Both the position numbers and the translations under genes were made by a program. A stretch of DNA of 47,981 nt from Gammaproteobacteria bacterium (GTDB lineage Bacteria; Pseudomonadota; Gammaproteobacteria; Pseudomonadales; Pseudohongiellaceae). Below, piece by piece: positions 1 to 47,981 of this stretch (position 1 is the first letter of the stretch; every line of letters starts with the position of its first letter). The notes under the pieces are model-generated. The model had not been told where the DNA came from. It searched no databases and saw only the letters and a program-made list of their open reading frames with translations. The stretch is taken from positions 1-47,981 of the forward strand of contig JAUHWU010000009.1 of the NCBI GenBank assembly GCA_030427065.1. Direction: 5' to 3'.

Positions 1-564
1 ATCACAGATCCAGCCGGTGATACCAATATGCATATCCAGCTCCAGATAATCGCATAATTCTGCCTGAGTGCCGGTAAAACAATGAACTACACCCCGGGGC
101 AGCGAATTACGGTATTCACGCAGTATCTGCATAAAGTCTTCATGGCCCTCACGCTGGTGCAGAAACACCGGCATCTGGAGATCAACTGCCAGCTGCAGCT
201 GTTGTGACAGCGCGGCTTTCTGGTCATCACGGGGAGAATAATCGCGAAAATAATCAAGCCCGGTTTCGCCTATGGCTTTGACGCAGTCCTGCAAGGCCAG
301 TACTTTCAGATCATCCGGCATGCGCTCATGAAAGCTCGCGGCTTCATGGGGATGTACGCCTGCGGTGCTGGAGAGATAGCCATCATAGTGGCTGGCAAGT
401 AAGGCCGCTTTGGTACTGTCAGTGATGGAAGTGCCGGTCACCATAATATGTTCAATCCCGACCTGCTGCGCCTCATCGATTATCTGATCGAGATCGCCAC
501 TGAAACTTTCATGGCTTAAATTGGCGCCAATATCGATCAGCGGATAGGGGTTTTTCGTGTTCAT
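1..564 (-). CDS. tatD: TatD-family metal-dependent DNase, partial (C-terminus outside window)
   Basis: The 188 codons visible from an ATG at 562-564 read to the left window edge without a stop, so about 70 C-terminal residues of a usual ~260-aa TatD are missing. The N-terminus has the E. coli TatD-type DIGANLS opening (not the HxH opening of YcfH/YjjV), followed by STAGVHPHEA near residue 66, IGETGLDYFRDYSP near residue 97, the histidine of VFLHQREGHE and VHCFTGTQAE. These motifs form the metal site of the TatD amidohydrolase-fold 3'-5' exonucleases, which are cytoplasmic and linked to repair of oxidised DNA. The gene points away from ilvE and shares a divergent intergenic region with it. Family assignment is firm; the in vivo substrate is not shown. 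Confidence 0.93.
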   Translation of the reverse strand, partial: MNTKNPYPLIDIGANLSHESFSGDLDQIIDEAQQVGIEHIMVTGTSITDSTKAALLASHYDGYLSSTAGVHPHEAASFHERMPDDLKVLALQDCVKAIGETGLDYFRDYSPRDDQKAALSQQLQLAVDLQMPVFLHQREGHEDFMQILREYRNSLPRGVVHCFTGTQAELCDYLELDMHIGITGWICD

Positions 565-850
565 GGGAGAATATTCGGTGCAGCTAAATATTTTGTGCAT
601 GGTACTTGTAGCCAGTTACTAGTTACAAGCCTCAAGTCACAAGTTTTGACTCTCAGGCACGCAATGAGGTTGAAAAGCTACGTCAAGCCTCCAGGATAAA
701 AGCCCAGCTTTACCCTTTATCCTTTTTCTTTTTTCCCACGCCTTCAAATCTCGATACTGACAAGCCTTCATTTATCTCTAAAAAATTAGAAGAATAGCCG
801 GCATGCTCTGTATAATGGGTGCTTTTTTGAATCAGCCAAATCAGGATCCC
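565..850. other. Divergent tatD/ilvE intergenic region
   Basis: No convincing gene. It contains short imperfect repeats of agttac/acaagt around 610-650 and a pyrimidine-rich stretch at 710-740. The only clear signal is the -10 hexamer at 811-816, listed separately. Confidence 0.5.
811..816 (+). promoter_or_regulatory. Perfect -10 hexamer (TATAAT) upstream of ilvE
   Basis: TATAAT lies inside the 5' extension of the longest ilvE reading frame. A transcription start near 823 would exclude the ATGs at 803 and 815 and leave a ~28-nt leader before the ATG at 851. The -35 region is weak (TTAGAA at 786-791, 19-bp spacing), so this is an inference from the -10 only. Confidence 0.5.
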
Positions 851-1894
851 ATGAACGCGCAAGAGAAAAAGGCCATAGACTGGAAAAGCCTCGGCTTTGA
901 GTACACGAAAACCGATTATCGTTTCAGCGCCCGCTATGAAAATGGCGAGTGGTCAGAAGGGGAGTTGTCCACGGATGAATTCCTGCATCTGCATGAAGGC
1001 TCGCCTGCCCTGCATTATGCCCAGCAATGTTTCGAAGGCATGAAAGCGCAGACCGCCAAAGATGGTCGTGTTTTACTGTTTCGCCCTGAAATGAATTGCC
1101 AGCGTATGCAGAATACTTCTGACCGCCTGTCCATGCCGCGCGTCCCGCAAGAGTTGTTTCTGCGCGGAGTCAAAGAAGCGGTACGGTCCAATATCAACTG
1201 GGTGCCTCCCTATGGTAGCGGCGCCTCTTTGTATATTCGTCCTCTGCTGATTGGCATAGGCGCCAACATGGGCCTGCGTCCGGCCAAGCAATACGAGTTC
1301 CGCGTCATGGTTTCCCCGGTTGGTCCGTACTACAAGAGCGGAGGCCTTTCCGTTATCAAGCTGGCGGTATCTGACTTTGATCGGGCAGCCCCCCATGGCA
1401 CAGGTGATGTAAAGGCTGGAGCCAATTATCCCGGCGGCCTGTATGCCACCCGTAAAGCCCAGGAACTGGGGGCCAATGAAGCCCTTTACCTGGATGCTGC
1501 GGAGCGTCGTTATATAGAAGAAGCAGGATCAGCCAATATCATTATCTGCACCCGGGATAATAAACTCATCACACCCAGGTCGGCGGCCATTTTGCCAAGT
1601 ATTACGCGGCGTTCAATCATGGATATCGCCAAACATGAACTGGGCATGGAAACCCAGGAGCGCGCTATCGATTTACGCGCAGAACTGGACACCTTCGCCG
1701 AAGTGGCTGCCTGTGGAACAGCGGCAGTGCTATCCCCGGTAGGTAAAATATGGTTTGATGATGCCTGGCACAGTTTCTATGGTAATGGTGAGCAAGTCGG
1801 ACCTGTAATGCAGCAGTTATATGATCTTCTTTGCCAGATTCAAAATGGCGAAAAAGAAGATAATTTCGGCTGGACTATGGAAGTGCCGATCTGA
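851..1894 (+). CDS. ilvE: Branched-chain amino acid aminotransferase (IlvE, PLP class IV)
   Basis: It transfers amino groups between glutamate and the 2-keto acids of leucine, isoleucine and valine, the last step of branched-chain amino acid synthesis, in the cytosol. The 347-aa product has the long-form (type II) IlvE layout: HYAQQCFEGMKA, RPLLIGIG, and the PLP lysine in GDVKAGANYPG (residue 188 from this start), then YIEEAGSANI and the EVAACGTAAVLSP phosphate-binding segment. The frame is open from 803, but a perfect -10 hexamer at 811 and an AGGA six bases before the ATG at 851 favour 851; residues before it (LCIMGAFLNQPNQDP) are not family-like. A strong hairpin terminator begins at the stop codon, so the gene is probably monocistronic. 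Confidence 0.93.
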   Translation: MNAQEKKAIDWKSLGFEYTKTDYRFSARYENGEWSEGELSTDEFLHLHEGSPALHYAQQCFEGMKAQTAKDGRVLLFRPEMNCQRMQNTSDRLSMPRVPQELFLRGVKEAVRSNINWVPPYGSGASLYIRPLLIGIGANMGLRPAKQYEFRVMVSPVGPYYKSGGLSVIKLAVSDFDRAAPHGTGDVKAGANYPGGLYATRKAQELGANEALYLDAAERRYIEEAGSANIIICTRDNKLITPRSAAILPSITRRSIMDIAKHELGMETQERAIDLRAELDTFAEVAACGTAAVLSPVGKIWFDDAWHSFYGNGEQVGPVMQQLYDLLCQIQNGEKEDNFGWTMEVPI

Positions 1895-1921
1895 TTTTGC
1901 CGGTCTGGCAAAATATTTTTC
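1894..1921 (+). terminator. Rho-independent terminator of ilvE
   Basis: An 8-bp perfect stem ATTTTGCC/GGCAAAAT (1894-1901 and 1907-1914) with a 5-nt loop is followed by ATTTTTC. The first stem base is the last base of the ilvE stop codon, so termination is immediate. Confidence 0.75.
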
Positions 1922-2184
1922 GCTTTTCTTTTCCTAAATCCGATGGTTTAATGCCCGCCTTTTTGAAGGTGAGGGCGGTAAATATTTTTTTTCTGCCAAA
2001 AAATGCCGGTATTTACAGCATATTTCTTTCTATAGATGTGCGCTGCCGGTCACTTTTTTAAAATTTTTTCAATACAGCTCTTGACCGCGCGTGCGCTTGT
2101 CATTAATGATGGCGCCTGTTTTTGATGCCAGTAAATAAAAATATGGCTGAAAATTTCCGAATTCAAATGGGATATAAACGTTAA

Positions 2185-4863
2185 ATGGGTAAATCACTGG
2201 TTATTGTTGAGTCGCCTGCCAAGGCCAAGACAATTAACAAATATCTGGGAAATGACTTCATTGTCAAGTCATCCGTAGGTCATATTCGTGATCTGCCTAC
2301 CAGTGGCTCCAGTGGTGCTGTGGACACCAAGGCCCGGGCCAAGGCAGCAGCCGAAACCCGCAAGATGGATCCCGAACAGAAAAAAATCCACAAGGCCAAA
2401 AAAGCCAAGACCCAGTTAATTGCCCGTATGGGGATCGACCCCGAGCACGGCTGGAAAGCCAACTACAAAATCCTTCCCGGTAAAGAGAAGGTGGTTAACG
2501 AGCTGAAAAAGTTTGCCAGGAATTCCGAAACCATCTATCTCGCAACCGACCTTGACCGTGAAGGAGAAGCCATTGCATGGCATCTGAGAGAAGCCATTGG
2601 TGGGGATGATTCGCGCTACAAACGAGTCGTGTTCAATGAAATTACCAAGAAAGCCATTGAGGAGGCATTTGCCGACCCTGGCGAAGTCGACATGAAGCAT
2701 GTCGAGGCCCAGCAGGCCAGACGCTTTCTAGACCGCGTAGTGGGCTTCATGGTTTCGCCCTTGCTCTGGGCCAAAGTGGCCAGAGGGCTTTCTGCCGGAC
2801 GCGTGCAGTCCGTGGCAGTGCGCCTGCTGGTAGAACGGGAAAATGAAATTCGTGCCTTTGTGCCGGAAGAATACTGGGAGCTGTTTGCGAATCTTTTAAC
2901 ACCGGAAAATGTGGCGAAAAAAGCCAGCGCAGACGAGATTGAGCCACTGCGTTTTGAAGTCACCAAATACCAGGACAAGGAATTCAAGCCCAAAACCGAA
3001 GCGCAGACCCGTGCCGCTATGGCGACACTGGACCCGGCTGACTACCTGGTCTCTGATCGCGAAGACAAACCCACCTCTTCAAAACCGCGCGCGCCTTTTA
3101 TTACCTCGACCCTGCAGCAGGCCGCCTCCACACGCCTGGGCTTCAGCGTCAAGAAAACCATGACCATGGCGCAGCGCCTGTATGAAGCGGGCTTTATTAC
3201 CTATATGCGTACCGACTCCACAGCGCTCAGTAATGATGCGCTGGGCATGGCTCGTGATTTCATCAAGAAAAAGTTTGGTGACAAGTATCTGCCGGAAAAT
3301 CCGATTCGCTACAGCAGTCGTGAAGGCGCGCAGGAAGCCCATGAGGCGATCCGTCCCTCCGATGTCAGCGTGCTGGAAAACTCCAGTCGACTGGATGCCC
3401 TGGACCGCGATGCCGTGCGCCTTTACAACCTGATCTGGCAGCAGTTCCTTGCCTGTCAGATGACACCGGCGCGCTATAAAAGCAGCACCATTAAAGTGGA
3501 AGCGGCAGGCTACAGCATGCGTATCAAAGGGCGCATTATGGAGTTTGATGGCTATACCCGCGTCTTGCCAGTAAGCAAGGACGGCGATGTGGAACTGCCG
3601 GATTTGAAAGTCGGCGACAAACTGCTGCTACAGACCCTGGACCCGGTACAGCATTTCACCAAGCCACCCCCGCGTTATACCGAAGCCAGCCTGGTCAAAG
3701 AACTGGAAAAAAGAAGTATTGGTCGACCCTCTACCTATGCCGCGATTATTTCAACGGTCCAGGACCGCGGTTATGTGAAGCTGGAAAACCGCCGTTTCTA
3801 TGCCCAGAAAATGGGCGATATTGTCACTGACCGTCTGGTGGAAAATTTCAAGGATCTGATGGATTACGAGTTTACCGCGCGCATGGAAGACAACCTGGAC
3901 GATATCGCCCAGGGCAAGAAACCATGGCTGGATGTCCTCAATGCGTTTTACGATGATTTTACCCGTCAGCTGAAACAGGCGCAGTCAGAGGAAGGCGGTA
4001 TGCGGGAAAACAATCCCACTGAAACCGATATCCAGTGCCCGGCCTGTGGTCGCAATATGCAGATTCGTACCGGTTCCACCGGCGTCTTCCTGGGCTGTTC
4101 CGGGTATAACCTGCCGCCCAAGGAACGTTGCAAAACCACTCTCAATCTGACTCCCGGTGATGAGGCCATCAGTGTCGATGCCGATGATGAAGCGGAATCG
4201 CGTCTGTTGCTGGACAAACATCGCTGCAAGATATGTGACACCGCCATGGATTCCTACCTGATCGACGAGGAAAGGAAACTGCATGTGTGTGGCAATAATC
4301 CGGGCTGTTCCGGCTTTGAAGTGGAAGTTGGCAAGTTCAAGCTGAAGGGCTATGACGGACCAACCCTGGAATGCGACAAGTGCGGCGCCGAGATGCAGCT
4401 CAAGAACGGCCGCTTTGGCAAATACTTTGGCTGTATGTCGGAAGACTGCAAAAATACCCGTAAATTATTACGCAACGGCGAAGCTGCGCCACCCAAAATG
4501 ACACCGGTGCCGATGCCGGAACTGGAATGCGAAAAGGTGGAAGACACCTATATACTGCGTGATGGTGCCGCTGGGCTGTTCCTGGCCGCCAGCCAGTTTC
4601 CGAAAAACCGGGAAACCCGGGCGCCCCTGGTGGAGGAACTGATTCCTCACAAAGACGAAATTGATAAAAAATATGCTTTCCTGATGAAAGCACCCACTGA
4701 AGACCCGGATGGCCACAAGACCGTGGTGAAATTCAGCCGCAAGAATAAAGAGCAGTATGTACAAAGTGAAATCGATAAAAAGCCTACCGGTTGGAAAGCC
4801 TTTTATCGCAAGGGTACCTGGACCACGGATAGCGAAGGGATACCTGCCACTATTAAATATTGA
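2185..4863 (+). CDS. topA: DNA topoisomerase I (type IA, omega protein)
   Basis: It relaxes negative supercoils by single-strand passage through a 5'-phosphotyrosine intermediate. The 892-aa product has the N-terminal TOPRIM domain ([13 protein letters not shown] at 5-17, metal triad D122/D124/E126 in TDLDREGE), the catalytic tyrosine Y340 in [10 protein letters not shown], the SIGRPSTYA motif and three C-terminal four-cysteine zinc ribbons (CPACG, CKIC, CDKCG series between about residues 613 and 753), with a further basic C-terminal domain. Length is normal for a Gammaproteobacterial TopA. It starts at ATGGGTAAATC, and the 290-bp upstream region is AT-rich with poly-A/T tracts that could carry its promoter. 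The MscS gene follows 36 bp downstream and may be cotranscribed. Confidence 0.98.
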
Positions 4864-4899
4864 TAATTACCAGAAATCACAGAATCCCGGCAGCAACAG

Positions 4900-5979
4900 A
4901 TGGAATCACTACTCAACTGGATGGAACAGAACAACTGGGTAATTCACGTTTTTGGTGTGGTGCTGGCCACCGTGCTGAGCAATTTCATTCTGCGCCGTAT
5001 TCTTCATCGCTTACATCTCAAAGCTGAAGCCACAGTGAGTCTGTGGGACGACACCTTTCTGGATTCGGTCAAACGACCCTTGCTGCTTTTTGTCTGGGTT
5101 GTTGGTTTATCTATCGCTGCTGAAATAGTCGAAGCGGTTTCACAAAACGAACTCTTTCAGCTAACGCCCCTGGTTCGCCATATTGCCATTATTTTGTTAC
5201 TGGTGATGTTCCTGTACAAACTGATCAGTAATGTCGAAGCGTCGATCATTGAAAAGCGCGCCCTGAAAGAGGTGGATACCGATGAAGTAACGGTGAAAGT
5301 CATTGCCCGACTGCTACGCATCTCTGTGCTTATTACCGGTACGCTGGTAATCCTGCAGACGCTGGGTATCAGTATCAGTGGCGTACTGGCCTTTGGCGGA
5401 ATAGGGGGCATCGCCGTGGGTTTTGCCGCCAAGGATTTGCTCGCCAATTTCTTTGGTGGCCTGATGATCTATCTGGATCGACCATTCTCTATTGGCGACT
5501 GGGTACGCTCGCCGGATCGCGAAATTGAAGGCACCGTAGAAGATATCGGCTGGCGCCTGACCAAGATCCGCACCTTTGACAAGCGCCCGCTGTATATCCC
5601 CAATTCCATGTTCAATACCATTGTGCTGGAAAATCCGTCCCGCATGACCAATCGTCGTATTTATGAGACCTTTGGCTTGCGCTACTGTGATTCAGCAAAA
5701 ATCAGGGAAATCGTCGCCGACGTGAAAAAGATGCTGCAAGGTCACGACGAGATCGATACCGAACAGACCATGATAGTAAACTTCGTTACTCTCTCGGCTT
5801 CCAGTCTGGATTTCTTTGTCTACACCTTCACCAAAACCACCAACTGGGTGCACTTCCATGAAGTGAAACAGGATGTGTTATTAAAAATCATCGATATCAT
5901 TCATACTCATGAAGCCGATATCGCCTTTCCCACACGGACCCTGGATGGTCTGGACTTTTTGGTGCCTACTTCGGAATAA
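4900..5979 (+). CDS. MscS-family mechanosensitive ion channel
   Basis: Inner-membrane small-conductance mechanosensitive channel that releases solutes on hypo-osmotic shock. The 359-aa protein has three to four hydrophobic segments in the first ~190 residues and then the diagnostic pore-lining helix and beta-domain entry: GGIGGIAVGFAAKDLLANFF followed by GGLMIYLDRPFSIGDWV. The C-terminal half is the cytoplasmic alpha/beta vestibule (VEDIGWRLTKIRT, LYIPNSMF). It lies just after topA on the same strand; no separate promoter or terminator is obvious between them. A second, shorter MscS protein is encoded at 39828-40685; the two are clearly different sequences. Family is certain; conductance class is not. 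Confidence 0.95.
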   Translation: MESLLNWMEQNNWVIHVFGVVLATVLSNFILRRILHRLHLKAEATVSLWDDTFLDSVKRPLLLFVWVVGLSIAAEIVEAVSQNELFQLTPLVRHIAIILLLVMFLYKLISNVEASIIEKRALKEVDTDEVTVKVIARLLRISVLITGTLVILQTLGISISGVLAFGGIGGIAVGFAAKDLLANFFGGLMIYLDRPFSIGDWVRSPDREIEGTVEDIGWRLTKIRTFDKRPLYIPNSMFNTIVLENPSRMTNRRIYETFGLRYCDSAKIREIVADVKKMLQGHDEIDTEQTMIVNFVTLSASSLDFFVYTFTKTTNWVHFHEVKQDVLLKIIDIIHTHEADIAFPTRTLDGLDFLVPTSE

Positions 5980-6358
5980 ACCTTTCAATAATTCCCGCCA
6001 GGACACTGGAGCAGGGGAGTGACTCGCCACCTCTATAATTAGAAAATGTGACCACTATTCATATTTCCTAACTACTGAAAATATGGCACTCTTTACATGG
6101 CAATAAGGCGCGTTTTTAAGAGATTAAGGAATTTTTGCTTAATTATTAAAAAGATTACACCTTCCCCTAAATATAAACGAGCCCACCGTAGAGGAGAAAC
6201 GCGCCATCTCGCTTTCTTTCCGCTTGTAAATTCAACAGCTTGTTTTAAGAGTAAAATCAATAAGTAAGATAAGTAGACAAAACACCCAAATGACAAACCG
6301 AGCCCGCTCGGTATAAAAATGTTATGTGACTTTCAGATTTTGCTAATACGGAGAGCAA
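5980..6358. other. Gene-poor left boundary of the cassette array
   Basis: 379 bases without a believable gene. A 67-codon minus-strand frame has no homology I recognise and poor start context. The stretch turns AT-rich from about 6040. A TATAAT occurs at 6034-6039 without a good -35. No integrase gene or recognisable attI core is visible. It ends in the attC-like element at 6291-6327. Confidence 0.5.
6291..6327 (+). repeat. Short attC-like element at the array's left edge
   Basis: TGACAAA at the left and GTTATGT at 6321-6327 flank a perfect 7-bp stem ACCGAGC/GCTCGGT (6297-6303, 6306-6312). The right core matches the other attC sites, but at ~37 bp it is shorter than a normal attC and the left core has G for A. 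It may be a deletion derivative marking the left boundary of cassette 1. Confidence 0.45.
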
Positions 6359-6766
6359 ATGAGTAAAATTTCAGGAGGCTGTTTGTGCGGACAGGTTCGA
6401 TATGAATCTGACTCTGAAATTCTGAGAGCCTATCATTGCCATTGCAGAGATTGTCAAAAATTAAGCGGAACTGGCCATCTATCACTTCTGGCCATTTCTG
6501 AGGAAAATTTTGAGCTTACTGGAAGCCTCAAGTATTTTGAGAAATCGGGTGATTCCGGTAATAAAGTTAGCTTAGGGTTTTGCCCAAATTGCGGGTCAAA
6601 TATATTAGGCAAGCCTCAACAGCTTCCCGGTGTAATTGCTATAGCTGCAGGCAGCCTGGATGATACTTCTCTGTTTGTGCCAGCTATGGAACTATTTACT
6701 GATAGCGCACCGAGTTGGGACTTATTTAACGATCAAACCCAGAAGTTTCCTGGTTTACCTGTATAG
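6359..6766 (+). CDS. GFA-family (glutathione-dependent formaldehyde-activating-like) zinc protein
   Basis: Cassette 1. The 135-aa protein has the complete GFA/CENP-V zinc signature: GGCLCGQVRY at residues 6-15, CHCRDCQKLSG at about 27-37 and GFCPNCGSN near residue 78, supplying the two structural/catalytic zinc sites. Members bind glutathione or S-hydroxymethyl-glutathione, but many are of unknown substrate and the family is common in integron cassettes. A GGAGAG precedes the ATG by four bases. The stop codon lies 27 bp before attC, unlike most neighbours, whose stops are inside attC. A real thiol substrate cannot be deduced. Confidence 0.88.
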   Translation: MSKISGGCLCGQVRYESDSEILRAYHCHCRDCQKLSGTGHLSLLAISEENFELTGSLKYFEKSGDSGNKVSLGFCPNCGSNILGKPQQLPGVIAIAAGSLDDTSLFVPAMELFTDSAPSWDLFNDQTQKFPGLPV

Positions 6767-6790
6767 AGTTTTTTCCCTAATGAAGTCGTC

Positions 6791-6868
6791 ACATAACAAA
6801 CCCTTTAATATCGCCCTTCGGACTGGGACGCCTGCTTCGCAGCCACCCCATTAAGAAGGGCGTTAGGA
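6791..6868 (+). repeat. attC site 1 (main family)
   Basis: Left core ACATAAC (6791-6797), right core GTTAGGA (6862-6868). Between them are complementary arms CGCCCTTC and GAAGGGCG and an inner stem around the GCTTCGC loop. It separates cassettes 1 and 2. Confidence 0.9.
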
Positions 6869-6877
6869 GTCACTGAA

Positions 6878-7270
6878 ATGTCAGATCACAGTGAAAAATC
6901 TATACTTGTAGCCCAGGTGGTTGATGCTCTTTTTGGATATATGTTATCTAAACCATTGAAAGTTAGAGAAGACGCGCCTGAACATGTAAAAGAGCAGATG
7001 TTAAAAAGCCAAACAATCTTCAGGGAGAATCATCGTAAATTTTCAATAGAGCTGTATGAAAAATATATGACTGTAGAGCAATTGCAAGAGTTATTAAATT
7101 TTCACACTAGCGACATTGGCAAATCGATTAAAGAAGCTCAAGCAAAAATTCAAAAAGAATTAACCCAAAAATACAAAGAGCTGGAAGTACAAAAAGATCT
7201 TTCGAAACACCCAGGATCAGTAGTGATTCGTACCAAAACATATGGACTCGATGAAGATGAAGACTCCTAA
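6878..7270 (+). CDS. Cassette protein with DUF2059-like C-terminal segment
   Basis: Cassette 2, 130 aa. It is a soluble, helix-rich and highly charged protein. The segment around YEKYMTVEQLQELLNFHTSD (residues ~61-80) resembles the DUF2059 pattern (a 'Y..fT..EL..l..FY.S..G' motif), but there is no signal peptide as usual in periplasmic DUF2059 proteins. The tail ends in an acidic DEDEDS. Residues 84-105 could form a short coiled coil. The TAA stop is contributed by the attC left core. I do not recognise a function; the DUF2059 similarity is by eye and tentative. Confidence 0.7.
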   Translation: MSDHSEKSILVAQVVDALFGYMLSKPLKVREDAPEHVKEQMLKSQTIFRENHRKFSIELYEKYMTVEQLQELLNFHTSDIGKSIKEAQAKIQKELTQKYKELEVQKDLSKHPGSVVIRTKTYGLDEDEDS

Positions 7271-7342
7271 CAAACCCTTTAATATCGCCCAATGGGCTGT
7301 GACGCTCACTGCGTTCCCGCCCCATTAAGAAGGGCGTTATGC
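7265..7342 (+). repeat. attC site 2 (main family)
   Basis: Left core TCCTAAC (7265-7271) overlaps the stop codon of the upstream gene; right core GTTATGC (7336-7342). Arms follow the common CGCCCAATG ... AAGAAGGGCG layout. Confidence 0.9.
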
Positions 7343-7369
7343 ATCTCGAAATTTTCAGGATATGCGAAT

Positions 7370-8029
7370 ATGGATGATTCAGATAAACAATTGGACAAAA
7401 CCACTACCGAGTCCGCTTTAGACATAGCCTCTGCTGTCTCAAGTGCTATTCCATGGCTTGGTGGCCCCGTTAGCAATGTGCTTGGTGGCATGTCAACCGG
7501 CAGAAAACTAGAGCGTATAAAGGGAGTACTAACGCAACTCGCAGATGAGCTTACCGATTTTAAATCTGAAGTTTCAGAAGATTACGTAAAATCTGAAGAT
7601 TTTGAAGAGTTATTGGAACAGGCCTTGCGTCGAGCTTCAGAAGAGCGAAGTGAGGAAAAGCGCAAGGTCTATGGAAATTTTCTGATAAGAGCTATAGAAA
7701 CGCCTGGAGAAGCTTATGATGAGCAACTAAGGTTTTTAAGAACTTTGGAGCAATTGCAACCAGACCATATTAATTTGCTACGGGCACTGGATCACCCTCC
7801 GGGAGATATAGGCAACATCATGATGGGCTCCCCTTTTGATACACTTCAACATCGACTTCCAGGAATGGGAGAACCTCGAATTTCTGATTTAACCTCTCAA
7901 TTAAATGATTTAAGGCTTACAGATTTAACTGGATTACATACGATGATGACCGCTAATGGCGCACAAGATTTAAGAGGTAGAATCACCACCTATGGTCGAA
8001 GATTTATGTCATATTTGGCCGATGCATAA
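7370..8029 (+). CDS. Conserved cassette protein of unknown function
   Basis: Cassette 3, 219 aa from the ATG at 7370 (AGGA nine bases upstream); the frame is open from 7292 but that part is attC. Residues ~16-43 form a glycine-rich hydrophobic segment (SAIPWLGGPVSNVLGG), followed by a long charged helical region (about 45-140) with EDFEELLEQALRRASEERSE, and a Leu-rich C-terminus. From memory the pattern resembles a widespread uncharacterised family, but I know no function for it. The hydrophobic hairpin plus helical body would fit a membrane-associated protein; this is inference only. The stop codon TAA lies in the next attC core. Confidence 0.8.
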   Translation: MDDSDKQLDKTTTESALDIASAVSSAIPWLGGPVSNVLGGMSTGRKLERIKGVLTQLADELTDFKSEVSEDYVKSEDFEELLEQALRRASEERSEEKRKVYGNFLIRAIETPGEAYDEQLRFLRTLEQLQPDHINLLRALDHPPGDIGNIMMGSPFDTLQHRLPGMGEPRISDLTSQLNDLRLTDLTGLHTMMTANGAQDLRGRITTYGRRFMSYLADA

Positions 8030-8101
8030 CAAACCCTTGAATAATGCCCTTTGGGCTGGGACGTCTGCTTCGCAGCCGCCCCATTAAGAGGGGCGTTATG
8101 T
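8023..8101 (+). repeat. attC site 3 (main family)
   Basis: Left core around GCATAAC (8024-8030) overlaps the preceding stop codon; right core GTTATGT (8095-8101). Variant with TTGAATAATGCCC and AAGAGGGGCG in the arms, which changes both arms in a compensating way. Confidence 0.9.
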
Positions 8102-8121
8102 AGCACAACCCAACACCGCCC

Positions 8122-8150
8122 TTGACCATATGTATCCATATGGATACACT
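8122..8150 (+). promoter_or_regulatory. Toxin-antitoxin cassette promoter with palindromic operator
   Basis: TTGACC (8122-8127), a 17-bp spacer and TACACT (8145-8150) form a plausible sigma-70 promoter. A perfect 16-bp palindrome GTATCCATATGGATAC (8132-8147) fills the spacer and overlaps the -10, as expected of an operator bound by the HigA-type antitoxin encoded two genes' length downstream. Predicted transcription start is at or next to the GTG start codon at 8157. Confidence 0.7.
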
Positions 8151-8156
8151 ATCTAG

Positions 8157-8456
8157 GTGTATCAACTTAAGCAAACAGCAAATTTCTCTAAATGGCTTCA
8201 TAGTGTCAAAGACGTAAAGGCATTAGCTAAAATCTTTACACGGCTAGAGAATCTGAAACAAGGTCATTTCGGGGACTCTAAATCGCTGAAAGGTGGCTTA
8301 CATGAATTACGGATTCATATTGGAAAGGGATATCGCATTTACTTCACAAAGAAAGGAAATCTAGTCATTTTTCTCTTAGTCGGCGGGACCAAGTCTGGTC
8401 AATCCAAAGACATAGAGCGAGCTAGAGAAATTCTTTCGGAATTAGGAACTAAATAA
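8157..8456 (+). CDS. RelE/HigB-type toxin (PF05973-like addiction module killer protein)
   Basis: Cassette 4, first gene, 99 aa. The residues MYQLKQTANFSKWLHSVKD match the usual N-terminus of this family, so the GTG at 8157 is the real start although no Shine-Dalgarno precedes it. The GLHELRIHIGKGYRIYFTKK core (about residues 46-65) carries the conserved Arg and Tyr positions of RelE-fold mRNA interferases; family members cut mRNA at the ribosome. The predicted transcription start coincides with the start codon, so a leaderless message is likely. Its stop overlaps the antitoxin ATG by one base, giving the toxin-first order typical of higBA. Activity is inferred from the fold family. Confidence 0.9.
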   Translation: MYQLKQTANFSKWLHSVKDVKALAKIFTRLENLKQGHFGDSKSLKGGLHELRIHIGKGYRIYFTKKGNLVIFLLVGGTKSGQSKDIERAREILSELGTK

Positions 8457-8737
8457 TGGTCAAAGTAACTGATTTTGATGTCAGCCAATATCTCGATAAT
8501 GAAGAATTAATTGCAGAGTATCTTTCAGCCGCTCTTGAAGACGAGAACCCTGATGTATTTCTTGCAGCGGTAGGTCATGTTGCCAAAGCGCGAGGCATGT
8601 CAGACATAGCTAAGAAGTCCGGGCTTGGTCGAGAAAGCCTTTACAAAGCCTTTGCACCTGGAGCGAAACCCAGATATGAAACTGTACAAAAAGTATTGGG
8701 CACCCTGGGTGTAAAAGTGCATGTCTCTGCTACATAA
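8456..8737 (+). CDS. HigA-like antitoxin (addiction module antidote, HTH)
   Basis: Cassette 4, second gene, 93 aa, overlapping the toxin stop by one base (TAATG). The N-terminus FDVSQYLDNEELIAEYLSAAL is the usual opening of the 'putative addiction module antidote' family, and residues ~45-85 form a helix-turn-helix (MSDIAKKSGLGRESLYKAF). It should neutralise the preceding toxin and bind the palindrome at 8132-8147. The stop codon is in the attC core. Toxin-antitoxin pairs are well known stabilisers of large cassette arrays. Confidence 0.92.
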   Translation: MVKVTDFDVSQYLDNEELIAEYLSAALEDENPDVFLAAVGHVAKARGMSDIAKKSGLGRESLYKAFAPGAKPRYETVQKVLGTLGVKVHVSAT

Positions 8738-8809
8738 CAAACCCTTTAATATCGCCCAAAGGGCTGGGACGCTCACTACGTTCCCGCCCCATTAAGAAGG
8801 GCGTTATGT
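8732..8809 (+). repeat. attC site 4 (main family)
   Basis: Left core ACATAAC (8732-8738), containing the antitoxin stop; right core GTTATGT (8803-8809). Nearly the same sequence as site 2. Confidence 0.92.
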
Positions 8810-8863
8810 TGTTTTAAGAATATTGGATGATTCAAGGCAAATAAAAAGATATTAACAATTGGG

Positions 8864-10279
8864 TTGTCGCTGGCTGATGACCAAACTGAATTCTGTGAGT
8901 TTGATTCTGATACTTCTCTTTTAGATTGGGACATAATACTTTTTAAACCAGATATTATAGATTACCTCTATAGGCGTGAGAGTACTTTTGAAGGGAAACC
9001 ATGTCTATCGGACGACGAATCATTCAAGCTGAGAGCACAATCCGAGCATTGGCGAAGAGAAATAAAAGCAGCTGTTGAGCATGGGAAATTAGTATTAATC
9101 TTCCTGAGTGAACTGACCCCACTAAGTATAGCAACTGGAAAAAAAGAATTTTCTGGAACAGGCAGAAATCAAAAGGTGACAAGAATTGTAACTAGCTATG
9201 ATAACTATCAATCAATCCCATTAGGTCTAAAGCCTATAAACTCTAAAGGGAAAGAGATTAAACTTTCTGCAAAGAATTCTGAATGTATATCTTCCTACTG
9301 GCATGAATTCTCAAGTGTTTCATCTTATAAGGTTATCGTCGAAAGTGAACTAACACCATGCTTACTAACCAAGCATGGAGATAAGGTAGTCGGCACTATT
9401 TCTAGGTCAAAAAACTCTAATGGTGCCTTGTTATGCCTTCCTGATATTGATTTCTACCCTGAGTCGTTTTTCATTGGTGAAGAAGACGAAGAAAATGAAG
9501 GCAATTGGACGCCAGAAGCAAAGCAGTTTGCATCTAGGATGATAAGAGCGATTATTTCAATGGATAAGTCTCTTCGATCTTCTGGCGAATTAACTCCTGA
9601 GCCTGACTGGGCAAAAGATACGAAATATAGATTAAACCAAGAAAAAGTAGCGTCTCAGAAACTCCTGAAAATCGAAAAAAATCTCGAAGTAGTTCAAGCC
9701 GAAAAAGAGGCCGTAATCGATGAGGTAAAAGACTTGGGAAGACTTAGGAACCTTTTGTTCGAAAAAGGCAGGCCACTAGAGTACGCAATTTTAGACGCCC
9801 TAAAAATAATTGGATTCGAAGTATCGCAATTTGATGATAGTGAATCTGAATTTGATGCCGTTTTTGAGTCGAAGGAAGGCCGGTTGATTGGCGAAGCAGA
9901 AGGTAAAGATAATAAGGCTATAAATATTGATAAACTTCGCCAGCTAGCGATGAATATACATGAAGATCTTGAGCGAGATGAAGTTGATAAGCCTGCAAAA
10001 CCAGTGTTGTTTGGCAATTCATACAGATTACAGTCAATTGATGAACGGCCTGAACCATTTACAACGAAGTGTATTTCCGCTGCAGGTACGAGCTCTACTG
10101 CTCTTGTATTTACTCCTGACCTTTTTTACATAGCTAAATACTTGAAAGATAAGCGTGATGCAAGATATGCGACTAAATGTCGAAAAGCTCTATTAACTTC
10201 TATAGGTAAAGTTAATTTTCCTGATGTACCACAAGAAGCGGTTACAGAAAGTGAACAATCTAAGAGCGAAAAAACATAA
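8864..10279 (+). CDS. Large cassette protein with PD-(D/E)XK-nuclease-like C-terminal domain (unknown, defence candidate)
   Basis: Cassette 5, 471 aa, unusually long for a cassette gene. Three parts can be seen: an N-terminal alpha/beta region (about 1-205) with DWDIILFKP, GKLVLIFLSE and GALLCLPDIDF, reminiscent of a Rossmann or GATase-like fold; a charged coiled-coil-like helix (about 255-292); and a C-terminal region (about 293-440) resembling a PD-(D/E)XK fold: LEYAILDALKIIGFEV, then D331 in SEFDAVF, then E344 and E346 in GEAEGK, then KLRQL. The lysine position of the ExK motif is occupied by Glu (K348 is close). The start is uncertain: frame-consistent residues KKILTIG precede the TTG at 8864 with no usable start codon. 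The stop is in the attC core. I infer a nucleic-acid-targeting, possibly antiphage role; nothing proves it. Confidence 0.72.
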   Translation: MSLADDQTEFCEFDSDTSLLDWDIILFKPDIIDYLYRRESTFEGKPCLSDDESFKLRAQSEHWRREIKAAVEHGKLVLIFLSELTPLSIATGKKEFSGTGRNQKVTRIVTSYDNYQSIPLGLKPINSKGKEIKLSAKNSECISSYWHEFSSVSSYKVIVESELTPCLLTKHGDKVVGTISRSKNSNGALLCLPDIDFYPESFFIGEEDEENEGNWTPEAKQFASRMIRAIISMDKSLRSSGELTPEPDWAKDTKYRLNQEKVASQKLLKIEKNLEVVQAEKEAVIDEVKDLGRLRNLLFEKGRPLEYAILDALKIIGFEVSQFDDSESEFDAVFESKEGRLIGEAEGKDNKAINIDKLRQLAMNIHEDLERDEVDKPAKPVLFGNSYRLQSIDERPEPFTTKCISAAGTSSTALVFTPDLFYIAKYLKDKRDARYATKCRKALLTSIGKVNFPDVPQEAVTESEQSKSEKT

Positions 10280-10321
10280 CAAAGCGTTGCACCGGACAAG
10301 CCGGTGAACGCGGCGTTATAA
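10274..10321 (+). repeat. attC site 5 (short, different family)
   Basis: Left core ACATAAC (10274-10280), right core GTTATAA (10315-10321), and a compact stem GCGTTGCACCGG/CCGGTGAACGC with loop ACAAG. At ~48 bp it is much shorter than the ~78-bp main family, so cassette 5 probably came from another array. Confidence 0.85.
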
Positions 10322-10610
10322 GTCAGGTTGCTTCTCGGCAAGTTGTTGATTTATTTCTTTCTCCATACCTTTTAAATTGAGTGGGTCTCTATCTTTACCA
10401 TCCTTTTCCAATTTTTTTCTCAATGACAATTTCAGGAGCCTTTAGGTCATCTAATCTTATAGCTCCCTGAGTAAGACCTTCAAAAAAAGTACACCAAAGT
10501 TCAGTATTTATTTTTTTAGTTTTTGTATACTTAACTAATTTCACCATAAGCCATGAGAAAATGAACATGGTGGCAAGAATAATAAACTGTAGTTTTAAAT
10601 TTCCATCCAT
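10316..10610 (-). pseudogene. Antisense cassette gene for a small membrane protein, split by an A7/A6 frameshift
   Basis: Cassette 6 carries its gene on the minus strand. Reading from the ATG at 10608-10610 (GGGAG upstream) gives a protein with one N-terminal membrane segment (LQFIILATMFIFSWLMVKLV) and a charged tail, but it stops after 71 codons just past a run of seven A (plus-strand T at 10412-10418). If the run is read as six A the frame continues LEKDGKDRDPLNLKGMEKEI and on to a TAA at 10316-10318, exactly the first bases of the cassette (~97 aa). That precise fit to the boundary argues the longer frame is ancestral. It may be a mutation, a sequencing error or transcriptional slippage. 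Function unknown. Confidence 0.65.
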
Positions 10611-10690
10611 ACAAAATTACTCCCAAGTCTAGTAAAATTTGGGGGCTTCTAATATATTTTCAAGAAATATATGTTAAGAATTCCAAAAAC

Positions 10691-10781
10691 TTATAACAAG
10701 GCCGTAAAGTGGCTCCGGCCTTTGGCCTCCGCGGGACATCAAAACCTGCGGTTTTACTGCCCCCTTATGGCAGCGTTATGT
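10691..10781 (+). repeat. attC site 6 (long, different family)
   Basis: Left core TTATAAC (10691-10697), right core GTTATGT (10775-10781). Contains its own stems (GGCCGTAAAG..., CTCCGGCC/GGCCTCCG, AAAACC/GGTTTT). At ~91 bp it is the longest attC here and unlike the main family. Confidence 0.82.
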
Positions 10782-10815
10782 GCTTTTTGCCATGTTCTGA
10801 ATCCGGGAGTATGAT

Positions 10816-11031
10816 TTGCTCATGAATACAAATCTCAAAGATCTCCCTGTCGCCGAGAAAGTCCGCCTAGTTGAAGACTTGTGGGATAGCATCGCCTCCA
10901 ACCAGGAGTCGCTACCTCTGACTTCAGAGCAGCGAGATGAGTTGGATCATAGGTTATCAGCTTACCAGGCAGATGGCGATACAGGGCGTCCCGCTAGTGA
11001 AGCCGTGAAGGACGTACGCTCCCGACTATGA
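10816..11031 (+). CDS. Antitoxin, addiction-module component family (PF09720-like)
   Basis: Cassette 7, first gene, 71 aa from TTG 10816 or 69 aa from ATG 10822. The GGGAG at 10804-10808 is spaced 7 from the TTG and 13 from the ATG, so the TTG start is possible. LPVAEKVRLVEDLWDSIA and a C-terminal SRL are the standard signature of the short addiction-module antitoxins (TIGR02574 type) that pair with RelE/ParE-fold toxins. The gene overlaps the toxin frame by four bases (ATGA). The partner toxin is frameshifted, so this antitoxin may have no active target here. Confidence 0.88.
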   Translation: MLMNTNLKDLPVAEKVRLVEDLWDSIASNQESLPLTSEQRDELDHRLSAYQADGDTGRPASEAVKDVRSRL

Positions 11032-11323
11032 CCCTCGAAATCCGTCTCAGGGATGAAGCGACGGAAGACCTGGCGGAAGCTGCCAGTTGGTATGAACGCC
11101 AGGTGTCGGGGCTAGGTCACACCTTTCTAGATACAGCACAAACTTTTCTGGAATCCATCCCAGAAAACCCGCTTCAATATCCCTTTTCCACAAATCGGTA
11201 CGGCGTGCTTTATTGCCTCGGTTTCCGTTTGGGATTTACTATAGCGTCGAAGATAAATTTATCTTGGTTTATGGAGTCATGCATGCCAGCAGAAGTCCGA
11301 GACGATGGCAGGATCGCACATAA
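11028..11323 (+). pseudogene. RelE/ParE-family toxin with internal frameshift
   Basis: Cassette 7, second gene. The first ~57 codons (MTLEIRLRDEATEDLAEAAS to YPFSTNR) are a typical ParE/RelE N-terminus. After about 11199-11203 the zero frame becomes unrelated and runs through the attC. A shift restores the expected family C-terminus RRALLPRFPFGIYYSVED, then ILVYGVMHASRSPRRWQDRT, with a TAA at 11321-11323 inside the attC core like the neighbouring cassettes. The lesion (one extra base or two missing) separates the two halves, so the toxin as written is inactive. It is not in a homopolymer, which makes a plain sequencing error less likely than for the A-run cases. Confidence 0.82.
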
Positions 11324-11395
11324 CAATCCCTTTAATACCGCCCTTCGGGCTGGGACGCCGGCTTCGCCGTCGCTCTATTAAGAAGGGCGTTATGA
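11318..11395 (+). repeat. attC site 7 (main family)
   Basis: Left core ACATAAC (11318-11324), right core GTTATGA (11389-11395). Main-family arms with CGCCCTTCGGGC and CTATTAAGAAGGGCG. Confidence 0.9.
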
Positions 11396-11422
11396 ATCTT
11401 GATCGACCTATGAGGAAGCGTC

Positions 11423-11791
11423 ATGTTTAGAGTAGCTAAAACTCAGCACGTTTTGGCAGTAAACCACTTTGATTCGGCCGTGAAGTATTTTACAGAGAAA
11501 TTAGGATTTACTTTGAAAAGTACTATCGGAGGCTGGGCGTTTCTCCACATTGATAACTTCCACCTAATGGTTGGAGATTGCCAAGGAGAAGTCCCTGCAA
11601 AAGAAACGAATAATCACGCCCTGTTTGCCTATGTAAATTGCGAAGGAATTGATGAACTCTATGAGCAATATAAAGAGCGTGGCGTTAAATTTAACCAAAC
11701 TATTTCTAATAAACCTTGGGGTTTAAGGGAATTTGGAGTTGAAACCCCTGAGGGTCACCGAATCATGTTCGGACAAGAAATTAATGCGTGA
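11423..11791 (+). CDS. VOC-superfamily (glyoxalase/bleomycin-resistance-like) protein
   Basis: Cassette 8, 122 aa, one complete pair of beta-alpha-beta-beta-beta modules. AVNHFDSAVKYFTEKLGFTL opens module 1, and VETPEGHRIMFGQ is the usual closing strand of module 2. GAGGAAG precedes the ATG by four bases. VOC proteins can be metalloenzymes or drug-binding proteins; bleomycin-type sequestration proteins are frequent cassette cargo. Metal ligands are not clear enough to choose. The TGA stop ends just before the attC. Confidence 0.87.
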   Translation: MFRVAKTQHVLAVNHFDSAVKYFTEKLGFTLKSTIGGWAFLHIDNFHLMVGDCQGEVPAKETNNHALFAYVNCEGIDELYEQYKERGVKFNQTISNKPWGLREFGVETPEGHRIMFGQEINA

Positions 11792-11794
11792 AAC

Positions 11795-11878
11795 TCATAA
11801 CAAGCCGTTGAATATCGGCCCAGAAAGCGGGCCTGGGACGCCGGCTTCGCCCTAGCCCCATTAAAAGTGGCGTTAGAG
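11795..11878 (+). repeat. attC site 8
   Basis: Left core TCATAAC (11795-11801), right core GTTAGAG (11872-11878). Related to the main family in the CCATTAAAAGTGGCG arm but with a longer GGCCCAGAAAGCGGGCC stem. Confidence 0.87.
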
Positions 11879-11918
11879 AGCAATGAGAGAGCAATGAGAG
11901 AGCAATGAGAGAGCAGTG
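11875..11918 (+). repeat. Four 11-bp tandem repeats carrying overlapping start/stop codons
   Basis: Units AGAGAGCAATG (three times) and AGAGAGCAGTG (once) begin in the attC right core and end at the GTG start of the methyltransferase. Each ATG (11883, 11894, 11905) opens a frame of four codons (Met-Arg-Glu-Gln) whose TGA overlaps the next start; the third ends across the GTG at 11916. Confidence 0.9.
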
Positions 11919-12515
11919 AATACTTCGAATAATGATTTATCCAATGGATGGGAACAGATCGCAGATGGTTTTATCGCAAATCGAAACACTGATATAGGCG
12001 TAAAAACTTTAGAATATTGGTCAACATTACTTAATCCTGGCGCTTCAGTTTTAGATATCGGATGCGGTTTTGGAGTCCCACATGCACAAGTCTTAATTAA
12101 TTCAGGTTGTAATGTATATGGAATTGACGCTTCTCAAACCCTGATAAGAGAATTCCGGAAAAGATTTCCAATGGCTGAAGCTGTATGTGAAACTGCTGAA
12201 TCTTCAAATTATTTTTGTAGAAAATTCGATGGAATGATAGCTATAGGCCTCATGTTTTTATTGCCCGAAGACGCTCAACTGAAGTTGTTAGGAAACGTTG
12301 CCAAGTCTCTAGTAGAGGATGGGCGACTACTTTTTACATCTCCTGATCAGGTATGTACATGGCAAGATATATTAACGGGGCGTCAATCTCGTTCATTGGG
12401 CAAAGAGGTTTATGTAAAAGAACTATCTAAACACGGACTTTCATTAGTAGATGAATACATTGATGAAGGTCAGAATCATTACTTTGACTTTATTAAAAAC
12501 GATGCTGCTTTCTAA
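11916..12515 (+). CDS. Class I SAM-dependent methyltransferase
   Basis: Cassette 9, 199 aa, GTG start set by the last unit of a tandem repeat that contains a purine-rich ribosome-binding site in each copy. The SAM motif I is VLDIGCGFGVPHAQVL (about residues 44-59), motif II acidic residue in VYGIDASQ, and a motif IV-like region FDGMIAIGLMFLLP. This is the UbiE/Methyltransf_11-type fold. The substrate is unknown; such methyltransferases are frequent cassette cargo. The TAA is in the attC left core. Confidence 0.88.
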   Translation: MNTSNNDLSNGWEQIADGFIANRNTDIGVKTLEYWSTLLNPGASVLDIGCGFGVPHAQVLINSGCNVYGIDASQTLIREFRKRFPMAEAVCETAESSNYFCRKFDGMIAIGLMFLLPEDAQLKLLGNVAKSLVEDGRLLFTSPDQVCTWQDILTGRQSRSLGKEVYVKELSKHGLSLVDEYIDEGQNHYFDFIKNDAAF

Positions 12516-12593
12516 CAAAGCATTTATGTCGCCAGTAAGCTGGCTGGGACGGCTTACACTTCGTTTCAGCCGCACCATAATGCGGCCTTAGTT
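12510..12593 (+). repeat. Degenerate attC site 9
   Basis: Left core TTCTAAC (12510-12516) is good. The right core reads CTTAGTT (12587-12593), with C in place of the G at the exchange position. Inner stems (GCCAGTAAGCTGGC) persist. Recombination here is probably impaired. Confidence 0.65.
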
Positions 12594-12649
12594 GCCCCCC
12601 AAGTGGCGCAGCCAGGCAGGACTACGAAATCTCAGCATAAGGAGACGTG

Positions 12650-13219
12650 ATGGCTAGGACAGATTCATGCGTAACGATTCACATGGTCGCAAGCCTCGAT
12701 GGCTTCATCGCTCGAAGCGACGGGCGTGTCGACTGGCTTGAAACCTCGGACGAATTCACAGATGGGGAAACCTTAGACCCGGATTTCGTCGCAGCTTTCC
12801 TAGAGACTATCGATTGCTATGTGATGGGGTCGCGAACTTACGAAACTGCCTTGGGTTTTGAAGCTAAAGGATTTGGGTGGGTGTACGGAGACAAGCCCAC
12901 ATTCGTACTCACCAGCCGCAACTTGCCTCGAACTCGGGATAACGTCGAGTTTTACTCAGGAGATCTCTCGAAGTTGGTGAATGAGCGTCTGCGGTCAAAG
13001 TTCCGTAGTATTTGGTTTGCCGGGGGCGGCGCCATTGCAGGCGAATGCCTTCGTCTCGGACTTGCTGACGAAATTCGATATTCGATCCTCCCGATCTTGA
13101 TTTGCGAAGGAATCTCTTTTTTTGAGAAGCTCGACAGAGATGTGGCTCTTCACCTGAAGGGGGTCAAAGGTTATAAAAGCGGAATGGTAGAGCTTCATTA
13201 TGAGGTAATTCATCCGTAA
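12650..13219 (+). CDS. Dihydrofolate-reductase-like (RibD C-terminal family) protein
   Basis: Last cassette-like gene, 189 aa from the ATG at 12650; AAGGAG at 12639-12644 is spaced five bases from it, so the GTG at 12647 is less likely. MVASLDGFIARSDGRVDWLE is the family N-terminus, MGSRTYETALGF and FAGGGAIAGECLRLGLADEI are the NADPH-binding positions of the DHFR/RibD_C fold. Members are stand-alone reductases of mostly unknown substrate. Its base composition is less AT-rich than its left neighbours. No attC follows it, so it is either the truncated last cassette or a neighbour outside the array. Confidence 0.88.
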   Translation: MARTDSCVTIHMVASLDGFIARSDGRVDWLETSDEFTDGETLDPDFVAAFLETIDCYVMGSRTYETALGFEAKGFGWVYGDKPTFVLTSRNLPRTRDNVEFYSGDLSKLVNERLRSKFRSIWFAGGGAIAGECLRLGLADEIRYSILPILICEGISFFEKLDRDVALHLKGVKGYKSGMVELHYEVIHP

Positions 13220-13233
13220 TATTGACCCTGTAA

Positions 13234-13380
13234 CACCCTGAGAGTTACTTAACGAAGAATTTCTTGTGCCCATGGGTCTTACTAAGTACCGTCTTGCAAA
13301 AGAGATAGATGTCCCGGCTCAAAGGATTGGCGAAATTGTTTCGGGAAATCTCTCCATTACTTTAAAGGGTCGGAGGGATT
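13234..13380 (+). pseudogene. Fragment of a HigA-type antitoxin cut off by a REP
   Basis: Codons from about 13249 read ELLNEEFLVPMGLTKYRLAK and then EIDVPAQRIGEIVSGNLSIT, which is the classic HigA helix-turn-helix N-terminal half. The expected HPGE just before it is present as CACCCTGAGAG, one base short, so the frame is broken upstream. Downstream the frame runs into the REP at 13364 and stops at 13378-13380; the remaining ~50 residues of a HigA are absent. No HigB toxin gene is adjacent. Confidence 0.75.
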
Positions 13381-13405
13381 AAAATTTAATCCCTCCGACC
13401 CCTTT
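13364..13405. repeat. REP-type palindrome, variant T
   Basis: AAAGGGTCGGAGGGATT and AATCCCTCCGACCCCTTT form a 17-bp stem with an AAAATTT loop. Same family as 19905-19947; closely related to the RAYT flanks. Confidence 0.9.
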
Positions 13406-13751
13406 GATTTCATCCTCCAGATGCCATGGGTTTACGTAATTCTGAATTTAGAGCGTGTTACCTCATCGGGGCCTTCGAATAAGCCTTGAGCTCCATGCAG
13501 AACCTGCTGATAGTAGCCGTTGGGTTTTAACTATTAGTGATTGCCTCATCACTGAGAGAGGTCAAATCGTTCTGATAAGAAGGTTGGATTTTTTATGGAG
13601 TATTGCCAAAAGAAAAAGTAATCACCCAAAAGAGCAAAGTAACCAGTAGAGAATGAATTCATTGAAATTTTTATATGTGGATAATTTATAGTCATTAGTC
13701 TTCCAATTACATATCAATAAAGTAGACATTTATGCAAAGAACTATTTTTTC

Positions 13752-15122
13752 TTATCCATCAATATAAGGTTGAAGTTTTCCTTCTTTAATTAGCAGTAAA
13801 GCAGCAGCGGCGACATTGCTGTCATAAATAGTTCCTGATCCTCGCTTTATTTCGGCCGCCGCTTTATCGATTCCCAAGGCGGACCTGTAAGGGCGATGAC
13901 TTGCCATTGCTTCAATCGTATCAGCTACGCCGAGAATGCGTGCTTCAAGCAAAATTTCGTCGCCCACCAGGCCCATGGGGTAGCCGCTACCATCAATTCT
14001 TTCATGGTGCTGAAGAATAATGTCAGAAATAGGCCATTTAAAATTTATGTTGGTTAAAAAGCTGGCACCTATAAAGCTATGACATTTTATGAGTTCATAT
14101 TCAATATCGCTTAATTTTGCGGGTTTGCTTAAGATTTCGGCAGGTATTTGTATCTTGCCCATATCATGAATACTTGATGCCAGTTCAAGTCCCATGATCC
14201 TGTTTTCATCCAACCCCATTTTAATTGCTATTTGAACTGCAATTTTTGTTACTCGTTCTTCATGTTTTCCTGTATAGGGATCACGGGAAGCCATTGTTTT
14301 TGCTAAAACACTCAGAATGGATACTAAAGCATTGGTTTTTTCTTCCCTTAATGTAAAAGTCTCTGTGATATCACTAACAAACACATCCCAGAAGACAGCT
14401 CCATTTGTTTGTTTCACAGGAGAACCAATGCCATGTAACCATTTAACACCACTGGATGGTGTAATGATTCTGTAAACGTGATCCCATTTTTTTAATAGTT
14501 GTTTGGATATGCCAACTGAATTTTTAAATTCATCCAGGTCTTCAGGGTGAATCTGCTGCCATAAAATTGTAGGATCTGATTTGATCTCGTCAGCTGATAG
14601 TTCCCATATCAATTTACTCCCCGGGCTAATATTTTCTATGGAGTCGCTTCCATCTGGCATCTGTGTATATCTGAATATGACGCCTGGGATATTTCCCCAT
14701 AACAAGTTTGTTGTCGGTATGCCGTCCTTCCTGGTTTTATGGTTGCCTACCCTTGTGTAGCCACTAACCCCCTTGTAGTCCATAAATTGGTTATTGGAAT
14801 TAAAAAATGGACTACCAACGGATTCCAGAAACACTTCATTACCATTCTTGGCGATACACGTGTCTTGCAGAAAGTGAAAACCTTCATTGTGGTTAATTTC
14901 AGAAAATAATTTTTCTAATCTATTGGCCTCAGCCGGATTCATAAACACCCAGGGTGCTTTACCTGCTATTTCTTCGGGGGTATAGCCTAATAAACTTTCA
15001 CATTGAGGGCTAGAGTAGGTAAAAGTTCCATTTTCTCCAATTTCCCAGAGCCAGTCATTAATTGATCTATCAAAAGCTACCCTTTTAATTTTATCCATGG
15101 GCACGTTTCTTTTATCAGCCAT
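13752..15122 (-). CDS. PAS-PAS-HD-GYP protein (c-di-GMP phosphodiesterase type)
   Basis: 456 aa, cytoplasmic, no membrane segment. Two PAS-like sensor regions (about 20-125 and 140-255: YSSPQCESLLGYTPEEIAGK; LSADEIKSDPTILWQQIHPED) precede a complete HD-GYP domain (about 265-450). The metal and signature residues are present: HEERV, the HD pair H319-D320 in SSIHDMGK, HHERIDGSGYP with H372/H373 and GYP at 380-382. HD-GYP proteins hydrolyse c-di-GMP to pGpG or GMP. The PAS domains presumably sense a small ligand or redox state. It is divergently arranged with the small winged-helix gene at 15228, 105 bp away. AT-richer than most of the window. Confidence 0.93.
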   Translation of the reverse strand: MADKRNVPMDKIKRVAFDRSINDWLWEIGENGTFTYSSPQCESLLGYTPEEIAGKAPWVFMNPAEANRLEKLFSEINHNEGFHFLQDTCIAKNGNEVFLESVGSPFFNSNNQFMDYKGVSGYTRVGNHKTRKDGIPTTNLLWGNIPGVIFRYTQMPDGSDSIENISPGSKLIWELSADEIKSDPTILWQQIHPEDLDEFKNSVGISKQLLKKWDHVYRIITPSSGVKWLHGIGSPVKQTNGAVFWDVFVSDITETFTLREEKTNALVSILSVLAKTMASRDPYTGKHEERVTKIAVQIAIKMGLDENRIMGLELASSIHDMGKIQIPAEILSKPAKLSDIEYELIKCHSFIGASFLTNINFKWPISDIILQHHERIDGSGYPMGLVGDEILLEARILGVADTIEAMASHRPYRSALGIDKAAAEIKRGSGTIYDSNVAAAALLLIKEGKLQPYIDG

Positions 15123-15227
15123 ACTCGAGGACCAAAAAAAATATAAAACTCATCTGATCATATAAGTGCAATAAATACATATAAATAATAAAGGTTTAAT
15201 GTGCGGGTGAATGGTTTACAGTGAAGT

Positions 15228-15470
15228 GTGTGCTTAAATCTTAGCCACATACGCTTAGTTAGACATCTGATGGAACAGAAGCAGAAAGTGTCTATAAAGG
15301 ATTGTGAAACTTTCCTCCTTGAGACCAACATATCTTTGTCTTCAGCAAAAAAATATATCCAATATCTTAAAGATAAGAAATTGATTCATATTTCTCCAAA
15401 TCCCGCTGACAAACGCAGTAAACTGGTTAGTCTCAGTTCATCAGTAAAGAGTATAGATCAATTTATATAA
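15228..15470 (+). CDS. Small winged-helix protein (MarR-like)
   Basis: 80 aa from GTG 15228, or 66 aa from ATG 15270; neither has a good Shine-Dalgarno. Residues ~18-70 form a MarR-style winged helix: recognition helix SLSSAKKYIQYLKDKKLI and the wing with NPADKRSKLVSLS, where the D-x-R pair is characteristic. The dimerisation helices of full MarR proteins are missing, so it is either a minimal regulator or a remnant. It is divergent from the HD-GYP gene and might regulate it. Confidence 0.7.
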   Translation: MCLNLSHIRLVRHLMEQKQKVSIKDCETFLLETNISLSSAKKYIQYLKDKKLIHISPNPADKRSKLVSLSSSVKSIDQFI

Positions 15471-15705
15471 ATTAATATTTACTATGCCTGATCATTAATT
15501 TCTCACTTCTTCTTCAATAATAAGCATGAGATGATTCGCAGACAGACAGTCTTACAACTGATTAATATTTAACGTCTCCCATGTATTCCTTCCATTTTTA
15601 TTCACTCTAAAAGTGATTACTTATTTAAATAATCAATTTTACAAATTCAACAGCTGCTATAGACTACGGGAAATGATGCTTGTTTCCTGAGGGGGGAGTC
15701 CAACA

Positions 15706-16158
15706 TTGAATCGTAACCCGTTATTGCCTGCCGTTTTTTTTATATTCCTGTCGAGCCTTGCACCACCTGGCCAGGCACATCATTCTTTTGCCATGTACGA
15801 CCAGAATGAGCTGCGTACCTTGACCGGGCGCCTGACCCGTTATATTCCTGGCGCCAACCATGCCCAGCTGATATTCCAATTAGTGGATCAGACGGGTGAA
15901 AACCTGAACGATGAGCAGGGTAATCCCTTGCTGTGGGGAGTAGAAACCGGTCCGGCGACCCGTATCGCCAGGGAAGGGGTAACCCCGGACAATTTTCCCA
16001 TCGGCAGCATCATTACCGTTCAGCTTAATCCACTGCGCAATGGTAAAACCTTCGGCGCCATGCCTAATGGCGTTCCCCTGATCAATTGCGGGATGACCAT
16101 GCCGGAAGGTGGCTGCACCACTGAAACAGGTACGGTCTACCTGTCAGCCAATAACTGA
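15706..16158 (+). CDS. Exported DUF6152-family protein
   Basis: 150 aa with a signal peptide (hydrophobic LLPAVFFIFLSSLAPPGQA, cleavage near HHSFAMYD). The mature start HHSF, followed by LTGRLTRYIPGANHAQLIFQ, is the usual form of DUF6152 periplasmic proteins. A GGGGGGAG lies eight bases before the TTG at 15706, so TTG is the likely start. It is first of four same-strand genes for exported proteins (to 19877) with 13-54 bp gaps, probably one operon. Function unknown. Confidence 0.85.
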   Translation: MNRNPLLPAVFFIFLSSLAPPGQAHHSFAMYDQNELRTLTGRLTRYIPGANHAQLIFQLVDQTGENLNDEQGNPLLWGVETGPATRIAREGVTPDNFPIGSIITVQLNPLRNGKTFGAMPNGVPLINCGMTMPEGGCTTETGTVYLSANN

Positions 16159-16171
16159 AGGGAAAATTACC

Positions 16172-17341
16172 ATGCGCCTGATTGCTTCCATCTCCCTGCT
16201 GGCCACGGCCACCTTGTTTGCCGTGTCGATGTCGAGTCTGGCCCAAGCGCCAGCGGACAACAGATACGACAGTGCAGAACCACCGCCTGGCATAACCCCC
16301 TTGCCCGTGGATTTGTTCAACACAAGGAATTTTTATTTCGACAGTGAATACTGGGAAGATCCTCGCTATACCCGCTGTAATACACCCGCCCAACTCACCA
16401 ATATGTGGGTCGCTGACCGCGTCGGTCACTGGGGCGATTGCGCTTATGGCATCAGTGCGCAGGAAATTTTCAGCCCCTATACCTATGAGACCGCGGAACA
16501 ACATTACCGGGACCTGATGGCCAGGGCAAAGGAGAAAGGCACCTACAATACACACACCCGGGCAAGCCTGCCTGACTGGGATGGCTGGTATTTCCGCGGT
16601 TCTTTTTCCAGAGGTCCTGACCAATGGACCAACGGCAATATTCTTCAGACTTCCACCATGGTGTCCCTGCTCACACCGGAATACCAGGAACGCATGACCC
16701 AGATGAATTACCATGAGGCCGTCAATAATGCGCCACAGTGGATGGCCTCGTTCTGTTACCCGGAAGGTCTGATGCGTTGGTGGTATGTGTGGGGCATCCG
16801 CGATATGGAAGTGCTGGTGACCCCGAACCAGGTACAGCTACTGGCCGGTGTGGCCGATAATTTCATACGCAAGGTGTTGATCGGCCAGGAACATTCCACC
16901 CTGATACCCCAGTGGTATGGCGAGACAGTGGGATTCTGGGACGGTGATACGCTCATTGCCTGGACTGCGAATGTGCAGGGGTGGACGACCAGTCATTCCA
17001 TGTTTGAGTTCAGCAACTCCCTGGAGGTCATTGAAATCATCAAGCGTTCCGATGATGGTGAAGGCCTGGATATCGAGGCTATATTTTATGACCCTGAGGC
17101 ATTCAGGGAGCCACTACGCATTAATACCCCCTGGAATCGCACTGCCGGTATTGATGATCCGCAGCAGCGCTACCTGTTTGTGGAATGTCGTGTGGAAAAC
17201 GGCATTGTGCTGGGACCCGACGGGAGACCTTCACAACTGACGCCATTTGACGAGGGCTATATCGATTTTCTTGGCCGCCCCTGGGCACAGAACTGGGAGA
17301 CGTTTTTCGAACAGGGCTGGGAACGTCCGCCTGCTGAATAA
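16172..17341 (+). CDS. Exported conserved protein of unknown function
   Basis: 389 aa from ATG 16172 (GGGA nine bases upstream); the frame is open from 16109 but that overlaps the upstream gene and precedes the signal peptide MRLIASISLLATATLFAVSM. The mature protein is rich in Trp and acidic residues, with ETVGFWDGDTLIAWTANVQG and WARPW-like FLGRPWAQNWE near the end. In my experience proteins with the 'E..G.WDGDTLV..T' pattern occur next to DUF6152 genes in Proteobacteria; the role is unknown. It sits 13 bp after the DUF6152 gene, which supports a shared operon and periplasmic location. Confidence 0.82.
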   Translation: MRLIASISLLATATLFAVSMSSLAQAPADNRYDSAEPPPGITPLPVDLFNTRNFYFDSEYWEDPRYTRCNTPAQLTNMWVADRVGHWGDCAYGISAQEIFSPYTYETAEQHYRDLMARAKEKGTYNTHTRASLPDWDGWYFRGSFSRGPDQWTNGNILQTSTMVSLLTPEYQERMTQMNYHEAVNNAPQWMASFCYPEGLMRWWYVWGIRDMEVLVTPNQVQLLAGVADNFIRKVLIGQEHSTLIPQWYGETVGFWDGDTLIAWTANVQGWTTSHSMFEFSNSLEVIEIIKRSDDGEGLDIEAIFYDPEAFREPLRINTPWNRTAGIDDPQQRYLFVECRVENGIVLGPDGRPSQLTPFDEGYIDFLGRPWAQNWETFFEQGWERPPAE

Positions 17342-17394
17342 AGACCAATAAAATAAAAAGACGCCGGATAATTCAATACCTGGCAGGAGAACCC

Positions 17395-18951
17395 ATGAGT
17401 GTATTTCGTATTTTCCCCGCTTTTATCCTTCTGGGCCTTTCGCTTTCAGCTGGAGCGCAGGACAACGCCCGCCAGGTGGTGATCAACGCCGCCAATGCCT
17501 TGGGGGGTATTGCGCAAATTGAGGCCGTAAGCAGTGTGCGCCTTGTCGGTTATGGTCATGAGTCCTACCAGGATGGGGGCAGTGAAATTAGCACGGAAGC
17601 CAATGCTCCCGAGAAAATGACTAACCTGACAGCCTACGAGCGAGTCATTGACCTGGACAATAACCGTACCCGCGTCAAAGCCCGCATGTTCCGCGCTTTT
17701 ATCTTTGCGGCGCGCTCGATGATGCAGGGTCTGCCCATTAATCAGGTGCTCGATGGCGATATTGCCTATGACGTGAGTGCCGATGGCAACGCCCGCCGCG
17801 GTTCCGAAGAAGCCGCCTTGACCCGGCGCATGGACATGCTCTCGATACCGCTGGTGGCTATCAGGGCCGCACTGGATAACAACAGCACAGTAGGCAATCG
17901 TCGTGTGCAGGAAGGACTTACCCTGGTGGATGTGACCACGGCTGATGGCGCGGAATTTACCCTGGCGGTCAATAATGAATCAGACCTGCCGCACTGGGTG
18001 AGCTGGCTGGAGCCCCATGAGAACCTGGGCGAGATTACCCAGCGCGCCGAATACAGTGCCTGGCTACCGGTCGACGGTGTTATGCTGCCCATGAGTTACA
18101 ATACGGTATCGGACTGGAAAGATACGATTATGCTGCGCCTGCATGTAGACCGCTATGTGATCAATGGCGCGATTGATGATCTGGCGGCCCCGGCAAGCGT
18201 CAGGGATTCCCCAGCTCCTGTGCCCAACTATACTGTCACCGCCGAGCCGGTAGCTGAGCACGTGTGGCATCTTATAGGCAACAATGGCGCCAATGCTGTG
18301 CTGTTGGAATTTGAGGATCACCTGGCGCTGTTTGAAGTGCCTACCAACCGCGCCTGGACCCAGGCGGTCATTGATGAGGCCAGAAAAACGGTACCGGGCA
18401 AACCCCTGACCCAGGCCATCATTACCCATCATCACTTTGACCATAGCGGAGGCCTGCGCGTCGCGATTGCCGAAGGCCTGACCATTGTCACCCAGGCTGG
18501 TAACGTGGAATGGTTTAGGGAACTAAGCGAGCGACCAGTCACGAAATACCACGACGCCCTGAGTCGTAATCCACAAGCCCTTAAAAGCCTGGCGGTAGAT
18601 GATCACCTGCGCCTGTCTGATACAAGCCTGACCATTGATATCTACCACATGGTGTCCAATGCCCATATGGCGCACGGTCTGATGGGGTATATTCCCGAAC
18701 ACAAACTGCTCATTCAGGGCGACCTGTTTGATCTTAACTGGGAAGTGTATTTCTGGGGCAATACTTACGATGATAATATCGCTTACCGAAATCTTGATGT
18801 GGAACGCGATGTGCCCATCCATGGCCGTGTAACACCGATAGCAGATGTCCACCGTATTCTGGAGCAGCAAAAAGGCAATGCTCGGGCCTTGTGCAGCCAG
18901 GTAGCCAATGCCGGGCTTTCCATGCCGGGCTGTCCGCTGGCGTGGGATTAA
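17395..18951 (+). CDS. Exported MBL-fold metallo-hydrolase
   Basis: 518 aa. An N-terminal signal peptide (FRIFPAFILLGLSLSAGAQ) is followed by a ~280-residue beta-rich domain and then a metallo-beta-lactamase fold. The metal motif is HHHFDH (H345-x-H347-x-D349-H350), with later ligands likely H in NAHMAHG and D in LLIQGDLFD and H in PIHGRV. The enzyme should be a periplasmic zinc hydrolase; substrate unknown (lactonase, arylsulfatase and quinoprotein-relay-like members all look similar here). Same operon as its neighbours by spacing. Confidence 0.9.
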   Translation: MSVFRIFPAFILLGLSLSAGAQDNARQVVINAANALGGIAQIEAVSSVRLVGYGHESYQDGGSEISTEANAPEKMTNLTAYERVIDLDNNRTRVKARMFRAFIFAARSMMQGLPINQVLDGDIAYDVSADGNARRGSEEAALTRRMDMLSIPLVAIRAALDNNSTVGNRRVQEGLTLVDVTTADGAEFTLAVNNESDLPHWVSWLEPHENLGEITQRAEYSAWLPVDGVMLPMSYNTVSDWKDTIMLRLHVDRYVINGAIDDLAAPASVRDSPAPVPNYTVTAEPVAEHVWHLIGNNGANAVLLEFEDHLALFEVPTNRAWTQAVIDEARKTVPGKPLTQAIITHHHFDHSGGLRVAIAEGLTIVTQAGNVEWFRELSERPVTKYHDALSRNPQALKSLAVDDHLRLSDTSLTIDIYHMVSNAHMAHGLMGYIPEHKLLIQGDLFDLNWEVYFWGNTYDDNIAYRNLDVERDVPIHGRVTPIADVHRILEQQKGNARALCSQVANAGLSMPGCPLAWD

Positions 18952-18965
18952 CCAGGGAGAAGCCA

Positions 18966-19877
18966 ATGAAACCAAAATATTACAAACTGATCATCAGCAT
19001 TTCCGGCCAATTGCTCGCGCTGTTTTGTGTCCTGACTGCAGGAACACTGCAGGCGGCTGACATGCAGCCCGGAGAGACCTTACAGGAATGTCGGAACTGT
19101 CCGGAAATGATCGTTATTCCTGCCGGCAGTTTCATGATGGGCTCACCGGAAACTGAGGCGGATCGCCGGGACAATGAACTGCTGCATGAAGTGACTTTTG
19201 CAGAGCCATTTGCCATTGCCACCACACCGGTAACCTGGGACATGTGGGAAGCCTGTGTCCGGGACTCTCGTTGTGATGGCATGGGGGTGGAATCGGCGCT
19301 GCTGGTACAACTGGATGGCAGTGAAAAACCCGATTGGGACTGGGGCAGGGGAACACGACCGGTTGTCGGCGTGAGTTGGTATGATGCCCAGCAATTTGTT
19401 GGCTGGCTGAACTGGAAAACTGGTGAGGATGACGCCTATCGCCTGCCGTCCGAATCACAATGGGAATATGCTGCGCGAGCTGGCACATCAACTACCTTCC
19501 CCTGGGGCAATGCACTGGATTATGACTTCGGTAATTTTGGCTTGCGCGAATATGGACTGGGCGGCATGGCAGAGGGCGATGATGTCTGGGTTAACGAAAC
19601 CTCCCCGGTGAAATCCTTTCCCCCCAATGCCTTTGGTGTCTACGACATGCATGGCAACATCTTTGAATGGGTCGAGGATTGCTATGAAGCTGATTTCGCC
19701 AATGCGCCACGGGACGGTTCGGCCAATAAAAATGGTAATTGTGCCAACCGGGTGTTTCGCAGCGGGACCTACCTGAGCAATCCCTACATGCAGCGTTCTG
19801 CCCGCCGCGGTGCACCTTACCCGGCGACCCAGCGTGGTCGTAATTATCTGGGTTTTCGCGTTACCAAATCCCTGTAA
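18966..19877 (+). CDS. Exported formylglycine-generating-enzyme-family (SUMF1) protein
   Basis: 303 aa from ATG 18966 (AGGGAGA upstream). Signal peptide up to about QAADMQPG. The SUMF1 fold is clear: EMIVIPAGSFMMGSPETE, TPVTWDMWEACV, GTRPVVGVSWYDAQQFVGWL, LPSESQWEYAARAG, FGVYDMHGNIFEWVEDCY and the C-terminal GFRV. The protein lacks evident proof of true FGE copper-cysteine chemistry, and most bacterial members are C-type-lectin-like or modifying enzymes of unknown target. The location after an exported MBL enzyme suggests a joint periplasmic role. Confidence 0.9.
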   Translation: MKPKYYKLIISISGQLLALFCVLTAGTLQAADMQPGETLQECRNCPEMIVIPAGSFMMGSPETEADRRDNELLHEVTFAEPFAIATTPVTWDMWEACVRDSRCDGMGVESALLVQLDGSEKPDWDWGRGTRPVVGVSWYDAQQFVGWLNWKTGEDDAYRLPSESQWEYAARAGTSTTFPWGNALDYDFGNFGLREYGLGGMAEGDDVWVNETSPVKSFPPNAFGVYDMHGNIFEWVEDCYEADFANAPRDGSANKNGNCANRVFRSGTYLSNPYMQRSARRGAPYPATQRGRNYLGFRVTKSL

Positions 19878-19879
19878 TT

Positions 19880-19907
19880 ATCAAAAATCAAAAATCAAAA
19901 ATCAAAA
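19880..19907. repeat. Four perfect 7-bp tandem repeats (ATCAAAA)
   Basis: Directly after the SUMF1 gene stop and abutting the REP at 19905. No coding role is visible. Confidence 0.9.
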
Positions 19908-19947
19908 GGGGTCGGAGGGATTTAAATTTAATCCCTCCGACCCCTTT
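19905..19947. repeat. REP-type palindrome, variant T
   Basis: AAAGGGGTCGGAGGGATT and AATCCCTCCGACCCCTTT form an 18-bp perfect stem with a TAAATTT loop. It is followed by ATTTAA and sits just after the SUMF1 gene, so it may also terminate that transcript. Confidence 0.93.
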
Positions 19948-20359
19948 ATTTAAGCCCTTTATTTATCAACTCCTTCGGATTTGCCGACTAATGCCATGGC
20001 TTTAGCAATGCTTTTAGTTCTGAGGATGTAAACCTTTCCCAGATATAAATCGACGAAAATCAATCCCGCCAGAAAAGTAACAAATGCCAGCAAGCGACCA
20101 GGACAGGAAATAAGTGATCGCGATAAACAGTGCACATTTCCGGAAATGCGGATTGAATTCATTACTCTAAGGCTATGAAGTTGGATTGTATTGAAAGCCC
20201 ATAATGTAACATCTTGCTGGAAAAATAAGAGCACAGCGATTAAGAAAGGCAGGTGTAGTGGGCCCGATGCTGGGGATGCCTGCAATCTGAGAGCTTAACA
20301 GCGGCTAAGATGTGTTTGTTAGAATCCGGCCGTCCATTTCTCATCAGCCGCCGGTGCGT

Positions 20360-20680
20360 TTATTTCTCCACGGGTGTAGAGAGGTCCTGTTCAAGCATGC
20401 CGCGCTTGCTGAACCACAGCTCAAGGGGAAAGGTGACCAGAGGCGGAATGGCCGCCAGTACTGCCAGCACGCCACACCACCAGGGCCAGCGCAGGCGAAT
20501 CGAGGTGATGAGCGCGACGAAGAAATAAATAATAAATGCGGCACCATGAAGACGGCCGAAAAGCCAAACACCAAGTTCAGTAATCTCCAGCCCATATTTC
20601 AAGTACATGCCAATGAGCAAACCGGCCCAGGTTATTGCTTCGACTCTGGCGGCGAGGGTGAATAATTTACTGATGCTCAT
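20360..20680 (-). CDS. DUF3817-family integral membrane protein
   Basis: 106 aa with three to four membrane helices. LFTLAARVEAITWAGLLIGM at the N-terminus and LGVWLFGRLHGAAFIIYFFV in the middle carry the conserved E and the GxxHG segment of DUF3817. Members are small inner-membrane proteins of unknown role, sometimes next to transporters. It is alone on the minus strand and divergent from the patatin gene. Confidence 0.85.
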   Translation of the reverse strand: MSISKLFTLAARVEAITWAGLLIGMYLKYGLEITELGVWLFGRLHGAAFIIYFFVALITSIRLRWPWWCGVLAVLAAIPPLVTFPLELWFSKRGMLEQDLSTPVEK

Positions 20681-20909
20681 GGTGAATAATTTCCGGGAAA
20701 TTGACGAAAGGGCGCAAACTACCCAATACAGGCTGGCTTGTCCAGACCGGGTCAGCAGATTATGAGGTAAGCGACATGGTTGTATTTCTTTGAACGAGAT
20801 TTTTTCTTTTATAAAAGCAATGGGATATTTGCACGCTCAGAAAAAATATTTTAACGTTACGTATAAAATTATTTATGGAAAAGTAATTCAACCAAACAAG
20901 GAGGTTTTT

Positions 20910-21935
20910 ATGTCCAAACTCATTTTATCTCTGGATGGCGGCGGTATCCGTGGTGCTGCTATCACCCAGTTTCTCACTCATATTGAGCACAAACTCAATG
21001 CCGATCACAAGAAAAGCCTTCGCGATTATGTAAACTTTTATGCGGGCACCAGTACCGGAAGTATTATATCCCTGGCTCTGGCCACCACTGATATGCAGGT
21101 GTCAGAAATTAATGAGCTGTATGATTACAAGAATGCGAAAAAGATCTTTTCCGACAACCGGGGCTGGTTTGAATTTGATGGCATAAACGCACCCAGGTAT
21201 GAAGCCGGGGGTAAATCCAGCATGCTCAAGCAGAAATTGGGGTCGGCAAAGTTGTCCAATGTTCCGCGCAACAAACATGTGTTGGCAGTAGCCTATGGCA
21301 TAGAGCAACGCAAGCCTGAAGTCATCAAGTCTACCAATGCGATCCACCGCAAGTTGGCCTCCTGGCAAGTTGCGGATGCTTCCAGTGCTGCCCCCACTTA
21401 TTTTCCTACCAGGGAAATGCTGATGAGCGGAATCGATGAGGCGTTCTGGCTGGTGGATGGCGGTGTCACGGCAAACAATCCCACCATGTGTGTTATTGCA
21501 GAAGCTATCAAAGCCTGGCCAGATCAGTCTGTTCAGGATCTGAAAGTCTTATCTGTGGGTACCGGTTACCGTACCCGCAAAATCAATGGGCCTGAATCGC
21601 AAAAGTGGGGTGCGCTGGAATGGTTTACCAAGGGACATATTCTGGATGTACTCACTGATGAAAGAGTCGTTGCCTATCAGGCCTATACTATCCTGACATC
21701 AGGTAACTATATTCGTGTTAATGCTGAAATGAAGAAGCAGCCCGGTCTTCCCAATCCACCCGATGACGCCATGGATGATATCAGCCAGTCCAATATCCGT
21801 AAGCTGAAAAAGATGGGTGATTTCTGGTTCCAGCAATACGGTGATGCAGCTGTTGAGCTGTTAATGGGGAATTATCAGGGGCCTTCTCTGGACCGGATTG
21901 ATGCGGAAACCGGAAAACCCAAAGTCAGGGACTAG
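20910..21935 (+). CDS. Patatin-like phospholipase
   Basis: 341 aa from ATG 20910, set by a strong AAGGAGG five bases upstream; the frame upstream to 20790 is not family-like. The lipid acyl hydrolase signature is complete: SLDGGGIRG oxyanion hole (7-15), GTSTGS nucleophile Ser48, catalytic Asp183 in VDGGVTANNP. Patatins hydrolyse membrane phospholipids and some act as CBASS effectors (CapV), but no nucleotide cyclase or other CBASS gene lies nearby, so a lone lipase is the simpler reading. No signal peptide. Confidence 0.93.
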   Translation: MSKLILSLDGGGIRGAAITQFLTHIEHKLNADHKKSLRDYVNFYAGTSTGSIISLALATTDMQVSEINELYDYKNAKKIFSDNRGWFEFDGINAPRYEAGGKSSMLKQKLGSAKLSNVPRNKHVLAVAYGIEQRKPEVIKSTNAIHRKLASWQVADASSAAPTYFPTREMLMSGIDEAFWLVDGGVTANNPTMCVIAEAIKAWPDQSVQDLKVLSVGTGYRTRKINGPESQKWGALEWFTKGHILDVLTDERVVAYQAYTILTSGNYIRVNAEMKKQPGLPNPPDDAMDDISQSNIRKLKKMGDFWFQQYGDAAVELLMGNYQGPSLDRIDAETGKPKVRD

Positions 21936-22039
21936 GAAGACAATAAACCGTTTCATAACATCTACCAGATAAGCGTATAAAGGCTTTAGCTGTTCCTCTA
22001 TACCATCAAGAGCGTTAATATAGCGTCCGCTAAAACACG

Positions 22040-22055
22040 TCGCCCCAAGGGGCGA
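22040..22055. terminator. Short perfect hairpin between patatin and siderophore-interacting protein genes
   Basis: TCGCCCC-AA-GGGGCGA, followed after 8 bases by GATTTTTC. The stem is GC-rich and the T-run is offset, so termination is possible but weak; it could also be a protein or RNA-structure site. Confidence 0.4.
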
Positions 22056-22104
22056 TAACCCTGATTTTTCAGTTGTTATTCGCACTATTTCAGAATACGT
22101 CCCT

Positions 22105-22854
22105 ATGCCAAAATCTACGCCCCGTACACTGACTGTAATTCGTTCCCATCAGCTCACTCCCAATATGAAACGCATCACGCTGGGTGGTGCTGAGCTTGAA
22201 GGCTTTCCTGCCGATCAGGAAAGTGCCTATATTAAACTGCAAATCCCCGCTGATAATGGCGAGTCACAGGTGACGCGTACCTATACCGTGCGTCATCACA
22301 GGGATGAGCTTAATGAGATTGATGTGGATTTTATGGTGCATGGCGACAGTGGACCTGCCTCGGCCTGGGCGACACGAGCCCAGCCAGGCGACTTGATCAC
22401 GATTGCCGGTCCCGGCGGTAAAAAATTACTGGATTTCTCTGCAGACTGGCTGGTACTGGTGGGCGATATGACGGCACTGCCGGCGATCAGTGTCAATCTG
22501 GAACAATTACCTGCTCATGCCCGTGGTTATGCGGTAATAGAAATTCTTCATGAAAGTGATATGCAGGCATTCGGGACTCCCGAGACGTTTGAAATTCACT
22601 GGGTCACTAATCCGGCCCCGGAAAAAGAAAACACGCATCTGCTGGACAAGCTCAAACAACTGCCCTGGCTGGAAGGAACCCCTTCGATTTGGGCTGCCTG
22701 TGAATTTAATACCATGCGGGCATTGCGGCATTACTTTAAACACGAGAGGAATGTCGATAAACAGTCGGTTTATGTGTCCAGTTACTGGAAACGCGGGCTC
22801 AGTGAAGAAGAGCATAAAAAGGTCAAACGCACAGACGCTGAAACCACCGCATAA
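22105..22854 (+). CDS. Siderophore-interacting protein (FAD-dependent ferric-siderophore reductase family)
   Basis: 249 aa. N-terminal FAD-binding barrel with TPNMKRITLGG and the FAD motif RTYTVRHHR, followed by AQPGDLITIAGPGG, and a C-terminal NAD(P)H-binding SIP domain with DWLVLVGDMTALPAIS and SIWAACEFNTMRALRHYF. ViuB/YqjH-type enzymes release iron from imported siderophores in the cytosol. No siderophore transport genes are next to it. RidA follows 31 bp downstream on the same strand. Confidence 0.93.
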   Translation: MPKSTPRTLTVIRSHQLTPNMKRITLGGAELEGFPADQESAYIKLQIPADNGESQVTRTYTVRHHRDELNEIDVDFMVHGDSGPASAWATRAQPGDLITIAGPGGKKLLDFSADWLVLVGDMTALPAISVNLEQLPAHARGYAVIEILHESDMQAFGTPETFEIHWVTNPAPEKENTHLLDKLKQLPWLEGTPSIWAACEFNTMRALRHYFKHERNVDKQSVYVSSYWKRGLSEEEHKKVKRTDAETTA

Positions 22855-22885
22855 GAATAACCTTATCTATCTGGAGAAATACAAA

Positions 22886-23275
22886 ATGAGCAGGAAATTA
22901 ATTTCAAGTGGTTCGGATTTTGAAAGCAAAATCGGCTATTCGCGCGCTGTAGTTCAAGGCGATTATGTGTTTATGTCAGGCACCACAGGCTACGACTATG
23001 ACACCATGACGATTTCAGATGATGTGGTTGAGCAAGCAAGTCAATGCTTCAAGAATATAGAAAAAGCCCTGCATGAAGCTGGCAGCAAGATTTCAAATAT
23101 TGTCCGTGTGACTTATGTGTTTGCTGACAAAAATGATTTTGAACCTTGCTGGCCGGTACTGCAGCAGTATCTGGGATCTGTACGTCCGGCCATCATGATG
23201 ATCGAAGCCGGTTTGCTGGATGAAAAAATGAAGCTGGAAATTGAAGTAACGGCTGTGCTCGAAAATAACTCCTGA
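22886..23275 (+). CDS. RidA-family protein (Rid/YjgF)
   Basis: 129 aa from ATG 22886 with GGAG upstream (22873-22876); the open frame upstream is a shadow of the siderophore-interacting gene. YSRAVVQGDYVFMSGTTGYD, KNIEKALHEAGSKISNIVRV and RPAIMMIEAGLLDEKMKLEI are the usual Rid elements, with the substrate-binding Arg in VRPA and the Glu in KLEIEVTA. Rid proteins hydrolyse reactive enamines/imines from amino acid metabolism. The subfamily (RidA proper versus Rid2-7) was not resolved. Confidence 0.9.
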   Translation: MSRKLISSGSDFESKIGYSRAVVQGDYVFMSGTTGYDYDTMTISDDVVEQASQCFKNIEKALHEAGSKISNIVRVTYVFADKNDFEPCWPVLQQYLGSVRPAIMMIEAGLLDEKMKLEIEVTAVLENNS

Positions 23276-23373
23276 TAAAAAGCTCAGTATAAAAAGTAGC
23301 GCTGTCTCAATGGCATTCTCTCTTTTTTTAAATTGTCGGAAATGTTTTTAAATCCCTGGTTACGGAATCAATC

Positions 23374-23746
23374 ATGAACCCAGGATATTTTTCAGTCAGT
23401 CTCACCGTCAAGGACCTGGGGAAATCCAAAGTGTTTTACGAAAATCTTGGCTTTAAGGTTTATGCTGGACAGGAGTCTGCACATTTTTTGATTATGAAAA
23501 ATAGCGAGACAAATATCGGGCTTTTCCAGGACATGTTTGATAAAAAATATACTGACTTTCAACCCTGGCTGGAATCAGAATGCTGAAGCGATAGAGGACT
23601 TCACTGATGTCCGTGAGCTAAAACTGCTGTTTGAAGCCAAAGGTATCGAAATCCTGCAGGATTCGATTACAGCTGAAAGTGGGCCTGCCAGTTTTACTAT
23701 TATGGACTCCGATGGCGATTCAATTCTTTTTGACCAGCATGTCTGA
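23374..23746 (+). pseudogene. VOC-family gene with a one-base frameshift
   Basis: The first frame reads MNPGYFSVSLTVKDLGKSKV to FQDMFDK and then diverges to a stop at 23586. Another frame continues NILTFNPGWNQNAEAIEDFT and ends GPASFTIMDSDGDSILFDQH V at 23746, the regular end of this VOC subfamily. Removing one A from the six-A run at about 23541-23546 joins both halves into one ~123-aa protein. Either a recent loss-of-function indel or a homopolymer sequencing error. Confidence 0.82.
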
Positions 23747-23846
23747 TCTATAAAAGAGAGTACCGGAAATTGCCCTCCAACAAACGGAACAGAGAGTAAT
23801 CAAGCTGCCTGCCTTTTCTTTTTAAACTATCACATAGGCTTTCACT

Positions 23847-24791
23847 ATGATTCCTAAGACAATCGCCGCCTTGCAGCTTGGCTCTTCCCCTGAAGGGACA
23901 GCCGCCACCCTTGAGAAAATACTTGGCTACAAGGAAAAGATAACAGCGTCCCATTGTGATTTGGTGGTATTGCCGGAAGCACTGTTGGGGGGCTACCCCA
24001 AGGGTGCTGATTTTGGTACCAGGGTAGGCTATCGCAGTGAAGAAGGGCGTGCAGACTATCTGGCTTATTATCAGCAGGCCATTTCCATGGATGGGCCAGA
24101 AGTAGAGGCCCTGGTTAATCTGGCCATCGCCTGCAAGAGCGCGCTGGTCATTGGCATAATCGAGCGCTCCGGGTCTACCTTGTATTGCAGTGCGCTTCTG
24201 ATTTCTGAAACCGGTGAGATTGCCAAACATCGCAAGCTGATGCCAACCGCCAGTGAACGACTGATCTGGGGGCAGGGAGATGGCTCCACATTACCGGTGT
24301 TGAATACCGGGGCCGGGCGAATAGGTGCTGCCATTTGCTGGGAAAATTACATGCCCCTGCTGCGCACCACCATGTATGCCAAAGGTCTCGATATCTGGTG
24401 TGCACCAACTGTGGATGAACGGGAAATATGGCAAACCAGTATGCGACACATTGCCTATGAAGGGCGCAATTTTCTGGTTAGTGCCTGTCAGTATCAGGGA
24501 GCCCCTGCGCCGGGAAGAGCAAAGGATCCTGATTGGCCTGAGGGAAGAGCGCTGATTCGTGGAGGTAGTATTATCGTCTCCCCGATGGGTGAGGTGCTGG
24601 CTGGGCCGCTCTATGATGAAGAGGGCTTGATAACAGCGGAGATAGAGCTGGATGATATTGTCAAAGCCCGCTATGACATGGACCCTGTTGGTCATTATGC
24701 CCGCCCCGATGTGTTTAAACTGGTAGTTAATGAAGAAGAGCGACCGGCCCTGACGCGGGTCAGACATGATGCTCTTGAAAAACCTGACTAA
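23847..24791 (+). CDS. Nitrilase (carbon-nitrogen hydrolase, branch 1 type)
   Basis: 314 aa. The Glu-Lys-Cys triad of the nitrilase superfamily is present: E44 in LPEALLGGYPKG, K130 in HRKLMPTASERLIWG and C164 in GAAICWENYMPL. GGYPKG and ERLIWGQGDGS are typical of true aliphatic/aryl nitrilases rather than amidases. It should convert a nitrile to the acid plus ammonia in the cytosol; other branches cannot be fully excluded. No nitrile hydratase or oxime genes are adjacent. Confidence 0.93.
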   Translation: MIPKTIAALQLGSSPEGTAATLEKILGYKEKITASHCDLVVLPEALLGGYPKGADFGTRVGYRSEEGRADYLAYYQQAISMDGPEVEALVNLAIACKSALVIGIIERSGSTLYCSALLISETGEIAKHRKLMPTASERLIWGQGDGSTLPVLNTGAGRIGAAICWENYMPLLRTTMYAKGLDIWCAPTVDEREIWQTSMRHIAYEGRNFLVSACQYQGAPAPGRAKDPDWPEGRALIRGGSIIVSPMGEVLAGPLYDEEGLITAEIELDDIVKARYDMDPVGHYARPDVFKLVVNEEERPALTRVRHDALEKPD

Positions 24792-24921
24792 GGCCCTGCC
24801 GCGATACTTTTTCTAAATAAAAAATGCTTTGCTTGCTCGACATCAAGGTAATAACAGACTGATTTTTTTAATGTGCAGGAAGCTAAACCTGTTATTTGTA
24901 AGCATGGTGTAAAATAGGCCA

Positions 24922-26301
24922 ATGAATTTTCCTAATCTATTATTGATCAAATCAGCCCTCCGGGTTCTTTTCGTTATGGTCTTTTTTCCACTGCCCACAG
25001 TCCAGGCCCAGTACACGGCCAGTGAGGAATACCAGATCATAGGTTACGAAGAGCCGGCGCTTGAGAATCCCGCTACCCGGCTGGGCAATAAACTGAAAAG
25101 CGGCGAGGTGAGTCTGGAATACCGGGAACAGCGTGGCTATCTGGATGATCTGCTGGCCAGGCTGGGTATAACGCCGTCATCGCAACTGCTGGTGTTTTCG
25201 CCTACCAGTCTGCAGCACAAACTGATTTCTCCGGAAAAACCCCGCGCGGTGTATTTCAATGACGACACCTATATCGGCTTTGTACAAAACAGCAATATCA
25301 TAGAAGTCACCACTATTGATGAGAAGCAGGGTATCGTGTTCTATACCTTCGACAATACCGAAGGCACTGACAAATATTTTGAACGCGCGTCCCAGACCTG
25401 TCTGGTGTGTCATGACACACAGGGCACCATGGGCGGCGGTGTACCCATGTTGATGGCCCTGTCTTCCCTTTACAGTAAAGGCAATGTACCGCTGGAGAAT
25501 TTTTCCGGCATTGGCAATATCAATGATACCTCGCCCATCGATATTCGCTGGGGCGGCTGGTATGTGAGTGGAGAGCACGGCTCACAAAAACATCTGGGTA
25601 ATATTCTGCTGGAGGGTTACGAGGATGTAGCCAGGGTGGAGGAGCACCGTCGGGGTAATATTAAGGATTTAAATGCAGCCGGCCTGGTGGATACCTCGCC
25701 TTACCCGAGTACTGGCAGCGATATCGTCGCCCTGATGATTCTCGAGCACCAGCTAACGGTGCAGAACCAGATCACCTATATCAAGTTCAAGGCGCCAGCG
25801 GTTTTGAAGCGACGAGGACTGGAAGATTATTCCGCAGTTGAACGCTGGCAGGAGTTGCCGCAACGGGCGCGCGATGTTTTGCCCAGAATGCTGGGTAAGC
25901 TGGTGGAAAGTTTGTTGTTTATTGATGCAGCGCCTCTGGAAGACAGCTTCCAGGGCAATGAGGATTATGCCCGATGGTTTCAGGCACAGGGACCCGCTGA
26001 TGCCCAGGGACGCAGTTTGCGCCAACTGGAGCTAAACACGCGCCTGTTTACTTATCCGGTATCCTATTTGCTGTATTCCGAGGATTTTAATTCCCTTCCC
26101 GGATATGCCAGGGATTATGTCCATGCCCGGCTTGCCGCCTACCTGGAAGGGCGCGAACGCTATCCTGGACGCCAACCTTTTAGCGACAGAGAACGCGAAC
26201 AGGCGCTGGAGATTCTGCTGGCTACATTGCCAGGCTTTGCGGACTATACCGGCCTGGATTCAGCGCCTGAGCCAGTCTCTAACAGGCCCTTTTTTTACTG
26301 A
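24922..26301 (+). CDS. Exported protein with a single CxxCH heme-type motif
   Basis: 459 aa, signal peptide to about TVQAQYTA. One CxxCH (C160-L-V-C163-H164) in ASQTCLVCHDTQGTMGGG suggests covalent heme c attachment in the periplasm; a distal Met could be M167-170 region but is not assigned. The rest is unusual for a cytochrome: many aromatic residues (SPIDIRWGGWYVSGEHGS) and a helical C-terminus. I do not recognise a named family. It is followed by 190 bp holding a ribA promoter candidate, so it is likely monocistronic. Confidence 0.8.
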   Translation: MNFPNLLLIKSALRVLFVMVFFPLPTVQAQYTASEEYQIIGYEEPALENPATRLGNKLKSGEVSLEYREQRGYLDDLLARLGITPSSQLLVFSPTSLQHKLISPEKPRAVYFNDDTYIGFVQNSNIIEVTTIDEKQGIVFYTFDNTEGTDKYFERASQTCLVCHDTQGTMGGGVPMLMALSSLYSKGNVPLENFSGIGNINDTSPIDIRWGGWYVSGEHGSQKHLGNILLEGYEDVARVEEHRRGNIKDLNAAGLVDTSPYPSTGSDIVALMILEHQLTVQNQITYIKFKAPAVLKRRGLEDYSAVERWQELPQRARDVLPRMLGKLVESLLFIDAAPLEDSFQGNEDYARWFQAQGPADAQGRSLRQLELNTRLFTYPVSYLLYSEDFNSLPGYARDYVHARLAAYLEGRERYPGRQPFSDREREQALEILLATLPGFADYTGLDSAPEPVSNRPFFY

Positions 26302-26458
26302 TCCTGGCGTCACTTACCTGGGCGTTTTTTGCAGGGCTGATTTTGTTGATCAGGTTTAAGCGGCTCTGTTCAGTTTGCTTGCGCCTATCGCCTGACCATT
26401 TTTGATAATGATTGAACAGAAACTGATCCATTTTCCCTGTTTGTGCGTTTAACGGGTA

Positions 26459-26464
26459 TATAAT
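26459..26464 (+). promoter_or_regulatory. Candidate -10 of the ribA cluster
   Basis: TATAAT 28 bases before the ribA ATG, leaving a leader of about 20 nt. No good -35 at 16-18 bp. No FMN-riboswitch-like conserved sequence is visible in the 190-bp gap, unlike many riboflavin-pathway genes. Confidence 0.45.
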
Positions 26465-26491
26465 TGAAACCCTGACCTGTGATTTAAGCCC

Positions 26492-27217
26492 ATGACGGAT
26501 AATGGATCCTTATCCGGACATGCTTTACCGTTACACGTGAAAAAAGTACTATGGCCCACGATGACTAATCTCTCCGTTACCCGTGCTGTTAGCGCCCGTA
26601 TTCCTACCGAGTACGGCGTGTTCGAGCTTGTCTATTACACCAATACTTTCGACGACAAGGATCATCTTGCCTTTTATATGGGCGACCTTGGTTCAGGAGA
26701 GGATATTCTGGTTCGTCTGCACTCGGAATGTCTAACCGGTGATATCTTCGGTTCTCTGCGCTGCGACTGCGGCGAGCAGCTGGACCGCTCTTTGCAGGTT
26801 ATCGCGGAGGAAGGACGCGGTGTAGTGGTCTATCTGCGGCAGGAAGGGCGCGGGATTGGACTACTTCAAAAGATTCGTGCCTACAATCTTCAAGATGCCG
26901 GCCATGATACGGTAGATGCCAACCTGCTACTTGGACACCAGGCAGATGAGCGCGACTATACGGTAGCTGTCCGCATTCTGGAAAATCTTGGCATTAAATC
27001 GGTTCGCCTGATCACCAATAACCCCCTCAAAATCAATGCCCTTGAGGAGCAGGGGATCAAAGTTAACAAGCGCGTCGAGCTTGCTAATTTCATCAATCCT
27101 GAAAATTCCCAGTATCTAACAACCAAGGCTCAACGTATGAATCATCTGTTGAGCCTGACGAATATTCCCCCTTCAATACCCAAAAGTGACTCCCATAAAT
27201 CTCAATCAACAGATTGA
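26492..27217 (+). CDS. ribA: GTP cyclohydrolase II
   Basis: 241 aa, stand-alone RibA without a RibB domain. It opens GTP to 2,5-diamino-6-ribosylamino-4(3H)-pyrimidinone 5'-phosphate, formate and pyrophosphate. Zinc cysteines C80, C91 and C93 lie in LHSECLTGDIFGSLRCDCG; the active-site YLRQEGRGIGL (Tyr114) and KIRAYNLQD (Arg129) are intact, as is ADERDY and LITNNPLK. The first ~23 residues are extra compared with E. coli RibA, so M24 (26561) could be the true start. It overlaps the following reductase gene and seems to belong to a dedicated cluster rather than the housekeeping rib operon. Confidence 0.95.
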   Translation: MTDNGSLSGHALPLHVKKVLWPTMTNLSVTRAVSARIPTEYGVFELVYYTNTFDDKDHLAFYMGDLGSGEDILVRLHSECLTGDIFGSLRCDCGEQLDRSLQVIAEEGRGVVVYLRQEGRGIGLLQKIRAYNLQDAGHDTVDANLLLGHQADERDYTVAVRILENLGIKSVRLITNNPLKINALEEQGIKVNKRVELANFINPENSQYLTTKAQRMNHLLSLTNIPPSIPKSDSHKSQSTD

Positions 27218-27977
27218 AAAGTGGCTGCATTCGCGTGCCGCTACTTTTCAAGCTGAAAACCGACCTTTCATAACACTCTCTTACGCGCAAAGCTGGGACG
27301 GCAGTATTACTACCCGCAGTGGAGAAGTCATAAACTTTAGTGGCGAGCAGGCCATGAGTTTGACACATCAATTGCGCAGTCTTCATGACGGGATTCTGGT
27401 TGGCATCGGCACTGTGCTCAGTGATGATCCACAGCTCACAGTCAGGCAGTGGAGTGGTTTAAACCCGCAACCTATTGTGCTGGACAGTCAATTACGCACG
27501 CCAAAGTCCGCCAGGATTTGCCATCACCCCGACAAGCAATGCTGGATTTTAACGATCAAGCCCGAATCCGCTTCACTGGGAGAGCAGGTCAATATCTTGC
27601 CCATGCAAAGTAGCGAGGCTGACCCTCAGCGAGTACCTCTGTTGGCCGCCATGAGCCTGCTGCGTGAGCGAGGCATTAAAACCCTGATGGTGGAGGGGGG
27701 AGCCACCGTCATAACCGCATTCCTGAAGGCGCGTCTGGCTGATGCACTGGTGTTAACCGTCGCCCCCCGGCTTGTGGGCGGCTATAAGGCGGTAGGGAGT
27801 TTGCAAAGTGAAGGCTGCGATGATCAGTTACGTATTGACCCGCTCCATTGTGCCTCTGCAGGCAAGGACCTTATCGTGTGGGGAGATTTGCAATACGGCG
27901 AGCACGATGGGCAGGATGGGCAGGATGGTCAGGATGGTCAGGATGGTCAGGATGGTCAGGATGGAGTAGACCAATGA
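27186..27977 (+). CDS. RibD C-terminal-type pyrimidine reductase, stand-alone
   Basis: 263 aa, GTG start overlapping ribA by 32 bp. Only the reductase half of RibD is present: RPFITLSYAQSWDGSITTRS, LRSLHDGILVGIGTVLSDDP, LMVEGGATVITAFLKARLAD and VAPRLVGG. No deaminase domain with its zinc motif precedes it, so it may reduce the diaminopyrimidine directly, as fungal and archaeal RIB7/RED enzymes do, or act on a different ribosyl substrate. The C-terminus ends in six Gly-Gln-Asp-type repeats (DGQ) encoded by a 9-bp tandem repeat. NADPH dependence is inferred from the family. Confidence 0.9.
   Translation: MTPINLNQQIEKWLHSRAATFQAENRPFITLSYAQSWDGSITTRSGEVINFSGEQAMSLTHQLRSLHDGILVGIGTVLSDDPQLTVRQWSGLNPQPIVLDSQLRTPKSARICHHPDKQCWILTIKPESASLGEQVNILPMQSSEADPQRVPLLAAMSLLRERGIKTLMVEGGATVITAFLKARLADALVLTVAPRLVGGYKAVGSLQSEGCDDQLRIDPLHCASAGKDLIVWGDLQYGEHDGQDGQDGQDGQDGQDGQDGVDQ
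27906..27965 (+). repeat. Six 9-bp tandem repeats (GATGGNCAG) at the 3' end of the reductase gene
   Basis: Six units at 27906-27959 plus a partial seventh encode repeated Asp-Gly-Gln in frame. Unit number can change without a frameshift. Confidence 0.92.
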
Positions 27978-29014
27978 ATACGCGTCAGCTGTGGTTCGTC
28001 AAACCTCATCAGGTCGAAATACGCGAACAACAATTACCTGTGCTGCAGAGTGATCAAGTGCTGGTGAGAAACCTTTATTCGGCGATCAGTGCCGGCACCG
28101 AGATGCTGGTGTACCGCGGTCAGCTGCCCGCTCACATGGCGCTTGATGAAACTCTGTCAGCGCTTGGACAGCAAAAAGTCAGCTATCCCTTGCCCTATGG
28201 TTATGCCTGTGTCGGTCTGATAGAGGCGGCGGGTGATGGCGTGGCCCCTGATTGCGTTGGCAAAACAGTTTTCTCGTTTCAGCCCCATGCCAGCCATCAC
28301 GTTTGCACTATGGACGCCGTTATTCCGGTGCCGAATGGAATAGATCCAATGGAGGCCGTGTTTCTGGCCAATATGGAGACGGCCGTGAATCTGGTGCAGG
28401 ATGGTAATCCCCGAGTCGGCGAACGGGTAGTGGTGCTGGGACAGGGTATCGTTGGGCTACTGACTTCCAGTGTCCTGGCTCAATTTCCTCTCGCAGGTCT
28501 TTACGGTGTGGATAGCATCGCCGACCGACGCAGGTTATCAGGGTGCTGTGGTGTGCAAGCGGCGTTTGATCCTGATTCGGATAGCGACATCAAGATGCTG
28601 CAGGAGAAGCTGAAAGTTGATGAATCCGGTGGCGGTGCGGATGTGGTCTTTGAGTTGAGCGGTTCTCCGGCGGCGTTGAATATGGCGGTAGATTTATGTG
28701 CTTACTCCGGTCGCATCGTTGTGGGTAGCTGGTACGGCACCAGGAGCGCCGAAATTAATCTGGGTGAAAGATTTCATCGAAATCGCATGACTATCGTTAG
28801 CAGTCAGGTCAGCACGATTGCCCCTGAGCTTGCTGGCCGCTGGGATAAAGCCAGGCGCTTCTCGGTTGCATGGGACATGATAAAAACATGCAGTCCGGCG
28901 CAGTTTATCAGTCATGCTCTGCCATTTGAAAAAGCCGGTGAAGCTTACCAGTTGCTGGACGAATCACCCCGCGACGCTACGCAGATAATTTTTGATTATC
29001 AGAACGAGGGTTGA
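27974..29014 (+). CDS. MDR-superfamily dehydrogenase lacking catalytic zinc ligands
   Basis: 346 aa from ATG 27974, four bases before the reductase stop; an open frame upstream to 27848 is only the tandem repeat in another phase. GroES-like N-terminal domain with LYSAISAGTEMLVYRG and YPLPYGYACVG: the positions normally Cys and His (catalytic zinc in classical alcohol dehydrogenases) are Ser and Tyr, and no four-Cys structural zinc lobe is present. Rossmann domain VVVLGQGIVGLLTSSVLAQF, then AIFELSGSP-like VVFELSGSPAAL. The pattern recalls the BchC-like (cd08255) subgroup. Substrate unknown; context suggests a pterin or pyrimidine intermediate or its sugar. Confidence 0.87.
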   Translation: MNTRQLWFVKPHQVEIREQQLPVLQSDQVLVRNLYSAISAGTEMLVYRGQLPAHMALDETLSALGQQKVSYPLPYGYACVGLIEAAGDGVAPDCVGKTVFSFQPHASHHVCTMDAVIPVPNGIDPMEAVFLANMETAVNLVQDGNPRVGERVVVLGQGIVGLLTSSVLAQFPLAGLYGVDSIADRRRLSGCCGVQAAFDPDSDSDIKMLQEKLKVDESGGGADVVFELSGSPAALNMAVDLCAYSGRIVVGSWYGTRSAEINLGERFHRNRMTIVSSQVSTIAPELAGRWDKARRFSVAWDMIKTCSPAQFISHALPFEKAGEAYQLLDESPRDATQIIFDYQNEG

Positions 29015-29069
29015 TGCCTGCCATTTTTATGTCGGTTTTAGAACAAATGTTTTTTTAGAGGAATAATAG

Positions 29070-29447
29070 ATGTATACAGTTTCAGTAAGTCGTGAGCTGA
29101 TTGCCAGGCACTATCTTGTGGGGGGTGATTGGGGTGCGGAGAATGATCCCCATTCCCATCCTTACAAGATCGAAGTTCGACTTGAGGCCGCTGATCTGGA
29201 TCAGCACGGCTATCTTGTGGATATCGTAAAAATCGAGGAAGAACTTCAGGCCGTAGTCGATTATTTTGGTGAGAGCATGTTAAATGATCTTCCTGAATTC
29301 GAGGGGCTTAACCCCAGCATTGAACATTTCAGTCGTATTGTTTGTGGCAAGTTGCTGGACGGTATTCAGCCGCCGGGTTCGGGCCGCTTCAGCGTCAGGA
29401 TCTGGGAGAATGATACTTGCTGGGCCGCTTACGTCACGGATTATTAA
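29070..29447 (+). CDS. 6-pyruvoyl-tetrahydropterin synthase/QueD homologue with Glu at the catalytic Cys position
   Basis: 125 aa, AGAGGAA six bases before the ATG. Zinc histidines are H14 (RHYL), H28 and H30 (PHSHPYKIEV), the PTPS/QueD triad. QueD and PTPS have a catalytic Cys four residues before the first His of HxH; here that residue is E24, as in the PTPS-III enzymes that make 6-hydroxymethyl-dihydropterin. DLDQHGYLVDIVKIEEEL and LNPSIEHFSRIV complete the T-fold. The partner gene is GTP cyclohydrolase II rather than I, so the substrate may be non-standard. Last gene of the plus-strand arm. Confidence 0.9.
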   Translation: MYTVSVSRELIARHYLVGGDWGAENDPHSHPYKIEVRLEAADLDQHGYLVDIVKIEEELQAVVDYFGESMLNDLPEFEGLNPSIEHFSRIVCGKLLDGIQPPGSGRFSVRIWENDTCWAAYVTDY

Positions 29448-29470
29448 GCTGTCTGACAGGACCAGGGGTG

Positions 29471-30502
29471 TTATAAGGCTTTTGCGTTGGCGCCATTATT
29501 GGCAGACTGCAGCCGGGGCAAGAGCGCTGCACCAGCCAATAGAATGATTACGTCACGCAGACGCATCAACACGATCAGGGCAGCGGCTGCCGGTAATGGC
29601 AATCCCAGAGCCTGAAAAGCCCAGAACAGTCCCGCCTCAACACTGCCTACCCCGCCGGGTAGAGGCAGCAGAAAGGCCAGGCGCACCACCGTAAACAGAA
29701 AGACAAATGTTGGCAGATCTGTCGGTATACCGAGCAGACTGAGCAGGAACCAGAATTCTCCTATCATTGCGGCCCAGGCCAACAATGACAGGGCCAGGGC
29801 GACGCCAAGTGCAGGGCGTTGTGTTGTCATTACCCGCTGCAGGGATTTATTAAGTTGCGTGAGATGGGTATCCAGATTGCGCAGACGATCATGGTCATGC
29901 CAGCGTCGCGTCAAACGTTTTATCCACGTCTTAATTCGCGACGGCTGGCTTATAACAAACCAGCCAAATAGCCCCATCAGACCAATCAATCCCACTAGAA
30001 CGAATGCGATGGGGTACCAGTCGACAACGATTGCAGAGCGGGTCGTCAGCAGGGTAAGCACGGCCAATAAAAGCACAGCAAAATTAATCCACAGCTCATA
30101 GAATCGATCCAGTCCAAGCGCGAGAAATGCATTGTGGATCGGCACAGTATAATGTCGCCATAACCAGTAGATCTGCAGCGGTTCGCCACCAAACTGGGGG
30201 CCGGGTGTCACAAAACTGATGACCTGGCCTGCCTGGCGTATCTGCAGAAGCTGCAGGAAACTGCAAGGCAGTGCCATGGCGCGAGTCAGCACCAGCCAGC
30301 GTCCGGTAAGCAGCGCAATGACGAGCAGGTTGAGGGAAGTCCAAATTATCCACTGGGAAAACTGCAGGTTTGTAATCGTCTGCATAAGTTCGGTAAATGG
30401 CAATCTGGATACTATCCAGGCTGCCAGTGCGAAGGCGATCAACCAGGTCACGTAGCGGGACATGAAACGGGCAAAGCGAAAATAGTCAGTCGGTGATTTC
30501 AA
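29471..30502 (-). CDS. Flippase-like / LPG-synthase transmembrane domain protein (UPF0104)
   Basis: 343 aa with about eight membrane helices. RQAGQVISFVTPGPQFGGEP and RLAFLLPLPGGVGSVEAGLF are the hallmark repeats of the lysylphosphatidylglycerol-synthase transmembrane (YbhN/AglD-like) family, which is linked to moving or making lipid-linked molecules. It overlaps the CDP-alcohol transferase stop/start by four bases (ATGA), so the two are translated together. The gene converges with the PTPS gene, 23 bp apart. Confidence 0.9.
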   Translation of the reverse strand: MKSPTDYFRFARFMSRYVTWLIAFALAAWIVSRLPFTELMQTITNLQFSQWIIWTSLNLLVIALLTGRWLVLTRAMALPCSFLQLLQIRQAGQVISFVTPGPQFGGEPLQIYWLWRHYTVPIHNAFLALGLDRFYELWINFAVLLLAVLTLLTTRSAIVVDWYPIAFVLVGLIGLMGLFGWFVISQPSRIKTWIKRLTRRWHDHDRLRNLDTHLTQLNKSLQRVMTTQRPALGVALALSLLAWAAMIGEFWFLLSLLGIPTDLPTFVFLFTVVRLAFLLPLPGGVGSVEAGLFWAFQALGLPLPAAAALIVLMRLRDVIILLAGAALLPRLQSANNGANAKAL

Positions 30503-31677
30503 GCGCCATCGTACCGGTTAAGCCAGTGATCATCCTCTGTCCACAGGCTGAAGCGTCCGGTACCCAGAAGCAGTAACCAGATCACACAGCAAAACAGAAT
30601 ATAGTCCACCGGCAGTAAGGGGGTGCTCATGTAGTACCAGCCAAGCAGGCCAACCAGGATGAGACTGAAGTAGCGCCCGGCAATTCCCAGCAAGAGCATG
30701 GCCGATGCCACCATAAAACCACCTGTCATGACATTGTTCATCCAGGTCATGCTGTTACCCGTTAGCGTTGGAAGTCCGGATTGAAACAGGGATGACGCCA
30801 GCGTTATAACTATCACCAGACGCAAGCCTGGTTGCAAAAAAGTCAGACTGAATAGAGTTAGACGCTGAAAGGTCTTGTCTACGACCTCTGTCTCTCGGTT
30901 GATACGCCCACTGACAATCAGCCAGTCGATTAAAAATCCGATTAGCGCAGGCAGCATGAAGGCAAAGCCGGCGAGCATGGTCAGTGGCGGATGAAACAGT
31001 GGCCACAGCGCTACCACCAGAAAGCCCATCTGAAACCCTGCCCAGGTGCGGCGGTGCAATGCTGGCGGCAGGGGATAGATGGGCAAGCCTCGCCAGTTGC
31101 GCCACATTATACCGGCGTGAAAAAAATAATAGGCAATGCCAAACAGCAGGTAACTCCAATGAACCTGGCCATAAGCGAATGCAAGCAGTGAGGCTATTGC
31201 CAGACCGAGTGCATCGGCGACCGTATCAAGTTGATTTCCAAGCAGACTGCTTTGCCCGGTCCGGCGTGCTACGTAGCCGTCGACTCTATCCAGTACGGCG
31301 GCAAAAAAATAGAGCATGCCAGGTAGCCACGCCAACACCGCCCCTTCCGGCCAGGGCTGAAACAGGAAGCCGGCGACGGAAGCGATTAAGCCAGAGCGTA
31401 ACAAGGTAAGCTTGTTGGCCCAGCCAAGGGTTTTATATAGTGGCGCCTCGGGCGCTTCGTGATTAATAGGCAAGCGCCGCCTGGTCTGATAACAGATAAA
31501 GGCCCAGACCAACGCGGCCTGAATAAACCATTGCATTGCCGCTTGCCAATGCCAGCTCAGGCCCAGCAAACCACAACCGCCCGCCAGTGCAACAATACCC
31601 AGACAGCCAAGGCGAGCGGATTCGCGCTTGAGCGATTCATAAACCGCTTGTTCCCCAGGATTCAAAGTGTCTGACAT
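30499..31677 (-). CDS. CDP-alcohol phosphatidyltransferase family protein
   Basis: 392 aa, polytopic. The full catalytic signature D-x2-D-G-x2-A-R-x8-G-x3-D-x3-D is present in DRVDGYVARRTGQSSLLGNQ followed by LDTVADALG. Such enzymes move a phospho-alcohol from CDP-diacylglycerol or another CDP-alcohol to an acceptor. The protein is about twice the usual length because of an extra C-terminal membrane region (about residues 230-385, nine or so helices in total), so it may be a fusion or a lipid-modifying variant. First gene of the minus arm; its upstream region is now occupied by the RAYT element. Confidence 0.9.
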   Translation of the reverse strand: MSDTLNPGEQAVYESLKRESARLGCLGIVALAGGCGLLGLSWHWQAAMQWFIQAALVWAFICYQTRRRLPINHEAPEAPLYKTLGWANKLTLLRSGLIASVAGFLFQPWPEGAVLAWLPGMLYFFAAVLDRVDGYVARRTGQSSLLGNQLDTVADALGLAIASLLAFAYGQVHWSYLLFGIAYYFFHAGIMWRNWRGLPIYPLPPALHRRTWAGFQMGFLVVALWPLFHPPLTMLAGFAFMLPALIGFLIDWLIVSGRINRETEVVDKTFQRLTLFSLTFLQPGLRLVIVITLASSLFQSGLPTLTGNSMTWMNNVMTGGFMVASAMLLLGIAGRYFSLILVGLLGWYYMSTPLLPVDYILFCCVIWLLLLGTGRFSLWTEDDHWLNRYDGA

Positions 31678-31699
31678 TTGCCAACAATACCAAACCAGA

Positions 31700-31721
31700 G
31701 GGGACGGAGGGATTTATTTTT
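31700..31721 (+). repeat. Left inverted half-REP of the RAYT element
   Basis: 22 bp, exact reverse complement of 32491-32512 and identical to the left half of the palindrome at 35116. Confidence 0.92.
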
Positions 31722-31800
31722 GATCATTTTTACGCATTTGTAAAAAAGTCATCTAGACTTCCAGTATCTGCCTCTCACAAAAACCGCATAAGGAAATGCC

Positions 31801-32520
31801 ATGCCCCGTCGAGCCAGGATGTATATACCGGGTTACCCCTACCATATTGTTCAACGCGGTAATAACCGGCAGGCCTGTTTCTTCGAAGTAGAAAACTACC
31901 GTGTGTTTTTAAAATACATGAGTGAAGTAATGCCGCGTTATGGGAACAGTCTGCATGCCTATTGTCTGATGACAAACCATGTGCATTTATTGATTACGCC
32001 TGAATGTGTAGATAGTATCTCCAACTTCATGAAAGTTGTGTGTAGCCGTTACGCCCAATACATCAATAAAAAATATACCCGCACAGGATCGCTCTGGGAA
32101 GGACGTCATAAGGCCAGTGTCATTGATTCTGAAAGCTATTTACTGAAATGCTATCGTTATATTGAACTTAATCCTGTGACCGCTGATATGGTAAAGCGAC
32201 CCGAAGGATATGCATGGAGCAGTAATCATTACAACGCTTGGGGAGGTCAGAATAGTATGATCTCGGGGCATGAATCCTATTTGGCTCTTGGCCAGAATCA
32301 GGCTCAGAGGTGTTTGAACTACCGAAAACTTTTTGATGAAGCCCTGTCTACTGAAGATTGCCATGCGATTGGTAAGGCATTGTACTTTTCAATGCCGCTG
32401 GGATCGGAGGAATTTATGAAACAGATTGAGAATCAAACAGGTCGCATGATAGGTTACGCGCATCAAGGCCGGCCTTATGCTAAATTGGTTAAAAATAAAT
32501 CCCTCCGTCCCCTTAAATGA
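31801..32520 (+). CDS. REP-associated tyrosine transposase (RAYT, Y1/HUH family)
   Basis: 239 aa. PRRARMYIPGYPYHIVQRGN is the family N-terminus; the HUH metal motif is H-V-H in CLMTNHVHLLITP, followed by SLWEGRHKASVIDSESYLLK and the catalytic tyrosine in CYRYIELNPVTADMV. RAYTs are single-copy, single-strand transposases related to IS200/IS605 that bind and spread REP palindromes. The last residues KSLRPLK and the stop are encoded by the right half-REP and the following bases, so the gene is inseparable from the element. Its TGA overlaps the glycosyltransferase ATG (ATGA). Confidence 0.95.
   Translation: MPRRARMYIPGYPYHIVQRGNNRQACFFEVENYRVFLKYMSEVMPRYGNSLHAYCLMTNHVHLLITPECVDSISNFMKVVCSRYAQYINKKYTRTGSLWEGRHKASVIDSESYLLKCYRYIELNPVTADMVKRPEGYAWSSNHYNAWGGQNSMISGHESYLALGQNQAQRCLNYRKLFDEALSTEDCHAIGKALYFSMPLGSEEFMKQIENQTGRMIGYAHQGRPYAKLVKNKSLRPLK
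32491..32512 (-). repeat. Right inverted half-REP of the RAYT element
   Basis: Exact reverse complement of 31700-31721. It covers the place where the ribosome-binding site of the glycosyltransferase at 32517 would be. Confidence 0.92.
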
Positions 32521-33554
32521 TCTATTTTGCGTACCCTGGTGATCTCGACACCCCAACGGGTGGTTATCATTATGATCGCCGTCTTATCGGTGAGCTTCGC
32601 GGTATGGGGGTGAGTGTGGAAACGATTTCTTTACCGGACTGCACTTGTATGCCGGATCAGCATGCTCTGGCACGCGTGCAGCAGCTATTCGCAGCTATAC
32701 CGGATCAGGCGGTGGTTGTTATTGATGGACTGGCCTTCGGCGTTCTGGATCAGCTGGCAATGGCAGAGGCAAAACGACTGCGACTGGTTGCCCTGTGTCA
32801 TCATCCGCTGGCGCTGGAAACAGGGCTTGATGCACAAACTCGTCAGGCATTACTGGTTTCAGAACGACGAGCCTTGAGCTGTGCTTGCGCTACTGTCGTG
32901 ACCAGCGAGCATACTCGTCAGATCCTTATGGATCAGTATGACGTCCCCATTGACAGTATCACTGTGGCGCTTCCCGGCACAGATCAGGTAAGCTTTGCGC
33001 GCTGCAAAGGCAACCCGATTCGGCTACTCACCGTGGCTTCACTGACCCCGCGCAAGGCCCATGACATTCTCATTGATGCGCTTGAGCCGCTCATATCACT
33101 GCCCTGGCAAGCACGCTTTGTAGGAGGCAAGGATTTCGACCCTGACTGGGCTGCAAGCCTGGAGGAACGGGTAAATACTTTGGGCTTGTCGCAGCGTATT
33201 GAATTTGCTGGCAAGGTGGCCGATACAGGCCTTGAATATCAGCAGGCCGATGTGTTTGTCCTGCCCTCGCGCTTCGAGGGCTATGGCATGGTATTCGCTG
33301 AAGCGCTGGCGGCGGGACTACCGGTGATCGCAGCACGATCCGGCGCCGTACCAGACGTCGTGCCTGAAACGGCAGGGATGATGGTATCCCCGAACGATAC
33401 CAGACAATTAAGCGAGGCATTAATGCAGATAATCAGCAATGAACCATTACGCCGGCGACTCCAGGGCGGTGCCAGGAAGGCCGCCGCGACATTGCCGGCC
33501 TGGTCAGATACTGCAGCGATTGTTGCCGGCAAACTCGATGAGATAAATCACTGA
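32517..33554 (+). CDS. Family-4-type glycosyltransferase
   Basis: 345 aa, GT-B fold. N-terminal PGDLDTPTGGYHYDRRLIGE, the nucleotide-sugar domain with IRLLTVASLTPRKAHDILID, and the E-x7-E motif in RFEGYGMVFAEALAAGLPVI mark a retaining GT4-type enzyme acting at the cytoplasmic face. The ATG overlaps the RAYT stop and there is no Shine-Dalgarno (CCCCTTAA precedes it), so translation may now depend on RAYT coupling. Its stop overlaps the methyltransferase start by one base. The cluster context suggests it glycosylates the pterin/pyrimidine-derived or lipid-linked product. Confidence 0.92.
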   Translation: MIYFAYPGDLDTPTGGYHYDRRLIGELRGMGVSVETISLPDCTCMPDQHALARVQQLFAAIPDQAVVVIDGLAFGVLDQLAMAEAKRLRLVALCHHPLALETGLDAQTRQALLVSERRALSCACATVVTSEHTRQILMDQYDVPIDSITVALPGTDQVSFARCKGNPIRLLTVASLTPRKAHDILIDALEPLISLPWQARFVGGKDFDPDWAASLEERVNTLGLSQRIEFAGKVADTGLEYQQADVFVLPSRFEGYGMVFAEALAAGLPVIAARSGAVPDVVPETAGMMVSPNDTRQLSEALMQIISNEPLRRRLQGGARKAAATLPAWSDTAAIVAGKLDEINH

Positions 33555-34375
33555 TGACTGGTTTCAGCATCGACTGGCTGGATCTGCGCGAGGCAGCAGA
33601 CCGGTGCGCACGCGACGATAAATTACTTGAACAAGCCAGGTATTGGTTGTCTGAAAGTTTTGCCCCGGGAACAGAGAAGACCGTGGTGGACCTTGGTGCG
33701 GGCACAGGTTCCACGCTGCGTGCTTTCGCCCATGCTTCAAATACTGATCAACAGGCGCTGTGCTGGCGACTGCTGGATCAGGATGCGGCACTGCTTGCGC
33801 AGGCCCGTCTGCGGCATGGACATTTACAGCGACTGCAAACTTATGAGCTCGATCTTGCAGAAATTTCCGCGTTGCCGCTGGCAGACGCACAGCTCATTAC
33901 TGCCTCGGCGTTATTTGACCTGGTGTCCGCCGATTTTGTCGACACATTGGCTCTCGCGTTGCAGAGCCAACAAGATCCGCCTGCATTATACGCGGCCTTA
34001 AATTACGATGGCACGACTACCTGGACGCCTGCGCATCCTCTTGATGAGGTGGTACTTGATGCGTTCAATCGCGATCAGCAGAGAGATAAAGGTTTTGGTA
34101 TGGCGTTGGGGCCAGAGGCAGGCTCCTATCTGGAGCGGGTGTTCAGTGGATCAGGTTTCAAGGTGTTTACTGCGAATAGCCCCTGGGTGCTGGATCAACT
34201 CGACTGCAAATTGGTAGATGCCCTGATTAGCGGGATAGGTGAGGCCGTCGCTCAGGATTCGACACTGGATACGACTTCGCTTCAGGACTGGATCCAGTTC
34301 AGAAAGGCTCATTTGTTCACCGGTACTTGCGTGGTTGGGCATACTGACCTGTTGGCACTGCCAGACAGGGATTAA
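33554..34375 (+). CDS. Class I SAM-dependent methyltransferase
   Basis: 273 aa, overlapping the glycosyltransferase stop by one base (TGATG), so almost certainly the same operon. SAM motif I is VVDLGAGTGSTLRAF (about residues 39-53), with WRLLDQDAALLAQARLR as motif II region and LITASALFDLVSADFVDTLA as the post-motif helix. The C-terminal part (YAALNYDGTTTW) is enzyme-specific and I cannot read the substrate. It completes the plus-strand arm after the RAYT insertion. Confidence 0.9.
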   Translation: MTGFSIDWLDLREAADRCARDDKLLEQARYWLSESFAPGTEKTVVDLGAGTGSTLRAFAHASNTDQQALCWRLLDQDAALLAQARLRHGHLQRLQTYELDLAEISALPLADAQLITASALFDLVSADFVDTLALALQSQQDPPALYAALNYDGTTTWTPAHPLDEVVLDAFNRDQQRDKGFGMALGPEAGSYLERVFSGSGFKVFTANSPWVLDQLDCKLVDALISGIGEAVAQDSTLDTTSLQDWIQFRKAHLFTGTCVVGHTDLLALPDRD

Positions 34376-34497
34376 TGCGTCCTCAAACCAGCGCTGACAT
34401 TTTTCCGTATTTAACCCTATAGCAGGACTATTCTGTTTTTGTTTGAATAGTTGACTGTCGCAGCAACAATCCTTGATCACCAAAGCCAGGAGGCGCC

Positions 34498-35106
34498 ATG
34501 CAGAAATATTATTCAAGTCGATTCCAATCATACGCAGCCCTGCTGCTTCCTGTAATGTTGTTATCAGGAATCACCCAGGCACAGCCTGTGGATTGGGAAA
34601 TAGATCCCGAACATTTCTCGATAGTCTTTGAAGCGAGCCACGTTGGTTACCAGAATCAGATGGGGCTGTTTCTCGAGGGCGCCGGGAGCTTTCGCTATGA
34701 TCCCGCTACACGAGAACTGAGTGCCGGCCATGTCGAGATACAGGCTGACAGTATCTTCACCAATCACGATGACCGGGACAATCACCTTACCGGCAGGGAT
34801 TTTCTGAATGCAAGGCGTAATCCGCTCATTGTCTTCGACGCGACGGATTTTGCCCCCGGTGGTGACGATGCAGGTGCAACACTGACTGGCAACCTGACGC
34901 TGCTTGGTGAAACCCGCCCGGTGGTGCTGGATCTCATTATCAACAAACGGGCGGACTATCCTTTCGGGCATGGTCGCGAGACACTGGGAATATCTGCCAA
35001 TACCATAATTACCCGCAGTGACTGGGGCATGGACTACGGCGTGGCCGATAATCTGGTTGGCGATGAGGTAACACTGCGTTTCGAGTTTGAAGCAATAAGG
35101 CAGTAA
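34498..35106 (+). CDS. Exported YceI-family protein
   Basis: 202 aa with AGGAGG six bases before the ATG and a signal peptide (YAALLLPVMLLSGITQAQ). WEIDPEHFSIVFEASHVGYQ, SGAGHVEIQADSI-like segment, HLTGRDFLNARRNPLIVFDA and GNLTLLGETRPVVLDL are the YceI lipocalin-like barrel that binds polyisoprenoids or similar lipids in the periplasm. It differs from classic YceI only in details. A REP follows 9 bp after the stop. A weak hairpin (ACTATTC/GAATAGT, 34427-34451) lies in the upstream gap. Confidence 0.93.
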   Translation: MQKYYSSRFQSYAALLLPVMLLSGITQAQPVDWEIDPEHFSIVFEASHVGYQNQMGLFLEGAGSFRYDPATRELSAGHVEIQADSIFTNHDDRDNHLTGRDFLNARRNPLIVFDATDFAPGGDDAGATLTGNLTLLGETRPVVLDLIINKRADYPFGHGRETLGISANTIITRSDWGMDYGVADNLVGDEVTLRFEFEAIRQ

Positions 35107-35115
35107 AAAAATAAA

Positions 35116-35153
35116 GGGGACGGAGGGATTTATTTTTAATCCCTCCGTACCCC
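35116..35153. repeat. REP-type palindrome, variant A
   Basis: GGGGACGGAGGGATT and AATCCCTCCGTACCCC around TATTTTT, with one extra A in the right arm. The left half is identical to the 22-bp flanks of the RAYT element, so this copy likely derives from it. It sits just after the yceI stop and may act as a transcript end. Confidence 0.93.
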
Positions 35154-35245
35154 TGCAGGGCTGGTTTCCTCGTCCAAGCCTACCTATACTTGTCGGTATA
35201 ACAAGAACACAAAACCATTTTAATCATCAGAACGGGGCTCTTCTT

Positions 35246-37129
35246 ATGTTGTCGTTATCCAGGTCATTCTTCTTATATTTATATACTGCACTGATGTCTT
35301 TGTTGCCTGTATCGATGGTTCAGGCCCAGCAGCCTGTGGTCAGCACGGATATCAACGCTGCGGGTATGGCCATCTATGAAGAAACCTGCTCTACCTGCCA
35401 CGACATGCCGGTGGAAACCAAGTCACCGCCCATTGATACACTCAAACGTATGGGGCCGCGTGCGGTGCGATACGCGCTGACCAATGGCAAGATGAAAGTG
35501 CAGGCCGCGGCACTCAGTGAAGATGATATTGATGACGTGGTGGCTTATCTGTCAGCCACAGCTGATGTGGATAACAGCTGGATAAGCGACAATATCTGTC
35601 CTGCCGGGCGCATGGACGTGGATACCGGTGAGCCTACCATCTGGACCCAGGGCTTTGACCGCATGAATCACCGTAATCTCAGTGCCGAACAGGCGGGGCT
35701 GACGACCAGTGATATGGGCAATCTGGAGCTGGCCTGGTCCATGGGTTTTCCGTCCACAGCGAATATGCGCTCCCAGCCTGCCATTGTTGGCAATACCATG
35801 TATTACCCGATTGTGGATTCCGGCCAATTGTTTGCCCTGGATATTGGCGGCAATTCCCCCTGTGTGAAGTGGGTTTACGAGCATGACATTCCCCTGCGCA
35901 CCACCATTGGCTACCACACCCTGGAAGACGGCCGTCCGGTACTGGTTTTTGCAGACAACTCGGCCCACACCCTGTTAATGGATGCCATCACCGCAGAAGT
36001 GATCTGGGATGTCAGCGTCCAGGTGACCAGTGTCTCCAATGTCACGGCCATGCCGGTGCTTTATGGGGATCGTGTCTATGTGGCGATTTCCTCCGGCGAG
36101 TTGAATATGGGCGCGGCCGCAGATTATGAGTGCTGTACCAGTCATGGCGCGGTAGTAGCACTGGACCTGGCCACCGGTGCCCGCGAATGGGTCTACCACA
36201 CCATGGAAGATGCCAAACCCACCACGGTAAGCCGTGTCGGTACCCAGCAATACGGGCCCAGCGGCGCGCCAATCTGGACTGCGCCAGCCGTGGATGAAAA
36301 ACGTGGCTTGCTATATGTGGGGACCGGCGAAAACACCTCGGCACCACCCACTGACACCAGTGATGCGATTCTGGCACTGCGCCTGGAAGACGGTTCTCTG
36401 GCATGGAAATTTCAGGCCACGCCCAATGACATCTACCTGACTGGCTGTGACAGAAGCCCGGATGGCCCCAATTGCCCGCCGGCATACAGTATCAACAAGG
36501 ATGTGGATTTCGGCGCCGCCATCATGCTGGCCCAGACCCGCGATGGCAGTGATCTGGTGCTGGGTGGTCAGAAGAGTGGGGATGTCTGGGCGCTGAATCC
36601 TGACACGGGTGAGCTGGTATGGAATACCAAGATCGGTCCTGGTGGCGCCATGGGCGGCATTCACTGGGGCATGGCGTTTGACGGCGAACGTTTGTTTGCC
36701 GGCAATAACCAGAGCACCGGCCAGTCGGCAGACGGCAATGATCCCGGTCTGTTTGCGCTTGATATTAATAACGGCAGCATGCTCTGGGAATACCATCACA
36801 CGCCCGATTGCACCGGTAACCGACGTGAATTATTGCCCAGCTGTGATCGCAGTTGGGGCATGTCCGCCGCCACCATGATTGTGGATGAGGCAGTGGTGCA
36901 GGGCACCATGGATGGTTTGATCAAGGTTTTCAGTACCACCAATGGGGAGCCCATTTTCACCTATGATACCGCGCAGTCTTTCAACACCATGAATGGCGTG
37001 GAAGCCCGCGGTGGCGCTATCGATAATTTTTCCGTGTGGGCGGCAAACGGTACTTTATTTGTGCAGTCCGGATATGGTCTGTTTGGTATTCCCGGTAATG
37101 TACTGTTGGCATTCAAACCCGCCAGATAA
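35246..37129 (+). CDS. PQQ-dependent dehydrogenase with N-terminal cytochrome c domain (PVADH-like)
   Basis: 627 aa, exported (signal peptide to about MVQAQQP). An N-terminal cytochrome c domain has CSTCH near residue 50 in YEETCSTCHDMP, followed by a beta-propeller of PQQ repeats (LELAWSMGFPSTANMRSQPA; AVVALDLATGAREWVYHT; DVWALNPDTGELVWNTKIG). The adjacent cysteines in YECCTSHG match the vicinal disulfide over PQQ in quinoprotein alcohol dehydrogenases. The cyt-c-first order resembles polyvinyl-alcohol dehydrogenase. Electrons would pass from an alcohol via PQQ to heme c in the periplasm. PQQ synthesis genes are not in the window. Converges with DUF1501. Confidence 0.92.
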   Translation: MLSLSRSFFLYLYTALMSLLPVSMVQAQQPVVSTDINAAGMAIYEETCSTCHDMPVETKSPPIDTLKRMGPRAVRYALTNGKMKVQAAALSEDDIDDVVAYLSATADVDNSWISDNICPAGRMDVDTGEPTIWTQGFDRMNHRNLSAEQAGLTTSDMGNLELAWSMGFPSTANMRSQPAIVGNTMYYPIVDSGQLFALDIGGNSPCVKWVYEHDIPLRTTIGYHTLEDGRPVLVFADNSAHTLLMDAITAEVIWDVSVQVTSVSNVTAMPVLYGDRVYVAISSGELNMGAAADYECCTSHGAVVALDLATGAREWVYHTMEDAKPTTVSRVGTQQYGPSGAPIWTAPAVDEKRGLLYVGTGENTSAPPTDTSDAILALRLEDGSLAWKFQATPNDIYLTGCDRSPDGPNCPPAYSINKDVDFGAAIMLAQTRDGSDLVLGGQKSGDVWALNPDTGELVWNTKIGPGGAMGGIHWGMAFDGERLFAGNNQSTGQSADGNDPGLFALDINNGSMLWEYHHTPDCTGNRRELLPSCDRSWGMSAATMIVDEAVVQGTMDGLIKVFSTTNGEPIFTYDTAQSFNTMNGVEARGGAIDNFSVWAANGTLFVQSGYGLFGIPGNVLLAFKPAR

Positions 37130-37147
37130 AACCTGTTGGAATATGCT

Positions 37148-38350
37148 TTAAAGATGAAGTGAGCGACCGTTGAAGCCGGGAATGATGCCGGTTTCAATGC
37201 TCGCTTCATCAATGCCCAGATGTTGATTCAAAATAGCGGCAAATACCTCATGGGTAGCCAGGGTTGGCGCCAGATCACGTCCTTCATAGAGATTCCCGGC
37301 AGACAGCCCCGGCCATTGTGTATGGATCCTGCCACCATTAACCGCGCCTCCCATAAGAAAACCCGCACTGGCAGTACCATGATCCGTCCCTTGCGTGCCA
37401 TTTTCCGCGGCTGTTCTGCCAAACTCTGTCACTACCAGCACCATGGTATTGTTCCAGGTGCTACCCAGTGAATTTTTCAATGCCAGCATGCCCGCATCAA
37501 GCTCGGCAAACTGGTTGGCCAGTTGACCTTGCTGTGAACCCTGATTGGCATGGGTATCCCAGCCACTGCTTTCCAGTACGGCAATCAGTGGGCCATTATC
37601 CTGTGAGAGAAAATTACCGGCGGCAGTGGCCAGCACACTGAAATTTTGTCCCCGGCGCGAGTTGCCGGCATCTTCCATGCTGGCAGCAAGTTCCTTGGCC
37701 AGCAGTCCCTGGGTAAAGCGTTCCCCGAGAAAGCTGTCGTGGTTATAGAGACTCAGTAATTCGCTGACAGTGCTTGTGCTGGGTTCTGGTAATACCGCGG
37801 GCGCCCAACTCCCTGTGTCATACTGGCCATCGAGAATTTTCGGCGTAGTCTGACCAATGCCCATGGCGGCTGCCCCATTGTTACTGTTGTTGGTTAACAG
37901 ATAAGGCACGCTGCGATTAAGCCAGCCTGAAGTGCCCTGATCCGGGCTATCCAGACCAGTTTCAAGCACGTTCTGCCCATCGAAATGTGAGCGCTCCCGA
38001 TAGGGGCTGGCCAGCGCATGAAACACGGTCAATTCACCTTCATCATACAATTGCGCCAGCGTCATCAATTGCGGATGCAATCCGAAGAAACTGTCCAGCT
38101 TTAGCAGCTGGTTTTCATTGAGCGCCAGTGTCGGGCGCAAGTCAGTATAGGCTGCATCACCATAGGGCTGCACGGCCGCCAGTCCATCCATGGCGCCGCG
38201 CAGAATAACCATGACAAAGCGCTGGTCGCTGGCACTGCCGGTGGCGCCAAGGGAAAGTCCGGGGCAAAAGGGCGTGACACTAGCGAGTCCGGCTCCTTGC
38301 AAAAAACGGCGACGCGTATTGAAAATATGATCAGACATCAGGATCTCCAT
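37148..38350 (-). CDS. DUF1501-family exported protein (Tat signal)
   Basis: 400 aa from ATG 38350 or 396 aa from 38338. The twin-arginine signal TRRRFLQGAGLASVTPF shows folding before export. RFVMVILRGAMDGLAAVQPY, SPYRERSHFDGQNVLETG, GWDTHANQGSQQGQLANQFA and VVTEFGRTAAENGTQGTDHG are the sulfatase/alkaline-phosphatase-like DUF1501 signatures. It overlaps the upstream DUF1800 gene by about 13 bp; the two families nearly always occur together. Function is unknown, with a proposed role in envelope or storage metabolism not proven. Confidence 0.93.
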   Translation of the reverse strand: MEILMSDHIFNTRRRFLQGAGLASVTPFCPGLSLGATGSASDQRFVMVILRGAMDGLAAVQPYGDAAYTDLRPTLALNENQLLKLDSFFGLHPQLMTLAQLYDEGELTVFHALASPYRERSHFDGQNVLETGLDSPDQGTSGWLNRSVPYLLTNNSNNGAAAMGIGQTTPKILDGQYDTGSWAPAVLPEPSTSTVSELLSLYNHDSFLGERFTQGLLAKELAASMEDAGNSRRGQNFSVLATAAGNFLSQDNGPLIAVLESSGWDTHANQGSQQGQLANQFAELDAGMLALKNSLGSTWNNTMVLVVTEFGRTAAENGTQGTDHGTASAGFLMGGAVNGGRIHTQWPGLSAGNLYEGRDLAPTLATHEVFAAILNQHLGIDEASIETGIIPGFNGRSLHL

Positions 38351-39762
38351 TGAAAAGCAGGGCTGGCCAACAGCAGGGTGATAGCCTGGTGGCTGGATTC
38401 AGCATTGGCCAGCGCCTGTTGTAAATGTGCATCGGGGGATAGAATTTCCTCTGCCAGATATTCAGCATCGCTGTTGCGTGAGGTGAGATTGGCAATGGAG
38501 TTGGCCCATTCCATGCGCTTCATTAAGCCATCCGGACTGCCCCAGTAACTGGCGCTGTCTTCCCAGCCCGCAGGGGACAGAGCGGTAAAGGGCATCTGGT
38601 TAAAGCAAGTAAGAATGCGCGTAAATAGTCCTGATACCTGCCTGTTAGTATCAATGGCGCTATCCAGCTCCATGCCACGCGCGGTGGCAGTAACCAGTTC
38701 CTGAGGGGTTCTGAGTTTTTTATTTTGTGGCAACCAGGGCTCTTCCAGCATAACCAGTGCCTCATGCACAGACGGCAGGTGACCGTCTGACTCCAGGAAG
38801 GTATTTTCCAGTTGGCTAATGGCCGACTGCGGGGGCGTATCGCTAATAAAATGCCGCGCCAGTTTTTCCGCAATATGACGTGCGGTGGCTGGATGCCTGG
38901 CCAAATCCCTTAAGGCCTGTTCCCCCTGGGCAGCGCCGTTACCTCGATTACTGTAGGTTTTTCCAAGCACGCGATGACTGCCCGGTTCATGCAGTTGCGG
39001 TACATAGGTAAACCCCGTGCTGTTATCCACGCTGACGCCAGGCAGGCGCATGCTGCGTTGCTCCGGTATAGTCCAGCCGGTAATTATTTTAGCCAGATTC
39101 GTGACATCAATCTGACTGTAACCACCATTGATGCCGAGTGTGTGCAGTTCAAGAATTTCTCTTGCCAGGTTTTCATTTAGACCACGACCCCGGCGTTTGC
39201 CAATTACAGAATTTGGACCCGTGGAGACACTATTGTCCAGGTAGATGAGCATGGCAGGATGCTGCTCTACGGCCAGTAACAGACTGGCAAAATCCTTGTC
39301 GAGATTGGCGCGAATCGCTTCCTGTTCAAAGGGCAGGGCCAGCTGACGAAGCACGGCTTTCTGTCCACCAGAATAAGCCACGCTAAAATGATTGGACCAG
39401 AAATGCAGCAGACGTTCGGCAAAAGGCGTCTGCGTTTCCACCGCTGTTTGCAGTCTTAACTGCAGATGGTTCTGATAATCCTGCGCCATCTCACGTCGGC
39501 TTTCACGCAAGGCGGTTTCTCTTATGGATGCAGCATTATTATCCTGACGTGTTCCCTGCATCATCATGCGGTCTTCACTCAGGGATGCAAGATAGGAGGC
39601 GCTGGAAGGCAGGGATGACAAGCGGTGAGGGACGGCTGTGATGTCAGTCAGCTGATTGAGTAACCACCCGCGGGGATCCTGTTCAATATAAGCCGCTTCA
39701 CCAGGGCGTAAACCCAGTCCGAATTTATTGGCAGCGATATAGGTGTCCGTTGAATAGATCAT
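38338..39762 (-). CDS. DUF1800-family protein
   Basis: 474 aa. ANKFGLGLRPGEAAYIEQDP at the N-terminus, LLHFWSNHFSVAYSGGQK, the conserved NENLARELLELH-type segment GLNENLAREILELHTLG, DVTNLAKIITGWTI and ELVTATARGMELD define DUF1800. It is the normal partner of DUF1501 and overlaps it, so both are one operon. Start ATG 39762 is 32 bp from the divergent MscS frame, so the promoters overlap. Activity unknown. Confidence 0.93.
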   Translation of the reverse strand: MIYSTDTYIAANKFGLGLRPGEAAYIEQDPRGWLLNQLTDITAVPHRLSSLPSSASYLASLSEDRMMMQGTRQDNNAASIRETALRESRREMAQDYQNHLQLRLQTAVETQTPFAERLLHFWSNHFSVAYSGGQKAVLRQLALPFEQEAIRANLDKDFASLLLAVEQHPAMLIYLDNSVSTGPNSVIGKRRGRGLNENLAREILELHTLGINGGYSQIDVTNLAKIITGWTIPEQRSMRLPGVSVDNSTGFTYVPQLHEPGSHRVLGKTYSNRGNGAAQGEQALRDLARHPATARHIAEKLARHFISDTPPQSAISQLENTFLESDGHLPSVHEALVMLEEPWLPQNKKLRTPQELVTATARGMELDSAIDTNRQVSGLFTRILTCFNQMPFTALSPAGWEDSASYWGSPDGLMKRMEWANSIANLTSRNSDAEYLAEEILSPDAHLQQALANAESSHQAITLLLASPAFQWRS

Positions 39763-39827
39763 AAGCAGTAACCAACATTGTTTTTATCGTTACTTTGAAT
39801 AACGTCCCTACCGGGGATTGGTTTACA

Positions 39828-40685
39828 ATGGGCCCTATGGAAAATTTCAACGAATTCTCTACACAGTCACTGGAAAGCCTGCTGTTGTTCTTGCCCAGAC
39901 TTGCTGGCGCCTGCCTTATTCTGCTTGGCGCTTTTTATCTGGGTCGTATGCTGGCGCGTGCCATTGGACTGATATTGAGCAAAATGTCAGGCCTGCAGAT
40001 TCACGATACGTTTTTTCGTTCACTGATACGCCTGATCGTTTTTTACTTCGGTATTGTGTTGGCATTGAATATTGTGGGTCTGGAAACGCTGGCCTTGTCG
40101 ATACTGGCGGGTGGCGGTGTGACCGCCATTGTATTGGGTTTTGCCTTTCGGGAAATTGGCGAGAACTTTCTGGCCGGTATCTTTCTGGCCTTCAGTCGTC
40201 CGTTCAATGTGGGTGACCTGATCAACAGCGAAGGTCTGGAAGGCAGGGTGAAATCCATTTCCCTGCGTTTTACACACCTGCGCGCTGTGGATGGTCGCGA
40301 CATTTATGTACCCAGTTCACAGTTGTTTTCCAAGCCGGTGATTAACTACACGCGCGATGGTCTGCGACGTTTTACTTTCAACGTGGGAATTGATTATGCC
40401 AATGATGCAAAAGCGGCATGCTACCTGTTAGAGGATGCTGTAGGAAAAATTGCCGGGGTTCTGGAAGAGCCTTCCTGTGCTGCTACCATTAATGCGCTGG
40501 AGCCGGGGTATGTGGAACTTTCAGTCAGTTACTGGCAAAACGTGTTTGATGAGGCCGTTGATGGCAAGCAGCTGCGCATCAATGTGATAGACAGCTGCCG
40601 TAAAGCGCTGCTGGAAAATAATTTTACAGTCAGTGCCGATACCACGAGTAATGTGGCAGTATCAGGTAAGATTGAAAACTATTAA
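39828..40685 (+). CDS. Small MscS-family channel protein
   Basis: 285 aa from ATG 39828 (or 282 from ATG 39837); the TTG at 39795 is less likely. Two to three membrane helices (LARAIGLILSKM; LIRLIVFYFGIVLALNIVGL) lead to the pore helix ALSILAGGGVTAIVLGFAFR and FLAGIFLAFSRPFNVGDLIN, then the beta domain with VYPSSQLF-type DIYVPSSQLF. This is the compact MscS topology. It is separate from the channel at 4900. Converges with DAHP synthase, 26 bp apart. Confidence 0.93.
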   Translation: MGPMENFNEFSTQSLESLLLFLPRLAGACLILLGAFYLGRMLARAIGLILSKMSGLQIHDTFFRSLIRLIVFYFGIVLALNIVGLETLALSILAGGGVTAIVLGFAFREIGENFLAGIFLAFSRPFNVGDLINSEGLEGRVKSISLRFTHLRAVDGRDIYVPSSQLFSKPVINYTRDGLRRFTFNVGIDYANDAKAACYLLEDAVGKIAGVLEEPSCAATINALEPGYVELSVSYWQNVFDEAVDGKQLRINVIDSCRKALLENNFTVSADTTSNVAVSGKIENY

Positions 40686-40711
40686 TCGTTTCTGCCAAGA
40701 AGTAACAAAAA

Positions 40712-41779
40712 TTAGCGAGTTGGCAATACATCTTTCAGTTTCTCATGAGCCTCGCGAATACAACTCTCGGTAGTTTCCCAGTCGATACAGGCATCCGTCA
40801 CAGACACGCCATATTTCAATTCACTCAGGTCGGCAGGGATATCCTGACGACCGGCATTGATATTGCTTTCAATCATCAGACCGATAATGGACTTGTTGCC
40901 ATCAACAATCTGCTGCACCACATCCTTTAATACGTCTGGCTGGCGGTTATGATCCTTGTTGGAATTGGCATGGCTGCAGTCGATCATGATATTGCTGGAG
41001 ACACCGGCTTTTTCACACAGGGCCTCACACTGGGCCACACTATCAACATCATAATTCTGCAGGTCGTTGCCACCGCGTAGTACCACATGGGCGTAGGGAT
41101 TGCCCTTGGTGTGCACGACACTGACTTTTCCCTTGGGGTCGATGCCCAGAAATCGATGCGGGCTGCTGACGGCTTTCATGGCATTAATAACCACATCAAG
41201 CCCCCCGTCAGTACCATTCTTGAAACCCACGGGCGATGACAGGCCGCTGGACATTTCGCGATGGGTCTGGGATTCAGTGGTTCGCGCACCAATGGCAGAC
41301 CAGGTAATGATGTCATGCAGGTACTGGGGTGAAATCGGGTCCAGCGCTTCTGTTGAGGTCGGCAGTCCCATGGCGCTGAGTTTAAGCAGCAGGCGTCGAC
41401 CCATGTGGAGACCTTCCTCAATGTGGAAGCTGTCATTCATGTGAGGGTCGTTGATCAGGCCTTTCCAGCCTGTGGAGGTGCGGGGTTTTTCAAAATACAC
41501 GCGCATCACCAGCACAAGGGTGTCACTGACTTCATCGGCCAGTTTCCTCAGGCGCTCGGCGTAATCCAGTGCCGCGTCCACATCATGAATGGAACAGGGA
41601 CCTATAACGATAAAAATACGATGGTCCTTGCGGTCAAGAATATCGCGAATAATCTGGCGATTGTTTTCCAGAATTTCGCGCGTTTCACCAAACAGGGGCA
41701 AACGTTCCTTTAATTCATCTGGCGTGATTAACGTCTGGTATTCACCTATATTGAGGTTTTCAGTGAGCCCTGTTGTCAT
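40712..41779 (-). CDS. aroG: 3-deoxy-7-phosphoheptulonate (DAHP) synthase, class I
   Basis: 355 aa from ATG 41779, close to the 350 aa of E. coli AroG; the longer frame to 41902 is not family-like and a -10 lies inside it. It condenses phosphoenolpyruvate and erythrose-4-phosphate, the first shikimate step. IVIGPCSIHD, MRVYFEKPRTSTGWKGLIND, AIGARTTESQTHREMSSGLS, GFKNGTDGG and IMIDCSHANSNKDH carry the PEP and metal residues. Which allosteric type (Phe, Tyr or Trp sensitive) cannot be told, so the aroG symbol means class only. Confidence 0.95.
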   Translation of the reverse strand: MTTGLTENLNIGEYQTLITPDELKERLPLFGETREILENNRQIIRDILDRKDHRIFIVIGPCSIHDVDAALDYAERLRKLADEVSDTLVLVMRVYFEKPRTSTGWKGLINDPHMNDSFHIEEGLHMGRRLLLKLSAMGLPTSTEALDPISPQYLHDIITWSAIGARTTESQTHREMSSGLSSPVGFKNGTDGGLDVVINAMKAVSSPHRFLGIDPKGKVSVVHTKGNPYAHVVLRGGNDLQNYDVDSVAQCEALCEKAGVSSNIMIDCSHANSNKDHNRQPDVLKDVVQQIVDGNKSIIGLMIESNINAGRQDIPADLSELKYGVSVTDACIDWETTESCIREAHEKLKDVLPTR

Positions 41780-41812
41780 GTCTATATACCCGGTTTTTTG
41801 CGAAAGGCGCGC

Positions 41813-41818
41813 ATTATA
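41813..41818 (-). promoter_or_regulatory. Candidate -10 for the DAHP synthase gene
   Basis: TATAAT on the minus strand, 33 bases upstream of the chosen start at 41779. No convincing -35. It lies within the open frame upstream of 41779 and supports the shorter protein. Confidence 0.45.
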
Positions 41819-41870
41819 AAGGGGATTGGCCATTGAAACACCCGTATTCATGGCCATTTTTTGAAAAAAA

Positions 41871-44800
41871 CTAGAAAAGTGTGTCCTGTGAGGGACCAGC
41901 AAGGGCCGTTTCAGCGGGTGCCGGATATGCCGATAACTCTACTTCATGGAAAGCGGGCAGGGCAGTAAAAAATAATGCCGTTCTGATTTCACGGCTTTCC
42001 ATGGCACGATACAGCGACGCATAACGGGCCAGTTGCGGGGCATACTTTTCAGACTGCTCCTGCCGGAAGGCCTCTTCATTCATCGCTGGTGGCCGCTGAC
42101 TGCTTTTATAGTCAATAATCCAGCGCACATCATTTTCATCGATAAAGGTTCTGTCGATGACAAATTCTTTCCTGTATACGCCGCGAAAGTCGCTGAGACT
42201 GAGTTCACTGGCGGCTTCGCAATGGGCATCAGAAATGAGCCACTGGAATTTCTCGTGAGCAAGACAGTTACGTAACTGCCTGTTGATTTCTTCTATCACT
42301 GCCTCAGTGTCATCTGTCAGCGCTGCAAGAGTCTGTCGCCATTCAGGGGCAAGGCCGCAGAGCTCGGACTGGTTGCCAATATCCAGTGTTTTATCCGCAA
42401 ACATCATCAGGCAATGATGAATGATATCGCCCATTTCCCGTTGAAGAAGATTGTCATGTACACTTTCTGGCAACAACATTTCTTCAAGGCCTTGGTTGTC
42501 ATTCTCATCTGGATAATCGGCCTGGGATACTGGCACGGGTGGTTGCCAGGCAGGGGGTAAACGCCGACTTAACAATGCATGCTTATCGGGAGTTGCAGAT
42601 TCATGAACAGGTACTTCTTCAAGGGGAACAATCTGTGCAAAGGCTGCCGGATTTTCTTCCAGCTGAGGCCATAAAGCGGCAAGCAGGGAGTTTTTATCCG
42701 GCGCCTTGAAGGTGTCACAATCGACCTTGATACTGCCAATCAGCGTTGCACTTTTTATGGCGCGGGTGACAGCGATGTAAAACAGGCGGTTGGTTTCCAG
42801 TCGCTGCTGCAGGTTGGATTCGTATTTCAGGTACTGATAGGTGGCATCCTGATTCTGCCCCTTTTGCGGGGGCATGCTGATGACCAGTTCCTCATGGCCC
42901 GCCGGATTAATATGTTCACGCCAGCGCAGCAAGGGGTTATCGTCAGAGCGGGGCTTGCGTTCAAGCCCGGGCAGAAAGACATGGTCAAACTCCAGTCCCT
43001 TGGCTTTATGGATGGTCATGATGGTCACAGGTGCCTCGGGGTCAAGGCCGTCGGCAAATTTACGGTTCACCTTTTCTTCAAAGCGCAAAATGTCAGATAT
43101 ATCACCGCCTTCATCATGCTCCTGCAATAATTTGAAAAACACCATGACACTGTCCAGGTAATGGCTGTCATCCAGTGCGGCAGCGCCACCCAGTGCAATC
43201 CAGCAGTTTTCTATCCATTGCCTTAATGACAGGCGCCTGCGCTGCCAGCGTGCTGTCACAAGTATGGGAACACTACGCTGCAGGATTTGCCGAGCCTGAT
43301 CCGATAAGTGGCTAATTTGCTCGTGTGTCTGGATGGTTTGCCAAAGCGAGGGCTGGCCTTCATGTGCTGCCATTGCCAGCTGATGAATATCCTGTAACGG
43401 CAAACCGAACCAGGGGGTGCGTAACAAGGCAAACCAGGCCGTCACATCCGCTGGATTAAGCAGGGCACGGGTGAGCATGAGAAGATCTTTTACCACCGCA
43501 TAGGAAGCCAGGGGATCAATTTCTGCGGCATTCCAGCGAATGCCACGTTGTCGCAATGCCGGAATAATGGCCTGTAAATGACTGCGGGTACGCACCAGGA
43601 TGGCGATCCTGTCATTCGGGTACTGCTCACAGGTTATCTGTATTTTTTCCGCCAGCAATGAGGCTTCCTGTTGCTGGAGCAGGAGTCTGGCGTCATCAAG
43701 ATCCTGCTCTGCCGTCAGCAGAATAGTATTAATGCCAACACCTGGCAGTTCATCATGAATGGCAACAGCAGGGCTGTATCTTACAGCGCCGCGGCCAATA
43801 TCATCATGTAAAGGAAAGGCCCTGGCAAAGCTGGTGTTAACCCAATCAACAACGGCGGCCTGGCTTCGAAAATTGGTGCTTAACTGCAGGCTACGGAGTT
43901 TGACCTGGCCAATGCCATGATCCCTTGCTTCAAGAAACAGGCCGACATTGGCATTACGGAAGCCGTAACAGCTTTGCATGCCGTCGCCGACAATGAAAAG
44001 GGTGCGGCCGTCGCCCGGTTGCCAGCCAAAAGTCAGTTTTTCCAGCAACTGTTTTTGCAGACTGGAGGTATCCTGAAATTCATCCACGAGTATATGTTTT
44101 AGTTGGTAGTCCAGGCGCAGGGCAAGATCCGTGGGTTGTTCATCACTGCCCAGGGCTGCCAGCGCAGCAATACTGATTTGGGTGTAGTCAGTCTGGCCAT
44201 GGTTGCCAAAGACCACTGTCAGTCGACTGACCAGAGCCGGCAGCAGTGCGGTAAAACTATCCAGGATCTGCCACTGGCTATCGCTGTAAACGGGGTCGGG
44301 TAAATGCCGGAACTCTTCAAGCAGTCGGGTCAGTTCAGCGTCCTCGCTCATGCTTTTCAGTAATACCAGCATGCCGTCTTTCATCTGTTTACGCAGCTCT
44401 TTTTCTTGCTTGTCAGCAGCCTCGCCGGTTGCAGGAAAGCCACTGCGCTTGTCCACCGTTTTACGCAAGCTATGAGTTGTGGTCAGTAACAGATTGCCAA
44501 TTTCCTGCCATTGGGGCAATGCATTGGCGGATGCGGGAGGCAGACCATTTTGAAACTCACACGCACTCAATGCGTCATGCCCCTGGATTTTTAAATTGTT
44601 GGCAGCAAAATCCAGCAGGGGCAACAATTGTGTCTGGTAGGGTGATAAAGCCTGGGTAAGTTCACTGAGTTTATGGCTGATCAGATTCTGCAATGTGGAT
44701 TCAAGAATCTGGCGGGCTTTGTCGGAATGACGTTGAATATCAACTATATTGGTCAGCCATTGATCGCGTTTAGCGAGGAGGTTGACCAGTAATCCGCTCA

Positions 44801-45368
44801 GGGTATGCCATTGATTATTTACGTGGGCGAGGAGCTTCTGCAGATGACGCGACAAGGCATTGTCATTTTCCAGTTCACTTAATAACTCCAGGACCGCTTC
44901 TTCATACATCAGGCTGGCATCATCGACAACACCGGGGGTGACACCCAGGGCTGACACTACTGGCAGCTGATTGGTGAGTTGCGCATTGAAACTGTCGATG
45001 GTCGAAATTCGCAGGCGCGTAGTGTTTTCCAATAATTGCCAGTGTAATGTCTGATCGCGGGAAATCACTTTGGCAGCAAGCTCAAGCGTAAGTCGTTCAT
45101 GTTCAGCCATACTGGCTAGATCAGTTTTTGATAATTGTCGGGCCTGCGTCATTTTTTCAAGAATACGATTGCGCATTTCGGATGCGGCTTTGCGGGTAAA
45201 GGTGATGGCCAGAATTTCTTCCGGGCGTTCACAACGGGAAAGCAAAGACAGATAGCGCTGGGTCAGCAGCTCGGTTTTTCCCGAGCCTGCCGGCGCCTGT
45301 ACACAGAATGAGTCGTCAAGCTCAAGTGCCAGGCGTCTTTCTTTGTGGTCTGTCGGAAGCAGGCTCAT
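41871..45368 (-). CDS. AddA-like UvrD/RecB helicase-nuclease
   Basis: 1165 aa. UvrD-type helicase motifs run from Walker A (VQAPAGSGKTELLTQRYLSL, Lys31) through ILAITFTRKAASEMRNRI, the DEFQDTSSLQKQLLEKLTFG motif II, VGDGMQSCYGFRNANVGLF, LSTNFRS and VTIMTIHKAKGLEFDHVFLP to FYIAVTRA. The C-terminus has a PD-(D/E)XK nuclease: VRWIIDYKSSQRPP near residue 1084. This is a RecBCD/AddAB-type double-strand break resection enzyme partner of the following gene, which it overlaps by four bases (45365-45368). Confidence 0.93.
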   Translation of the reverse strand: MSLLPTDHKERRLALELDDSFCVQAPAGSGKTELLTQRYLSLLSRCERPEEILAITFTRKAASEMRNRILEKMTQARQLSKTDLASMAEHERLTLELAAKVISRDQTLHWQLLENTTRLRISTIDSFNAQLTNQLPVVSALGVTPGVVDDASLMYEEAVLELLSELENDNALSRHLQKLLAHVNNQWHTLSGLLVNLLAKRDQWLTNIVDIQRHSDKARQILESTLQNLISHKLSELTQALSPYQTQLLPLLDFAANNLKIQGHDALSACEFQNGLPPASANALPQWQEIGNLLLTTTHSLRKTVDKRSGFPATGEAADKQEKELRKQMKDGMLVLLKSMSEDAELTRLLEEFRHLPDPVYSDSQWQILDSFTALLPALVSRLTVVFGNHGQTDYTQISIAALAALGSDEQPTDLALRLDYQLKHILVDEFQDTSSLQKQLLEKLTFGWQPGDGRTLFIVGDGMQSCYGFRNANVGLFLEARDHGIGQVKLRSLQLSTNFRSQAAVVDWVNTSFARAFPLHDDIGRGAVRYSPAVAIHDELPGVGINTILLTAEQDLDDARLLLQQQEASLLAEKIQITCEQYPNDRIAILVRTRSHLQAIIPALRQRGIRWNAAEIDPLASYAVVKDLLMLTRALLNPADVTAWFALLRTPWFGLPLQDIHQLAMAAHEGQPSLWQTIQTHEQISHLSDQARQILQRSVPILVTARWQRRRLSLRQWIENCWIALGGAAALDDSHYLDSVMVFFKLLQEHDEGGDISDILRFEEKVNRKFADGLDPEAPVTIMTIHKAKGLEFDHVFLPGLERKPRSDDNPLLRWREHINPAGHEELVISMPPQKGQNQDATYQYLKYESNLQQRLETNRLFYIAVTRAIKSATLIGSIKVDCDTFKAPDKNSLLAALWPQLEENPAAFAQIVPLEEVPVHESATPDKHALLSRRLPPAWQPPVPVSQADYPDENDNQGLEEMLLPESVHDNLLQREMGDIIHHCLMMFADKTLDIGNQSELCGLAPEWRQTLAALTDDTEAVIEEINRQLRNCLAHEKFQWLISDAHCEAASELSLSDFRGVYRKEFVIDRTFIDENDVRWIIDYKSSQRPPAMNEEAFRQEQSEKYAPQLARYASLYRAMESREIRTALFFTALPAFHEVELSAYPAPAETALAGPSQDTLF

Positions 45369-47981
45369 GCCCGAGCCTCGTCATTGATGCGGCACAGTCC
45401 GTCCAGGTGGCACCAGGTGCAACTTGAACTGATCTGCTTGGGATCAACAGCGGCAAATCCCTGCAGGTATTCATTGGCTACAGCCGTCAGCGATTGCTGC
45501 CATGACTGGCGCAGATCATCCCAGCTGCTTTCCTCGGAAATGTTGGTTTTATGGCTGAAAAGACTTTTCGGATAAATGGCGTCGTCATTGCTGATGCCTT
45601 TGTAACGCGACTCTTCCACATGAATTTGCGCTATAAACAAGCCGTCTACCTGTTTTTGTTGTTGTGCCTGGTCAGCCTCTACCGCCTGCATATAAAGCAT
45701 GAGTTGCGGATCTGTCTGGCGCACATCAGTCCATTTGATCTCGCTATTTTTGGATGACTTGTAATCAACCACCACCAGGGTGCCTGCGGGGGTTTCATCG
45801 AGGCGATCCACTCTTATATTCAGGGACAGATTGGCATGTTGCCAGACATAACGTGCTTCGCTGCTAAGCACCTTGAAACGGCCACGCTTTTTTTCTTCTT
45901 CAAGCCAGAAAAAAAGAAGCGTGCTGAGTCGCTGGCTTTCCAGCATAATAAATTTTTCTGTCATGGTATGACGATAATGACGGGCTTTATCCTGTAGTGC
46001 GTCGTTAACGATTGTGTAGGTGAGCTCTTCAATAGTCTGCGCACTGGAATCCAGCAACTGTTTTTGCGTTTTAATCTGTTGCCAGAATCTTTCCATGACT
46101 TCATGTAGCAGGCTACCCAGCACATGGGCAGGCAGGCCAATTGCCGGTCTGGGTAAAGGCGTGGCGCCGAGCCTGTGTATGGCAAAGGCTTTGAAAGGAC
46201 AGTCTGCCTGATGCGCCAGCAGGGAAACACCGCCACTGCTTTGTTCATTGTCTGACAGCGGGATAGTCGCGTTATCAGAAAACAGTTCCGTACTGTCAGT
46301 CTCCAGCATTGCCATAAGCGGAGCAGACAATGGCGCAAGCGGTTCGGGTTTTTCATCAGACGGCACAATACCGGTAAGGGATTGCAGCATGGCACTGGGT
46401 TTTAAGCTGAGCTCGTCATCCTGACAGGGAAAGCTGAAGACAATGTGCGCCTCGGTGTTATCAATGAATTGTTGTAACTGCTGTTTAGCCAGCGTGGTGA
46501 GTAAATTCACATCGCTTTCCGGAATGCCTGCTGCTTTCTGTAAAGACAGGGGAATAAAAGGGGAAGGATGTGCCGGGGCTGGCCAGTGTTGTTCTGATAA
46601 GCCCATCACCCAGGCATGGGTGAAATGCAGCCCATCAGCTTCAGTAGGATTGAGCACCTGAACCGGAGCTACATCACTGCCGCTACTGACTGAAAGCGCT
46701 CTCACAATTTGCTGGAGGTGAGAAAGTGCAGCGTCAATACTGACCGCGCCATGCCAGTGACTGGTCTGCTGGAAAAGTTTGAGGGCTCTTGACCAGGCTT
46801 TTAACTGTAGCGTTTCTGAATGATTCAATGGGCGCTTGCCGGGCCAGCCCAGACAGCGTAATTGCTCTTCAAAAACAACACACCACTGCCCACACAGCGC
46901 TTTAGCGGGCGCCTGTCGACGCAGGGAGTCCAGTTCCAGTAATGATGTAGAAATCAATTTGGAAAATTCTGGCTTGCCTTCACGCCCGCTCATTTCCCTG
47001 GCCAGTGAAAGCTGGATTTTCAATTCACCCTTATCGCGCAGGGTTGCTTCAAGTGCAGCAGTGGCCGCTTCCTCGGACTCTGAAAACAGCAGGAAAGGGG
47101 AACGCAATAGTTTGCAAAAAGACAGGGTATCCTGCCAGCGACTGTTCAGGCCCAGCACCCCCAAAGCTGTATCAATAACAGGCATCTCCTGAAGCGGATT
47201 TTGCAGGGAAAGACCGAATGCCCTGTTGTCCCGGATCGTGAGTGAAACCGTGTCATCAGCATTGAATACTGAGGAAAACAAGCGTTGCAATGAATCTGCC
47301 TGCTGATTTATTTTGGGGTTGATGATGGCAATATTTGCGGAAGGATCTGTTGCCAGAACAGCTTTAGCCCAATGCGCGGCTTTTTGAATTTCATCCTCGG
47401 TATCAAGGCAGGGAATAATGGTCTGTTCCGGCCTGAAGCTGGCAGAGACAAAATGTTGCACGCTCTTGCTATTTTCTTTCAGGGTATTGATCAGATCACG
47501 GTAAAGTGGAGGGGGCGTCTGAAACCCGGCGAGAATAATATTCTGCGGGACAGAGATTTTTTCTTCAGTTATTTTTTCTATAATCTGCGCGACCAGTTCC
47601 GACAAACTGATCAGGCCATGTTTGTCACAAAAATTTTGGAAACTTTCAATCCATGACAGAAAGGCCGCCAGGTCATCGGCATTATTGGCCGCGCCATGAA
47701 AATGACTCTGTCGCCGAACCGCGTCCAGGCTTATTTTCCACAGTTGCATAAGTCGCCACGCTTCCTGAGCCGAGCGAGCCGTGCCATGTTTGTTGACCAG
47801 TGCGGCCCCTGAGTCGGATTGTGCAATGATGCTTTGCCAGACAGAGGATTCCAGGATCGGCTCAAGCACCTGCTTCCTGCTGTCGGCTGAGACGGGATTG
47901 GTTTGCTGCCATTGTCGACGTATCCAGATATCAACGGGAAAGACCTGGGGAGTAAGGCACACTGCTGGCAGCTTTTGCTGC
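45365..47981 (-). CDS. AddB-like PD-(D/E)XK nuclease, 5' end outside the window
   Basis: At least 872 codons; the frame is still open at the window edge (QQKLPA precede the internal GTG at 47962), so the N-terminus is missing. The C-terminal nuclease has DRLDETPAGTLVVVDYKSSK (about residue 734 of the visible part), and the iron-sulfur cysteines expected of AddB are present: one in HQADCPFKAFAIHR before the nuclease and three in SSCTWCHLDGLC at the end. ALSEQHWPAP-like VMGLSEQHWPAP is the degenerate helicase signature. It likely belongs to the 'probable DNA repair protein' (AddB-like) family and works with the downstream AddA-like subunit in DNA-end resection. Confidence 0.9.
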   Translation of the reverse strand, partial: QQKLPAVCLTPQVFPVDIWIRRQWQQTNPVSADSRKQVLEPILESSVWQSIIAQSDSGAALVNKHGTARSAQEAWRLMQLWKISLDAVRRQSHFHGAANNADDLAAFLSWIESFQNFCDKHGLISLSELVAQIIEKITEEKISVPQNIILAGFQTPPPLYRDLINTLKENSKSVQHFVSASFRPEQTIIPCLDTEDEIQKAAHWAKAVLATDPSANIAIINPKINQQADSLQRLFSSVFNADDTVSLTIRDNRAFGLSLQNPLQEMPVIDTALGVLGLNSRWQDTLSFCKLLRSPFLLFSESEEAATAALEATLRDKGELKIQLSLAREMSGREGKPEFSKLISTSLLELDSLRRQAPAKALCGQWCVVFEEQLRCLGWPGKRPLNHSETLQLKAWSRALKLFQQTSHWHGAVSIDAALSHLQQIVRALSVSSGSDVAPVQVLNPTEADGLHFTHAWVMGLSEQHWPAPAHPSPFIPLSLQKAAGIPESDVNLLTTLAKQQLQQFIDNTEAHIVFSFPCQDDELSLKPSAMLQSLTGIVPSDEKPEPLAPLSAPLMAMLETDSTELFSDNATIPLSDNEQSSGGVSLLAHQADCPFKAFAIHRLGATPLPRPAIGLPAHVLGSLLHEVMERFWQQIKTQKQLLDSSAQTIEELTYTIVNDALQDKARHYRHTMTEKFIMLESQRLSTLLFFWLEEEKKRGRFKVLSSEARYVWQHANLSLNIRVDRLDETPAGTLVVVDYKSSKNSEIKWTDVRQTDPQLMLYMQAVEADQAQQQKQVDGLFIAQIHVEESRYKGISNDDAIYPKSLFSHKTNISEESSWDDLRQSWQQSLTAVANEYLQGFAAVDPKQISSSCTWCHLDGLCRINDEARA

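Follow-up and report, generated by a model that had tools for sequence, protein, structure and literature searches.

What does a bacterium make with a compact gene set that joins a GTP cyclohydrolase II and a RibD-type reductase to a PTPS-family protein, and these in turn to glycosyl, methyl and phosphatidyl transferases and a flippase? The question is raised by a stretch of 47,981 nucleotides from a gammaproteobacterium of the Pseudohongiellaceae (GCA_030427065.1, contig JAUHWU010000009.1), here called the window. An earlier note, made from the DNA letters, had placed and named eight genes there and proposed that they turn a GTP-derived pyrimidine or pterin into a glycosylated, lipid-associated product. 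All eight genes were recovered as named, seven through Pfam and the methyltransferase through its predicted fold.

Gene organization

The set begins on the plus strand with a ribA paralogue encoding a GTP cyclohydrolase II of 241 aa (26492..27217; PF00925 GTP_cyclohydro2, 228 bits; TIGR00505, 261 bits, above cut-off). It is followed by a RibD_C reductase of 263 aa without a deaminase domain (27186..27977; PF01872, 144 bits), a zinc-less medium-chain dehydrogenase (MDR) of 346 aa (27974..29014; PF00107 ADH_zinc_N, 44 bits) and a PTPS-family protein of 125 aa (29070..29447; PF01242, 84.6 bits against a cut-off of 22.4). The minus strand encodes a flippase-like membrane protein of 343 aa (29471..30502; PF03706 LPG_synthase_TM, 112 bits; TIGR00374, 102 bits, above cut-off) and a CDP-alcohol phosphatidyltransferase of 392 aa (30499..31677; PF01066 CDP-OH_P_transf, 59 bits). 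Back on the plus strand lie a GT4 glycosyltransferase of 345 aa (32517..33554; PF13692 Glyco_trans_1_4, 105 bits), a class I SAM methyltransferase of 273 aa (33554..34375) and a YceI-like protein, a possible accessory (34498..35106; PF04264, 128 bits).

The description of these genes as packed with overlaps applies to four pairs: ribA/ribDc (32 bp, with GTG taken as the ribA/ribDc start), ribDc/MDR (4 bp, counted from the MDR ATG at 27974; the profile scan of the MDR began two residues earlier, at 27968), flippase/CDP-alcohol transferase (4 bp) and GT4/methyltransferase (1 bp). The MDR-PTPS and PTPS-flippase junctions, however, are gaps of 55 and 23 bp. The eight-gene list had also overlooked a plus-strand gene for a REP-associated tyrosine (Y1) transposase within the set, between the CDP-alcohol gene and GT4 (31801..32520; PF01797, 57 bits; NF047646, 75.7 bits, just below the cut-off of 80). 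By tblastn, a transposase occupies the equivalent site in just four of the best 80 of 220 related loci (L004, L005, L006 and L047); it was therefore rejected as a pathway member and is read as an insertion.

Conservation and distribution

The related set consists of the best 80 of 220 loci by PTPS similarity, largely metagenome-assembled, of which 39 extend 8 kb or more in each direction from the PTPS gene; the 41 shorter ones were dropped. Within these 39, MDR, RibD_C and GT4 homologues lie near PTPS in every case, the CDP-alcohol transferase in 36, the flippase in 35, ribA in 33 and the methyltransferase in 32. All seven partners are found in 25 loci, and at least one is missing in 14. The same partners occur in 0 of 12 QueD-like control loci from the host and its relatives, some of them short (3.2-19.9 kb). 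Two gene fusions add to this picture, GT4-methyltransferase in L125 and RibA-RibD_C in L025, the latter an oddly labelled locus. Other labels also look odd (L007, L019 and L023, which with L025 read Opitutaceae/Opitutales/Verrucomicrobiia; L048, Klebsiella; L064, Rhodoferax), and near-copies such as L028/L029 of one genome were counted separately. The co-occurrence check proposed in the earlier note thus comes out in its favor: judged by gene content, the eight families form one set, real and conserved and no chance pile-up.

The set is also patchily distributed. At E<=1e-20, the cluster PTPS was found in 4 of 274 genomes in an unselected sample of the class, host included; beside it in the three other carriers were MDR (3), GT4 (2), ribA (2), RibD_C (1), the methyltransferase (1, 45 bits) and the CDP-alcohol transferase (1, 23 bits). 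None of five genus siblings of the host has the cluster, and it is absent from 15 of the 20 more distant PTPS loci. A second PTPS of genome G411 (C22; locus L186) has no partner family in its neighborhood. Mirror-tree distances, which could correlate through shared species history alone, gave r of 0.59-0.84 for pairs excluding GT4, above 200 shuffles. For GT4 against ribA, RibD_C, MDR, PTPS and flippase, r was 0.16-0.30, with GT4-MDR not above the shuffles, perhaps because GT4 is divergent in methanotroph loci.

Beyond the class, seven of the families are present in one Streptomyces plasmid locus and all eight in another: both carry MDR, PTPS, GT4, methyltransferase, flippase, CDP-alcohol transferase and RibA, and one has RibD_C. 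Their PTPS proteins are 24 and 30% identical to that of the window. Among nine haloarchaeal plasmid loci (a count that omits record H10, the same strain as H9), MDR and a methyltransferase homologue stand beside PTPS in all nine, GT4 in eight, the CDP-alcohol transferase in six and GTP cyclohydrolase IIa in three. On Haloarcula marismortui pNG700, MDR, GT4, methyltransferase and CDP-alcohol genes surround the PTPS match, and H. sinaiiensis has the same neighbors around a PTPS gene that is annotated. The H. marismortui match is split into two parts in both records, where no gene is annotated, so this copy may be broken or misread. RibD_C relatives on plasmids number 60 records.

Enzymes of the nucleotide-derived core

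RibA opens GTP to 2,5-diamino-6-ribosylamino-pyrimidinone 5'-phosphate, and RibD_C reductases convert the ribosyl group to ribityl. The window RibA keeps the three zinc cysteines and the equivalent of E. coli Tyr105, which we take to be diagnostic of GTP cyclohydrolase II; this sequence-level agreement with the canonical enzyme predicts the same activity. In the alignment, the cysteines are kept in 57/57 rows and the tyrosine in 55/57, including all 55 rows of the related set; the two rows with Met are from Streptomyces. For RibD_C, the best solved relatives include PDB 6p8c (94 bits) and 2azn (93 bits), and 2,5-diamino-6-ribosylamino-pyrimidinone phosphate reductase is among them. The Pfam scan finds RibD_C alone, with no N-terminal deaminase domain as in bifunctional RibD (TIGR00326, 106 bits, below the cut-off of 156), as the earlier note had said.

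Zinc-dependent MDR alcohol dehydrogenases hold their catalytic zinc through Cys and His (GHE). The note's zinc-less assignment is borne out, since GYA replaces GHE in the window protein, ten aligned members have GYA or GYL at this site, and the SAISAGTE segment lacks Cys in all. Its structural model (pLDDT 89.8) lies near sorbitol, idonate, xylitol and arabinitol dehydrogenases (Z 32-34).

QueD uses a catalytic Asp-His pair. The window PTPS keeps the three histidines and Glu113 but neither that pair nor the QueD Cys: host QueD reads KCARLHGH and LDHYYLN, whereas the window protein reads GAENDPHSH and FGESMLN and scores 43 bits against a cut-off of 89 for TIGR03367, setting it apart from QueD/PTPS-I. 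Glu113, whose equivalent presumably binds the pterin ring, is invariant across 17 aligned members and aligns with a QueD Glu; with the profile score, this C-terminal Glu places the protein in the PTPS superfamily (PF01242). In the tree, cluster PTPS all separate from five QueD (100/100), with long inner branches that make the position of the FGPAQ type unreliable. The only solved structure matched by its sequence is SCO6650 (PDB 3d7j; E 1.6e-7), and a PHROGs search gave only weak QueD-like and tRNA-methyltransferase matches.

The Glu-type label holds insofar as Glu occupies the position of the QueD Cys, but it lies four residues before the first His, in an ExxxHSH motif, and not three as in the PTPS-III (folate) motif ExxHGH (PMC5041015). 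The PTPS-IV signature FGPAQ (PMC5445326) is missing from the window protein as well. It is present in the PTPS of Streptomyces, G070, G280, G262 and G191, six rows with matching gene context. In this FGPAQ type the third zinc-type His is Ala; such a difference at the zinc site between the two subtypes would count against a single pathway.

Lipid, sugar and methyl genes

The motif DxxDGxxAR(x)8GxxxDxxxD marks CDP-alcohol phosphatidyltransferases. It is intact in the window protein and in five distant members, and was found in 58 of 61 sequences of the related set, which supports membership. The methyltransferase is a weak Pfam match (23 bits, cut-off 30), and its model (pLDDT 94.7) adopts a class I SAM fold (best Z 20.4, rmsd 3.3, 239 residues aligned). 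Around the cluster in the best 80 of 220 loci, a sulfatase-like (LTA-synthase-like) gene recurs in 29 and YceI in 18, all further families in at most 10. Across whole genomes, a single-protein query, which misses distant copies, matched the sulfatase-like protein in 6 of the 13 genomes that carry the block and in none of the 13 that lack it. For G000, G403 and G070 the matching protein is a paralogue (28-34%) encoded on a different contig, next to a GH17-GT2-like protein (by eye) in G000 and G403, and so may be another gene.

Proposed pathway and alternatives

The reading that we somewhat favor is a single pathway whose product, a pterin bearing a sugar and a methyl group, is either coupled to a phospholipid or moved across the membrane; the order of steps and the product are drawn from enzyme families. 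The first two steps would follow established family chemistry: RibA would open GTP and the reductase would yield the ribityl compound. The MDR, with its polyol-dehydrogenase-like fold, may then oxidize ribityl C2' to a ketone, and the PTPS-like protein, with its pterin pocket and zinc-type histidines, may guide ring closure with the 5-amino group. This would give a compound like 7,8-dihydroneopterin 3'-phosphate without GTP cyclohydrolase I. GT4 would glycosylate this compound and the methyltransferase would methylate it, the CDP-alcohol transferase would couple the product to a phosphatidyl group, and the flippase would turn it outward; in many relatives, the sulfatase-fold enzyme may transfer a phospho-headgroup to an envelope acceptor. 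Of the logic laid out in the earlier note, family membership makes GTP opening, sugar reduction, glycosylation, methylation and phospholipid-type transfer plausible. Among the points against the pathway are the partners missing near some blocks and the lack of the block at most of the more distant PTPS loci. A zinc-less MDR would also be an unusual polyol oxidase, and reducing the ribosyl group only to re-oxidize it is roundabout.

A lesser but appreciable chance belongs to two adjacent modules, in which RibA, RibD_C, MDR, PTPS, GT4 and methyltransferase make a soluble pterin glycoside while the CDP-alcohol transferase, flippase and sulfatase-like protein build an envelope phospholipid and do not act on the pterin. 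Such independence would suit the loci without lipid genes, namely L085, L089 and L092, with no nearby match to the CDP-alcohol transferase, and L126, L130, L135 and L136, with none to it or the flippase. It would also suit the methanotroph loci L053 and L043, where about 4 and 5 kb separate the flippase/CDP-alcohol pair from PTPS, and the OpgG and/or OpgH families that adjoin nine clusters. Other observations speak against two modules: three haloarchaeal loci place the CDP-alcohol gene 25 bp directly before the GTP cyclohydrolase gene, in one run with MDR and PTPS; the Streptomyces and G070 clusters have the lipid genes as well; and among 12 genomes of the host family, cluster PTPS and CDP-alcohol enzyme occur in the identical five (agreement 12/12).

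It is improbable that the product is instead a soluble, secreted secondary metabolite, such as a pterin or pyrimidine pigment, signal or antibiotic of toxoflavin-like logic, with the flippase and CDP-alcohol enzyme serving export or self-protection. The patchy, accessory distribution would fit, as would the plasmid location in haloarchaea and Streptomyces and the predicted methyltransferase fold, which resembles many natural-product enzymes; yet no ninth family is as widespread in the best 80 of 220 loci, though a rarer exporter or regulator may exist. That ordinary riboflavin, folate or queuosine paralogues sit by chance beside unrelated membrane genes is very improbable. Every protein does come from a common family, but conservation in distant lineages, the QueD control and the gene fusions oppose it, as do the housekeeping copies elsewhere in the host genome: a RibD (378 aa), two GTP cyclohydrolase II, two FolE and QueD. 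With these, riboflavin, folate and queuosine synthesis would be independent of the set, as the earlier note had supposed, and supply of these compounds was rejected as its role.

Widened beyond the host, the favored single pathway becomes a tentative proposal: bacteria of two phyla and haloarchaea may share a pterin glycophospholipid pathway, yielding a redox-active or light-absorbing, phosphatidyl-anchored pterin built without GTP cyclohydrolase I, with ribityl re-oxidized at C2' and a repurposed PTPS closing the ring.

Relation to known systems

Riboflavin and F420 synthesis begin with RibA or ArfA/ArfB followed by an ArfC-type reductase. These first enzymes are identical in kind to those of the cluster, and the best solved matches of its RibD_C are such reductases, but the conserved set lacks the deaminase domain, lumazine synthase and riboflavin synthase. 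Charged pterins, phosphohalopterin and sulfohalopterin, occur in Haloarcula marismortui, and we know of no biosynthetic genes for them. Archaeal pterins resemble the proposed product in being glycosylated or charged, and H. marismortui pNG700 carries much of the set, but a link between the two is a guess. Nor do we know of any lipid-linked pterin.

Cyanobacterial pterin glycosides, cyanopterin made with PgtA and biopterin glucoside with BGluT, likewise combine a pterin with a glycosyltransferase; in the sections consulted of PMC3546692, which also cites the archaeal pterin solfapterin, synthesis starts from GTP cyclohydrolase I, and RibD_C, MDR and CDP-alcohol enzymes are not named. The closest precedent is a 2017 network (PMC5445326), in which a PTPS-IV node (AGeNNT cluster-node 62, 561 sequences) has a neighborhood with PF00925, there labelled GTP cyclohydrolase I / FolE2, and PF01872, the RibD C-terminal domain. 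The cluster is to this extent partly known already, and its Streptomyces, G070, G280, G262 and G191 forms share FGPAQ with that node. By contrast, the window PTPS is of the ExxxHSH type, and the PTPS-IV section of PMC5445326 names no dehydrogenase, GT4, methyltransferase, CDP-alcohol enzyme or flippase and gives no product. In the open-access literature searched, most subscription papers lying outside it, no paper on the whole set or its product was found. If the pathway is real, a large PTPS subfamily (561 sequences in one published node), for which we found no established role, would gain a product and a function. There would also be a second pterin route bypassing GTP cyclohydrolase I and, perhaps, a pterin linked to lipid. 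Cultured carriers include Methylomonas, Saccharospirillum, Streptomyces and Haloarcula, where the question is directly testable.

Streptomyces coelicolor offers a further comparison, since SCO6650 has FGPAQ and two other Streptomyces carry the gene set on plasmids. We take SCO6655 to be a GTP cyclohydrolase II paralogue making FAPy, and creatininase to be a possible FAPy deformylase. Both Streptomyces loci pair a RibA with Met at the Tyr position with a creatininase gene, whereas the related set (best 80 of 220 loci) has Tyr in all 55 aligned rows and no creatininase match; six genomes from the order of the host gave none either. Creatininase also occurs inside the G280 cluster and in the G016, G191 and G262 genomes. 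The GTP cyclohydrolase II of G280, G016 and G191 is of the Tyr type and G262 has only a degenerate copy, so a link between Met-type RibA and a deformylase would be limited to Streptomyces. A photolyase search, a separate observation, found two genes.

Gene content of the window and the host genome

The host genome is 3.42 Mb long and 99% complete, and the window is its contig 215. Analysis of the window bore out the eight genes that an earlier note had placed at 26492-34375, encoding GTP cyclohydrolase II (RibA), a RibD_C reductase, a zinc-less MDR dehydrogenase, a PTPS protein, a flippase, a CDP-alcohol phosphatidyltransferase (CDP-OH), a GT4 glycosyltransferase and a methyltransferase (MT). 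That list overlooked one gene, a REP-associated Y1 transposase at 31801-32520, which lies between the CDP-alcohol gene and GT4, overlaps the latter by 4 bp, and recurs in the same position in L004, L005, L006 and L047 of the related loci searched by tblastn. The MDR gene starts at 27974. Just before it, an in-frame 9-bp tandem repeat coding for (DGQ)n ends the RibD_C gene (27906-27959) and is a possible site of length variation.

Gene content indicates that this set is not housekeeping, as the host has its own GTP_cyclohydro2, RibD, FolE and QueD genes elsewhere. Its three GTP_cyclohydro2 matches are the window gene, a 206-aa frame and a 384-aa frame of RibBA size, the last sharing a contig with a 378-aa RibD; two FolE genes and one QueD are also present. 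The window also encodes, at 12671-13186, a weakly matching RibD_C/DHFR-like protein (36.5 bits), the third of its kind. The genus siblings G399 and G401 gave no PF01242 match at E≤0.001 and may lack QueD.

Conservation of the grouping

A scan with one genome per species yielded 220 stretches encoding PTPS relatives. The best 80 of these 220 (L004-L083) were used to build profile HMMs, and neighbourhoods were assessed with these and tblastn, counting a partner when it scored above 30 bits no more than 8 kb from the PTPS gene. Across these 80 loci, many on short contigs, MDR was found in 79, RibD_C in 71, GT4 in 68, flippase and CDP-OH in 63 each, RibA in 55 and MT in 50. For the 39 whose PTPS gene has 8 kb or more of sequence to either side, MDR, RibD_C and GT4 were universal, followed by CDP-OH (36), flippase (35), RibA (33) and MT (32). 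The conserved co-occurrence that the earlier note had proposed to look for is present: all seven partners accompany PTPS in 25 of the 39 well-flanked loci, whereas 12 control loci around QueD-like PTPS genes of the host and its relatives, some of them short, held no partner-family match. All five control proteins inspected carry a CxxxHGH motif.

A sample of 274 class genomes, drawn independently of similarity, contained PTPS at E≤1e-20 in four, the host and three others. MDR adjoins it in all three non-host carriers, RibA and GT4 in two each, and RibD_C in one; MT and CDP-OH each have a single, weak match. In the related set gene order varies, with tblastn placing GT4-MT upstream or downstream and on either strand, so what is conserved is the grouping rather than the layout. 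RibA is naturally fused to RibD_C in the related locus L025, as is GT4 to MT in the distant Pseudomonadota locus L125.

Distribution across lineages

The block is accessory, since it is absent from all five genus siblings of the host but present in four of six other family members. The window-type CDP-OH enzyme occurs in exactly the five of 12 family genomes that have the cluster PTPS (Fisher p 0.0013, kinship ignored). Among Pseudomonadota at large, 46 of 398 sampled genomes have some PTPS match. Twenty places were opened, and five hold the block (L125, L126, L130, L135 and L136); the other 15, a few with one stray match and seven from one small-genome family, have no block, and we take them for other PTPS subfamilies.

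Twelve plasmid records match the PTPS by tblastn, ten haloarchaeal (39-45% identity) and two from Streptomyces (23-29%). In all nine haloarchaeal loci analyzed, PTPS has MDR next to it together with a homologue of MT (24-49 bits). GT4 is present in eight (profile matches in five, annotation in three), the CDP-alcohol gene in six and creatininase in two, and GTP cyclohydrolase IIa/III is annotated in three (L084 confirmed with Pfam). The PTPS match of the H. marismortui record is split in two pieces with no annotated gene. Some haloarchaeal clusters encode a Gfo/Idh/MocA oxidoreductase (L084:4643-6382, L086:4919-6889), fused to an aldo-keto reductase in H. marismortui, which might stand in for RibD_C. 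Both Streptomyces loci have MDR, PTPS, RibA, GT4, MT, flippase, CDP-OH and creatininase; RibD_C occurs in one of them.

Enzymes and proposed pathway

RibA keeps three Cys and a Tyr in 55 of 55 related-set rows, with Met replacing Tyr in both Streptomyces rows; in S. coelicolor SCO6655, this Met reportedly accompanies formation of FAPy. Creatininase is presumably the archaeal type of FAPy deformylase. A rule pairing Met-type RibA with creatininase holds only for Streptomyces; genomes G280, G016, G191 and G262 do not fit it. The best solved matches of RibD_C are PDB 6p8c and 2azn, and it resembles diamino-substrate reductases.

The MDR sequence lacks the zinc ligands, as the earlier note had held. 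The folds nearest to its model are those of an E. coli dehydrogenase whose specificity is unknown (Z 34.8) and of gutB (Z 34.0). Sorbitol and idonate dehydrogenases follow at Z 33-34, and threonine and other alcohol dehydrogenases score only slightly lower; with polyol dehydrogenases and others so near the model, polyol oxidation is only compatible with it. The PTPS, previously called Glu-type, has the motif ExxxHSH. Related-set and haloarchaeal proteins share the ExxxHxH type, whereas those of Streptomyces and distant Pseudomonadota are of the FGPAQ type, which also lacks the third His. Both types lack QueD's Cys and Asp-His, and the C-terminal Glu is kept in 17 of 17 aligned. Predicted structure comparison places MT in the class I fold that many small-molecule enzymes share. 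Among the solved proteins nearest to GT4 are phosphatidylinositol mannoside and inositol-phosphate glycosyltransferases, though these score low (50-59 bits). CDP-OH retains its active-site motif in the window protein, in five distant members and in 58 of the 61 from the related set.

Family chemistry suggests that RibA and RibD_C would perform steps one and two, the opening of GTP and the reduction of the ribosyl group. Step three would then oxidize C2', and step four would close the ring, so that reduction followed by oxidation would stand in for GTP cyclohydrolase I's Amadori step. The enzyme families further suggest a glycosylation, a methylation and a transfer to lipid, which need not come in this sequence.

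Relation to known pathways and recurrent neighbours

In a published neighbourhood network, the PTPS-IV node comprises 561 sequences whose neighbours include PF00925 and PF01872, and the section describing it names no product (PMC5445326). Cyanobacterial pterin glycosides are already known (PMC3546692). Since neither the whole gene set nor its product was found in searches of an open-access library, and pterin glycosides are known, the set is classed as a variant of the pterin glycoside pathway; a lipid-linked pterin is the bolder reading.

A membrane sulfatase-fold (LTA-synthase-like) protein lies near the cluster in 29 of the best 80 of 220 loci (e.g. L058:4641-6257) and 20 of the 39 well-flanked ones. 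It also occurs in L126 (354 bits), with a weak match under the cut-off (20 bits) in the H. marismortui cluster, and is probably an extra cluster member. Two further families, 10 and 13, adjoin the cluster in L032, L035, L037, L038, L044, L054, L056, L057 and L070; profile matches in L057 and L032 identify them as OpgH and OpgG, and the other loci were assigned by clustering. A link between the cluster and periplasmic glucans is possible. In genomes G000 and G403, a sulfatase paralogue lies beside a protein judged by eye to be GH17-GT2-like.
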